Shown here one piece after another: positions 1 through 47,187 of a stretch of 47,187 nucleotides of DNA. Within the stretch, counting starts at the first letter, position 1; every line of letters begins with the position of its first letter. Position numbers and translations under genes: made by a program. The stretch is from a candidate division WOR-3 bacterium (GTDB taxonomy: Bacteria > Hydrothermota > Tepidihabitantia > Tepidihabitantales > Tepidihabitantaceae), in contig JBDRUF010000006.1 in NCBI GenBank assembly GCA_039801245.1, forward strand, positions 1 to 47,187, in the 5' to 3' direction. The notes below the pieces were generated by a model. The model ran no database searches. It was not told the DNA's origin and worked only from the letters and a program-made list of their open reading frames with translations.

Positions 1-1776
1 CTTGCCGGCAAAGCCTGGATAGAGACCTATGCCGAATCCCTTCCTGGGTTTTACCCATCAGGAACCTGGAACTGCTCCCATAACATCTGGCTTGCCAATG
101 CCTACCGGGCGGCAGCAGAAATTGGTCATAACGAGGCACACTGGGAGATTCATCAGTATCTCACCGACACCCTTCTGATGAGGGACACCGACCTTGACGG
201 TGGCATTCCGGCAACCTGGACCGACCCAAATACTCAGGACCAGACCTGGGTCTCAACCTATCTTGACTTTATGGGTCTGGATGTGCTGTTTGATACGATT
301 TATCCCAACGACCTATGCCTATATGAGTTTATTTCACCGAGCCCAAGCGGCTTCTACATTGAGGGCGATACTGTCACCCCAAAATTTCCGATAGAGAATG
401 TCGGCTTGACCCCGGTTTCTGGTTATGTCCATTGCCGGGTTGACAGCGGTTACGAAGAACAAAGAGAGATTGCAGGATTTCCGCCCGAGGATCAAGACAC
501 CCTATCCTTCCCACCGGTAGCCCTGGAGCGCGGGGTTCGCCGGTTTTGGGCTTACTTTACCGGCGATAGTAACCCCAAAAACGATTCCATATTTGCCAAT
601 ATCAAGGTCTATGGCAGATTTACCCTTTCCGGTCTTCTCCTTGACTCTGTTTCGTCAATACCAATTCTTGCCTGGGTCAAGGCATACCTTGGGAATGACA
701 CAACGGTGTGGGACTCCTGCCTGACCAATCGCTCCGGCGGATTTTCACTCAACCTGATTGACTCAACCTTCAGGGTTACGATTGAACCAGAACCGCCCTA
801 TTACCGGCGCTCTTGGACCATCCCCCTTACCGGGGACACAAACATTGTCCTCTTAACCTCACCTGCCGAGGTGATGATTGTCAATAATGATAGCCTTGAA
901 AATTACAGCAGTTATTACACCTCAAGCCTTGACAGTCTAAATGTCTCCTGGTGCCTGTGGAAAAAGCCGAGTCAGGGTCCTGTTCCCTATGACCTGTTTG
1001 ACAGACTCGAGAAAAGGACCGTTATCTGGTTCACGGGCAACACCAGGACCCAGACCGTTCCTGTTTCCGACCAGGAAAGCCTTGCCAACTTTATTCTGCG
1101 GGGCGGTAACCTGCTCTTAACCGGTCAGAACATCGCTGAGGAACTTGCTGGAACCCATTTTCTTGAAAATATCATTGGCTGCCGGTTTGACTCTTCAGGC
1201 TATAGCGGGTTTCTTGCCTTTGGCAACCGCTCAGACTCGCTTGGTCGCAATGTCATCGGCACCGCCACTGCAGGTGGTAATGGCGCCAACAATCAGACAT
1301 CAAGGGACATTATCCTACCCCTTTCCAATGCAACCCTTTTTATGGTTTATGACACCGTCACCAACCTTGGCGCCGGCATCAGAAGAGAAGCCCCCTTCGG
1401 TGCCAAGGTCATTTTCCTTGGCTTTGGATTTGAGGCGGTTAACCGCCCGGCATCACGACCCCAATACTGGACCCGAACCCAACTGATGGGTTTGATGCTT
1501 GACTGGCTATTTGCCCCGACCGGCATTGCCGAAAAACCTCTAAGTGAAAGTTCGGCGCCCAGATTGACCATTTTACCGAGGGTGTTTCAAAACCATCTCT
1601 TGGTCAAAACCGCTACGCCTGTGCAAATAGCCTTATTTGACATAACCGGGAGACAGGTAGCGACCTTTTACCCTGGTTCAGGAACCGCGGTCTGGAATCT
1701 ATCTTCACTACCTGCCGGTATCTACTTTGCCCGCACACCCGATTCCAAGGCTGTCTCCCTGGTCAAAGTCCGCTAA
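1..1776 (+). CDS. Secreted protein with C-terminal sorting tail, 5' end outside window
   Basis: The frame is open from base 1, so the ATG at 178 is internal and the N-terminus lies upstream. The first ~95 visible residues (motifs HNIWLANAYRAA, DLDGGIPA, QTWVSTYLDFMG) look like the end of a helical-toroid or peptidase-like region; I cannot name it. Next comes a carboxypeptidase-regulatory-like beta domain (around FTLSGLLLDS), then an alpha/beta domain with GGNLLLTGQN and VIFLGFGFEA that resembles the glutamine-amidotransferase-like fold often found at the ends of secreted FCB-group proteases. The last ~70 residues (LFDITGRQV ... SSLPAGIYFAR ... LVKVR) are a typical Por-type sorting tail. The protein is probably exported and surface-attached or released. 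The catalytic function, if any, is not visible. Confidence 0.8.
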   Translation, partial: LAGKAWIETYAESLPGFYPSGTWNCSHNIWLANAYRAAAEIGHNEAHWEIHQYLTDTLLMRDTDLDGGIPATWTDPNTQDQTWVSTYLDFMGLDVLFDTIYPNDLCLYEFISPSPSGFYIEGDTVTPKFPIENVGLTPVSGYVHCRVDSGYEEQREIAGFPPEDQDTLSFPPVALERGVRRFWAYFTGDSNPKNDSIFANIKVYGRFTLSGLLLDSVSSIPILAWVKAYLGNDTTVWDSCLTNRSGGFSLNLIDSTFRVTIEPEPPYYRRSWTIPLTGDTNIVLLTSPAEVMIVNNDSLENYSSYYTSSLDSLNVSWCLWKKPSQGPVPYDLFDRLEKRTVIWFTGNTRTQTVPVSDQESLANFILRGGNLLLTGQNIAEELAGTHFLENIIGCRFDSSGYSGFLAFGNRSDSLGRNVIGTATAGGNGANNQTSRDIILPLSNATLFMVYDTVTNLGAGIRREAPFGAKVIFLGFGFEAVNRPASRPQYWTRTQLMGLMLDWLFAPTGIAEKPLSESSAPRLTILPRVFQNHLLVKTATPVQIALFDITGRQVATFYPGSGTAVWNLSSLPAGIYFARTPDSKAVSLVKVR

Positions 1777-1835
1777 AACAGAAACCATAGGGGTTTGAGC
1801 GGTGTCTAATTAATATGGATGAAGAAAATGTGAAG

Positions 1836-1863
1836 TTGACTTTTAAAAACTTTTACTTAAAAT
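1836..1863 (+). promoter_or_regulatory. Promoter of clpC-bamA
   Basis: TTGACT (1836-1841), a 16-nt spacer and TAAAAT (1858-1863). The start site predicted at about 1870 lies only ~6 nt before the clpC ATG at 1876. The upstream sequence has no Shine-Dalgarno motif. Confidence 0.65.
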
Positions 1864-1875
1864 ATAAACGAGAAT

Positions 1876-4314
1876 ATGCAGGAAAGGTTTACTGAAAGGG
1901 TTCGTAAGGTAATGAACTATGCCCGCCAGGAGGCGGTGAGGCTTCATCACGACTATATCGGCACCGAACATATCCTTTTGGGAATAGTTAAAGAGGGGGA
2001 AGGGGTTGCGGCGGTTGTATTAACCAACCTTGGCATCAACCTTGACGACCTGCGCCGGGCGGTTGAAAATGCCGTTCCCACTGGATTTGAAACCCTGGTT
2101 TTGGGTGATGTGCCCCTGAACCAGGAGGCAAAGTCAGCGCTTAACTATGCGGTTGATGAGGCGCGGAAGATGAACCACTCCTATGTGGGAACAGAACATC
2201 TCCTCCTTGGGCTTTTGCGCGAAGAGCGAGGAGTTGCCTGCCAGGTGCTCCAATCGCTTGGTGTTGACATTGACCTTGTCCGTCAGGAGACAATCAGGCT
2301 TTTGAGTGGTGACAAAACGACCGGTGCACCCAAAGGCAGGTCAAAAACACCGGCTTTGGACTACTTCTCCCGTGACCTTACCCAGCTTGCTCGCGAGGAC
2401 AAACTTGACCCCATCATCGGCAGGGAAAAGGAGATCGAGCGCATCATTCAGATTCTTGCCCGGAGAAAGAAAAACAATCCAGTCTTGATTGGCGAAGCCG
2501 GCGTAGGCAAGACCGCCATTGTTGAAGGACTCGCGCAGCGGATTGTTGCCGGTCGTGTTCCCAATGTGTTAAAGAACAAACGGGTTTTGGCGCTGGATAT
2601 GGCAGCAATTGTTGCCGGCACAAAATACCGCGGTCAATTTGAGGAAAGGCTCAAGTCAATTCTCAACGAGATCCAGCACCATGGTGACTGCATCATCTTC
2701 ATTGATGAGATTCACACCATTGTTGGCGCCGGTGCTGCTGAAGGTGCCATTGACGCCTCCAGCATACTGAAGCCGGCGCTGGCAAGGGGTGAAATTCAGG
2801 TCATCGGTGCTACCACGCCAGAGGAGTATCGCCGCTATATTGAAAAGCATTCTGCGCTGGAGCGTCGTTTCCAGAAGATTATGGTTGAACCGCCGACAGT
2901 TGCTGAGACGGTCCAGATTCTCCAGGGTCTGCGGGAAAAATATGAACTGCACCATAATGTTACCTATGAAGACAGCGCACTTTACGCCGCTGCCTATCTT
3001 GCTGACCGCTACATCACCGACCGCTTTTTGCCAGACAAGGCGATTGATGTTATTGACGAAGCCGGCTCAAGGGTGAAACTGATGCGTCCGGTAATCAACC
3101 CTGAACTTGACGAGATTGAACGCAAGATTGAAAAGATCACCCGTGCCAAGGAGGAGGCGGTTCGGCGCCAGGAGTTTGAGAAGGCGGCGGAGTTGCGCGA
3201 TGAACAGAAGAAGTTGACTGAGTACCTTAAACGGAAGCGCAAGGAGTGGGAAAAGAAAGGCAGTTTCCCGGTGGTTACCGAAGAGGACATCGCTTATGTT
3301 GTTTCCTCCTGGACATCGGTGCCCCTTGCTAAACTTGAGGAAAAAGAGTCCACCCGGCTTTTGAGAATGGAAGAAGAACTCAAGCAGTGGATTGTCGGTC
3401 AGGACGATGCCATCACCGCTGTTGCCAAGGCGATTCGCCGCTCCCGCGCCGGTGTTAAAGACCCTCGCCGCCCGATTGGTTCATTCATCTTCCTTGGTCC
3501 AACAGGCGTCGGCAAGACCGAGCTTGCCCGTGTCCTTGCCCGTTTCCTGTTTGGTGACGAGGAGGCGCTTCTCCGCTTTGATATGTCAGAGTATATGGAG
3601 AAATTTAATGTCTCTCGCCTTGTCGGCGCGCCTCCTGGTTATGTCGGATATGAGGAAGGCGGGCAGCTGACCGAAAAGGTCAGACGGAAGCAGTATTCGG
3701 TTGTTCTGTTTGATGAAATTGAAAAAGCACACCCTGATGTCTTCAACATCCTCCTACAGATTCTTGACGATGGCCAGATTACCGACTCTTTGGGCAGAAA
3801 GGTCAACTTTAAGAATACGGTCATAATAATGACATCAAACATCGCCTCTACAGAAATCCGCGGACTTTCCGGCATCGGCTTTACCTCTACCACCCCTGAG
3901 GTCAACTATGAAAATATCCGCAACAAGGTAATGACCGAGGTCAAACGGGTATTCCGACCTGAGTTTCTCAACCGGGTGGATGAGGTAATTGTCTTCAGAC
4001 CGCTGGACCGCCCCCAGATGGAGGCGATCGTCGACATCCAGCTACGGGAACTTTCCTCCCGTCTCAAGGAGAAGAAAATAACCATTCAATTAACACCCGC
4101 GGCAAAGGAACTTTTGGTTCAGGAGGGGTTTGACCCGCAGTACGGTGCCCGTCCGATAAAACGCGCCTTGCGAAGACTCCTTGAAGACCCTCTCGCTGAG
4201 GAGCTCCTCAAAGGAGGGTTTGCCAATAATCCCAACATCCTTGTTGACCGGGATGGGGAGAGGTTGATATTCAAAGAAGCGGCAACTGAAGCAGGCGCGC
4301 CGGTTCAGGAATGA
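1876..4314 (+). CDS. clpC: ClpC-type AAA+ unfoldase, ATP-binding subunit of Clp protease
   Basis: Unfolds proteins and feeds them to ClpP in the cytoplasm. At 812 aa it is the usual length for ClpC. It has two Clp_N repeats (residues ~4-145, each with an IGTEHxLLG or VGTEHLLLG motif) and AAA+ module 1 with Walker A GEAGVGKT (206-213) and Walker [11 protein letters not shown] central UVR-like coiled coil ([17 protein letters not shown]) identifies ClpC rather than ClpA or ClpB. AAA+ module 2 has Walker A GPTGVGKT (541-548), and a GIGF loop (666-669) matches the ClpP-docking motif. The ATG at 1876 gives the canonical [11 protein letters not shown] start. No mcsA/mcsB or ctsR gene is nearby. The stop overlaps the bamA start (ATGA), implying translational coupling of an unfoldase with an outer-membrane assembly factor, which is an unusual pairing. 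Confidence 0.96.
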
Positions 4315-6548
4315 TGTCATTCCTCCTGGCGCTCCTGCTTACCCTTCAGATTCCAACTGATACTGGTAAAATTGTGCTCTTAAACATCTCTGCCAAAACG
4401 AAGCACACCGACGAAAATCTGGTCATCCGCACTTCCGGACTGTTAGAAAGGCAAATCTATACGCCCAGCGGTTTTCGCTCCGCGCTCGCCAGTGCCATCA
4501 GAAAAATCTATGAACTGGGTCTGTTCTCGCAAGTTCGCGCTGAAACCACTATGCTTGCTGACGGCGTCAAACTCACCTTTATCCTTGAGGAATATCCTAA
4601 ACTCAAGAATGTTGGGTTTGAAGGGTATCGTCGGGTAAAGAAAAAGGACCTGCAGACAAAGGTAAAATTCAAGGAAGGGGAAATCCTTACCGCCAAAAAG
4701 ATATTTGATTGGGAACAGGAAATTCTGAAATTCTACAAAGAGAAAGGTTTTCTGTTGGTTAAGCTCTCCACCAAACAAACGCCTCCTGACTCAACGGGGC
4801 AAGTAATCCTGACATTCCAGATTGACGAAGGTGACCCGGTGAGAATTCGCAATATCGAAATCTTTGGCAACGAACGATTTAGCGACCCTCAAATTGAAAT
4901 TAAACTCACCAACCGCCAGAAAACCTGGTATCGGAAGGGTCTCTTGAAAGAAGAGGAGTTTATTAAAGACCTTGATCGTATTGTCGACTTCTACAAACAG
5001 CGTGGTTTCATTGATGCCAAGGTGCTTGATTACGATATGAAGTTCGACCGCGGCTGGGTTGATATTAACATTTACATAGATGAAGGGGAAAAATACTATT
5101 TCGGCAAATATCAATTCGTCGGCGATTCAGTAATCGACTCCACCCGCCTGAAAAAGATTGTCCGCTATCGCCCCGGCGGTGTCTATAACATAAAACTTGC
5201 TCAGGCAACACTGAGTGAAATTTCCGCTATTTACGCTGAAGAGGGTTATATCTATGCGCAGGTCACCCCAGTTGAAGAAATCGTTGGCGATACCGTCAAC
5301 ATCACCTATGAAATCAATGAAGGCTCACCCGCGCTTGTGCGTCTGGTGAAAATTGAAGGCAATCAGCAAACCTTAGATAAAGTGATTCGCCGTGAAATCA
5401 GCTCCCTTCCTGGTTATGTCTTTAAACGCTCTGAAATCCAGCGCTCCCAGCGCGATATCTTTAATCTCGGCTTCTTTGACGATGTCGCAATTGATTATCG
5501 ACCGGTTGATACATTGGGTACAATTGACCTCATCTATAAGGTTAAGGAAAAAAGTTTCTTTGGCACGATTGGTGCCGGTATCACCTATTCGGCGCAGGAC
5601 AAACTGACCGGCTACATTGAACTCCAGCAGCCCAACCTCTTAGGCAGGGGCTGGCGTTCCGGACTGAAACTGGAAAAGGGCGGCAAGAAGACCAACTTTG
5701 AATTGAGTTTTACTGAACCCTGGCTTTTTGACACCCCGACCTCAGCCGGTTTCGATGCCTCATATCTAACCCGTGACTATGACTACTACAACAAGCAGGA
5801 AATCGGCGGCGGTCTATCATTCTCACGCCCGCTTGCCCTTGACTATACCCGAGCCTACCTGTCTCTCAGGCTTAGCGATGGCTATGTGCCGCCCGCTTCA
5901 ATCAGTTCTGGTTATAAACCCTCAAAACTGTTCAATGTCTATCGCGATACCGTCCATAAAACATCATTCTTGCCATCAGTTACCCTCACGCGCGACTCCC
6001 GTGACTACATCTACAACCCGCTCACCGGTTCTGCCATATCGTATACCCTCAACCTCTCATTCTGGGACATCCGCTTTCACCGCCATACAATTGATTTGAC
6101 CCAGCATCTGCCCCTTTTCTGGAAATTTGGCATAAAAGGCAGGACGCGTTTTGGCTATATTACAGGCTTCACCGCTGCCGATACAATTCCACTTTCAGAG
6201 AGGTTTTATCCTGGTGGCACTGGTCCTGATGGTATCCGCGGCTATGGCGAACGAACTGTTGGTCCTTATGATGGCATATATCCTGTTGGTGGCACGATGC
6301 TTGCCCTGTTTTCTTTTGAATACCGCTTAAGGCTCAATCCTCAAGTGACATTTCTCGCATTTCTTGATGCCGGCAACACCTGGGACTCACCTGCGCAGTT
6401 CAGTCTTTCGGACCTGAAGCGTGGCGCCGGAATCGGTGTTCGTCTTGAAATACCTATGCTCGGTCTAATTGGCTTTGACTTCGGCTACGGATTTGACAAA
6501 GCCCGCCCGGGTTGGGAACCACACTTCCAGTTGGGCACGACCTTTTAG
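4311..6548 (+). CDS. bamA: BamA/Omp85 outer-membrane protein assembly factor
   Basis: Inserts beta-barrel proteins into the outer membrane. The 745-aa protein has a short hydrophobic N-terminus and then five POTRA-like repeats (to about residue 415), each ending in patterns such as [25 protein letters not shown] and [12 protein letters not shown]. The C-terminal 16-strand barrel contains the conserved loop-6 motif [10 protein letters not shown] (~636-645) and ends in a terminal Phe, as expected of a barrel signal. The start is ATG 4311 or the adjacent ATG 4314; both overlap the clpC stop. The signal peptide ([13 protein letters not shown]) is odd in having no Lys or Arg in its n-region. No skp or lpx genes follow; the next gene is convergent and begins 6 nt away. 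Confidence 0.95.
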
Positions 6549-6554
6549 CCTGAA

Positions 6555-8171
6555 TTACCGCCTGACAATTACCTTCTCGCCCTTAGGATTGCCCTGAGTA
6601 ACAACGAAATAAACTCCCGCTGGCAGATGCCTGATATCATTTTTGCCCATAGTAAGCCGCATCCTCATCCTGCCAGTAATATCAACCAGTTCTGCTGATT
6701 CAGCACCGCTCAAAGTGATAAAACTATGCACCACTGCCGGGCATAAACCTTGACCGAGGTTATGAGCCGGTTGCTCGTAAACCCCTTGCGGATAGGTCTC
6801 AATCGGTCCAATCGGGTCAAGGTTGCGACCAGCCAAACCAGGATAATCAGGCGGATACCTGCGTACTTTAAAAACCGAATTTGAACCACGGGGAAGAACC
6901 TGACCCTGCTCTTGTGGACCCCTGCTTGTTACCGGATTAATATATTTCCAGACCAATCTGCCTTCTGAAGTAACCTCAAGAAATGTCCCTTTTCCGGCAT
7001 CACAGATAAGGGTGTTGCCATTGGGCAAACGCTGGCACCCGGACATAAAGGGCGAATATAAACTTTCCCGGGGTGTGGCGGTATACCGCCAGACCGGTGC
7101 CTCTGGTCCGTAGGCAGAGTCCTCACCCAGATGATAAAATCCAAGAGAGTCCATCGGTGGCACAAACTCATCAACACTTGAATACATCCCCATATTCCGA
7201 CCGGTTCCATTGTTAAAAACCAGCATATTACCAGCGCCGGGAAGGCCTGGTGCAATCCACTGGGCATCATGCTGGACAAAAAGGGTCTGAGGAATCGTTC
7301 CCTCCCGACGATAGGAAGCAGGGTTACCCCAGCGATAGAGCAAATCACCGCCCTTGCCATACCTGCCACCGGAATGACTTCGAGACTCTTCTATCGTTGT
7401 GCTGTGGTCAATGACCCATATTTCGGAAAGATGGCGTGAACTTATTACCACCTGGTCAAGTTCCGGGTTATAGGCGACACTGTTGCAGTGGTTCCAGTCT
7501 GATTGCGGTCCGCCAGGGGTGAAGTTGATATCAACCAATTCAGGATGCTCACGGGGGTTGCCATAATTTGCCTTGGTGGAGTCGTAATCCTGAATCAGAT
7601 GGTCCCACAGATGCCACTCCCAGACAATTCCATTGTTATCCGGGTCAACCTCAACCAAATGGTCGGGCCAGAGAGCGTTTGGTATCAGTAGATTGGGGTC
7701 TCTACCTGCAGCAATTGCTTCGGAGCGTGTCTTCCGCTCCCAGGCAATCATCAGGATATTGCCATTGGGCAGCATTATTGCATCGTGATGCTGGCAAACA
7801 TTATAATTTGAATAGTTGTAAGACCAGACAACATTACCATCCCAGTCAACCAGTTCAACCCTGCCGCCAAGGGCACCGAAATAATTATCAATAGCGCAGG
7901 TGCGCAAAAGCAGCCCGTTTTCACAGAGATTAACCGAAAGACCGGGGTTGTACCTTCCTGTCCAGGAGTGAACAAGCATACCATCCATATCAATCAGATA
8001 GGTAACATTATAGTATTGTGGTTGAAATAGCGTATAACCCAATTCTGTAGAGGAGGAATCCCGGTAAATGAGCCCCATTGTCCTTTGGGTATTGGATAAT
8101 GCCGTGCCGCAAAATAAGGCAAGGGCAATGAAAAGATAGGACAAAGACCTGAACCTCACCGGTAGTTGCAT
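6555..8171 (-). CDS. Secreted arylsulfotransferase-family (ASST) propeller protein
   Basis: The start was chosen at the ATG at 8171, preceded by GAGAGGAG at good spacing, rather than the ATG 10 codons upstream. This gives 538 aa with a clean signal peptide (RFRSLSYLFIALALFCGTALS). The body resembles the ASST/Arylsulfotran_2 family: GYTLFQP, LIDMDGMLVHSW, HHDAIMLPNGNILMIAWE, WEWHLWDH, HCNSVAYNPELDQVVISSR, FVQHDAQW and CQRLPNGNTLICD. These are propeller blades with the conserved histidines and asparagines of the family. The C-terminus is a Por-type sorting tail (LVDITGRMR ... LPAGVYFVV ... VIVRR). In its enzymatic members the family transfers sulfate between phenols; many secreted relatives have no proven activity, so the substrate is unknown. 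It is a single-gene unit with its own promoter. Confidence 0.82.
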   Translation of the reverse strand: MQLPVRFRSLSYLFIALALFCGTALSNTQRTMGLIYRDSSSTELGYTLFQPQYYNVTYLIDMDGMLVHSWTGRYNPGLSVNLCENGLLLRTCAIDNYFGALGGRVELVDWDGNVVWSYNYSNYNVCQHHDAIMLPNGNILMIAWERKTRSEAIAAGRDPNLLIPNALWPDHLVEVDPDNNGIVWEWHLWDHLIQDYDSTKANYGNPREHPELVDINFTPGGPQSDWNHCNSVAYNPELDQVVISSRHLSEIWVIDHSTTIEESRSHSGGRYGKGGDLLYRWGNPASYRREGTIPQTLFVQHDAQWIAPGLPGAGNMLVFNNGTGRNMGMYSSVDEFVPPMDSLGFYHLGEDSAYGPEAPVWRYTATPRESLYSPFMSGCQRLPNGNTLICDAGKGTFLEVTSEGRLVWKYINPVTSRGPQEQGQVLPRGSNSVFKVRRYPPDYPGLAGRNLDPIGPIETYPQGVYEQPAHNLGQGLCPAVVHSFITLSGAESAELVDITGRMRMRLTMGKNDIRHLPAGVYFVVTQGNPKGEKVIVRR

Positions 8172-8502
8172 AAACTCCTCTCTTTTACTGTTTTTTACCA
8201 ACTAAGCAAACTATTGCCTCTTCCACAGAAATTATAACCTGGCAATAATTTAAGTCAACAAAGAAATTTCCAAAGCAGGGTTGAAATAAACATCCGATAA
8301 AACTGAGGAGATCAACCAACACCCTAAGGAAAAACCTGTTTCAAGACCCATATGAAAAGGGCTTGAAAAAATCTCTCGAGGGATTACCCCGGGGTTGGGG
8401 TCATCAAAAACGAAAAATATCTGTTAATGCATCTAAATACGAAACTTAACCCCGATTTTACCAAACCAATTTTGTATACCTATAGGTAGACAACCTTTGG
8501 CG
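8172..8502. other. Intergenic region between two minus-strand units
   Basis: Contains the ASST promoter (8231-8258) and a ~240-bp stretch without a credible ORF. A CCCCGGGG palindrome lies at 8387-8394. A 12-nt perfect palindrome (TACCTATAGGTA) lies around 8476-8487, just downstream of the amidotransferase stop. It has no U-tract, so it is at most a weak terminator candidate. Confidence 0.6.
8231..8258 (-). promoter_or_regulatory. Promoter of the ASST-family gene
   Basis: On the minus strand: TTGACT (complement of 8253-8258), a 16-nt spacer and TATAAT (complement of 8231-8236). The predicted start at about 8224 gives a ~50-nt leader with GAGAGGAG before ATG 8171. Confidence 0.75.
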
Positions 8503-9099
8503 TTACTTCGTTCCTTTATAGAGGATAAACCGGTAAAAATTGGCAAAAAGCCTCTTACCACTTACACCTGACCGCTCAGGATGGAACTGGACACCGTATA
8601 GGGGCAGATCAGGATGGCGAATCGCCTCAACCGGACAGGAGGAAGAAACGGCGCCAATTTGCCAGCCAATTTCCTTAATTGATTCTGGTGTAACATACTC
8701 TTGATGGCTCTCGCGCATCACCACTTTTCCATCAAAACCATTAAATATCTCCCAATCTTGCACAATCTCAATAGTCTCATCCCTTTCAATAAACCCCTCT
8801 CCCCTTTTCACCACAGCGCCAAATGAGCAGGCAAGCAACTGATGTCCAAAACATATGCCCAGTGTCGGAATCTTAATCTTTCTGATAAAACCCTTTAATT
8901 CCTCATCCGGCTCATCTTCAGAAATCATCCATTGCGAACCTGATAATACCACCGCATCAAACCCGGTGAGATTGAACCCCGGATTCCAATCCGCAAGTTT
9001 CACCTCAAAAATTTCTGAATGCGCTCCGCACATCTCCCGATAAAACTTCATTTTCGGTTCAGAGTCGCGCAGATAGCAGTCAACCAAAAGGGTCTTCAA
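8503..9099 (-). CDS. Class I glutamine amidotransferase-like protein
   Basis: A stand-alone 198-aa GATase1 domain. The triad is complete: Cys83 in GICFGHQ, and His173 and Glu175 in QFHPE. It should therefore be able to hydrolyse glutamine (or a gamma-glutamyl substrate). It most resembles the GuaA/PuuD-like single-domain group; no synthetase partner is adjacent, so the acceptor is unknown. The start is TTG at 9099, 3 nt after the folE2 stop, and gives the canonical MKTLLVDCY beta strand; no ATG fits better. It is the last gene of the threonine dehydrogenase-folE2 operon, so a role in pterin, folate or amino-acid metabolism is plausible, but this is only contextual inference. Confidence 0.85.
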   Translation of the reverse strand: MKTLLVDCYLRDSEPKMKFYREMCGAHSEIFEVKLADWNPGFNLTGFDAVVLSGSQWMISEDEPDEELKGFIRKIKIPTLGICFGHQLLACSFGAVVKRGEGFIERDETIEIVQDWEIFNGFDGKVVMRESHQEYVTPESIKEIGWQIGAVSSSCPVEAIRHPDLPLYGVQFHPERSGVSGKRLFANFYRFILYKGTK

Positions 9100-9102
9100 A
9101 TC

Positions 9103-9867
9103 TCAAAACCTGCTGATGTAGGCATAAGCCTCGTGGTGATGGATGGACTCAAAACTCTCCACCTCCACCTCATATCCGGTTATCAAAGGATGGACGTCAA
9201 GCCTTTTGGCAACATTGCGCACCACATCCTCAACAAAAGCCGGATTGTCAAAAGCCTGGGCAGTTAAATGCCTTTCATCCTCCCGCTCCAAGAGTGAATA
9301 AACCTCACTTGAACCGCACTCTTCAAGGATGTCAATCAAATCCTCAATCCAGAGAAAACCCTTGAACTCTACCACCGCCCTTATCTCTGCCCGCTGATTG
9401 TGCCCACCTTTTCCCGACATCTCCTTTGAACAGGGACAGAGCGTCGTCACCGGCACCGCGACACCTAACCGCAGCCGAAACCTATCCTTCAAACTGGCGT
9501 TGATCCAGCAGCGATAATCCATCTGCGAACGGACCCCTGAGATTGGTGCCTTCTTTTCCACAAAATAGGGAAAATCCATTTCCAGATGGGCAGAATTTGC
9601 ACCCAGCCTTTCCCGCATCTCCTTGAGAATAGTTCCTATCTTATGAACATCAATCTCCCGGTGATACCGGTTGAGAATCTCCACAAACCTGCCCATAAAT
9701 GTTCCCCTTTGCTCCTTGGGGAGGTCAACAAACATACTGATTGTTGCAATCGTGTGCTGCTTACGGTGCGCCTTGTCCAAAAGGACAATCGGATAGCGCA
9801 AACCCTTCACCCCAACCTTATCAATCGGCACCGCCTGTTCTGCCTGCTCTTTGCGAATGTCTCCCAT
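9103..9867 (-). CDS. folE2: GTP cyclohydrolase FolE2 (type IB)
   Basis: Converts GTP to 7,8-dihydroneopterin triphosphate, the first step of folate (and queuosine) synthesis, in the cytoplasm. The 254-aa length is normal for the COG1469 family. Family signatures include VGVKGLRYPI near the N-terminus, ISMFVDLP, GANSAHLEM and the active-site segment TTLCPCSKEMSGKGGHNQR with its conserved Cys pair, followed by the late Glu/Asp-rich region. FolE2 is the metal-flexible isozyme often used under zinc limitation. It sits 9 nt after the threonine dehydrogenase and 3 nt before the amidotransferase. Its tetrahydrofolate end product is the carbon acceptor of the glycine cleavage system encoded at 17-22 kb. 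Confidence 0.94.
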   Translation of the reverse strand: MGDIRKEQAEQAVPIDKVGVKGLRYPIVLLDKAHRKQHTIATISMFVDLPKEQRGTFMGRFVEILNRYHREIDVHKIGTILKEMRERLGANSAHLEMDFPYFVEKKAPISGVRSQMDYRCWINASLKDRFRLRLGVAVPVTTLCPCSKEMSGKGGHNQRAEIRAVVEFKGFLWIEDLIDILEECGSSEVYSLLEREDERHLTAQAFDNPAFVEDVVRNVAKRLDVHPLITGYEVEVESFESIHHHEAYAYISRF

Positions 9868-9876
9868 TAAAAACGG

Positions 9877-10878
9877 CTATGCCCCTTGAAGAGGCCAGCC
9901 CAACCTTCCCTCCTTGTGCCTTTTACCTAAAGTCTCCAGCATATCCTTGACCATCGCCTTCAGGTCATAATCAGGCTGCCATCCCCATTCCTCCCTTGCT
10001 GCTGAATCATCAATTGACTCAGGCCAGGAATCGGCAATCGCCTGGCGAAAGTCGGGTTCATAGGTAACCTCAAACTCAGGGATGTGCCTCTTAATCTCGG
10101 CAGCCAACTCCTCAGCAGAAAAACTCATTGCGGTAACATTGAAGTCGCAGTGATGCCTAAGTTTCTCAATGGGTGCTTCAGCCAGCATTATGGTGGCTTT
10201 AATACAGTCGGGCATATACATCATCGGTAACCTGGTATCAGCCCGGAGAAAACACTTGTAACTCCTGAATTTTATCGCCGCATAAAAAATTTCCACCGCA
10301 TAATCGGTTGTCCCGCCACCGGGCAGGGTAACATTGGAGATAATCCCAGGGTAACGCAAGCCGCGCACATCCACCCCAAACCGCCGGAAATAGTAATCGC
10401 CAAGAAGTTCGCCAGCAACTTTGGTGATTCCATACATTGTGCGCGGTTTGAGAATGGTTTCGTTTGGTGTGTTCTGCCGCGGGGTCTCCGGTCCAAAAAC
10501 GGCAATGGAGCTGGGCACAATTACCCTTGCCATATTGTGCTCCCGTGCCACCTCAAGGACATTGTAAAGCCCGTTAATATTCACATCCCAGGCAAGTTGC
10601 GGATTCTTCTCACCCGCAGCCGAAAGAATTGCTGCGAGGTGAAAGATGGTATCAATGTTGTGCTTCTTGACCACCTCCTCTATCGTTTCCCGCTTGGTGA
10701 CATCAATAAAATAAAACGGACCCGACTCCAAGAGCTCTTTACTCGGCTGGGTCTTTCTACCGGTGGCGATAACATTTTCGGCACCATAGCGCTGGCGCAG
10801 CGCCAGTGTCAGTTCCGAACCAATCTGCCCTACGGCGCCGGTCACAAGTATTCTCTTAATCTCTCTTGTTTTGGTCAT
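9877..10878 (-). CDS. Short-chain (epimerase-like) L-threonine 3-dehydrogenase
   Basis: Predicted to oxidise L-threonine to 2-amino-3-ketobutyrate with NAD+. This extended short-chain dehydrogenase of 333 aa has the Rossmann motif TGAVGQIG (13-20), an active-site Ser in VPSSIAVFG (123/124) and YGITK (Tyr149, Lys153). The segment GGTTDYAVEIFYAAIK followed by a cysteine-containing strand (KCFL) and LPMMYMPDC is typical of the UDP-epimerase-like threonine dehydrogenases of Bacteroidetes and Thermoplasma, not of sugar epimerases. No kbl (2-amino-3-ketobutyrate CoA ligase) gene lies in the window. AAAGGAG precedes ATG 10878. A TATAAT lies at 10894-10899 (minus) with only a weak -35. First gene of an operon with folE2 and the amidotransferase. 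Confidence 0.85.
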   Translation of the reverse strand: MTKTREIKRILVTGAVGQIGSELTLALRQRYGAENVIATGRKTQPSKELLESGPFYFIDVTKRETIEEVVKKHNIDTIFHLAAILSAAGEKNPQLAWDVNINGLYNVLEVAREHNMARVIVPSSIAVFGPETPRQNTPNETILKPRTMYGITKVAGELLGDYYFRRFGVDVRGLRYPGIISNVTLPGGGTTDYAVEIFYAAIKFRSYKCFLRADTRLPMMYMPDCIKATIMLAEAPIEKLRHHCDFNVTAMSFSAEELAAEIKRHIPEFEVTYEPDFRQAIADSWPESIDDSAAREEWGWQPDYDLKAMVKDMLETLGKRHKEGRLGWPLQGA

Positions 10879-10944
10879 AGAGTTACTCCTTTGATTATAA
10901 TTTTAAAATAATATTCCCTTACAAGCCAAAGTCAAATGCCGAAG

Positions 10945-10972
10945 TGGACAAAAAGGCAAATTCCACTATAAT
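10945..10972 (+). promoter_or_regulatory. Promoter of the tRNA-His/Arg/Lys cluster
   Basis: TGGACA (10945-10950), a 16-nt spacer and consensus TATAAT (10967-10972). The predicted start at about 10979 is 28 nt before tRNA-His. Confidence 0.75.
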
Positions 10973-11006
10973 AGAAAAAGGAAATTTAATGAGACCAATT
11001 GCATCT

Positions 11007-11082
11007 GGTGAGTGTAGCTCAACTTGGTTAGAGCACCTGACTGTGGCTCAGGATGTTGGGGGTTCAAGTCCCCTCACTCACC
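11007..11082 (+). tRNA. tRNA-His (GTG)
   Basis: Cloverleaf: acceptor GTGAGTG/CACTCAC, anticodon loop CTGTGGC with GTG, and T-loop GTTCAAGTC. G at 11007 can serve as the G-1 that pairs with C73 and is specific to tRNA-His. CCA is not encoded. Confidence 0.95.
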
Positions 11083-11090
11083 CTGAATTT

Positions 11091-11164
11091 GCGTCCGTAG
11101 CTCAACTGGACAGAGCGCCGGGCTTCGAACCCGTAGGCTGCGCGTTCGAGTCGCGCCGGGCGCA
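11091..11164 (+). tRNA. tRNA-Arg (TCG)
   Basis: Acceptor GCGTCCG pairs with CGGGCGC (one G-U). The anticodon stem CGGG/CCCG encloses CTTCGAA-type loop sequence with anticodon TCG, and the T-stem is GCGCG/CGCGC. No encoded CCA. It begins 8 nt after tRNA-His. Confidence 0.94.
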
Positions 11165-11184
11165 GGTTTAAGGAACAATTGTGC

Positions 11185-11258
11185 GCCCCGCTAGCTCAAC
11201 CTGGCAGAGCAACGGATTCTTAATCCGTGGGTTGCAGGTTCAATTCCTGCGCGGGGTA
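11185..11258 (+). tRNA. tRNA-Lys (CTT)
   Basis: Anticodon stem ACGGA/TCCGT encloses TTCTTAA with anticodon CTT. The T-stem is GCAGG/CCTGC. Acceptor GCCCCGC pairs with GCGGGGT (terminal G-U). No encoded CCA and no terminator follows; the protease start codon is 14 nt downstream. Confidence 0.93.
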
Positions 11259-11272
11259 TTTTAATTTCATTA

Positions 11273-14110
11273 ATGTACGAACTTGTTCACCTCTTACTTA
11301 TTTTTACTACTCCTGTATTTGTGCGCACCCAGGAGAAAACCGCGCCCCCGAGTACAAAGACCAACAAAGTCTGGGTATTTTTCACTGATAAAGGCATCTA
11401 CACTCAAGAACAGTATCAGGCAGCAGTTGCCCAACTGGAACAAACTGCAACCGCTGTTCAGTGGCAACGCCGCCAGAATGAGCAGATTAATGGCTATGAT
11501 TTTGATGACCTACCGGTAAGAGAGGATTATGTCCGTCAGATTGAGGCAATGGGTGCGCGATTACGCACAGTGTCCAACTGGCTCAATGCCGCCAGTTTTG
11601 ATATGCCCCCAGAAATGGTGCCAAAGGTCTACTGGCTCCCATTTGTTTATTCCATCACGCCTGTAGCGACCAGGTCTGAAACTGAGTTGGATATGACCGT
11701 CCCGATAAAACAACCCCAAGCGGCTCGGACTCTGCGCAAGGTTGACAGCGCCGATGCTCACAGATTTTATGGTGCCGCCTGGGATCAGGCACAGATGTTG
11801 GGTGTGCCGGAAATCTTCTTTCAAGGCTGGTTCGGCTCTGGGGTTAGACTTGCACTTTTTGACACCGGTCTAAAACTAAAACATACCGCCGTAAAAAACC
11901 TGAGAATAATAAAACAATACGATTTCATCTCTGGTGACAATTTCTATATCGCCCAGGGCAATTCAACACCTGAACCAATTAATACTCTCCGCTATCTTGG
12001 ACTGGTTAAAGATCCGGTATTAAGCCTTAACGGTAATAATGCCATCCTTGCCTTTGTTGCTGACAGTTTCAACTACACTTACAACCTGCCGGTCCGGGCG
12101 GTATTCTATTCATTTTCTACCGACAGAGGTGCAAATTGGTCTTCCGCAATACCAATTACCATCTCTCGGCCCTATTACTACACCTATGAAAATCTTTGTA
12201 TGCGTGTAAAGGATTCGGTTACCTATCTTGCCTTCACCGAAATCGATTTACACCAAGGCGCCTCCCCTACCTGTCACCTTGGTTATCTCATCAATACACA
12301 GTGGGCGAATCGGCTGACAATCGGAACTGGTAAACAGCCTTCATTAGCAACCTTTTTGGACACCCTTTATCTCGCCTATCTCAAAAACGACTCAGCCATC
12401 GTTTTTCGTAAAGCGGTAATCAATCACCCTGAACCCAACTGGCTTCTCTTCACTGAAATCAATCTCACCGAAACAATAACTGCGCCACAAATAACCGCTG
12501 GTCCAGATCGAGAGGTAAACATTTATGCCTGTGCAAAAAATTCAGGCAGAATAATCCATCTCCAATCGGATGACGGTGGCGAGAACTTTACACCCCAGGC
12601 GGACATTGTTTCCAATGGTGCTCATATGCCAAAGTTATTTTCACACACCCCAGCCGATTCCATCAAGTTTCTAATTTATCAGGACAAATCTCAATTACCA
12701 TTTACCAGACTTAAAATTGCTCGTTCCTTTGACTGGGGTAGAAACTGGGATACTGGTTATACCATTGATAGCGCTCTCACAATAGGCAATTACACATTAT
12801 CTTTAAACTCTAAGATAACAATCATCTATGAATCTGCCGGTATTTTACATCAATTGACCAGTACTGATCTGGGTAGAACCTGGCAGGATAATGGCATCAT
12901 CGATACCACCGGTTTCTCTTATTCGCCAAACCTCAGTCCTGACAACAGTTTCTGCCTCTGGTTTAAGCGGGGCGATGATAATGTCCTCTGGGAAGAATCA
13001 GATTCCCTTAAATTTTCTCCGGAACAACCCAATCATGGCACCAGAATGGCATCAATCATTGCCGGTTACCAGCCCTATTCGCTAATGGGCATCGCCCCTG
13101 GTGTTGACCTAATTGTTGCCAAAACCGAGTTTTATAAAACCTCAAGTAGCCGGGCATATGAATACAATATGGAAGAAGACACCTATATTCAGGCCCTTGA
13201 ATGGGCAGAGAGATGCGGTGCTGATGTTGTTTCTACCTCACTGGGTTATCGCGGCTGGTATCGGGATGAGGAGTTTGATGGGAGAACCGCTCCCATATCA
13301 ATTGCTTGTGACCTTGCTGCAAAAAGGGGGATGCTCATCGTTACCGCGATGGGGAACCGCGACACCACCGTATACCCCTGGCCTAAACCCTATATCGTGG
13401 CACCAGGAGATGCTGAAGGGGTTATCACCTGTGGTGGGGTAGAAAGAAACCTCTTGCCCTGGCGGGGTACTGGCACTGGTCCGACTGCTGATGGCAGAAT
13501 CAAACCTGACCTTGTTGCCCTTTCTGATACAGTTGCGGTTGTCGCACCTGATTCAGTAAACTTTCTTGAAGGCAGTGTGGGCACATCCTGTGCTACTGCA
13601 CTCATTGCCGGTTGCTGTGCTCTCCTGAAAGAGGCGCATCCCAATTGGAGCGCCGAATCAATCAAAGCCGCACTCTTCTCAACCGCTACTTTATCGGTAA
13701 AGAGTTGCACATTCGGCTTTGGCGTCCCCCGCGTTGACTCTGCATTCAAACTCTACCATCCGGTTTCTCACCCACTTCTCAGAGACCAGATAGCTCTGAT
13801 TTATCCTAATCCGTTCATTCTCGGAGAACACGAAACGCTTTATTTTGCCATCAACTTTCACCGCCCCACCCCTCAAGCATCAATTACTATCTATACGGTT
13901 AGCGGCATAAAGATTAAAACCATTGAATTAAACACTATTGGTTTGGCAATCGGAAAATACAAAGATAAAGAGACGCTCGTAAAGATGGGTGCCTTCTGGG
14001 ATGGAAGAAATGAGAATAACAAACCAGTTAGTTCTGGACTCTACCTCGCTGTACTTAACACCACCTTTGGCAAATCGGTTGCCAAATTTGCCCTTATTCG
14101 CAAAGATTGA
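11273..14110 (+). CDS. Subtilisin-like (S8) secreted protease with propeller inserted between Asp and His
   Basis: A 945-aa exported serine protease with an apparently intact triad: Asp197 (ALFDTG), His588 (NHGTRMASI) and Ser772 (GTSCATALIAG), plus the oxyanion Asn in TAMGN. In ordinary subtilases Asp and His are a few dozen residues apart. Here 391 residues separate them, filled with BNR/sialidase-like repeats (FSTDRGANW, SDDGGENF, SFDWGRNWD, STDLGRTW), so a propeller is nested inside the protease fold. The C-terminus is an FlgD-Ig-like tail (YTVSGIKI ... FWDGRNENNKPVSSGLYLAV). The N-terminal signal segment MYELVHLLLIFTTPVFV has no n-region Lys or Arg. There is no Shine-Dalgarno sequence; the start lies 14 nt after tRNA-Lys and an upstream in-frame TAA excludes an earlier start. 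It is probably transcribed from the tRNA promoter. Confidence 0.9.
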   Translation: MYELVHLLLIFTTPVFVRTQEKTAPPSTKTNKVWVFFTDKGIYTQEQYQAAVAQLEQTATAVQWQRRQNEQINGYDFDDLPVREDYVRQIEAMGARLRTVSNWLNAASFDMPPEMVPKVYWLPFVYSITPVATRSETELDMTVPIKQPQAARTLRKVDSADAHRFYGAAWDQAQMLGVPEIFFQGWFGSGVRLALFDTGLKLKHTAVKNLRIIKQYDFISGDNFYIAQGNSTPEPINTLRYLGLVKDPVLSLNGNNAILAFVADSFNYTYNLPVRAVFYSFSTDRGANWSSAIPITISRPYYYTYENLCMRVKDSVTYLAFTEIDLHQGASPTCHLGYLINTQWANRLTIGTGKQPSLATFLDTLYLAYLKNDSAIVFRKAVINHPEPNWLLFTEINLTETITAPQITAGPDREVNIYACAKNSGRIIHLQSDDGGENFTPQADIVSNGAHMPKLFSHTPADSIKFLIYQDKSQLPFTRLKIARSFDWGRNWDTGYTIDSALTIGNYTLSLNSKITIIYESAGILHQLTSTDLGRTWQDNGIIDTTGFSYSPNLSPDNSFCLWFKRGDDNVLWEESDSLKFSPEQPNHGTRMASIIAGYQPYSLMGIAPGVDLIVAKTEFYKTSSSRAYEYNMEEDTYIQALEWAERCGADVVSTSLGYRGWYRDEEFDGRTAPISIACDLAAKRGMLIVTAMGNRDTTVYPWPKPYIVAPGDAEGVITCGGVERNLLPWRGTGTGPTADGRIKPDLVALSDTVAVVAPDSVNFLEGSVGTSCATALIAGCCALLKEAHPNWSAESIKAALFSTATLSVKSCTFGFGVPRVDSAFKLYHPVSHPLLRDQIALIYPNPFILGEHETLYFAINFHRPTPQASITIYTVSGIKIKTIELNTIGLAIGKYKDKETLVKMGAFWDGRNENNKPVSSGLYLAVLNTTFGKSVAKFALIRKD

Positions 14111-14135
14111 TTTTAGTTTGAATCTTAATTATATT
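14107..14135 (+). promoter_or_regulatory. Promoter of tRNA-Asn
   Basis: TTGATT (14107-14112, overlapping the protease stop codon), a 17-nt spacer and TATATT (14130-14135). The predicted start at about 14142 is 2 nt before the tRNA. Confidence 0.6.
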
Positions 14136-14143
14136 AAGTTAAT

Positions 14144-14216
14144 TCCAGCGTAGCTCAATGGGTAGAGCATCCGGCTGTTAACCGGAGGGTCGCAGGTTCG
14201 AGCCCTGCCGCTGGAG
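14144..14216 (+). tRNA. tRNA-Asn (GTT)
   Basis: Acceptor TCCAGCG/CGCTGGA, D-arm GCTC/GAGC, anticodon loop CTGTTAA with GTT, and T-arm GCAGG TTCGAGC CCTGC. No encoded CCA. Confidence 0.95.
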
Positions 14217-14225
14217 TAAAAATAA

Positions 14226-14255
14226 AACTGGGCTGCCCTTTCGGGCAGCCCAGTT
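14226..14255. terminator. Bidirectional rho-independent terminator
   Basis: A perfect 13-bp stem (AACTGGGCTGCCC, 14226-14238, with its complement 14243-14255) and a TTTC loop. On the minus strand it is followed by TTTTATTTTT, ending the Kelch gene at 14270. On the plus strand it follows tRNA-Asn but with a poorer T-tract (TTGATTT). Confidence 0.9.
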
Positions 14256-14269
14256 GATTTAGGAGGTAT

Positions 14270-16846
14270 TTACTGAAGAAGTATCGCCTTGGCAGAAACC
14301 GACCTGCCGTCAATAGTCAGACGGTAGAAATAGGTCCCTGCAGCAACCGGTCTGCCCTGAGCATCTTTGCGGTCCCAGGTAACTGAGTAAGAACCAGGCT
14401 GGAAATCGCTGTTAACAAGCATCTTCACAAGCGAACCGGTTGCGTTGTAGACACCGAGTGCAACCCTTCCTGTTTTCGGCACGGTAAACCTCAACAGTGC
14501 ACGACCCTTAGCAGGCGTTACCGCATCAATCGCATACCCTTCACCTAAATCTAACCTGTACTCCTCAATCCCGCTCATCGGAATGATACCTTCCTCAAGG
14601 TTGGTAAGATATGTAGGAGTGGTACAGTCAGAACCATAGGCAACCCAGATGGAACCGCCAACCACATTAGCCATTTCCCAGCCACGGCGGGTATTCATTG
14701 GGGTCTCGGTTCTCCAGGTATTGGAGGGGATATGATAGCGATAAACCAGGTTATCAGCAGGTGTTGAACCGGTAACAGAGCCACCAAGGACATAGATAAT
14801 AGTATCCTGATATGCTACTGCCGTATGATATATCCGGGTGCCCGGCATATTCGCCTTCTGGCTCCAAGTGTTTGTCGCCGGGTTATATTCCCAGCAATCC
14901 CGAAGTTCAGCATTAGATGGGTCGGCACCACCGCACACATATACCTTGCCACCTGCTCCAACTGCCGCCGCCCAACCTCGACCCACAGGACAAGAAGCCT
15001 TTGTTGACCAAGTATTGGTTGCTGGGTCGTATTCGTAAGTGGTTCCGGTCCTGTTTTCGTTCCCGATAACATAAAGTTTATTGTTTGCTACCGCACCACA
15101 ACATGCCCAAGCACCAGCAGGCATATTTGCCTTCGCAGTTACCGTCTTTGTGTCAACATCAAACTCCTCGCAGGTATTCAAGGTTGTGCTTAAAGAATCG
15201 CGTCCACCGGCGACATAAATCTTGTTACCGATTCTGCCGCCCGCACCTGCCCGCCTTGGTGTTAAAAGGGTAGGTAAACCAGAGGTAATCCAGGTATCAT
15301 TCTGAATGTCATAAGCGGTGATAGTGCGCACCGAGGTGGCGTTCTGCTGTCTGCCGCCGCAGAAATAAATCGTGTCTCTTACTGCACCGGTTCCAGGACA
15401 CCAGTATCTGCCTGGCGAAGGAGCGGATGTCCGGTTATACCAGACAAGGTTTGCCGACCTCACCTCGGTAGTGCCGCGCAGAGTGTCATTAGCACGGTTC
15501 TCATCACCAGAAAGGTCGGTAAACATCGTCACATTATAGGTACCGCCAACCGCAGTCCACTGGGGTGAAAATTCAACATCCGCGGTTGCACCCGGCTCAA
15601 GAGGTCCGGCATAGGTGGCACTGCGCTGGTAAACCCTGGTTCCTGCAGAATCAATCCAGCAGTAAACTGGGATATCGGATTGAGGGTTGGTGCCGAAGTT
15701 CTTTATCCTTGCCTTCGGGGTGATGCTACCGGGTTGAATAATGCTTCCTGGTGCAACAATCTGAATCACGCCAACATCATCGGCATAGCCCGTGGTAATC
15801 TGCTCATACTGGCAGGTGTCGGTAGGGGTAAATCCACCAGTAGAACCACCGTAAACCACCGCCTTGCCATCGGCATTGCCCACACCGGTGCTGCGATAAA
15901 CCTTGAGAAGAACAGAGGGCGTTACTGTCCAAGTGCGTGTCCCGAAGTCAAAGTACTGGGTAGTGTCCATCAACTGCATCGCCGCGCTCACACCAGAGTG
16001 GACAAACATTGTCTGACCAACAACGCCACTCGCCGCTCCCCAAGTGGCAATCGGCATATGCGGAAAGATGGTGGTATCAACTGTCCAGGTGTTTGAAGCC
16101 GGATCGTAGAATTCAGAGTGGTTGATCACCGTGTCATTTCGGACCCCACCGGTAACCCAGATGGTATCATGATACACACAGCCCATTGCAAAAACCCGTC
16201 CCTTATTCATATCAGCAACCTGTGACCAGCCAGCACCAGGTGTATAACACCAGACATTGCGGGTGGGATTGCTCGCACCCGGCTGGTTACAGCCGCTGAT
16301 GTAATAAAGTTTGCCACCACAAACCAGAACTAAAGGCTGCCAGTTATAGGTTGTACCGGTAAAAGGTCCTGGTCCACTTGTCCAGGTATTGGTGCTGATG
16401 CAGTACTTGAACAGCGTATCAACCGTTCCGCCCATCCCATAAGAATAACCCGAACAGTAATAGAGCGTATCACCGATGATGCCAGCACCACCATTGGATA
16501 TGTCAAGCGGACAGGACGCTCTTGTCTCCCAGGTGGTTGAGCCAATTGCATGCCGGTAAAGGGCATTGCTTGTACCATACCCAGCAAGGACATAAACATA
16601 GTTGCCATCAGTGGCACAGGCGTTGTCCATCATTCTGCCTGGCATTTCGCTATGATACAACCAGGCATCTGTCGGAAGCGAACTGTTAACCGTTCCCCAG
16701 AAATAGTCGTTTGAGCCATAGGTGCCATAGTAGAGTTTTACCTTCTGGGGTTCACCCTGGCTCAGATCGCTCGTGGTTGCCCAGGGTCCAGCCAGTGCCA
16801 GTCCCAAGAGGCATACCAGAGTGATTACCGTTACCTTACTCTTCAT
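14270..16846 (-). CDS. Secreted Kelch-repeat protein with FlgD-like C-terminal domain
   Basis: 858 aa. A signal peptide (KVTVITLVCLLGLALAGP) is followed by about six Kelch blades (VYVLAGYGTSNALY, LYYISGCNQP, VWVTGGVRND-type motifs). Around residues 350-460 lies a CARDB-like beta domain (YADDVGVIQIVAPGSIIQPG ... NFGTNPQSDIPVYC). A second Kelch propeller follows (IYFCGGRQQN, IYVAGGRDSL, LYVIGNENR, VYVCGGADPS, IYVLGGSVTG), then an FlgD-Ig-type tail (YNATGSLVKMLV ... TWDRKDAQGRPVAAGTYFYRL). It is probably a surface-exposed binding protein; the ligand cannot be inferred. It has a GGAGGAG site before ATG, its own consensus promoter, a 5'-UTR hairpin and a strong terminator, so it is a single-gene, probably well-expressed unit. 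Confidence 0.88.
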   Translation of the reverse strand: MKSKVTVITLVCLLGLALAGPWATTSDLSQGEPQKVKLYYGTYGSNDYFWGTVNSSLPTDAWLYHSEMPGRMMDNACATDGNYVYVLAGYGTSNALYRHAIGSTTWETRASCPLDISNGGAGIIGDTLYYCSGYSYGMGGTVDTLFKYCISTNTWTSGPGPFTGTTYNWQPLVLVCGGKLYYISGCNQPGASNPTRNVWCYTPGAGWSQVADMNKGRVFAMGCVYHDTIWVTGGVRNDTVINHSEFYDPASNTWTVDTTIFPHMPIATWGAASGVVGQTMFVHSGVSAAMQLMDTTQYFDFGTRTWTVTPSVLLKVYRSTGVGNADGKAVVYGGSTGGFTPTDTCQYEQITTGYADDVGVIQIVAPGSIIQPGSITPKARIKNFGTNPQSDIPVYCWIDSAGTRVYQRSATYAGPLEPGATADVEFSPQWTAVGGTYNVTMFTDLSGDENRANDTLRGTTEVRSANLVWYNRTSAPSPGRYWCPGTGAVRDTIYFCGGRQQNATSVRTITAYDIQNDTWITSGLPTLLTPRRAGAGGRIGNKIYVAGGRDSLSTTLNTCEEFDVDTKTVTAKANMPAGAWACCGAVANNKLYVIGNENRTGTTYEYDPATNTWSTKASCPVGRGWAAAVGAGGKVYVCGGADPSNAELRDCWEYNPATNTWSQKANMPGTRIYHTAVAYQDTIIYVLGGSVTGSTPADNLVYRYHIPSNTWRTETPMNTRRGWEMANVVGGSIWVAYGSDCTTPTYLTNLEEGIIPMSGIEEYRLDLGEGYAIDAVTPAKGRALLRFTVPKTGRVALGVYNATGSLVKMLVNSDFQPGSYSVTWDRKDAQGRPVAAGTYFYRLTIDGRSVSAKAILLQ

Positions 16847-16886
16847 TATGTCTCCTCCTCGGTCGTTTATTGCTTACCTTCTTTTT

Positions 16887-16923
16887 AGAGTCTATTCAAC
16901 CGGACCGAACGATTGCAGACTCT
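16887..16923 (-). promoter_or_regulatory. 5'-UTR hairpin of the Kelch-protein mRNA
   Basis: In the minus-strand RNA, AGAGUCU pairs with AGACUCU. Inside that, CAAUCG pairs with CGGUUG around a 7-nt loop (UUCGGUC), with a small asymmetric internal loop between the two stems (13 bp in total). It starts ~13 nt into the predicted ~90-nt leader, upstream of GGAGGAG. An mRNA-stabilising or regulatory role is inferred. Confidence 0.6.
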
Positions 16924-16942
16924 TTTTTCATTATATAAATTC

Positions 16943-16971
16943 ATTATACCCCTTTGAAAACCCAAAGTCAA
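16943..16971 (-). promoter_or_regulatory. Promoter of the Kelch-protein gene
   Basis: On the minus strand: TTGACT (complement of 16966-16971), a 17-nt spacer ending GGGG, and TATAAT (complement of 16943-16948). The GGGGTATAATGAA segment is shared with the lipoprotein promoter at 32818. Confidence 0.8.
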
Positions 16972-17193
16972 GAAAATACTTAATAAATCATTCCTACCAG
17001 CCCCAATTCCCACCTTCATACTTACCTTTCATATCACACCGCGAGCAAGACCAAAATTACCCCGGGGATTGTCCCCCGGCAAAATTGATCCTCGGCTAAG
17101 TTTTGAAACTGCGATACATAACTTAATTTAACGCCTTGAGTTTTGTTTATCTTTATATACACTTAACTTCTGTCAGAAATAAAGAGCGTTTTC

Positions 17194-17222
17194 TTGACCT
17201 GGATAGTTTTTCATGATATTAT
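17194..17222 (+). promoter_or_regulatory. Promoter of the gcv operon (leaderless)
   Basis: TTGACC (17194-17199), a 17-nt spacer and TATTAT (17217-17222). Transcription is predicted at about 17229-17231, coinciding with the ATG at 17231. Confidence 0.75.
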
Positions 17223-17230
17223 TAAAATCT

Positions 17231-18328
17231 ATGATAAAAAAGACCCCATTTTACCCGAGACATCTTGCTGCTGGCGGCAAGATGGTTGAGTTTGCGGGTT
17301 ACCACTTGCCTTTACAGTTTCGGGGCATCATCCCTGAGCATCAAAAGGTGCGCACCGCGGTGGGTGTATTTGATGTCTCCCATATGGGCAGAATCAAAAT
17401 ATCGGGCAAAGATGCCCTTGCCTTTGTGAACAAGATGACAACCAACGACGCCGCTGCCCTTGCCTTAAATCAGGCCCAGTATTCGGTGATGTGCTATCCT
17501 GATGGTGGCATTGTTGATGACCTGGTCGTCTACCGGTTTGAGGATTACTTTCTTTTGGTGGTCAATGGTGCCAATAACGAAAAGGATACCAACTGGCTCA
17601 AAGAGCATCTTCAGGGGGATGTGCACTTGGAGAACATTACCGAGGAGGTGGCGCAACTGGCGGTTCAGGGACCAAAGGCGGAGCCCTGCCTCAAGAAAAT
17701 CTGCTCAATTGACCTTGAACCCATCGGCTTTTACTGGGCAGCAATGGGAAAGGTTGCCGGTGTTGAATGCCTCATTTCCCGGACCGGGTATACCGGTGAA
17801 GACGGGTTTGAGCTCTACATTCCCGGGGAAAAGGCGTTAAATGTCTGGGATGCCTTGATGACCGCCGGCAATGAGTTTGGAATAGAACCGATTGGTCTTG
17901 GTGCCCGCGACACCCTGCGCCTGGAGATGAAGTACTGTCTTTATGGCAATGATATCGACCAGAACACCAATCCGCTTGAAGCCGGCTTGGGATTTGTGGT
18001 AAAACTGGAAAAACCAGGCGGGTTCATCGGTGCCGATGCCTTAAAAAAGATTGCGGAGGAAAAACCCAAGCGCCGGCTTGTCTGTCTGGAGATGAAGGAC
18101 CGCGCAATTCCCCGACCCCACCAGCAGGTCTTTGCTAACGGCACTGAGGTCGGTTTTGTAACCTCCGGAACAATGTCACCATCATTGGGAAAAGGGATCG
18201 CCCTTGCCTATGTTCAGAGGAGATATGCTGCCACCGGCACCGAGGTTGAGATTCTAATCCGCAACGGTCGCTTTAAGGCGGTTGTGGTCAGTCCGCCCTT
18301 TTACAAAACTGGCTCAAGAAAGAAATAA
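17231..18328 (+). CDS. gcvT: Glycine cleavage system T protein (aminomethyltransferase)
   Basis: Transfers the methylene carbon from aminomethyl-lipoyl-GcvH to tetrahydrofolate and releases ammonia. Signatures include KTPFYPRHLAAGGKMVEFAGY, GVFDVSHMGRI, SRTGYTGEDGFELY, GLGARDTLRLEM and the C-terminal GCV_T_C barrel (FVTSGTMSPSLGKGIALAY). The start at ATG 17231 (365 aa) is preferred to the ATG at 17213: the latter lies inside the promoter, overlapping the -10 box, and would add six residues not typical of GcvT. There is no Shine-Dalgarno sequence, in line with a leaderless mRNA. First gene of a gcvT-H-PA-(DUF6485)-PB operon; gcvH follows after 9 nt with GGAGGAG. Confidence 0.95.
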   Translation: MIKKTPFYPRHLAAGGKMVEFAGYHLPLQFRGIIPEHQKVRTAVGVFDVSHMGRIKISGKDALAFVNKMTTNDAAALALNQAQYSVMCYPDGGIVDDLVVYRFEDYFLLVVNGANNEKDTNWLKEHLQGDVHLENITEEVAQLAVQGPKAEPCLKKICSIDLEPIGFYWAAMGKVAGVECLISRTGYTGEDGFELYIPGEKALNVWDALMTAGNEFGIEPIGLGARDTLRLEMKYCLYGNDIDQNTNPLEAGLGFVVKLEKPGGFIGADALKKIAEEKPKRRLVCLEMKDRAIPRPHQQVFANGTEVGFVTSGTMSPSLGKGIALAYVQRRYAATGTEVEILIRNGRFKAVVVSPPFYKTGSRKK

Positions 18329-18337
18329 GGAGGAGAA

Positions 18338-18745
18338 ATGACAGAAATCCCCGCTGATTTGAGATACACCAACACCCATGAATGGGCAAGGATTGAAGGC
18401 GATATCGCCACAATTGGCATCACCGACTTTGCCCAGAAGGAGCTCTCCGATGTTGTTTATGTGGAAATTACCGCACTGGGCAAAACGGTGAAACAGAATG
18501 ACCCAATTGGCTTTATTGAAGCGGTCAAGGCAACCGCAGACATCTATGCACCCTTATCCGGCGAGGTGATTGAGGCGAATTCGCAGATTAATAAGGCAGA
18601 AGGCGAGGCGCCGGCAATGGTCAACCGCGACCCTTATGGTCAAGGATGGCTCTGCCGCATCAAGTTGAGCAATCCTGAGGAAATCAACGGGTTGCTTGAC
18701 CACCAGGCTTACGCCGAACTGGTGAAAAGGTCGGAGCACCATTGA
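18338..18745 (+). CDS. gcvH: Glycine cleavage system H protein
   Basis: The lipoyl carrier that shuttles the aminomethyl group between GcvP, GcvT and the L protein. At 135 aa it is normal length. The lipoylation site is Lys64 in FIEAVKATADIYAPLSGE. Other family motifs are YTNTHEWARIEG and GITDFAQKELSDVVYVE. GGAGGAG precedes ATG 18338. The stop codon overlaps the TTG start of gcvPA (TTGA), so the two are translationally coupled. No lipoate ligase, lipoyl synthase or L-protein gene is in the window. Confidence 0.96.
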   Translation: MTEIPADLRYTNTHEWARIEGDIATIGITDFAQKELSDVVYVEITALGKTVKQNDPIGFIEAVKATADIYAPLSGEVIEANSQINKAEGEAPAMVNRDPYGQGWLCRIKLSNPEEINGLLDHQAYAELVKRSEHH

Positions 18746-20085
18746 ACTTCACACCCCACACACCTGAAGATAAACGCCTGATGCTCGAAAAAATCGGCGT
18801 CAGAAGTATTGAGGAGCTTTTTGATACCATCCCGGATGACCTGAAACTGAAAAGAGAGCTGCAATTACCCCCTCCCCTTTCCGAACCCGAGGCTATTAGA
18901 GAACTCAACCACCTTGCCCAGTTAAACACCACCACTGATAAACTAACCTGCTTTGCCGGTGCCGGTGCCTATGACCATTACCGCCCCCAAATAATTGATG
19001 CTATTATCTCCCGTCCAGAGTTTTACACAGCTTATACACCCTATCAGGCAGAGGTCAGTCAAGGGACTTTGCAGTCAATCTATGAGTTTCAGTCGCTTGT
19101 CTGCCGGTTGTTAGAGATGGAGGTTGCCAACGCCTCAATGTATGACTGTGCCTCCGCCCTTGCCGAAACCGTTCATATGGCAAGGGACATAACCGGCAGG
19201 CAGAAAGTCATTATTAGTGAAACCGTCAACCCGGTTTATCGCGAGGTCGTCGCCACCTATGCCCATGGCTTAAATGTGCCCATTACTACTATCAAAGCCA
19301 CCGATTTCCTCACCGATATCAAGAGTCTTAAAGATACTGTCAACAACCAGACCGCAGCGATAATTGTCCAAGAGCCTAACTTCTTCGGCTATCTTGAACC
19401 TATGTCAGAAATTGCCCGAATTTGCCACGATGCCGGTGCCCTCTTAATCGTTGCCGTTGACCCGATTTCCTTAGGGATAATCAATCCGCCCGGCTTTTAT
19501 GATGCCGACATTGCTGTCGCTGAAGGTCAGCCGCTCGGAATTCCTCTTTCATTTGGAGGTCCATACCTTGGCATCCTCACCGCCAAAAGGAAGTACATCC
19601 GCAATATGCCGGGCAGGATTGCTGCCCGAACAGTTGATATGAACGGTCAAACCGGTTATGTCCTTGCGCTCCAGACCCGAGAGCAACACATCCGGCGAGA
19701 ACGCGCCACCTCCAACATCTGCACCAATCAGGCGCTGTGTGCACTTGCTGCTGCGATTTATCTCGCCTGGATGGGCAGGGAGGGAATTAAAGAGGTAGCA
19801 AAGCAGTGTCTGGCAAAAAGCCATTACCTTGCCGACCGGATCGCCCTCATTAACAATTTCAAGGTCTATGCGGACAACCGCTTTTTCAAAGAGTTTGTCG
19901 TGGAAACACCGGTTCCTGCTCGGGAAATAATAAATGCTGGCGTCAAACATAATATCCTTGCCGGGGTTGACTTGGGCAGATTCAACCCCAACTGGCAGAA
20001 ACTCCTCCTGATTGCAGTAACCGAAAAAAGGACAAAGGCTGAACTTGATAGATTTGTCCAATTTTTGCAAGAGTTTCAAAGCTAA
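18742..20085 (+). CDS. gcvPA: Glycine dehydrogenase (decarboxylating) subunit 1
   Basis: N-terminal half of the split P protein; with GcvPB it decarboxylates glycine and loads the aminomethyl group on GcvH. The 447-aa length is standard. It begins NFTPHTPEDKRLMLEKIGV, a canonical GcvPA N-terminus, and contains YDHYRPQIIDAI, YTPYQAEVSQGTLQSIYEFQ and ASMYDCASALAE. The start is TTG at 18742, overlapping the gcvH stop; the conserved N-terminus begins at the very next codon, which supports it. This subunit lacks the PLP lysine, as expected. gcvPB follows only after a small inserted gene. Confidence 0.95.
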   Translation: MNFTPHTPEDKRLMLEKIGVRSIEELFDTIPDDLKLKRELQLPPPLSEPEAIRELNHLAQLNTTTDKLTCFAGAGAYDHYRPQIIDAIISRPEFYTAYTPYQAEVSQGTLQSIYEFQSLVCRLLEMEVANASMYDCASALAETVHMARDITGRQKVIISETVNPVYREVVATYAHGLNVPITTIKATDFLTDIKSLKDTVNNQTAAIIVQEPNFFGYLEPMSEIARICHDAGALLIVAVDPISLGIINPPGFYDADIAVAEGQPLGIPLSFGGPYLGILTAKRKYIRNMPGRIAARTVDMNGQTGYVLALQTREQHIRRERATSNICTNQALCALAAAIYLAWMGREGIKEVAKQCLAKSHYLADRIALINNFKVYADNRFFKEFVVETPVPAREIINAGVKHNILAGVDLGRFNPNWQKLLLIAVTEKRTKAELDRFVQFLQEFQS

Positions 20086-20087
20086 TT

Positions 20088-20285
20088 ATGGAATGTAACA
20101 TTAAACAAAATCTCTCAAGGTGCACCTGCACCTACGAACCCTGCAGCCGGAAGGGCAGGTGTTGCGAATGCATCGCCTATCACCGGCAAAACAACGAACT
20201 GCCTGGCTGCTTCTTTCCGCCGGAAGTGGAAAGAACTTATGACCGTTCAATAACTATGTTTATTTCCTGCCAGAGGAGAAAATGA
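20088..20285 (+). CDS. DUF6485-type cysteine-rich small protein
   Basis: 65 aa with nine cysteines. The conserved core reads C-x-C-x4-C, then x5-CC-x-C (CTCTYEPC, GRCCEC), followed by YHRQNNELPGCFFPPE and TYDRSI. I recognise it as matching a family of short cysteine-rich proteins (DUF6485 by memory, not searched). The Cys pattern suggests Zn2+ or Fe-S binding; function unknown. It starts 2 nt after gcvPA and its stop overlaps the gcvPB ATG, so it is embedded in, and translationally coupled to, the glycine decarboxylase genes. A role in assembly or redox sensing of the P protein is a guess from position only. Confidence 0.82.
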   Translation: MECNIKQNLSRCTCTYEPCSRKGRCCECIAYHRQNNELPGCFFPPEVERTYDRSITMFISCQRRK

Positions 20286-21727
20286 AGCGAACAGAAAGGT
20301 TGATATTTGACCTGTCAAAAACAGGGAGGCGTGCCTGGTCATTACCACAACTGGATGTACCCGAGGTTGACATAGAGAAATCTCTTGGGGAGGAAATCCG
20401 CCGAGACAACCGGTTGCCAGAACTATCAGAAACTGATATCATCCGCCATTTTGTCCGGCTCTCAATTCTCAATCACCATGTTGACAAGGGTTTCTATCCG
20501 CTCGGCTCCTGCACGATGAAATACAATCCCAAGGTAAATGAATATGTATCCCGCCTGCCCGGATTTACCAACCTCCATCCTTATGAACCAGAAGAACTTG
20601 TTCAAGGGGCGTTGCAATTGATGTTTGAACTGGGCGAACTGTTAAAGGAAATTACCGGTTTTGATGCTATCACCTTGCAACCCGCAGCCGGTGCCCATGG
20701 TGAACTTACCGGGATTATGATGGTACGCAAGTTCTTTGAGAAAAAAGGCGAGGACCGCAAGATTGTTCTTGTACCCGATTCAGCACATGGCACCAACCCC
20801 GCCTCCGTGGTGCTCTCCGGCTTTCAAACAGTGCAGATAAAATCCAATTCCCTCGGTTTAATTGACCCGGCAGAACTAAGGCGCGCCTGTTCAGATTGCG
20901 TCGCCTGCCTGATGGTGACGAATCCCAACACCTTAGGAATGTTTGAGACCGAAATCAAAGAGATTTGTGAAATCATGCATTCTTACGGTGCTCTGGTGTA
21001 TCTTGACGGTGCCAATCTCAATGCCTATCTTGGTGTTCACCGCCCTGCTGATGCCGGCTTTGACCTTATGCACATCAACCTGCACAAAACCTTTTCCACT
21101 CCTCACGGTGGCGGTGGACCTGGCTCTGGACCAGTGGCGGTTAAAAAACAGCTTGAGCCGTTTTTACCTAAGCCGGTAATCAGGTTCGACAACGGTAGGT
21201 ACTATTTTGACTATGACTTACCTGACTCAATCGGACGGGTCCTCGGGTCCTACGGTCAGTTTCTCGTCCTGGTGCGTGCCTACACCTATATCAGGATGCT
21301 GGGTGCAAGGGGATTGAAGGAGGTTGCCGAATGTGCTGTCCTCAATGCCAATTATATTCGCAAAGAACTGGAAGGAACCTATGACCTGCCTTACCCGCGC
21401 CGTTCATTGCACGAGGTGGTCTTTGCCGGGACCAATCTGAAACAGTATGGTGTCAAAACATTGGATGTTGCCAAAAGGCTCCTTGACTACGGGCTCCATG
21501 CGCCGACAATTTACTTTCCGCTGATCGTTCCTGAGGCGCTGATGATTGAACCAACGGAGACCGAATCCCTTGAATCGCTCAATGAGTTTGTTGAAGCAAT
21601 GAAGGCAATTGCTCAAGAGGCGCAAACCCAGCCGGAAACTCTCCGCAACGCACCTTTCACAACACCAGTGCGCCGGCTGGACGAGGCACGTGCCTCAAGG
21701 CAGCTTGATGTTAATTATCAGGACTGA
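20282..21727 (+). CDS. gcvPB: Glycine dehydrogenase (decarboxylating) subunit 2
   Basis: The PLP-bearing half of the split P protein, 481 aa. The Schiff-base lysine is Lys269 in NLHKTFSTPHGGGGPG. Other signatures are FYPLGSCTMKYNPK, LQPAAGAHGELTG, DSAHGTNPAS and MVTNPNTLGMFE. Its ATG overlaps the stop of the cysteine-rich gene; the preceding GAGGAG sequence is inside that gene. Its own stop overlaps the start of the 109-aa gene (TGATG). Confidence 0.96.
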   Translation: MKRTERLIFDLSKTGRRAWSLPQLDVPEVDIEKSLGEEIRRDNRLPELSETDIIRHFVRLSILNHHVDKGFYPLGSCTMKYNPKVNEYVSRLPGFTNLHPYEPEELVQGALQLMFELGELLKEITGFDAITLQPAAGAHGELTGIMMVRKFFEKKGEDRKIVLVPDSAHGTNPASVVLSGFQTVQIKSNSLGLIDPAELRRACSDCVACLMVTNPNTLGMFETEIKEICEIMHSYGALVYLDGANLNAYLGVHRPADAGFDLMHINLHKTFSTPHGGGGPGSGPVAVKKQLEPFLPKPVIRFDNGRYYFDYDLPDSIGRVLGSYGQFLVLVRAYTYIRMLGARGLKEVAECAVLNANYIRKELEGTYDLPYPRRSLHEVVFAGTNLKQYGVKTLDVAKRLLDYGLHAPTIYFPLIVPEALMIEPTETESLESLNEFVEAMKAIAQEAQTQPETLRNAPFTTPVRRLDEARASRQLDVNYQD

Positions 21728-22056
21728 TGTTTGCCGCTGACATAAGCCCAGAAAGAAAAACCGAAATCATCTTTAAGATTGCCCGAAAGACCGTTGATTT
21801 GCGTCTCTCACCGATTGCCATCGTGTTACTGGAATCTGCTAAACCACTCTCCTTTGTCGGCTCACAACTGATGGTTTTTTTCCAACCAATAGTTACCGCC
21901 CTCTTTCCTTTTTATCAATATGAGGAGATTGCCGCTTTGTTTGAGGAACGCAGCAATGTGGAACTCTTAATTCAGACCATTGAAAAACTTGAGGATGAGC
22001 GCAAACAACCCAACGTAACAGATAAGGAAAGTAAAAATGGAAAAAACAAAGTTTAA
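21727..22056 (+). CDS. Conserved-looking small protein of unknown function
   Basis: 109 aa. The N-terminus (PERKTEIIFKIARKTVDLRL) is helical. A central segment (SPIAIVLLESAKPLSFVGSQLMVFFQPIVTALFP) is hydrophobic enough for one or two membrane-associated helices. The C-terminus (EEIAALFEERSNVELLIQTIEKLEDE) is a charged helix. I have the impression of related small proteins (PAIxFLExxKPLxFxGSQ) in other anaerobes but cannot name the family. It overlaps gcvPB by one base and the MutL-like gene by 20 nt, so it belongs to the operon and may act with the MutL-like protein. Confidence 0.7.
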   Translation: MFAADISPERKTEIIFKIARKTVDLRLSPIAIVLLESAKPLSFVGSQLMVFFQPIVTALFPFYQYEEIAALFEERSNVELLIQTIEKLEDERKQPNVTDKESKNGKNKV

Positions 22057-23851
22057 CAAGGAAAAAATCACCCGTATCCTTGCCACCGACTGCGGCTCAA
22101 CAACTACCAAAGCGATTCTGATTGAGAAGCGGGGTGATGAGTACCGGTTGATTGTCCGCGGTGAAGCACCGACAACAGTGGAGGCGCCTTTTGAGGATGT
22201 TACTAAAGGGGTGCTCAATTCAGTTATGGAGGTCGAAGAACTCTCCGGCGTCAAACTGGTTAAAGGTGATGGCATCTTTAAACCGAAGGCAGGTGAAAAA
22301 GAAGGCACCGATATTTATATCTCCACATCCTCAGCCGGCGGCGGTTTACAGATGATGGTTGCCGGTGTTGTTCTCACAATGACTGGCGAAAGTGCTGCCC
22401 GTGCCGCGCTCGGTGCCGGTGCAATTGTAATGGATGTCATCGCCTCCAATGACGGTAGACTGCCCCATGAGAAGATTGAACGCATCCGCACCCTGCGCCC
22501 GGATATGATTTTGTTATCTGGTGGTGTTGATGGCGGCACTATTTCCCATGTTGTTGAACTCGCCGAGCTGATCGCCGCTGCTGACCCGAAGCCGCGGTTT
22601 GGCATTGGTTATAATCTGCCAGTGATTTACGCCGGTAACAAAGACGCGCGGGAGTTAGTTTTAAAAACCCTGAAAGACAAGACGAGCCTGGTTATTGTGG
22701 AAAACATCCGCCCCGTTCTTGAAAGGGAAAACCTAGGACCCGCCCGACATAAGATCCACGACCTCTTTATGGAGCATGTGATGGCTCATGCCCCCGGGTA
22801 CAGGAAACTTATGGAATGGACCGATGTTCCGATTATGCCCACACCAGGTGCAGTTGGGCTTCTAATTGAAAACATCGGCAAGAGTCAGGGTATCGCTGTT
22901 CTTGGAGTTGACATTGGCGGCGCCACAACCGATGTTTTTAGTGTATTTCAAGGCATTTTTAACCGCACGGTCTCGGCAAACTTAGGGATGTCATACTCAG
23001 TATCAAATGTCCTTGCTGAAGCGGGTGAAGAAAACATCATCCGCTGGCTACCGATTGAGATCCCGGCAAGTGAGGTCCGCAACCGCATCCGTAACAAGAT
23101 GATTCGTCCGACGACGATACCTTCCACCCTTGAAGACCTAAAACTCGAACAGGCAATTGCCCGCGAGGCGCTGCGCCTCGCCCTTGAACACCATAAATCA
23201 ATGGCCGTTGGATTGAAAGGAATCCAGCAGGAGCGAACCATCTCTGATGCCTTTGCCCAGGCTCGAACCGGTGAGACTTTAGTCAATATGATGGAACTTG
23301 CCCTGATTGTCGGCTCTGGCGGTGCCCTCTCTCATGCCCCACGTCGATCACAGGCAGCACTGATGCTCCTTGACGCATTTCAGCCCGAAGGTGTTACCCG
23401 CCTGACTGTTGACTCCATCTTTATGATGCCACATCTTGGTGTTTTAACCGAGGTTCATCCTGAGGCGGCACAGGAGGTATTTGAAAAGGACTGCCTGATT
23501 CATCTGGGTACCAGCATTGCCCCAAAAGGACAGGGAAAAGAGGGAAAACCCTGCGTGGCTGTCCGGGTTTTAAGGTCAACCGGGGAGCAGTTAGAGGTTA
23601 AGGTTAACTACGGCGATATCAAATGTCTGCCATTGCCTGTTGGTGAATCTGCCCGTGCAATAATAGTTCCGGAACGGGGTTTTGATGTTGGCGCTGGCCC
23701 TGGCAAGACAGTTGATGCTAAGGTTGAAGGCGGACTGTCCGGAGTGATAATTGATTGCCGCGGGCGTCCTCTTGTTTTACCTGAAGATGATAACCTCCGG
23801 CGTCAGGTTTTAAATAAATGGGCTGGGCAGATTAATGCCTATCCTGCTTAA
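22037..23851 (+). CDS. MutL/GlmL-family ASKHA protein
   Basis: 604 aa with the actin/Hsp70-like nucleotide-binding signatures of the MutL family (glutamate mutase accessory protein, unrelated to mismatch repair): ATDCGSTTTKAILIE (phosphate 1), LLSGGVDGGT and GVDIGGATTDVFSV (phosphate 2). In Clostridium the family member lies between the subunits of B12-dependent glutamate mutase. Relatives occur in many genomes without that enzyme, and no mutase subunit is present here. Its position at the end of the gcv operon suggests a chaperone or reactivase job for another complex, but that is inference. The start overlaps the preceding gene by 20 nt, and the end overlaps the convergent Nudix gene by 20 nt. 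Confidence 0.88.
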   Translation: MEKTKFNKEKITRILATDCGSTTTKAILIEKRGDEYRLIVRGEAPTTVEAPFEDVTKGVLNSVMEVEELSGVKLVKGDGIFKPKAGEKEGTDIYISTSSAGGGLQMMVAGVVLTMTGESAARAALGAGAIVMDVIASNDGRLPHEKIERIRTLRPDMILLSGGVDGGTISHVVELAELIAAADPKPRFGIGYNLPVIYAGNKDARELVLKTLKDKTSLVIVENIRPVLERENLGPARHKIHDLFMEHVMAHAPGYRKLMEWTDVPIMPTPGAVGLLIENIGKSQGIAVLGVDIGGATTDVFSVFQGIFNRTVSANLGMSYSVSNVLAEAGEENIIRWLPIEIPASEVRNRIRNKMIRPTTIPSTLEDLKLEQAIAREALRLALEHHKSMAVGLKGIQQERTISDAFAQARTGETLVNMMELALIVGSGGALSHAPRRSQAALMLLDAFQPEGVTRLTVDSIFMMPHLGVLTEVHPEAAQEVFEKDCLIHLGTSIAPKGQGKEGKPCVAVRVLRSTGEQLEVKVNYGDIKCLPLPVGESARAIIVPERGFDVGAGPGKTVDAKVEGGLSGVIIDCRGRPLVLPEDDNLRRQVLNKWAGQINAYPA

Positions 23852-24242
23852 CAGCCTGGCGAAAATCCCGAAGAATTTTCTGGTGGTCAAATGCCAATTT
23901 AATTTCCTCTACCTCATCCAAATCCACCAACATAAAATCGCTGGCATCATCCCCCGCGAGCAACCTACCTCTTCCTTTCGCAACAAACACAACCGAAACG
24001 CAGTGCCATCTTGGATCACGCTTCGGGTCTGAATAGACCCGAAACTGACGCAAATCCACAAGGGTTAACCCGGTTTCTTCCTTTATCTCCCGTCTTACCG
24101 CCTGTTCAACACTCTCGCCATAGTTTACAAACCCGCCTGGCAAAGCCCAACCTTTGGGCTTATTTTTCCGCCTAATCAACACTACTTTATTGTCAACAAG
24201 AACAATACAGTCAACCGCCAGTTTTGGTTGCCGATATCTCAT
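23832..24242 (-). CDS. Nudix hydrolase
   Basis: 136 aa with a complete Nudix box at residues 37-59 (G37-x5-E43-x7-R51-E52-I-x-E55-E56-x-G-L), the Mg2+ and pyrophosphate site. The strand DCIVLVDNKVVLIRRK and the segment WALPGGFVNYGES resemble ADP-ribose pyrophosphatase-like and NADH-pyrophosphatase-like members. The substrate cannot be set from sequence alone. It overlaps the end of rfbD by 32 nt, so it is probably translated by coupling. Its 3' end overlaps the convergent MutL-like gene by 20 nt. Confidence 0.9.
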   Translation of the reverse strand: MRYRQPKLAVDCIVLVDNKVVLIRRKNKPKGWALPGGFVNYGESVEQAVRREIKEETGLTLVDLRQFRVYSDPKRDPRWHCVSVVFVAKGRGRLLAGDDASDFMLVDLDEVEEIKLAFDHQKILRDFRQAVKQDRH

Positions 24243-25071
24243 CTAAATAGCTCCTTAATGCCTCCTGCCAAGGTCTTAAAACAGCGCCAAACCTTTTTCG
24301 GTAATTATAATTATCAAGAACCGAAAATTCCGGTCTTGGTGCCTTACGACCGCATTCAATACTTCCAATCGGCACCACCTCGCAATCCGCCTTAATCAGG
24401 CGAATAACCTCTCGCGCAAATTCAAACCACGAGCACTGACCAGAATTTGTCAGATGATAAATTCCATAATACTCAGAAGAGGCAATTGTCAAAAGCGGTG
24501 CACACAAATCCCTTGCATAGGTGGGCGAACCGGTCTGGTCACTTACCACAAAAATCCTTGACTCCATTTGCGCCTTCTGCCTGATGGTATCAACAAAATT
24601 CCTGCCGTATCTCCCAAAAAGCCAGGAGGTGCGCACAATGAACCGCCGCGGGCAGTTTTTGATAACCGCCTGCTCGCCCATAAATTTACTTCTACCGTAA
24701 ACCGATATGGGATTGGGCTTATCATTTTCCCGGTAGGGTCTCTTTGTCTTACCATCAAACACATAATCAGTAGAGATATAAACCATCTTGCAACCTAACT
24801 CTGCCGCTCCTAACGCCACTGCCCAGGTCCCCTGAAAATTCACCATCGTCGCCTTTGCCGGATTTTCCTCACAACCGTCAACATCGGTCCAGGCGGCAAG
24901 ATGAAAGATGACATCCGGTTTAACCCTGTGAATCTCGTTAATAGACCTTTCAATATCAGTAACATCATTGTCAGGCAAATCCCAGGCAATCAACTCATTA
25001 CCCTCTTTTCTTAAATACTGAACCAGTTCCGAACCCAAAAGCCCGCGCGCACCGGTAACAAGACACTTCAT
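24211..25071 (-). CDS. rfbD: dTDP-4-dehydrorhamnose reductase (RmlD)
   Basis: Reduces dTDP-4-keto-L-rhamnose to dTDP-L-rhamnose for cell-surface polysaccharide. 286 aa. Rossmann motif TGARGLLGSE near residue 6, FHLAAWTDVDGCE, STDYVFDG, the catalytic pair Tyr125 and Lys129 in VYGRSK, and TSWLFGRYGRNFVD are all RmlD hallmarks. The usual partners rmlA, rmlB and rmlC are not in the window. It is instead the second gene of an operon led by a secreted propeller protein (9-nt gap) and followed by a Nudix hydrolase. Confidence 0.92.
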   Translation of the reverse strand: MKCLVTGARGLLGSELVQYLRKEGNELIAWDLPDNDVTDIERSINEIHRVKPDVIFHLAAWTDVDGCEENPAKATMVNFQGTWAVALGAAELGCKMVYISTDYVFDGKTKRPYRENDKPNPISVYGRSKFMGEQAVIKNCPRRFIVRTSWLFGRYGRNFVDTIRQKAQMESRIFVVSDQTGSPTYARDLCAPLLTIASSEYYGIYHLTNSGQCSWFEFAREVIRLIKADCEVVPIGSIECGRKAPRPEFSVLDNYNYRKRFGAVLRPWQEALRSYLDEISATKTGG

Positions 25072-25080
25072 AAAATCTCT

Positions 25081-26478
25081 TTACTCACACTTGATCAGTT
25101 TTAAGCGTCTACTATTGTCCCTTGTGCTAATAATATACACACCTGGTGGCACTATTTTCCCGCTCTCGTCCCGTCCATCCCACTCCGAATCCAAATTAAT
25201 TCTGCGCACATATGCGCCGTTAGCGCTGAATACTTCTGCCCATTTATTACAGTTAGCCTGAAGCCACACCCGATTGCGAAAGGGATTGGGGAAAGCAACA
25301 ATCTCCTCTCCCCTATTTACCCTATTTCCAATCTCATTCAGCCCTATTCTGCCGGATGAGTCGGTTCGAATCAGATAAATATCATACCGGTTTACTGAAT
25401 CCACCCAGGTCCTGCCGGTAATAGCAAAACCACCGTCATCCAAATAGGCAGCCATAACACCGCGGTCATAACCATCACCACCATAAAATCTCTGCCAGAC
25501 AAAATTACCCGCTGTATCGGTTCGCAGGAGTAGCAATTGTGCCTCCTCCCCGGGCAAAAAACCTTCGCCCACAAGAACAAATCCTTCAGGTATCTGTGTT
25601 AAACCATAAGCCTTTTGCAAACCAGGAATGGCAAATGTCTGAAACCATACTAACTCTCCGAGCGAATCTGTGCGCAAGAGATAAAAATCCATATCCGCAC
25701 CATAGGATGAAGAAAAACCGGCAATGGTAAAACCGAATTCAGCCGTCGCCAAAATTGCCCTTGCCTCATCCCAGGACCAGTCCCCGTATTGCCGCCACCA
25801 AACAAGTTCACCCCAGTAGTTAACCTTAAACAGAAGCACATTGGAAAAACGGGAACCAGCAGGATATGTTGCCCCCGCAATAACAAACCCGGCATCACCG
25901 GTTCTTGCCACCGCATAGGCTAAATCGGGTTGCAAACTCCCCATAACCCTTGACCACAATTCATTACCCTCATAATCCAGTTTCACCAGTCTAATATCAT
26001 ACCCCCCGCTCCGCAGCGTATTGCCGACAACAACCCAGCCGTCATTAGCATCGCAGACCGCGGTTGCGACATCATCAGAAGTTGTCCCTGAGGTCTTCTG
26101 CCATAACATTGCACCTGAGGAGTCAACCCGGATAACAAGCATATCCCAGTCGCCCCGACTGGTTCGCCTCTGCCCGACCATCACACAGCCGCCATTACCA
26201 TCACCTATGGCACTATGAAGAACTATCGTAACTCCAGAATCAACTATCATCCTTGTCCAGAGCGTCTCGCCAAAATCATCGGTTCTGATAATGAAAGCCG
26301 CACCGAACCCTGGAACCGACTCCATAAAACCGGCAATATAAAACCCAGTATCTCTCGGCACAACCAAAAGACCGGTCTGGTCTCCCCTACCGCCATAACT
26401 TTTAATAAAATAGTTCCCCTGCGCCCAGCCTGAACATAAACCTGCAGCAAAAATGGCGAATAAAAAAGCAATCTGCAT
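25081..26478 (-). CDS. Secreted propeller protein with sorting tail
   Basis: 465 aa from the start chosen here. About seven repeats of ~50 residues follow the pattern SYGGRGDQ ... GFYIAGF ... FIIRTDDFGETLWTR (others: GWVVVGN ... LVKLDYEGNELWSR; GFVIAGA ... LFKVNYWGELVWWR). This is the beta-propeller style common in secreted FCB-group proteins. The C-terminus is FlgD/Por-like (VFSANGAYVRR ... EWDGRDESGKIVPPGVYIIS). The start is moved to ATG 26478: TATAAT ends 7 nt before it, which predicts a leaderless mRNA, and the protein then begins with an ideal signal peptide (MQIAFLFAIFAAGLCSG). The longer frame from 26520 would begin inside the promoter. Confidence 0.82.
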   Translation of the reverse strand: MQIAFLFAIFAAGLCSGWAQGNYFIKSYGGRGDQTGLLVVPRDTGFYIAGFMESVPGFGAAFIIRTDDFGETLWTRMIVDSGVTIVLHSAIGDGNGGCVMVGQRRTSRGDWDMLVIRVDSSGAMLWQKTSGTTSDDVATAVCDANDGWVVVGNTLRSGGYDIRLVKLDYEGNELWSRVMGSLQPDLAYAVARTGDAGFVIAGATYPAGSRFSNVLLFKVNYWGELVWWRQYGDWSWDEARAILATAEFGFTIAGFSSSYGADMDFYLLRTDSLGELVWFQTFAIPGLQKAYGLTQIPEGFVLVGEGFLPGEEAQLLLLRTDTAGNFVWQRFYGGDGYDRGVMAAYLDDGGFAITGRTWVDSVNRYDIYLIRTDSSGRIGLNEIGNRVNRGEEIVAFPNPFRNRVWLQANCNKWAEVFSANGAYVRRINLDSEWDGRDESGKIVPPGVYIISTRDNSRRLKLIKCE

Positions 26479-26484
26479 CATTAG

Positions 26485-26514
26485 ATTATACAAGTTTAAG
26501 CCGAATCCGGTAAA
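26485..26514 (-). promoter_or_regulatory. Promoter of the propeller-rfbD-nudix operon (leaderless)
   Basis: On the minus strand: TTTACC (complement of 26509-26514), an 18-nt spacer and TATAAT (complement of 26485-26490), then CTAATGATG. The predicted start falls on the second ATG (26478). Confidence 0.65.
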
Positions 26515-26604
26515 ATGCAAACGCTTCCTATTCCATTATCGCCTTAGACGTGTTCAAAATGACATACTAAAGCTGCTACTTTCTGGGATAACAGAAATAT
26601 ATCA

Positions 26605-26635
26605 AAAAAGGGCGGCATTAACTGCCGCCCTTTTT
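26605..26635. terminator. Bidirectional rho-independent terminator
   Basis: AAAAAGGGCGGCA and its complement around a 5-nt loop, flanked by A and T runs on both sides. On the minus strand it ends the C13-peptidase operon 14 nt after the stop at 26649. Confidence 0.92.
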
Positions 26636-26648
26636 CTTTATATTCAGC

Positions 26649-29600
26649 CTACTCTGTCAGCACCAACTTCTGGCTCAAGCGCCTACCTTCGGTCTCAAGT
26701 TGATAGAAGTAAACACCCGCACCTGCTCTTTCTCCCTTTGTGTCCTTCCCATCCCAGACCGTGGAATATTGACCCGGCTTTGCCCTGCCGCTCACAAGGG
26801 TTCTCATTAGTTGACCCGCACTGTTATAGACCTTCAGGTTTATTTCTGTCTCCTCAGGCAGAGAATATTTTATCCGCACCCGCTCTCTTGCTGGGTTGGG
26901 CAGCGCCTGCCCAAGGTTAATAGCAGTGCCTCCGGCACTCTGACTTCCACTTCGTTGCTGAATGCCAGTGCGGTAAACGCCGTCTGGTCGGACATAGATT
27001 GCTGCGGGTGAGAAGGCAACAACTGAGGTGGTATGCGGGTTTTCTCTGTCAACCTCATCGTCGGTTAGCAGTTCATACCCGCCGTCTGAATTCACAAGAC
27101 AGATGGCACTGCCGGTTGTGCCCCATCGGACACAATGGATGGTCGCACCATCATCACTTATTGACGGGTCAGTGAAGTCATACTCGCCGCTGGTCAGGAT
27201 TTGTTCTGCCCCACCGCCAACAGAGACAATGCCAATCTGGGAGAATCCATTAGCATCACTAACCTCAAACACGACCAGCCCGGCATCTACCGCAACCGCA
27301 GGATTCTCATGGTCGGCATCAGAGAATGTCAGTTGATTCTCTTGAGCACTACTGAGGTCCAGCCGGTATATCTGACTGAAACCATTTGTTCCCTCACGCT
27401 GGTAAATGATACTACCGGTTGAGGAGAATTTAGGCTTTTCGTGGTCAACCGGCTCACTTGTCCACTGTGTTCGTGCGCCGTCATTTGCGGAAATGGTATA
27501 AATCTGGGTGAACCCGCTGGTATCATCTGCCTGATATGCAATGAGCGCTCCATCCGGAGACCAGTCCGGATACTCCTTATCACAACTGTCAGTAGTTAGA
27601 AATGACACCATCCCTGAAGTATCAACCACACCTATCTGGCTGTAAGGTGAAGTTAATGGTGTGAACTGAAAGGCGATTCTGCTTTCATCCGGGGACCAGA
27701 CCGGGTATTCGCAGTCCCCGCTCAGGCTGGTTAACTGCCTCTCATCATTGCTATCGGTCTGCGCCATCCATATCTGCAGATTGCCATTGCTATCCGGTCT
27801 GGAAAATACCACCCACTCAACCGAAGGGCTCCAGCGGGGCCCACCAAGGTCTACTCCCAGTACCACGGGTATTTCGCACGGACTTGGTGTGGGTTCGGGC
27901 TGGGGCGACGGTTCGAGTTGTATGTAACGCTTTGGGGTCAGCCGGTAGAAATCATTTGAGTTTTTGCCCCGGAGCACCCAGAGGAAACCTTCTGCACTGG
28001 TCATACCCCCGTCACATCTTGTCTGGCCACTTGGACCGGCAACCATCGCCGGCAACGGGCTCCAGCCATTTAAGTCCTGCAAATAACACCATACCTCTGG
28101 AGGGTCTGATTTTCCTCTAAGAACATAAACCTTGTCACCTATTACCACCATACCTGACCCGTCTTTTGCCTTCCCAGTTGAACCCCTTGATGACCAGTAT
28201 GGCAGGTAGGCGCGCTGGTGCCAGGTGCTGGTTGAAAGCGAATAAGCCCAAAACTCGTTATAATACCCTTTCAGAAGAAAAATAGTGTCGCCACGGTCCC
28301 ACGCCATACACGAACCTTGCCGTAAAGGCCTATTATTAGGACCTGGTGGGACATCTGCCAGCACTTCCCAGGTATGGGAGGAATTATATGGTATACACAA
28401 CCGATACATCTCGCGAGTTTTGGTACCCTTGACAAGATAAATATAAGAAGTGTCACCGATGGTAACCGCAGCAGTCGCTGTGCCATACTTAAGGACCTTT
28501 CCACTTGGTCCATAAGGGACAGATGGCATTAATTCCCACACACCTGTCCCTGGGTCATAGCACCAGAATTCCAGACACCTTCCTCTTGTGGCATAAAGTT
28601 TGCCATCTTGACCGGCAACAAGCGTGGCACCATTATCCCACTTCTTCTTTCGGCCACTCAGCTCCCATGGGAGTGTCTCTTTAGCAGCCCAGGAATCACA
28701 ATCAGGATAATATGCCCAGAATTCGTTTGTCTTTCCCTTCAGGACAAAAAGCACCTCAAGCGTCTCGTTACCGACAGTCATTGGAACTGAAGCAATTGCA
28801 GTCCCAACACGGGCTTTTTTTGTCCCGGGAATGCTTGAGAGGACGCGCCAGAATGAACTGGGTGTGTGCATTACCGGTTTGTCTTGCTGCGAATCAAATG
28901 AATCGGCATAAATAAACGCCTCCTCCCAGCTGACATTGCCGTCGTGATTGTAATCAGCACGGGCTGGGTGAAGTGAATCGCTACTTCCCGGTGGCCAGGG
29001 CACCTTACCCCGGAGGGCGTTCAAGAAATGAAATGAGAACTCTAAGTGATGGAAGGTGTCACCCTGAACAATTTCATGCTCAGGAACTGGCGAACCATAT
29101 TTTGAATCATTATCCGCAGAATATGCCTTTCTCCCTGCTGCGGATGCACAGATAATATATGTTAAACTGTCGGACAGGTCATCAATAAAACCACCGCCAA
29201 AACACTGATTCATTATAAACACCCGGTTACAGTTCAGAGAATTGGCGATGCGTCCAAAGGTCGTATCCCAGAGGTCAACACCGGTATCCCTTCTTATCGG
29301 TCTGACCTGAATTGAAAAGTGGGATGCCAGATATCCAAAATACTTCTCTTTATAATCGTGGTCACCATGCCCTGCAGTATAGCAGAAGAGCGTATCCGCT
29401 GGCGCCATCTCCTGAGCCAGTTTCGCAAAAGTGCTTTCAATCGTCTGAATGCAGGCAGAATCATCGGTGATTGTCCGAATTTCCAGCCTTTCCCATGGGT
29501 CATACCTTGGTCCCTTCCTTCCATAATCCTGCCCATCTGCCCATAGTAGATGTATCTTGCTGGGATTTGTGTCAATCCCGGGTCTGGAGCAGAATAGTTC

Positions 29601-29765
29601 ATAGGCAAGATAGCAGTCGTTCCAGAGTTCATCCTTGATTCTGTCACCATTACCCCAGTCCAGTCCAAAAGCCTCCTCTGGGGTCCAACCTTGGATGATG
29701 ACCCCTTGGTCAGCAGCCAGTGCAACACTTATCAGCGTAAAACAAACAACCGTGGAAACTTTCAT
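26649..29765 (-). CDS. Secreted C13-like cysteine peptidase fused to Kelch and TolB-type propellers
   Basis: 1038 aa. A signal peptide (residues 1-18) is followed by a clan-CD, legumain-like (C13) domain to about residue 300, with a His in TAGHG (His133) and a Cys in NQCFGGGF (Cys188) forming the dyad. The same region carries an EF-hand-type Ca2+ loop (D271 to E282, DYNHDGNVSWEE). Residues ~310-620 are Kelch-like blades of the type LWVLRGKNSNDFY and KLYATRGRCLEFW. A Pro-rich linker (EPSPQPEPTPSP) follows, then WD40-like/TolB blades (YPVWSPDESRIAF, YPDWSPDGALIAY). The C-terminus is an FlgD-Ig tail (YNSAGQLMRTLV ... TVWDGKDTKGERAGAGVYFYQ). A Ca2+-regulated extracellular peptidase is inferred. 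It lies 12 nt after the preceding gene with GGAGG before ATG. Confidence 0.88.
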   Translation of the reverse strand: MKVSTVVCFTLISVALAADQGVIIQGWTPEEAFGLDWGNGDRIKDELWNDCYLAYELFCSRPGIDTNPSKIHLLWADGQDYGRKGPRYDPWERLEIRTITDDSACIQTIESTFAKLAQEMAPADTLFCYTAGHGDHDYKEKYFGYLASHFSIQVRPIRRDTGVDLWDTTFGRIANSLNCNRVFIMNQCFGGGFIDDLSDSLTYIICASAAGRKAYSADNDSKYGSPVPEHEIVQGDTFHHLEFSFHFLNALRGKVPWPPGSSDSLHPARADYNHDGNVSWEEAFIYADSFDSQQDKPVMHTPSSFWRVLSSIPGTKKARVGTAIASVPMTVGNETLEVLFVLKGKTNEFWAYYPDCDSWAAKETLPWELSGRKKKWDNGATLVAGQDGKLYATRGRCLEFWCYDPGTGVWELMPSVPYGPSGKVLKYGTATAAVTIGDTSYIYLVKGTKTREMYRLCIPYNSSHTWEVLADVPPGPNNRPLRQGSCMAWDRGDTIFLLKGYYNEFWAYSLSTSTWHQRAYLPYWSSRGSTGKAKDGSGMVVIGDKVYVLRGKSDPPEVWCYLQDLNGWSPLPAMVAGPSGQTRCDGGMTSAEGFLWVLRGKNSNDFYRLTPKRYIQLEPSPQPEPTPSPCEIPVVLGVDLGGPRWSPSVEWVVFSRPDSNGNLQIWMAQTDSNDERQLTSLSGDCEYPVWSPDESRIAFQFTPLTSPYSQIGVVDTSGMVSFLTTDSCDKEYPDWSPDGALIAYQADDTSGFTQIYTISANDGARTQWTSEPVDHEKPKFSSTGSIIYQREGTNGFSQIYRLDLSSAQENQLTFSDADHENPAVAVDAGLVVFEVSDANGFSQIGIVSVGGGAEQILTSGEYDFTDPSISDDGATIHCVRWGTTGSAICLVNSDGGYELLTDDEVDRENPHTTSVVAFSPAAIYVRPDGVYRTGIQQRSGSQSAGGTAINLGQALPNPARERVRIKYSLPEETEINLKVYNSAGQLMRTLVSGRAKPGQYSTVWDGKDTKGERAGAGVYFYQLETEGRRLSQKLVLTE

Positions 29766-29777
29766 TTCAACCTCCTT

Positions 29778-31136
29778 TCATTTAACCTTTACACACCTCC
29801 TTGTCAGGATGACCGGACCTGCGATGAGCCGGACAAAATACAACCCGGCACAGGGGGCAGGCACCCTGAGTTTATACCAACCGGACTTTTGTTTTCCAAC
29901 CCGTCTCTGCCAGACACACCGACCCTGGACATCAAACACCTCCAGCAAAACCTCAGTCTCCTTAGAAATAATATAGCCTACTTCTAAGCCATTTTTCGTC
30001 ATACCCGGCACCATAAGACGGGGAGAATTATCTATATTATTTAATAGACCATTTTCCTCCACCCCTTCACTCAAATTATGGGAGAGGTAATACAGGCAAA
30101 AACCACTGAGACGGGTTGCTAAATGCAGCGCCTCAGTGCCGGCAGTTAGAGCCAACAATCCGGAGCGTTCGGTAACCACAATCGGTCCAATCCAGCCGGT
30201 ATCGGCCTTGATTTTATGGCGCAGACCATAATCACATGCCCAGACCACATGGAGCCGATTGTATCTATCGCAGACAATCTGGGGCCTGCCGCCTCCCTCT
30301 TCGTAAAGCAAAAAAGGTGTGCTCCAGCTATCCCCATCAAACATGGAATAATAAATCCAGTAACCTCCAGAACGCTCCTCCCAAACCACATGGGGACGCC
30401 CCAGCGAATCACAGGCAACTGCAGGATAACAGGATTGATGCGACCCGCTCGGGTCTGGCAACCGCATCGGTTCTGACCAGCCAGAACTGTCCTTATATGA
30501 ATAGCCCAGCCCATAAGTCTGGTAGTCCATCCAGACCGCATGCAGACGGTCATAACGGTCAACCGTGATATTTGACCAGCCCAGCCCTCTGCTCGGACAG
30601 AAGGCAACCGTGCAGGGCTCTGCCCAACTGTCCGCATCAGATATGTAGTAACTGTACCAGATGACACCCTCACTGGTACCAGGCGACTCACAGAGGAGAT
30701 GGATGCGATTGTGGTGGTCAACAACCAGCCTCGGGGTAAACGCATAGATAGGAAAAACCAGTTTGGGAACAGACCAGGTATCACCCACCAGTCTGCTGTA
30801 GCGGATGCGCGCCTCATACTCCTTGGACCATACCACTATCGGCACACCAAAAGTGTCTATGGCAATCGCCACAACGAGAAAATCTCCAGAGTCACGGGAA
30901 ACATTAACTGGAATTGTCCAGGTATCACCGTCCCGCCTGGCATACATCACCTTCTCATAATAGGTCTCACGCTTGCACTCAGACCAGACGATATGCGGGG
31001 TGCCGTTCCTGTCAACCGCAATGTCATTATCATAGGTTACATAGTTATCAGGTTTGCGGTCAACCCGCTCCGGCGGTGTCCAGGCTGACGCCAGTGAAAT
31101 AAATAATATCAGCCCGCTCAGTAACAATCTCTTCAT
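29778..31136 (-). CDS. Secreted BNR/sialidase-like repeat protein with sorting tail
   Basis: 452 aa with a signal peptide (MKRLLLSGLILFISLASA). Six or so repeats have the form AVDRNGTPHIVWSE ... MYARRDGDTWTIP, VDRYDRLHAVWMD ... YSYKDSSGWSEP and CDSLGRPHVVWEE ... YSMFDGDSWSTP, a BNR-like propeller also seen in many exported FCB-group proteins. None carries clear sialidase catalytic residues (no RIP motif). The Por-type tail is VFDVQGRCVWQ ... APCAGLYFVRL ... RRCVKVK. It is first in an operon with the C13-like peptidase. Confidence 0.82.
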   Translation of the reverse strand: MKRLLLSGLILFISLASAWTPPERVDRKPDNYVTYDNDIAVDRNGTPHIVWSECKRETYYEKVMYARRDGDTWTIPVNVSRDSGDFLVVAIAIDTFGVPIVVWSKEYEARIRYSRLVGDTWSVPKLVFPIYAFTPRLVVDHHNRIHLLCESPGTSEGVIWYSYYISDADSWAEPCTVAFCPSRGLGWSNITVDRYDRLHAVWMDYQTYGLGYSYKDSSGWSEPMRLPDPSGSHQSCYPAVACDSLGRPHVVWEERSGGYWIYYSMFDGDSWSTPFLLYEEGGGRPQIVCDRYNRLHVVWACDYGLRHKIKADTGWIGPIVVTERSGLLALTAGTEALHLATRLSGFCLYYLSHNLSEGVEENGLLNNIDNSPRLMVPGMTKNGLEVGYIISKETEVLLEVFDVQGRCVWQRRVGKQKSGWYKLRVPAPCAGLYFVRLIAGPVILTRRCVKVK

Positions 31137-31163
31137 CCTTGCCTCCTTTTCGGCTTCAATTTA

Positions 31164-31190
31164 ATTATACCCCCCCCACCATTCTGTCAA
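31164..31190 (-). promoter_or_regulatory. Promoter of the BNR protein-C13 peptidase operon
   Basis: On the minus strand: TTGACA (complement of 31185-31190), a 15-nt spacer containing a run of eight G, and TATAAT (complement of 31164-31169). The predicted start is near 31157, ~20 nt before ATG. It is a near-duplicate of 32818-32844. Confidence 0.7.
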
Positions 31191-31214
31191 GGAGAAAATA
31201 TCAAGGGATTCCTC
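31164..31214 (-). repeat. Duplicated promoter block, copy A
   Basis: These 51 bp match 32818-32868 at 45 positions, including 21 consecutive identical bases across the -35 region. See the matching finding. Confidence 0.75.
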
Positions 31215-31233
31215 GGCTGCGCTCGGAATGACA
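31207..31233. repeat. Possible dispersed REP-like element
   Basis: GATTCC and GGAATGACA flank a short GC-rich centre (CTCGGCTGCGCTC). The ATTCC/GGAAT arms can pair. It resembles a dispersed intergenic element that I recall from several bacterial genomes; only one clean copy is present in this window. Confidence 0.4.
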
Positions 31234-31296
31234 CCCTGACTTTATATTATATATCTCTCAGGAAGAGGAAGGAGGGGAAAAGATTTCCTCAAAATG

Positions 31297-31863
31297 TTAT
31301 TCTTTTATGGTGTTGTCCAGGTGGAAAAATCCCGGAATCTGATAGGTGAATTGCCCTGACACAACACAGTACTCTGCTGTTGGACCGGATCCAGAAGTTT
31401 CCAGAAACTCAGCCTGGGTGTTATAGCAATCAACCCCTTGAATAGGCACCTGTGCCCACATCGCGCTGTCCTCGTCGCTCAGGATGTAGAAATGGCTCAT
31501 CCAATGCTGCCAAAGACTTACAGTGTCAGACTGGCTCAATAGTGTATGAACTGTAACCATATAAGGTCCTGCGCTCTCAACTATCAGTTGCATATCACAA
31601 ATAACGGTATCATTTGCTTGAATAGTCCGTTCAAACATAGTGCTGTCCAATGCCCTCATTCCGGAAGGAACTTCAACAAAAATCCTGACCGAGCCGAGGT
31701 CAAAGAATGCGAGCCCCTTGAATTGCAAAGTGAAGGTATCCCCAGTCTTCGGAATTCCACTAATAACATCAAGCCCGGTGTAAAGGACAGGCAGCGTGTC
31801 ACTTGGTTCCGCACCTGCGCAGAGCACAGTGCTAAAAATTGTGATAAATACAATTTTCAGCAT
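31297..31863 (-). CDS. Exported protein of unknown function
   Basis: 188 aa. A signal peptide (MLKIVFITIFSTVLCAGA) is followed by a beta-rich region (TGDTFTLQFKGLAFFDLGSVRIFVEVPSGM, GPYMVTVHTLLSQSDTVSLWQ) that looks like a single Ig-like or gliding-motility-style beta domain. No sorting tail and no motif that I recognise. AAAGGAGGTGA precedes ATG, and the gene begins 3 nt after the lipoprotein stop, so the two are co-translated and may work together. Confidence 0.65.
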   Translation of the reverse strand: MLKIVFITIFSTVLCAGAEPSDTLPVLYTGLDVISGIPKTGDTFTLQFKGLAFFDLGSVRIFVEVPSGMRALDSTMFERTIQANDTVICDMQLIVESAGPYMVTVHTLLSQSDTVSLWQHWMSHFYILSDEDSAMWAQVPIQGVDCYNTQAEFLETSGSGPTAEYCVVSGQFTYQIPGFFHLDNTIKE

Positions 31864-31866
31864 CCT

Positions 31867-32772
31867 TCACCTCCTTTCTTTTTGAAGTTCCTGTAAGGCA
31901 TTTTTAAGCCGCCATATCTCAATAGTGCTCGGTTGCCCCCATGCTGAAAACACTATGTCCTTGCCATCCCTACTCCAGTTAGGCCAACCAACACTCCCCA
32001 GCCGATAAGGTTGACCTGACTCCCAGTAAAAGACCGTATCCGCTGAGCGGTCGTGAATTCTCCAAACCCAGCTGTAACTTATAAAGGATTTTACATGAAT
32101 TGGAAAAATCGCCCATCGGTAATCACAGGGATTTACCGCTGGGGATTTAGGGGCCCACACACCTCCGCGTGCATAGATTGAGTCACCATCAAATACATCA
32201 AAACGGCAGTCTCCCGATGGAATCGCATAAATGGCGGTTGTGCCGGTATCATTACCAAACCGTTTGAGGTAGAAGTAGGTGTGAAATGCCCGGTAGAGTT
32301 CATTCCACTCTATTCGGCTGAATATCATCCCATCCCCCGCGGCATTGAATGAGATGTCATCGTAATTTACTGACATAGAATCCAATACATTGCCTGAGGT
32401 ATCAATCAGGAGAACATAAGAATAAAGAGAGGGATAATACTGATCCCTGAAACCCGCAAGTAGTTTAGTCCCGTCCGGGGAGAGGTCTATATCAGACACC
32501 GTTCCCTCATACAGCAGTCTTTGATTTCTATCGGAAAACGAATAAACATAAATACCGCCTTTCAGTTCCGTAGGGTTTGTGCGAGGGTCGGATCTTGTAT
32601 CATCTATGTAGTATAGCAAGTTACCGTCTGGCGATAGAATCGGGTTAATGAAGCGGTGTTTTTCATTCCTCAAAAGGAGCTCAAAATTGGGGTTTGTGAA
32701 ATAAGGTTCTTTCTCAAACAAACAACTACCTGAGAGCAACAATATCAGCCCGGTCAGAATACCCTTTGACAA
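31867..32772 (-). CDS. Lipoprotein with WD40/TolB-like propeller
   Basis: 301 aa from TTG 32772. The longer frame from 32874 cannot be right, because the promoter (32818-32844) lies inside it. From TTG, preceded by AAAAAGGAG, the protein begins with a textbook lipoprotein signal (MSKGILTGLILLLSGSC) and is then anchored by that Cys. Repeats such as LSPDGNLLYYIDD, LSPDGTKLLAGF and NWSRDGKDIVFSA are PD40/TolB-type blades. It is first in an operon with the 188-aa exported protein. It probably sits on the periplasmic side of a membrane; its ligand is unknown. Confidence 0.8.
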   Translation of the reverse strand: MSKGILTGLILLLSGSCLFEKEPYFTNPNFELLLRNEKHRFINPILSPDGNLLYYIDDTRSDPRTNPTELKGGIYVYSFSDRNQRLLYEGTVSDIDLSPDGTKLLAGFRDQYYPSLYSYVLLIDTSGNVLDSMSVNYDDISFNAAGDGMIFSRIEWNELYRAFHTYFYLKRFGNDTGTTAIYAIPSGDCRFDVFDGDSIYARGGVWAPKSPAVNPCDYRWAIFPIHVKSFISYSWVWRIHDRSADTVFYWESGQPYRLGSVGWPNWSRDGKDIVFSAWGQPSTIEIWRLKNALQELQKERR

Positions 32773-32817
32773 ACAGCTCCTTTTTCTCGTATCACTCCCT
32801 TTTTGATGTATATTTTC

Positions 32818-32844
32818 ATTATACCCCTTACAGCATTCTGTCAA
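32818..32844 (-). promoter_or_regulatory. Promoter of the lipoprotein operon
   Basis: On the minus strand: TTGACA (complement of 32839-32844), a 15-nt spacer ending GGGG, and TATAAT (complement of 32818-32823). The predicted start near 32811 gives a ~40-nt leader to TTG 32772. Confidence 0.75.
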
Positions 32845-32868
32845 GGAGAAAATATAAAGTGATTCCTC
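32818..32868 (-). repeat. Duplicated promoter block, copy B
   Basis: Partner of 31164-31214 (45 of 51 positions identical, same orientation). Confidence 0.75.
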
Positions 32869-33187
32869 CTGCACAAGACCGAAGACCGGAGACCAACGGA
32901 CGGAAAAATCACCGAGGTTCTACAACCAGAGAGCCGCTAATTGTATTGAGAACAGAAACAGGAATAGCCTTGGTAATAGCCTTTAAGACCGTCTTACGGG
33001 GTGTTCGGGATAGAACTCAGGAGATAACCTTAGATAGAGCCTGACAGGCGGATTTGGATGGGGATTAAGAAATCGCCCTGAGTATAAGAGAGAAAAGGCT
33101 CTAAAGGGCAGCCATAGCCAGGCATAAGGATATGCTCTTAAGGGCTTAATGGTAAGGGGTAAAGGAGATAATAAGGGGGATGGTGGA

Positions 33188-33228
33188 GGGGACTGTCCCC
33201 GGGACGACCCCTGGGCTGGTCACTGACC
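33188..33228. repeat. Cluster of short GC-rich palindromes
   Basis: GGGGAC-T-GTCCCC (33188-33200), then GGGACGACCCC, then GGTCA-C-TGACC (33218-33228). A related GGGGATTGTCCCC occurs at 17064-17076. Confidence 0.55.
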
Positions 33229-33286
33229 GGGATTTTGGCACATTTTACCATTTTTGCGTATTATATAATGAGGCTATTAACTGCTT

Positions 33287-33832
33287 TTAGCCTTCAGGAA
33301 ACAGGGTCTGCGCCAGTTCTGTTATCAGCTCTTCTTTTGCTAAATTCAAGATACTGTCAAGCGAAAGGTCAATCTCCTCTTTGCCTTTACGGATAATCGC
33401 GCCTCCTGAAATTGGCACCGGCTCACCCAATTTTGTCCCAAGTTGTGAACCGAACCTCGCCCTATCGTTTTCAGAAAGGTGCACGGTTGCATCCGCTCCA
33501 GCATATTTCTCCAACAACCTTTTCAGAATCGCTACATATTCCGGGTTTTTGAGAATGGCATCCCTTGCCCTTTCACAAATCTTTTCAATCACCCGCCATT
33601 TCGCCTCAAGGAGAATCTTTTTTGCCTCCAGACGCGCCTTGCTTTTGGCGTTTTCCAGAATCACCCCGACCCGTTTTTCAACCCTTTCCCTTTGCTCCCT
33701 TATCAGCCTCTCCTCGGTCTGCTTTAACCGCTCCTCAATCTCTTTTATCTCCTTTTCCCTTTCGGCATCAATGGCCGCAACCCTTTCGCGCGCGTCCGCA
33801 AGGATTTTGTCAACCAGTTCCTTTGTGCCCAC
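33287..33832 (-). CDS. ntpE: V/A-type ATP synthase subunit E (peripheral stalk)
   Basis: 181 aa. A long charged N-terminal coiled coil (AREREVAAIDAE-type heptads, residues ~10-75) is followed by a compact C-terminal alpha/beta domain (YVAILKRLLEKYAGADATVHLSENDR ... GGAIIRKGKEEIDLSLDSILNLAKEEL), the classic subunit E layout. With the H/G-like subunit it forms the stator stalk linking V1 to membrane subunit I. The start is GTG at 33832, 2 nt after the ntpK stop. It is the last of four ATPase genes here; the expected C, F, A, B and D genes do not follow. Confidence 0.9.
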   Translation of the reverse strand: MGTKELVDKILADARERVAAIDAEREKEIKEIEERLKQTEERLIREQRERVEKRVGVILENAKSKARLEAKKILLEAKWRVIEKICERARDAILKNPEYVAILKRLLEKYAGADATVHLSENDRARFGSQLGTKLGEPVPISGGAIIRKGKEEIDLSLDSILNLAKEELITELAQTLFPEG

Positions 33833-33834
33833 TT

Positions 33835-34314
33835 TTAACCCAGTTTCACGCCCATCTGCAGAAATATCGTTGCTAACAGACCAAGGACCGCATAGGTCTC
33901 AACCAGCGCACCGAATATCACCGCCTTGGTTGCCTCGCTCGGACGCTTTGCCACCAGTTCTGCGCCTGCTGCACACACCTTTCCCTGCAAAATGGCGGTT
34001 ATCAACCCGGCAATTCCCACAGGCAGACAGGCGGCAAACATCTGCACACCCTGACCAAAGGTTATCGGCATCAGTTCGCCCAAAAGACCAAGTTTCATAA
34101 TCGCCAAAAAGGCACCAAGAAACCCGTAGAAACCCTGGGTGCCGGGAAGGGCGACAAGGATAAACAGGTTGCCGAACTTCTTCGGGTCCTCAGCCATAAC
34201 CCCGCTTGCAACCTCGGCAACCATGCGCACCCCCAATGCCGAACCGATTCCCGCTACCAATGCCGCTACCACGCATCCTAAAAGTGCTATTGCCAGACCA
34301 AATGGGTCAACCAT
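33835..34314 (-). CDS. ntpK: V/A-type ATP synthase subunit K (proteolipid, Na+ type predicted)
   Basis: 159 aa making four transmembrane helices (two fused hairpins) with a single essential carboxylate, Glu139 (LVETYAVLG). All residues that I recall binding Na+ in Enterococcus hirae NtpK have counterparts: Leu56, Thr59, Gln60 and Tyr63 in LPGTQGFYG, Gln110 in AILQGKV, and Glu139. Na+ rather than H+ translocation is therefore predicted. AAGGAGG precedes ATG 34314. The first hairpin has no carboxylate, as in NtpK-type proteolipids. Confidence 0.93.
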   Translation of the reverse strand: MVDPFGLAIALLGCVVAALVAGIGSALGVRMVAEVASGVMAEDPKKFGNLFILVALPGTQGFYGFLGAFLAIMKLGLLGELMPITFGQGVQMFAACLPVGIAGLITAILQGKVCAAGAELVAKRPSEATKAVIFGALVETYAVLGLLATIFLQMGVKLG

Positions 34315-34324
34315 TAACTCCTCC

Positions 34325-36532
34325 TTATGATTTCAATGAAACAAACTGATTAACCTCTTTAAAAGGTTGAAACGGCTCACCCCCGCCGGTATAAAAACGG
34401 GGGAAAAACTCAACATACTGCAGCCTTAATGAATGGACAAACGCTCCCAAAACATTCACAGCAATATTATAGGTATGCCCAATCACTAAAACAACCAGCG
34501 CAAGAAGAACACCGATAACAGGTATGGGCAGCAACATCCAGGCGATAACATTGATTGCCATCGCCACACCGCCGGTGCACATCCCCAAAGCCATCAGCCG
34601 GATATAGGATAACAGGACCCCAAGATAACTGGTAGCACCGTAAAGGGCATAGCCACCCCAGATGAACTTCTTCAAAAGCCTCTGCCCGCTTGGACAGAGA
34701 AAATAGAAAACTGTGCCCAAGACACCGGGAACAAATGCTGGCAAAATCCTTAAAAAATAAAGCACAATACCAATAAGGGTGGCAATACCCAGGGTAAGCC
34801 TTATCGGTGTCCAGCCCTTTTTCTCAAATACGGTAAATACCGCATATCCCATCATTGTTAAAAACACCGCCAAAACCGCCCAGCGGGCAAAACCGAACTC
34901 AGACGGTAGCCAACCCAGCCTTGCAGCGAAAAATACGAGAATTGTGCCCAAAAGCCCGAACCATAGCCACTGGGAAACCATCGTCTCCCTTTCTCTGCGC
35001 GTGAAAACAACTATTGCCGCAATCGCAAACAAAATCAGGACTAAGAGGAAAGCGTTCACCTGCTCAGAAAGCATTTTCCCAAAAACCAGCCGAACCGCCA
35101 GCCCATTTAAAAGAACAAACCAGGGCAACTGCCCCAAAAGCGCCTCATCAAATCTTTTTACCCGCAGGCAGTCCGCAATCTCAAACCCAATACCGGCAAT
35201 CAACTGGCAAAAACCCAAGGCAATGGAAAGTATAAAAAACTTCATCGGCTCCTTCATCGGGTCAAACCACAAAAGCCGGTTTTTAAAAGCGGCAAGCCAG
35301 CTAATACCCAAACGGTCAGGGATGTCACCAAACCAACCGCCGACCATTGCTCCGGCAGGGATGGTCAGAATTGCGCCGATAAGGACAATACCCAAAAGTT
35401 TATTGCTCATACCCATTTTCCTCATCAAAAGAAAGGTGATAATCGCCAGGACAATGCCATAACCGGCATCGGTCAAACACAATGCAAAGAATATCCCGAA
35501 AAATGGGGCGATCAGCCAGGTCGGGTCCATCTCCTCAGGCAAAGGCAACTGATACAACTCCAAGACCAGTTCAAACGGTCGCCAGAGCCGGCGATTGATA
35601 AGGGCAACCGGTGGCTTTTCATCAGGCTCAGGCTCAATGGGGACAAATGCTGCCAACCCGAAATCATCAATCAGTCTTTGCAACCTTTTGATGTCCCTAT
35701 CCCTTATCCAGCCGTAAATCAGAAAAACAGCATAACTCTTAACAAAATTTGCCTCAACCTCTCTTCTTTTCTCCTCGTTCAAAAGCGCATCCGCCTTTAC
35801 CTTCAGTTTTGGCAACTCCTCTGTCAGGCGCCTGATTTCCTTCTCAACCTCGGCGAGATCCTGCATAATCTGGCGTTGCTCCTGCTCAATTTTCGCTATT
35901 ATCTCAGCCGGCTTTGCACCAATCCCCTTCAGGTCAATATGCTCCCATTGTCCCTGTGCCAAAACCGCGCCTATCTCCTCGGCATACTCACTAACGAACG
36001 CCACTAACGCATAAATCCCGCCATCACCCTCACTTATTTTCTGGAGGCTTGCCGGCTTACCCTCTAACCCTGTGCGCACAATCTCATATCGGTCGTGATC
36101 GGACACCCTGCCAAAAACCACCTTTACCCCCGCAATCCTCTCCAGTTCTCCAGGTGCGTATTGTAATGATACCCAAGGCCTCAGCCGCTTAATTTCATCA
36201 TCGATATTTTTCAGACGGTTCTCAAGTTCGCCCCTTTTTGCGCTCAGCCGCTCTATCTTTAATAGATGTTCCTTGGGGTCATAACCTCTCGCAATCGCCT
36301 CGTATTCACTCCGGGAAATTGTAACCTTTGGTGCCACCTTCCTTCCCGCAGCAGCGCTTAACACCTCAATCGTACTCAACAACTGCTTGAGCCTCTCACC
36401 CCTTTCCTCGGTTTCTGCCTGAACGGTCTTGGTGATATGAAACACCCCTAACCGCTGTAACCTTGAAAGAAACTCATCCTTACCATCAATGTGGACCGCA
36501 ATAACCGCCTTGCTTACCCGATCTATTGCCAC
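34325..36532 (-). CDS. ntpI: V/A-type ATP synthase subunit I (membrane stator subunit a)
   Basis: 735 aa. The soluble N-terminal half has two coiled-coil stretches (around SAKRGELENRLKNIDDEIKRL and EKEIRRLTEELPKLKVKADALL). The C-terminal half (from about residue 345) has seven or eight membrane helices. The segment SYIRLMALGM carries the conserved Arg that faces the proteolipid ring. The start is GTG at 36532, overlapping the stalk-subunit stop by 10 nt, so the two are coupled. Confidence 0.93.
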   Translation of the reverse strand: MAIDRVSKAVIAVHIDGKDEFLSRLQRLGVFHITKTVQAETEERGERLKQLLSTIEVLSAAAGRKVAPKVTISRSEYEAIARGYDPKEHLLKIERLSAKRGELENRLKNIDDEIKRLRPWVSLQYAPGELERIAGVKVVFGRVSDHDRYEIVRTGLEGKPASLQKISEGDGGIYALVAFVSEYAEEIGAVLAQGQWEHIDLKGIGAKPAEIIAKIEQEQRQIMQDLAEVEKEIRRLTEELPKLKVKADALLNEEKRREVEANFVKSYAVFLIYGWIRDRDIKRLQRLIDDFGLAAFVPIEPEPDEKPPVALINRRLWRPFELVLELYQLPLPEEMDPTWLIAPFFGIFFALCLTDAGYGIVLAIITFLLMRKMGMSNKLLGIVLIGAILTIPAGAMVGGWFGDIPDRLGISWLAAFKNRLLWFDPMKEPMKFFILSIALGFCQLIAGIGFEIADCLRVKRFDEALLGQLPWFVLLNGLAVRLVFGKMLSEQVNAFLLVLILFAIAAIVVFTRRERETMVSQWLWFGLLGTILVFFAARLGWLPSEFGFARWAVLAVFLTMMGYAVFTVFEKKGWTPIRLTLGIATLIGIVLYFLRILPAFVPGVLGTVFYFLCPSGQRLLKKFIWGGYALYGATSYLGVLLSYIRLMALGMCTGGVAMAINVIAWMLLPIPVIGVLLALVVLVIGHTYNIAVNVLGAFVHSLRLQYVEFFPRFYTGGGEPFQPFKEVNQFVSLKS

Positions 36533-36852
36533 TTCTCCAGCATCCTTCTCATTAGCATTGCTACCGCCTGATGCAGCCGCTGTTCAGGAATATTCTCCAA
36601 AACCTGTGCCTGTTTTTTAGCATCTTCAACTATCTGGGAAAAGAGATTCTTTGCCTCAATTTCTGCCTTTGCCAATGCCTCATTAAACTCCCTTTGCAAA
36701 CGCTCGCGCAGTCCCTCAATCTCCACCTTAGCCTTAACCTGAGCCTGTTCAACCGCTTCAATCTTCTTTTGTTCGGCAGCAGTAATCAGCATCTTCGCCT
36801 GCGCCTCTGCCGCCTTAATCTCCTTTATGACATCCAGCTCCTCTATCGCCAT
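36523..36852 (-). CDS. V/A-type ATP synthase subunit G/H (peripheral stalk)
   Basis: 109 aa, almost entirely one helix rich in Ala, Glu, Lys and Gln (KEIKAAEAQAKMLITAAEQKK ... EIEGLRERLQREFNEALAKAEIEAK), as in archaeal AhaH and bacterial V-type G/H subunits that pair with subunit E. GAGAGG lies 11 nt before ATG. It is the first ATPase gene of this group and follows the GyrI-like lipoprotein by 59 nt with no clear promoter between, so co-transcription is likely. Confidence 0.85.
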   Translation of the reverse strand: MAIEELDVIKEIKAAEAQAKMLITAAEQKKIEAVEQAQVKAKVEIEGLRERLQREFNEALAKAEIEAKNLFSQIVEDAKKQAQVLENIPEQRLHQAVAMLMRRMLEKWQ

Positions 36853-36911
36853 AAAACCAACCTCTCAGCACACCATTTCTCAGTCCTGAACCAGGAACTG
36901 CCTTACCTGCA

Positions 36912-37511
36912 TCAACTACCGCCTGTCTCTTCCTTATCACCCTCTTCATCAGGCACCGGCTGGACAACAAAACCAGCCTTAACCTTGATTGACTCTGAGG
37001 GCACCTCCCCGCCGCTCAAGTAAAATTCAACCGCCGGACCAGCAATCACCAAATCCTGTTCATCAATCCAGTTGGTTAGTTTGTCATAGGTTTCAGAGAT
37101 TTTTTCCAACCCGCCGGTATGAATGGTAAAGGCAACAGTTATCGGTCCGAGCGCGGTAATATCTATTCCTGACTTCTCATCCCCCTTGGTCTCAGGAGGC
37201 ACAGGCACGCACACCGCCCAACTGCAACTTTCCGGTGACACATCTGCTGGTGAATCGTAGTAAAGTGTAAATGGTTGACCAGCAGGTGTTACCTTATTTG
37301 CCTCAAGCCAGGTCATTAAATCGGCCATTGCCTGCTTGACTTCAGAATATGGTCCGGTCCTGTTCAAAGTGGCAACTGTCATTGCCGGCAAGGTCTCTAA
37401 CTTAACAGCAAACTGCTCTACCGGCTTTGCCTTTTCCTCTTTTGCGCCACAACTGATTAAGAACACTACCACAGCGAAGACAAACACTATTTTCCAACTT
37501 TTATTGAGCAT
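36912..37511 (-). CDS. Lipoprotein with GyrI-like ligand-binding domain
   Basis: 199 aa. Lipoprotein signal VFVFAVVVFLISC, with Cys at the lipobox. The rest resembles a GyrI-like/SOUL-type small-molecule-binding domain: KLETLPAMTVATLNRTGPYSEVKQAMADLMTWLEANK, TLYYDSPADVSPESCSWAVCVPV, TVAFTIHTGGLEKISETYDKLTNWI and VEFYL (the usual E-Y-Y/L end). It probably binds a hydrophobic or cationic compound in the periplasm. Consensus promoter and AAAGGAG upstream. It is the first gene before the V-ATPase genes. Confidence 0.82.
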   Translation of the reverse strand: MLNKSWKIVFVFAVVVFLISCGAKEEKAKPVEQFAVKLETLPAMTVATLNRTGPYSEVKQAMADLMTWLEANKVTPAGQPFTLYYDSPADVSPESCSWAVCVPVPPETKGDEKSGIDITALGPITVAFTIHTGGLEKISETYDKLTNWIDEQDLVIAGPAVEFYLSGGEVPSESIKVKAGFVVQPVPDEEGDKEETGGS

Positions 37512-37779
37512 TACTTCTCCTTTCAGATTACATTGATTATAATCGGGCTTACGATTATAAACCCATCCCCTCCTCTGTCAAGAAATTGTATAAGTCAAAT
37601 ACATTGGCGACATTTTGGTTTTGAAGTTCGTATAATCAGGTCTCTTATGATAAACCCTATCCAGTTTTAAAAATTGCCTTCTTGGATTTCAAAAAATTAC
37701 CAGTCAAACTATCTCAATGTCAGCATTAAGTAAAGAAAGAAAACCGCAGACACATCCAAGGAGAATCTTGGCTAACTTT
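37512..37779. other. Intergenic region before the GyrI-like lipoprotein gene
   Basis: Contains the promoter at 37554-37581. The 200 bp nearer the YncE-like gene shows only a weak 5-bp hairpin (CCAAG/CTTGG near 37757) and no convincing terminator. Confidence 0.5.
37554..37581 (-). promoter_or_regulatory. Promoter of the GyrI-lipoprotein/V-ATPase unit
   Basis: On the minus strand: TTGACA (complement of 37576-37581), a 16-nt spacer and TATAAT (complement of 37554-37559). Both boxes match consensus exactly. Confidence 0.85.
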
Positions 37780-40275
37780 TCATCTGATGACGGTAAACTT
37801 CTGGACCAGGGTGCGGCTATGTTCTTCTATTGTGGCAAAGTATATTCCCGGTGCGAGGTTGCGGGCATCAAGGGTGTTCTGATTTGGCTTGAGGTTTTTC
37901 ACAATTCTGCCACAGGCATCAACTATTTTTATTTCGCCTTTTGCCCGCTGTTGCACGATAAAGCGGCTGCCAACTGAAGGTGAAATCAGCACCATCTTGG
38001 GCTTGGTTTCATTTGCGGGTTTATCCTGAACCCCAATCAGATTGTCCTTTACCGCCACCACCCGCGCATACCGATAGTCGTTAATATAAACCACATTGTT
38101 TATATAATTCCATTGCATTATCTCTGGCTTGATTGGCGAATAAAAGGAGTCAATAATTGTGTTTGTCCGACAGTCAATTACCATAATCATCGGGTTGCGG
38201 GTCTGAGTTAATGAGGTGTCATAATTGGGGAGGTAGAATCGGTCGCTGATCGGATTCCATAAGCATTCTTCTAAGAAATGTCCATACCTAATTCCACAAA
38301 AGAGAATCGTGTCCATTATCTGATTTGCAGCGCAATCAATGACAATGATACCACCAGAAGAATGAGGATAGTAAATCCGGTCGTCAATTGAGTCATAATA
38401 GAAGAAGGGCTCACTGGTAATAGGCACATCCATAACCGAGTCGATCACCGTGTCAGCTTTGGCATCAAGGACATAAACCCGGTCCTGGTAAGGACAGCCC
38501 ATATATATTTGATGGATGTCGCCCTTATTGCGAAAGGCAAGGGGTCTGCCAATGGAATCAATTACCTTTATCACTGTATCACCTTCGCCATCTATTATGA
38601 AGGTTTTTAACCCTGAGGGCATATAGGTAATGGCAGCATAGACCTTGTCGGTATAAGGATTGACATAGCCATCGCCGCTTTCACCAACATCAATTACATT
38701 TTTTATCTCATCATTCTCGCAATCAATGATATAGATGTAGTAGTTGCGCATGAGCTCACTGAAGGGAATGGTATACAACTTGTTCCTTCGAGAACTGTAG
38801 AGGAGATAGTGCCCGCCGATATAACCAGGGATGAAATTGATGAGTGAATCAGTTTCACCATCTAACACATATACCCCGCGGTATTGAGCTGAGGTCAGGT
38901 AGATTTTATTCTCACGGGTGGCGGTGGTGAAATGGAAGAACCATTCTTCACTTGGAACACGGGACGAAAGGTCAACAACTTTTAAAGGAAGGTTGGTGCT
39001 GGCATCATAGACAGTAAGGATTGAGGAGAATGAGTCCCCGTAGATGTCGTTGATGTAGAGACGGTTGGTAACCGGTTGCCACATTATGTGGCTATTTATA
39101 TAACCGATTTTCAAACAGGTTTCCAGCTGTCGCCGGTTGCAGTCAATGATAAAGAGATTGGTTCCATCATTCAGATACAGTCTGTTCGCAGTTGGGTGGA
39201 AAATATAACCGCCATTTAAATGACCCGGAACCGGGATTTCTTCAATCAATGAGTTTGTTTCGCCGTCAAACACCCTGACCCAGGCTATAGGTGGCGGTTC
39301 CGGATTTAACGAAATTGTATAAAGATGGTCGGTATTGGGATTGTAAAACAGGTCACGCAAACTGGATCGTGGAAACAGGAGGGAATCGGTAAGTTGGACT
39401 GTATTTAAGTCGATGATATATATCAAATCATTGGGCCAGTGGGATGGCACACCCGCATACAATTTATTGGCGGAGGTGTTATGAACAAGCCACCAACACC
39501 CCGTTGGCAGTTGCAGCTCACCGAGAACCTGATTGGTAAGACAGTCAATAATCTCGATTTGTGTGGTCTGGGATGAAGTAGCAGTTGCAAACAGCCGTTC
39601 ACTTTCCGATGAGAGAGAAATATTCTGATAACCAAGATTGGGCGGGGCGCTGATTGAGTCGGTAATTGTGTCATTGGTGCAGTCAAAATAATATATTGCT
39701 GTTTGAGTGCAGATGTAGGCGCAACTACGGAGAGAATGAAATACGGTTCTCCAGTGCAACCCCGGCATTTCCTTTATCACCTCGTTATTTCGGCAGTCTA
39801 TCACATAGGTAACAGGCTCACTCTCGTAAAACCACACGGTGCAGTAAATTTTATTGGCGGGAATGCTGATGTTAAGTCGGACATTACTACCGGACCGGGG
39901 TCGCAATCCACCGGTGGGAAGGGTGATGGTATCAACTATTGCCTGAGTGGAGCAGTTGATAACATATAAATTTACTGCCGTATCAGAAGGAAGAACTATC
40001 GAACCCATATATAGGGAGTTGTTATCGGGATTGAAGATAACAGGTCCGGTGATGTTGCGGAGCGGTTTTAACCTCGTTTTTGTTGCACAATCTAAGACCA
40101 CCGCGTTGTTGTGTGAGATGATATAAAGCCTGTTCATAACCGGATTAAATAAGATGTCGTCGAACTCGCCGCAGCCGCCTAAGGTGTCAGGAATATAAAG
40201 AGTGTCAAGGAATTGGGACTGGGCTGGACCGGCAAGCAAAATCCCGACAGCAAGGAAAAGGATTGTATTTTTCAT
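37780..40275 (-). CDS. Secreted YncE/YVTN-type propeller protein with sorting tail
   Basis: 831 aa with a signal peptide (MKNTILFLAVGILLAGPAQS). About fifteen repeats of ~45 residues follow the pattern LYIISHNNAVVLDCATKT, IYYFDCTNDTITDSI and VYVLDGETDSLINFIPG, as in YVTN/YncE propellers; the number suggests two propellers in tandem. Each blade ends in a formula about a value and its 'cause' (DCxxNxIxD). The Por-type tail is IVDACGRIVKNL ... NLAPGIYFATI ... KFTVIR. GGAGGTGA precedes ATG. It is the second gene after the frameshifted Kelch gene, with a 37-nt gap that carries the 14-nt complementary element. Confidence 0.85.
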   Translation of the reverse strand: MKNTILFLAVGILLAGPAQSQFLDTLYIPDTLGGCGEFDDILFNPVMNRLYIISHNNAVVLDCATKTRLKPLRNITGPVIFNPDNNSLYMGSIVLPSDTAVNLYVINCSTQAIVDTITLPTGGLRPRSGSNVRLNISIPANKIYCTVWFYESEPVTYVIDCRNNEVIKEMPGLHWRTVFHSLRSCAYICTQTAIYYFDCTNDTITDSISAPPNLGYQNISLSSESERLFATATSSQTTQIEIIDCLTNQVLGELQLPTGCWWLVHNTSANKLYAGVPSHWPNDLIYIIDLNTVQLTDSLLFPRSSLRDLFYNPNTDHLYTISLNPEPPPIAWVRVFDGETNSLIEEIPVPGHLNGGYIFHPTANRLYLNDGTNLFIIDCNRRQLETCLKIGYINSHIMWQPVTNRLYINDIYGDSFSSILTVYDASTNLPLKVVDLSSRVPSEEWFFHFTTATRENKIYLTSAQYRGVYVLDGETDSLINFIPGYIGGHYLLYSSRRNKLYTIPFSELMRNYYIYIIDCENDEIKNVIDVGESGDGYVNPYTDKVYAAITYMPSGLKTFIIDGEGDTVIKVIDSIGRPLAFRNKGDIHQIYMGCPYQDRVYVLDAKADTVIDSVMDVPITSEPFFYYDSIDDRIYYPHSSGGIIVIDCAANQIMDTILFCGIRYGHFLEECLWNPISDRFYLPNYDTSLTQTRNPMIMVIDCRTNTIIDSFYSPIKPEIMQWNYINNVVYINDYRYARVVAVKDNLIGVQDKPANETKPKMVLISPSVGSRFIVQQRAKGEIKIVDACGRIVKNLKPNQNTLDARNLAPGIYFATIEEHSRTLVQKFTVIR

Positions 40276-40291
40276 ATTTCACCTCCAATCC

Positions 40292-40305
40292 TGCGGCAGG
40301 GTGTC
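40292..40305. repeat. 14-bp inverted repeat, left copy
   Basis: TGCGGCAGGGTGTC on the plus strand. It is the exact reverse complement of 41780-41793. It lies between the Kelch-type gene and the ribosome binding site of the YncE-like gene. Confidence 0.85.
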
Positions 40306-40312
40306 ATATTTT

Positions 40313-41744
40313 TTACTTTACTATCAACTTGCCGCCTGTTTCTGCGGCATTTATCTTGATTCTGTAGAAATAGACACCAGCAGGAACTTTTTTGCCCTCA
40401 AAGTCCTTCAAATTCCACATGCACTTGCCGTTCTCAAGCTTCAACTGGTTGACAAGTGTGCCGTTTTCAGAATAGATTTTTAGGATGATATTGTGAGGGG
40501 CTCCAAGAATCTGGAAGGAGGCACTTCTTTGTGCCGGATTGGGCAAGGCGATAAAGGTTTTAGCCGGGGTGAGTAACGAGGAAGAGGGTTGGCTGCCCTT
40601 TAGTTCAGTGGGAAATTCAGTATAAAAGCCGATGCGGTCATTGTTGTAGCCGAAAGACGCCCAGATACCGGGCAGGGAATCGGAGGGGTTTTGGGAATAC
40701 CAGTAGGCGCCAAAAACAAGGTCTGAGCCATAGGCAACAATGTAAGGCGGGTCTTCACCATCAGGCGACCAATTGTCAGGGACATCATAACAGTTAAACA
40801 CATTATCGTAGCCACCGTGAAAACAGTGAAGGATGGAAGCCCTTTCTGCAGTAGGTTCTTGCGTCAGGTTTCCCCAGGTGTCGTGAGAAACCAAGGCGCC
40901 ACCAATACCTGCTCCTGGGCGGATTAGATTATCGCGTGCCTCCCAGGTCATACTGGAAATTTCATATCTGCTGAAGCGCCTACCAGTATTTGACATCCAA
41001 GAGTAGCCCTGCATCGCATAGATATGTGTAGGTGAAAGTGTTAAATAAGGAACAGGTGGCCACATCGCCAAGTCTGCACCCTCATAAAAGCAGGTATCCG
41101 TATACCCTGGTTCATTAGTGGTGAACGGGGGTAAGAGTTGCCATACGGGAATCGGTGGCGGTGACTTGATTGACCCCTGACCTCCGTAAACCCGGTTATA
41201 GACCCCAAATTCAGGACTTCCGCCTCCTTTTATTAGATAAAACTTGGTGACCGGCCACCCAGGGACCATTGCAAAGCCCCCGAATTTCAAACTCCCACCC
41301 GCACCTATTGGAACCTCTCCAGGGATAAATGTTTCCTTGCTCCAGGTTTGCGTTGGAACATCAAAAGCCCAGAGTTCATTTCTGCCACCAAAAACGGCAA
41401 GGACCTTTTCCTCAGGTGGGTTAGTATACGGGTTGAAGAAATAGCAGATGGAGGCATCATGACAGGGTGCTATTTCACGGGGTGGACCTGGTAATTGGTG
41501 CCAAACTATTGTTCCTCCAAAACCAGCATACGCCCAGAAAAAGCCATAAGGAGCTCTATTGCAAGAGTCTACCAGAAGGAAAAGTTTGCCATATGGTTCG
41601 CCGGGTCTATGTCCGTAGGTTAAAGCGCTCCCCATCCCGGTTCGATTGTATGGGTAGGGGGGTATTAAAATAAGCCCATTCTCCTCCTGTGGCTACCAAG
41701 GGGAGAGAAAGCATTAAAAACCCTTTGATTATGAGGTGTTTCAT
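40313..41744 (-). pseudogene. Frameshifted secreted Kelch-type protein with FlgD-like tail
   Basis: AAAGGAGG precedes ATG 41744, which opens a signal peptide (MKHLIIKGFLMLSLPLVATG) and GEWAYFNTP; that frame ends at 41607. The rest of the protein continues in the +1 frame (YPYNRTGMGSALTYGHRPG...), which runs 440 codons from an internal ATG at 41635 to 40313. The switch point falls at a run of six C in the coding strand (41657-41662). The body has Kelch-like blades (VLAVFGGRNELWAFD, FYLIKGGGSPEFG, IYAMQGYSW) and an FlgD-Ig tail (YSENGTLVNQL ... WNLKDFEGKKVPAGVYFYRI). It may be a true frameshift, a slippage or phase-variable site, or a sequencing error. Both halves keep good coding sequence, so any break is recent. 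Confidence 0.8.
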
Positions 41745-41779
41745 CTTAGCCTCCTTTTTCCTTATATAGTGGAGAGTTA

Positions 41780-41793
41780 GACACCCTGCCGCA
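41780..41793. repeat. 14-bp inverted repeat, right copy
   Basis: GACACCCTGCCGCA on the plus strand, exact reverse complement of 40292-40305. Its right edge (41793) coincides with the predicted transcription start of the minus-strand Kelch-type gene. Confidence 0.85.
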
Positions 41794-41799
41794 TAACTA

Positions 41800-41827
41800 A
41801 TCATACTACAATTCAGCCTCGTGTCAA
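41800..41827 (-). promoter_or_regulatory. Promoter of the frameshifted Kelch gene/YncE-like operon
   Basis: On the minus strand: TTGACA (complement of 41822-41827), a 16-nt spacer and TATGAT (complement of 41800-41805). The predicted start is about 41793. Confidence 0.7.
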
Positions 41828-41962
41828 GCAGATGTATAATTCAATTTGCCACCTGTGCCACGGATGTTACCAAAAACCGCTTGATTTCCATAAATAACCC
41901 CTAACCCCTAATGTCGCATAGGTATCTTAACTTTTCCTAAATCGTCACAACCCGGTCGCTTG

Positions 41963-41990
41963 TTGACAAAGGAATTATTATCTGTATAAT
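41963..41990 (+). promoter_or_regulatory. Promoter of the Ycf48-like gene (leaderless)
   Basis: Perfect TTGACA (41963-41968), a 16-nt spacer and perfect TATAAT (41985-41990). Only six bases (AAACCG) separate the -10 box from the ATG at 41997. Confidence 0.88.
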
Positions 41991-41996
41991 AAACCG

Positions 41997-42902
41997 ATGC
42001 CGAATCGGATAAACTCCATCTTTACTCTTGAAGACACATTTATCGCCTATGCAGCGGGTGATAACGGCACGCTTCTTAAGAGCACCGATGCCGGTGCCAC
42101 TTGGGAGAAACTATCTGTGCCTGTTCAGGTTAACCTCTATAGCGTCTGCTTTCCGGGACAGGCGGTTATTGGCTATGCCTGTGGTGACAGGGGCATCATC
42201 CTCAAAACCGAAAATGAAGGCAGAACTTGGCAGGTGCTTGATTCTGGAACCGATGTTGACCTAAGGGCGATAAAATTTCCAGTTTCACCTGAAATTGGCT
42301 TTGTTGCCGGTGATAAAGGAACGGTTCTGCGAACCACCGACAGTGGTACCACCTGGGAGAGATTAATCACCGCCACCGAGGAAAAGATTATGGATGTCCA
42401 TTTTCCCGCTGATGTCATCACCGGCTATGCGGTCGGTTTGAATGGCACGGTGTTAAAGACAACAACCGGGGGCTCAATCTGGTTCTCCCAGGCAGAAAAT
42501 GTTGCCGAACTTACCGCCAACACCCATTTTACCGCTGTCCATTTTCCTGCTGATGACCTCGTCGGATTTATGACCACAACCCTGGGCAGGGTCTTCTTTA
42601 CCCCTGATGGCGGTGAGGTCTGGCGTCCCTTACCGATTGAGTTTTTCGTCCCGCCACTTTACTCACTTGATATCCGGCATGATACAATGGCGGGCTTCTG
42701 TGTCGGGGCAAAAGGAACTGTGATTCACACCCTTGATGGCGGTAACACCTGGGAGAAAATTGACCCCGGTACCGAAAAGGACCTTTTCAGCATCCGCTTC
42801 TTTGCCGACGGAATTATTGGCATCATCGGCGGTGATGAACACACCCTACTTTTGAGCAATAACGGTGGCTACACCTGGGCTCCAGCAATCATCAAAGATT
42901 AA
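41997..42902 (+). CDS. Ycf48-like seven-bladed propeller, apparently cytoplasmic
   Basis: 301 aa made of seven repeats of ~42 residues (GDNGTLLKSTDAGATWEKL, GDRGIILKTENEGRTWQVL, GDKGTVLRTTDSGTTWERL, GLNGTVLKTTTGGSIW, ... GAKGTVIHTLDGGNTWEKI). This is the BNR/Ycf48 pattern known from the photosystem II assembly factor and from many exported bacterial proteins. Unlike those it has no signal peptide and no sorting tail: the first residues (MPNRINSIFTLEDTFIAY) already enter the first blade. The start is fixed by the promoter, whose -10 box ends 6 nt before ATG, so the mRNA is leaderless and no upstream extension is possible from it. It is a single-gene unit; function unknown. Confidence 0.85.
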   Translation: MPNRINSIFTLEDTFIAYAAGDNGTLLKSTDAGATWEKLSVPVQVNLYSVCFPGQAVIGYACGDRGIILKTENEGRTWQVLDSGTDVDLRAIKFPVSPEIGFVAGDKGTVLRTTDSGTTWERLITATEEKIMDVHFPADVITGYAVGLNGTVLKTTTGGSIWFSQAENVAELTANTHFTAVHFPADDLVGFMTTTLGRVFFTPDGGEVWRPLPIEFFVPPLYSLDIRHDTMAGFCVGAKGTVIHTLDGGNTWEKIDPGTEKDLFSIRFFADGIIGIIGGDEHTLLLSNNGGYTWAPAIIKD

Positions 42903-42921
42903 AAAAATCCCTAAAATTCGC

Positions 42922-42949
42922 TTGACATTGCTTGTCTTTGTAATATACT
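42922..42949 (+). promoter_or_regulatory. Promoter of acs
   Basis: TTGACA (42922-42927), a 16-nt spacer and TATACT (42944-42949). It gives a ~46-nt leader with AAAGGAGG (42987-42994) before ATG 43002, the conventional arrangement in contrast to the leaderless genes nearby. Confidence 0.8.
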
Positions 42950-43001
42950 AAAAATTCCAGTTTGTTATTTAGTAACATAAAAATACAAAGGAGGAAAGAA
43001 A

Positions 43002-44903
43002 ATGGCAGATGAGCCAAAGTTTTATGAGCCGTCAGCGGAGTTAGTAGAAAACTCCAACATTATGGCTTTTATGAAAAGGCATAACATTAAAACGCTCGAC
43101 GAACTTCTTAACCGCGCAAAAGACTTGGAGTGGTACTGGGGCGAAATGGCAAAGGAACTGGAATGGTTCAAACCTTGGAATAAGGTGCTGGATGAATCCC
43201 AGGCGCCCTTTTACAAATGGTTCATCGGCGGTCTTTTCAACATCGCCCACAACTGCCTTGACCGGCATATGAAGACTGATGTTAAGGACAAGGTCGCCTA
43301 TATTTATCACTCTGAACCCGGTGAAGTTGAAAGATGGACCTATCAGAGGCTTTATCAGGAGACAAACAAACTGGCAAATGCCTTAAAAAGTCTCGGTGTG
43401 AAAAAGGGCGACCGGGTAACCATATTTTTGCCGATGATCCCCCAGTTACCTATCGCGATGCTCGCCTGCGCCAAGATTGGTGCAATTCACTCGGTGGTTT
43501 TCTCCGGTTTCTCATCCGCATCCCTGCGTGACCGGATTCAGGATGCTGAGGCTAAGGTCTTAATAACCGCGGATGGTGCCTATCGCCGGGGCAAACTGGT
43601 AACCCTGAAGGCAAATGCCGACCCGGCACTTGCTGAATGCCCTTCAATAGAGCATTGCATTGTTTTCAAACGGGCGGGCAATCCGGTTGAGATGAAACCC
43701 GGCAGAGACCTCTGGTGGCACGAACTGACCGAAAAAGAACCGTCTGAATGTCCAACCGAACAGATGGACTCTGAAGACATCCTTTACATCCTCTACACCT
43801 CAGGCACAACCGGTAAACCCAAGGGTGTTGTCCATGTCCATGGTGGTTATGCGGTTGGCACCTACACAACCCTTAAATTTGTGTTTGACATCAAGCCCAA
43901 CGACATTTACTGGTGTGCGGCTGATATCGGCTGGGTAACCGGACACTCCTATATCGTTTACGCGCCACTTATGCTTGGTGCCACCTCCATACTTTACGAG
44001 GGTGCACCCGACTATCCTGCACCTGACCGCTGGTGGTCAATCATTGAAAAGGAAAAGGTAACAATCCTTTATACATCGCCAACCGCAATCAGAATGTTTA
44101 TGCGCTTTGGCGAGGAGTATCCGGCAAAGCACAACCTCACATCTCTCCGTCTTTTAGGCTCGGTGGGCGAACCTATCAACCCTGAAGCCTGGCGCTGGTA
44201 CCGCAAAAACATCGGCGGTGACAAACTTCAGATTATGGACACCTGGTGGCAGACCGAAACCGGAACCTTTGTGATTTCGCCTCTGCCCATCACACCGCTA
44301 AAACCAGGCTCAGCAACCCTCCCTCTCCCCGGCTTTGCTGCTGATGTTGTCTCCTCTGAAGGTAAGCCGATAAAGCCTAATGAGAACGGTTTTGCTGTCA
44401 TCCTTCGTCCCTGGCCAGCAATGCTCCGCACCCTTTACAAAGACCCCGACCGCTATGTTCAGGCGTACTGGTCACGCTTCCCTGGAAAATATCTTACTGG
44501 TGACTCCTGCACAAGAGACGAGGACGGTTATTTCTGGTTCAGAGGGAGAGCAGACGAAGTCCTTAATGTGGCTGGACACCGGCTCGGCACCGCCGAGATT
44601 GAATCTGCCTTGGTTGCCCATCCTGCTGTTGCTGAGGCAGCGGTCATCGGTATCCCTGATGAGGTCAAGGGTGATGTGCCCAAAGCCTATGTTACGCTCA
44701 AGGTTGGTTTCCAGCCCAGCGAGGCTTTGGTTGAAGAACTGAAGAAATGGGTCTCTCAAGAAATTGGTCCAATTGCCCGACCAGAGTCAATCGAATTCAG
44801 AGACAAACTACCCAAGACCCGTTCCGGCAAGATAATGCGCCGACTTCTAAAAGCCGAGGCATTGGGCAAGCCCATCGGCGACATCTCAACCCTTGATGAG
44901 TAA
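43002..44903 (+). CDS. acsA: Acetyl-CoA synthetase (AMP-forming)
   Basis: Activates acetate to acetyl-CoA via acetyl-AMP in the cytoplasm. 633 aa, normal for Acs. The N-terminal ACAS_N region ([20 protein letters not shown]) is followed by the AMP-binding P-loop [23 protein letters not shown] and [23 protein letters not shown]. The catalytic C-terminal Lys610 in [11 protein letters not shown] is the usual acetylation-controlled residue. It is first in a cluster with an organic-acid transporter and malic enzyme. A hairpin (44913-44946) separates it from the transporter gene. Confidence 0.95.
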
Positions 44904-44912
44904 ATCAAAAAG

Positions 44913-44946
44913 GCAGGGGTGCCAGCAAACACTATGGCACCCCTGC
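44913..44946 (+). terminator. Stem-loop after acs (partial terminator or processing site)
   Basis: A perfect 12-bp stem (GCAGGGGTGCCA, 44913-44924, with its complement 44935-44946) and a 10-nt loop, 9 nt after the acs stop. It is followed by TAATGTAATTTT rather than a continuous T-run, so it may attenuate, protect the acs 3' end, or terminate weakly before the transporter gene. Confidence 0.6.
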
Positions 44947-44978
44947 TAATGTAATTTTATCATAAAAGGAGGCTCACT

Positions 44979-46208
44979 GTGAGCGAAAACAAGATGTTCA
45001 ATCGCTGGCTGATTGTTGTCGGCGCCCTTTTAATCCAGTTATGTCTTGGTGCAATCTATGCCTGGAGCGTCTTCCGCAAACCGCTTGAATCCACCTTGAA
45101 CATAACCTCCACCCAGGCTTCCCTGCCCTTCTCCTTTGTTTTGGTCTTCTTTGCCCTTGCCACAGTTATTGGCGGCAGGCTCCAGGACCGGTTTGGACCC
45201 CGTATCGTTGCCATCATCGGTGGCTTTCTCCTTGCCCTGGGAATGATTCTTGCCAGTTTTGCCCAAAACATCGCAATGCTTGTCATCGCCTATGGTGTTA
45301 TCTCTGGAATTGGTATCGGCTTCGCCTATGTCTGCCCGATATCTGCCGGTGTCAAATGGTTTCCGGACAAACGCGGCTTGATTACCGGGCTTGCTGTTGC
45401 TGGATTCGGTGCCGGGGCCCTGATTGTTGGACCCCTTGCCCGCGCAATGATTGACTCTACTGGCGTATTTGCCACCTTCCGTTATCTCGGTATCGCCTAT
45501 CTTATCCTGATCTTCATCGGCGCTTTGATTCTCCGCAACCCACCATCAGGCTACAAACCTTTAGGCTGGAACCCACCTCAGCCCGCAGCCGGAACAACAG
45601 TGCGCACCGATTTCTCTGCCGGACAGATGCTTAAAACCGCTCAGTTCTGGCTCATCTGGCTCACCTATTTTGCCGGCTGCGCTGCCGGTCTGATGATTAT
45701 CGGTCAGACCTCACCGATTGCCCAGGAACTTGCCCGTTTCAGCAAGGAGACCGCTGCGCTCGGTGTCAGCATCCTTGCCATCTTCAACGCCCTGGGCAGA
45801 ATCTTCTGGGGCAGAATCTCAGACACCATTGGCAGGACCCGTGCCCTGCTTTTGATGTTTCTCATCAACGCCGTTGCCATTTTCGGCTACTTCTTAATCC
45901 CGTCAATTCCCTTTATCTTCTGGATTGGCATTGCCCTTGTTGGCTCAAGTTTTGGCGGCTACCTCGCAATCTATCCAGCGGTAACCGCCGATTTTTATGG
46001 CACAAAATATTCCGGGATTAATTATGGTCTGGTATTTACCGCCTACGGTATTGGCGGACTTTTGTCCAACATCTTTGCCCCAAGGATGAAGGAAATCACC
46101 GGCAACTACAACGCCGCATTTCTGATTACCGCCCTTTTGTGCCTTGCCGCGGCAGTAGTCATTATTTTAGTCAAGCCGCCTGCCGTCAGGCAAAAACCAG
46201 CCACATAA
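44979..46208 (+). CDS. MFS transporter, OFA (oxalate/formate antiporter-like) family
   Basis: 409 aa with twelve predicted membrane helices. Family signatures are LGAIYAWSVFRKPLE in helix 1, GGRLQDRFGPR in loop 2-3, GIGIGFAYVCPISAGVKWFPDKRGL, and GRIFWGRISDTIGRTRAL in the second half. OFA members exchange or import small carboxylates (oxalate, formate, lactate, pyruvate). Between acs and malic enzyme, acetate, malate or a related acid is a reasonable guess. The start is GTG at 44979 with AAAAGGAGG at 44963-44972. Confidence 0.88.
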   Translation: MSENKMFNRWLIVVGALLIQLCLGAIYAWSVFRKPLESTLNITSTQASLPFSFVLVFFALATVIGGRLQDRFGPRIVAIIGGFLLALGMILASFAQNIAMLVIAYGVISGIGIGFAYVCPISAGVKWFPDKRGLITGLAVAGFGAGALIVGPLARAMIDSTGVFATFRYLGIAYLILIFIGALILRNPPSGYKPLGWNPPQPAAGTTVRTDFSAGQMLKTAQFWLIWLTYFAGCAAGLMIIGQTSPIAQELARFSKETAALGVSILAIFNALGRIFWGRISDTIGRTRALLLMFLINAVAIFGYFLIPSIPFIFWIGIALVGSSFGGYLAIYPAVTADFYGTKYSGINYGLVFTAYGIGGLLSNIFAPRMKEITGNYNAAFLITALLCLAAAVVIILVKPPAVRQKPAT

Positions 46209-46223
46209 AAAGGAGTAAATAAA

Positions 46224-47187
46224 ATGAAAAAACTTTCACCGGCAGAAATAGAACAGTTAATCACCAAGGCAAAAAAGCCAGCAGAGGATGCCTTGAAACT
46301 TCACCCCTTTTATCGGGGGAAGTATCAAATTGCCCCAAAGTGCTGCATCCGCGACTTTAACGACTTTGCCATCTGGTATACCCCGGGTGTTGCCGCACCC
46401 TGCAAAGAGATTCAAAAGGATGTCAACCTTTCCTTTGTCCATACCAATCGGGCAAACACCATCTGCGTTTTAACCGATGGCACCAGGGTCTTAGGGCTCG
46501 GTGACATCGGACCAGAAGCCTCAATGCCGGTAATGGAGGGCAAGGCGCTACTCTTCAAATACCTCGGCGGTGTTGATGCGGTGCCAATCGCCATCCGCAC
46601 CAAGGATCCGGATGAATTCATCCGAACCGCCAAGCTCCTTGAGCCCTCTTTCGGCGGATTTAACCTTGAGGACATCGCCCAGCCCAAATGCTTCAGAATC
46701 CTTGACACTCTGCGTGCCGAGATGGATGTCCCGGTCTGGCACGACGACCAGCAGGGAACCGCAGCAGTTACCTATGCCGGTCTGGTCAATGCCTTAAAGA
46801 TTGTCGGCAAGGACATAAAAAAGGTCAAGGTGGCGATGCTTGGTGCCGGCGCCTCCAACATCGCCATCGCCCGGGTTATCATCAAAGGCGGTGTTACACC
46901 GGGAAATATCATTATGTGTGACTCCAAAGGAACTCTGCACAGGGGTAGAACTGAACTACAGGACCAGTTCAAGGAAAAATGGCATATGTGCGAAATCTCC
47001 AATGCGGAAAATGTCCGGGGCACAATTGCCGATGCGATGAGAGGTGCCGATGTTTTGATTGCCCTTTCAACACCCGGACCAGGAATTGTCAAGCCGGAAT
47101 GGATTAAAACGATGGCGAAAGACCCGATTGTCTTTGCCTGTGCCAACCCGATTCCAGAAATCTGGCCTTGGGAGGCGATTGAGGCGG
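46224..47187 (+). CDS. Malic enzyme (oxaloacetate-decarboxylating type), 3' end outside window
   Basis: The first ~321 residues are visible. ATG 46224 is preceded by AAAAGGAG, 15 nt after the transporter stop. Residues include WYTPGVAAPCKEI, TDGTRVLGLGDIGPEASMPVMEGK, EDIAQPKCF and VWHDDQQGTAAVT (divalent-metal and malate site), then the NAD-binding start VAMLGAGASNIAIARVI and NPIPEIWPWEA. It converts malate to pyruvate and CO2 with NAD(P)H. No phosphotransacetylase-like extension can be judged because the end is cut off. Confidence 0.95.
   Translation, partial: MKKLSPAEIEQLITKAKKPAEDALKLHPFYRGKYQIAPKCCIRDFNDFAIWYTPGVAAPCKEIQKDVNLSFVHTNRANTICVLTDGTRVLGLGDIGPEASMPVMEGKALLFKYLGGVDAVPIAIRTKDPDEFIRTAKLLEPSFGGFNLEDIAQPKCFRILDTLRAEMDVPVWHDDQQGTAAVTYAGLVNALKIVGKDIKKVKVAMLGAGASNIAIARVIIKGGVTPGNIIMCDSKGTLHRGRTELQDQFKEKWHMCEISNAENVRGTIADAMRGADVLIALSTPGPGIVKPEWIKTMAKDPIVFACANPIPEIWPWEAIEA

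Follow-up and report, generated by a model that had tools for sequence, protein, structure and literature searches.

On the minus strand of a 47,187-nucleotide stretch from a candidate division WOR-3 genome (the window; this phylum is now listed as Caldifarciminota), a two-gene operon raises the question of why its transcript should open with 14 nucleotides complementary to those preceding its second gene. The + strand reads TGCGGCAGGGTGTC at 40292-40305, and 41780-41793 is its exact reverse complement; a second reading of the sequence agrees with the preliminary description on both positions. The promoter (TTGACA-16-TATGAT) places the predicted +1 at 41793, 7 nt past the -10 box, and the right copy would thus form the transcript start, as previously claimed; the left copy, described as lying just ahead of the gene 2 GGAGG, ends 5 nt upstream of it. 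The parts of the operon are the following.

41822-41827, minus strand: -35 hexamer TTGACA (from sequence)
41800-41805, minus strand: -10 hexamer TATGAT, after a 16-nt spacer (from sequence)
41780-41793, minus strand: 5' arm TGCGGCAGGGTGTC, its first base the predicted transcription start (from sequence and predicted fold)
41750-41755, minus strand: Shine-Dalgarno site AGGAGG of gene 1 (from sequence)
41607-41744, minus strand: gene 1 ATG (41744) and signal-peptide frame MKHLIIKGFLMLSLPLVATGGEWAYFNTPLP..., which ends early and is out of frame with the body (from translation)
41657-41662, minus strand: C6 tract, where the gene 1 frame is lost (from sequence)
40313-41692, minus strand: gene 1 body, Kelch-like, about 440-459 aa, stop codon TAA at 40315-40313 (from translation and homology)
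40292-40305, minus strand: 3' arm GACACCCTGCCGCA, 7 nt past the stop of gene 1 and at -30 to -17 relative to the gene 2 start (from sequence)
40282-40286, minus strand: Shine-Dalgarno site GGAGG of gene 2 (from sequence)
37780-40275, minus strand: gene 2, an 831-aa YncE-like/DUF5074 beta-propeller with a type A sorting domain, ATG at 40275 (from homology)

Gene 1 of the window is frameshifted at the C6 tract, its ATG and its body being in different frames, a feature absent from the preliminary description; its product returns a weak match to a type IX sorting tail. No Rfam match is reported in 37500-42300 up to an E value of 0.5. The operon lies between two perfect TTGACA-16-TATAAT promoters: a divergent one (41963-41990, + strand) ahead of the repeat-protein gene at 41997-42902, and another (37581-37554, minus strand) ahead of the next minus-strand gene (37511-36912).

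Judged on length, the pair is not significant. Counting this pair, exact inverted 14-mer matches number 17 in the window and fall at 13 distinct sites, which is the order expected at random. The significance of the pair stems from its placement and from comparison with relatives; the 14-mer has two copies genome-wide, both of them arms of the pair, and no third. For the survey, each promoter-like site was scored against each downstream start region by contiguous pairs only (G-C 3, A-U 2, G-U 0.5), in an enlarged set of about 2.17 Mb and 5,543 pairs that comprised about 1.5 Mb of genome G001 and parts of G000 and G002. Thirteen rows reach at least 34, and every one belongs to a group of nine operons described below. 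None of 4,904 control pairs, in which the start region lies upstream of the promoter, reaches 32, and none of 59,760 random pairings of a leader with a start region reaches 34; the window pair scores 38. Only the contiguous-helix score discriminates the operons from the controls. A survey by duplex energy with internal loops was abandoned as too noisy, its controls extending down to -41 kcal/mol, and a 13-bp pair at L158 (G000:C2) was set aside, its upstream arm having no promoter. Outside the genus, 400 kb of one G003 contig and other stretches of G003 and G009 yield no helix of at least 32; the best match there (30.5, ftsH/dapA) looks like chance.

The corresponding operon is found in two other genomes of the genus, with protein identities of 51-53%, and one of these genomes also carries a paralogous operon. 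In these three operons, the predicted transcript opens with 13-17 nt complementary to the gene 2 start, and the sequences differ. Altogether, nine operons of five lineages (a to e) in three genomes of the genus have a common layout, in which a promoter is followed by a transcript whose first 13-19 nt are complementary to the junction or start region of gene 2, 0.7-1.5 kb downstream. In all nine, gene 1 is Kelch-like and gene 2 encodes a propeller. The arms of the eight operons other than that of the window are as follows (5' arm/3' arm).

G001a: TGCGGCATGGTGCCTCC/GGAGACACCATGCCGTG
G002a: TGCGGCATGGTGCCTCC/GGAGGCACCGTGCCGCG
G001b: GGCTGCGGTGAGG/CCTCACCGCAGCC
G001c and G002c: GCATCATCGCCGCCTCC/GGAGGCGGCGATGATGC (found by survey or homology)
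G000d: AAGTGTCGGGTCGTT/AATGACCCGACACTT (found by survey or homology)
G002d, the ortholog of G000d: GTGCCGGGTCGCTCC/GGAGC-U-GACCCGGCAC, with one bulge (found by survey or homology)
G001e: TGAGCCAATGGTGTCATTA/TAATGACACCATTGGCTCG (found by a position-free scan)

Equivalent positions pair in all nine operons, in one with a mismatch and in one with a bulge; the helix of G001a scores as low as 28 because a C-A mismatch interrupts it. Compared with G001:C1 556431-557802, gene 1 of the G002c operon (L196) has a 458-nt internal deletion, and both arms are retained. In another genus, the locus L177 (G003:C4:331319) holds an ortholog of the e-lineage gene 2 preceded by a C-terminal remnant of gene 1, and the helix is absent.

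The preliminary description had proposed a fold of about 1.5 kb that brings the 5' end of the message onto the region where the second cistron starts, and had noted that arms changing independently among relatives would speak against it. Instead, the arms covary among orthologs and, in paralogous operons, are swapped for other complementary sequences, which supports the proposed fold at the level of sequence. Within lineage a, column 8 reads G-C, U-A or U-G, column 13 reads U-A, C-A (the mismatch of G001a) or C-G, and columns 1-2 shift between Watson-Crick and G-U pairs; lineage d changes U-A to C-G. Two-sided changes are confined to three columns, since the genus is compared through three genomes only. 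A stronger argument than the column changes is that paralogous operons have exchanged their arms entirely, these being unlike in sequence from lineage to lineage and complementary in each. The relatives' start codon, which lies within the arm, is replaced by CTG in the window, where gene 2 begins 31 nt further on; pairing is kept there through a change in the partner arm. As the start codon moved and the pairing persisted, selection on the helix can be separated from selection on the start codon.

The 5' arm lies upstream of the Shine-Dalgarno site of gene 1 and, in eight operons, sits at or beside the predicted +1, with its onset 4-7 nt past the -10 box (15 nt in G000d). In lineages a, b, c and e, the 3' arm begins 7, 10, 10, 11, 9, 9 and 10 nt past the gene 1 stop, hence within 7-11 nt in seven of the nine operons; in lineage d the distance is 16-21 nt. 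Neither arm is inside the gene 1 ORF. Relative to the start of gene 2, the 3' arm covers the following positions.

Window: -30 to -17
G001a and G002a: -9 to +7
Lineage b: +6 to +18
Lineage c: -10 to +6
Lineage d: -1 to +13 and +2 to +17
Lineage e: -2 to +16

Its position is thus steadier against the gene 1 stop than against the gene 2 start. It overlaps the Shine-Dalgarno site, the start codon or the first six codons of gene 2 in eight operons, and only abuts them in the window. A 30S subunit must occupy this start region, inside which eight of the nine 3' arms lie, that of the window adjoining it.

Folding predictions agree with this arrangement. In full-length folds of the 0.8-1.6-kb transcripts, the arms pair with a mean probability of 0.81-0.999 (0.95 for the window, in a 1,548-nt fold), values that are optimistic because ViennaRNA adds no length-dependent penalty for closing a 1.5-kb loop. 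When leaders are swapped between lineages, predicted arm pairing falls to 0-0.35. Cognate leader and start pairs have duplex energies of -30 to -41 kcal/mol; pairs between lineages average -17 kcal/mol, the best reaching -24.8 kcal/mol. Modelled arm pairing at 85 C is still 0.82-0.96, and an RNA thermometer was rejected, since predicted pairing is nearly constant from 55 to 85 C. The 16S G+C content of 58-59% is not decisive for growth temperature.

The case for the helix rests on complementarity that recurs at two functional positions across nine operons, on covariation and on predicted stability; we regard the helix with high confidence as real and selected. The two 14-mers would be the strands of a long-range RNA helix that joins the very beginning of the operon transcript to the gene 1/gene 2 junction, so that the whole of gene 1 is looped out. 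By sequence comparison, several two-gene messages of this genus very probably fold back across a whole gene to control the second. We infer that the helix is a negative element by which the start region of gene 2 is closed or hemmed in, and its main job is probably the restraint of gene 2. Gene 2 would then be translated mainly when ribosomes reach the end of gene 1, and a phase switch in gene 1 would, through the clamp, set gene 2 too. Junction structures restraining downstream genes have precedents (PMC6728339, PMC12548453). The window helix stops 5 nt short of the gene 2 Shine-Dalgarno site and, for this reason, would act only as an adjacent barrier, leaving the start codon uncovered. Against the restraint of gene 2 stand the free Shine-Dalgarno site and start codon of the window, and the location of both arms outside the gene 1 ORF, where an elongating ribosome does not melt the helix. 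Given the ribosome footprint, a ribosome terminating on gene 1 would touch only its edge.

A phase switch is suggested by gene 1 itself, which contains a frame-setting repeat tract in all nine operons and therefore looks phase-variable. The tract is poly-C in the a and b operons (C6 in the window; C8, C8 and C7 in the relatives), poly-G about 100 codons into gene 1 in lineage c, (GAGAA)n immediately past the ATG in lineage d, and poly-G near the gene 1 start in lineage e (G6). Tract sites were recorded at 41657-41662 (minus strand), at L043, L044, L045, L159, L163 and L196, and near G001:C2 484109, as C6-C8, G6-G7 or (GAGAA)n. In the assemblies, gene 1 of G002d is in frame and that of its ortholog G000d is out of frame, as are the other seven of the nine. 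Between G001a and G002a, the out-of-frame gene 1 body has a dN of 0.07 and a dS of 0.27 (dN/dS about 0.28), and gene 2 a dN of 0.08 and a dS of 0.39. By these substitution rates, the out-of-frame body is under purifying selection, and so is probably made at least sometimes. Phase variation would be the simplest reading of the tracts, which may instead reflect programmed slippage or frameshifting, or sequencing error. The helix is not needed for phase variation, since there are sister operons with repeat tracts that lack it; in several of them, the gene 1/gene 2 junction forms a strong local hairpin instead. A second Kelch/YncE operon family has a (TACTC)n tract in the leader and no long-range helix, with a strong local junction hairpin in those examined (G001:C1 near 368715, 372336 and 376353; G001:C2 near 546733; L164). 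Orthologous secreted-protein genes near G001:C2 433285 and at L206 (G003) have C7 and C9 tracts in the signal peptide, both out of frame, and repeat-tract switching may therefore reach a second genus.

The best overall model is a 5'-terminal clamp that probably restrains gene 2 initiation. That the helix makes gene 2 depend on the phase of gene 1 is a tentative reading, judged less likely than not. Equally tentative is the full model, in which the clamp loops out a phase-variable gene 1, gene 2 follows the frame of gene 1, and the mRNA 5' end is shielded too, across five operon lineages whose arms are unrelated, all in one genus.

The shielding of the 5' end could also be the main effect. The helix would then hide the 5' triphosphate from 5'-end-dependent decay, bound gene 1 on its 3' side with a stem and close a loop that protects the gene 1 mRNA, any effect on gene 2 being secondary. 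Stems at the 5' terminus are known to stabilise bacterial mRNA, and the 4-7-nt onset of eight 5' arms leaves almost no unpaired 5' nucleotide. The closer tracking of the gene 1 stop by the 3' arm and the uncovered gene 2 start in the window also fit this explanation. However, eight of the nine partner strands enter the Shine-Dalgarno site, start codon or first codons of gene 2, which stabilisation does not need, and a simple 5' hairpin would suffice with less; we consider protection of the message unlikely as the main function. Less likely again is that selection acts on any strong helix just past the gene 1 stop, which would block post-termination ribosomes or set processing, the 5' end being merely one source of a strand. 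The sister Kelch/YncE operons without the long-range helix are in line with such a barrier, as the regional folds of their junction hairpins reach about -27 to -54 kcal/mol, against a background 60-nt mean of -10.4 kcal/mol, and begin about 7-13 nt past the stop in three of them. However, the use of the very 5' end by five lineages is left unexplained, and the two-gene operons L158 and L206 have neither helix nor hairpin. Both stabilisation and a junction barrier are still to be reckoned with as rivals, and may be additional effects of the helix.

Explanations at the DNA level fare worse. The preliminary description had offered the termini of a moved cassette as an alternative; the arms could likewise bound an invertible segment or be paired operators of a DNA-looping regulator. 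Gene 1 is indeed flanked by two inverted copies, TGCGG is common to the a and b lineages, and the G002c arms survive the internal deletion in gene 1. Yet the arms vary among operons of one genome, which leaves no common recombinase or operator site, and no common near-identical terminal repeats, as expected of an invertible element or mobile cassette, were found among the nine operons. Moreover, differences between arms are G-U-compatible and include a bulge, the promoter is outside the segment, and the window 14-mer has no further genomic copy. With operon-specific arms that sit near the +1 and at the junction, the cassette is not retained, and a DNA-level origin of any kind is very improbable. 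A chance match, for which the 13 inverted sites in the window could be cited, is hardly credible, being refuted by the survey, the controls and the recurrence of both positions, with covariation, in nine operons.

Among known systems, unfolding-type translational coupling (UTNI; also gnd; PMC6728339, PMC12548453) likewise places a downstream start in a long-range pairing, and here the start region of gene 2 is predicted to be base-paired, with overlap in eight operons and an abutting helix in the window. In that system, the partner strand belongs to the upstream ORF, and ribosomes elongating through it open the pairing, whereas here the partner is the untranslated 5' terminus: the 5' arm precedes the Shine-Dalgarno site of gene 1 and the 3' arm begins 7-21 nt past its stop. 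As neither arm is inside the gene 1 ORF, this is not classical unfolding-type coupling. The 5'-UTR/3'-UTR pairing of icaR in Staphylococcus aureus (PMC3868564) is similar in that a 5' element pairs across a whole ORF for the control of initiation, and covariation and prediction point to a leader that pairs with a distant element of its own mRNA here as well. However, in icaR it is the first gene whose Shine-Dalgarno site is silenced, by the 3'-UTR, whereas here that site is outside the 5' arm and the 5' end pairs with the region around the start of gene 2; several operons with unrelated arms are involved, and no RNase III step is known. The repeat tracts recall the contingency genes of Campylobacter, Helicobacter, Haemophilus and Neisseria (PMC6321876, PMC2823697, PMC2651432, PMC5084427), in which poly-C/G or short tandem repeats near the 5' end set the frame. 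The 5' part of gene 1 also contains such tracts (C6/C8/C8/C7, (GAGAA)n, G6; the c tract being about 100 codons in), and G002d and G000d provide an in-frame and an out-of-frame version. Unlike those contingency genes, gene 1 opens an operon in which the 5' end of the transcript pairs with the cistron that follows. Literature searches returned little on long-range intercistronic pairing, and nothing that combines a phase-variable first cistron with pairing between the 5' end and the second cistron. The helix of the nine operons would work like those of UTNI and icaR and is filed as a member of neither; it would extend known long-range start-site sequestration in a new form.

Helices that bridge a gene are usually dismissed as folding noise. 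The recurrence of this placement in nine operons, with covariation, indicates that a regulatory helix of such range can be picked out by comparison on a genome scale, with no experiment. For a phylum known mainly from metagenome-assembled genomes, the arrangement suggests a route from a single-gene repeat-tract switch to an operon switch.
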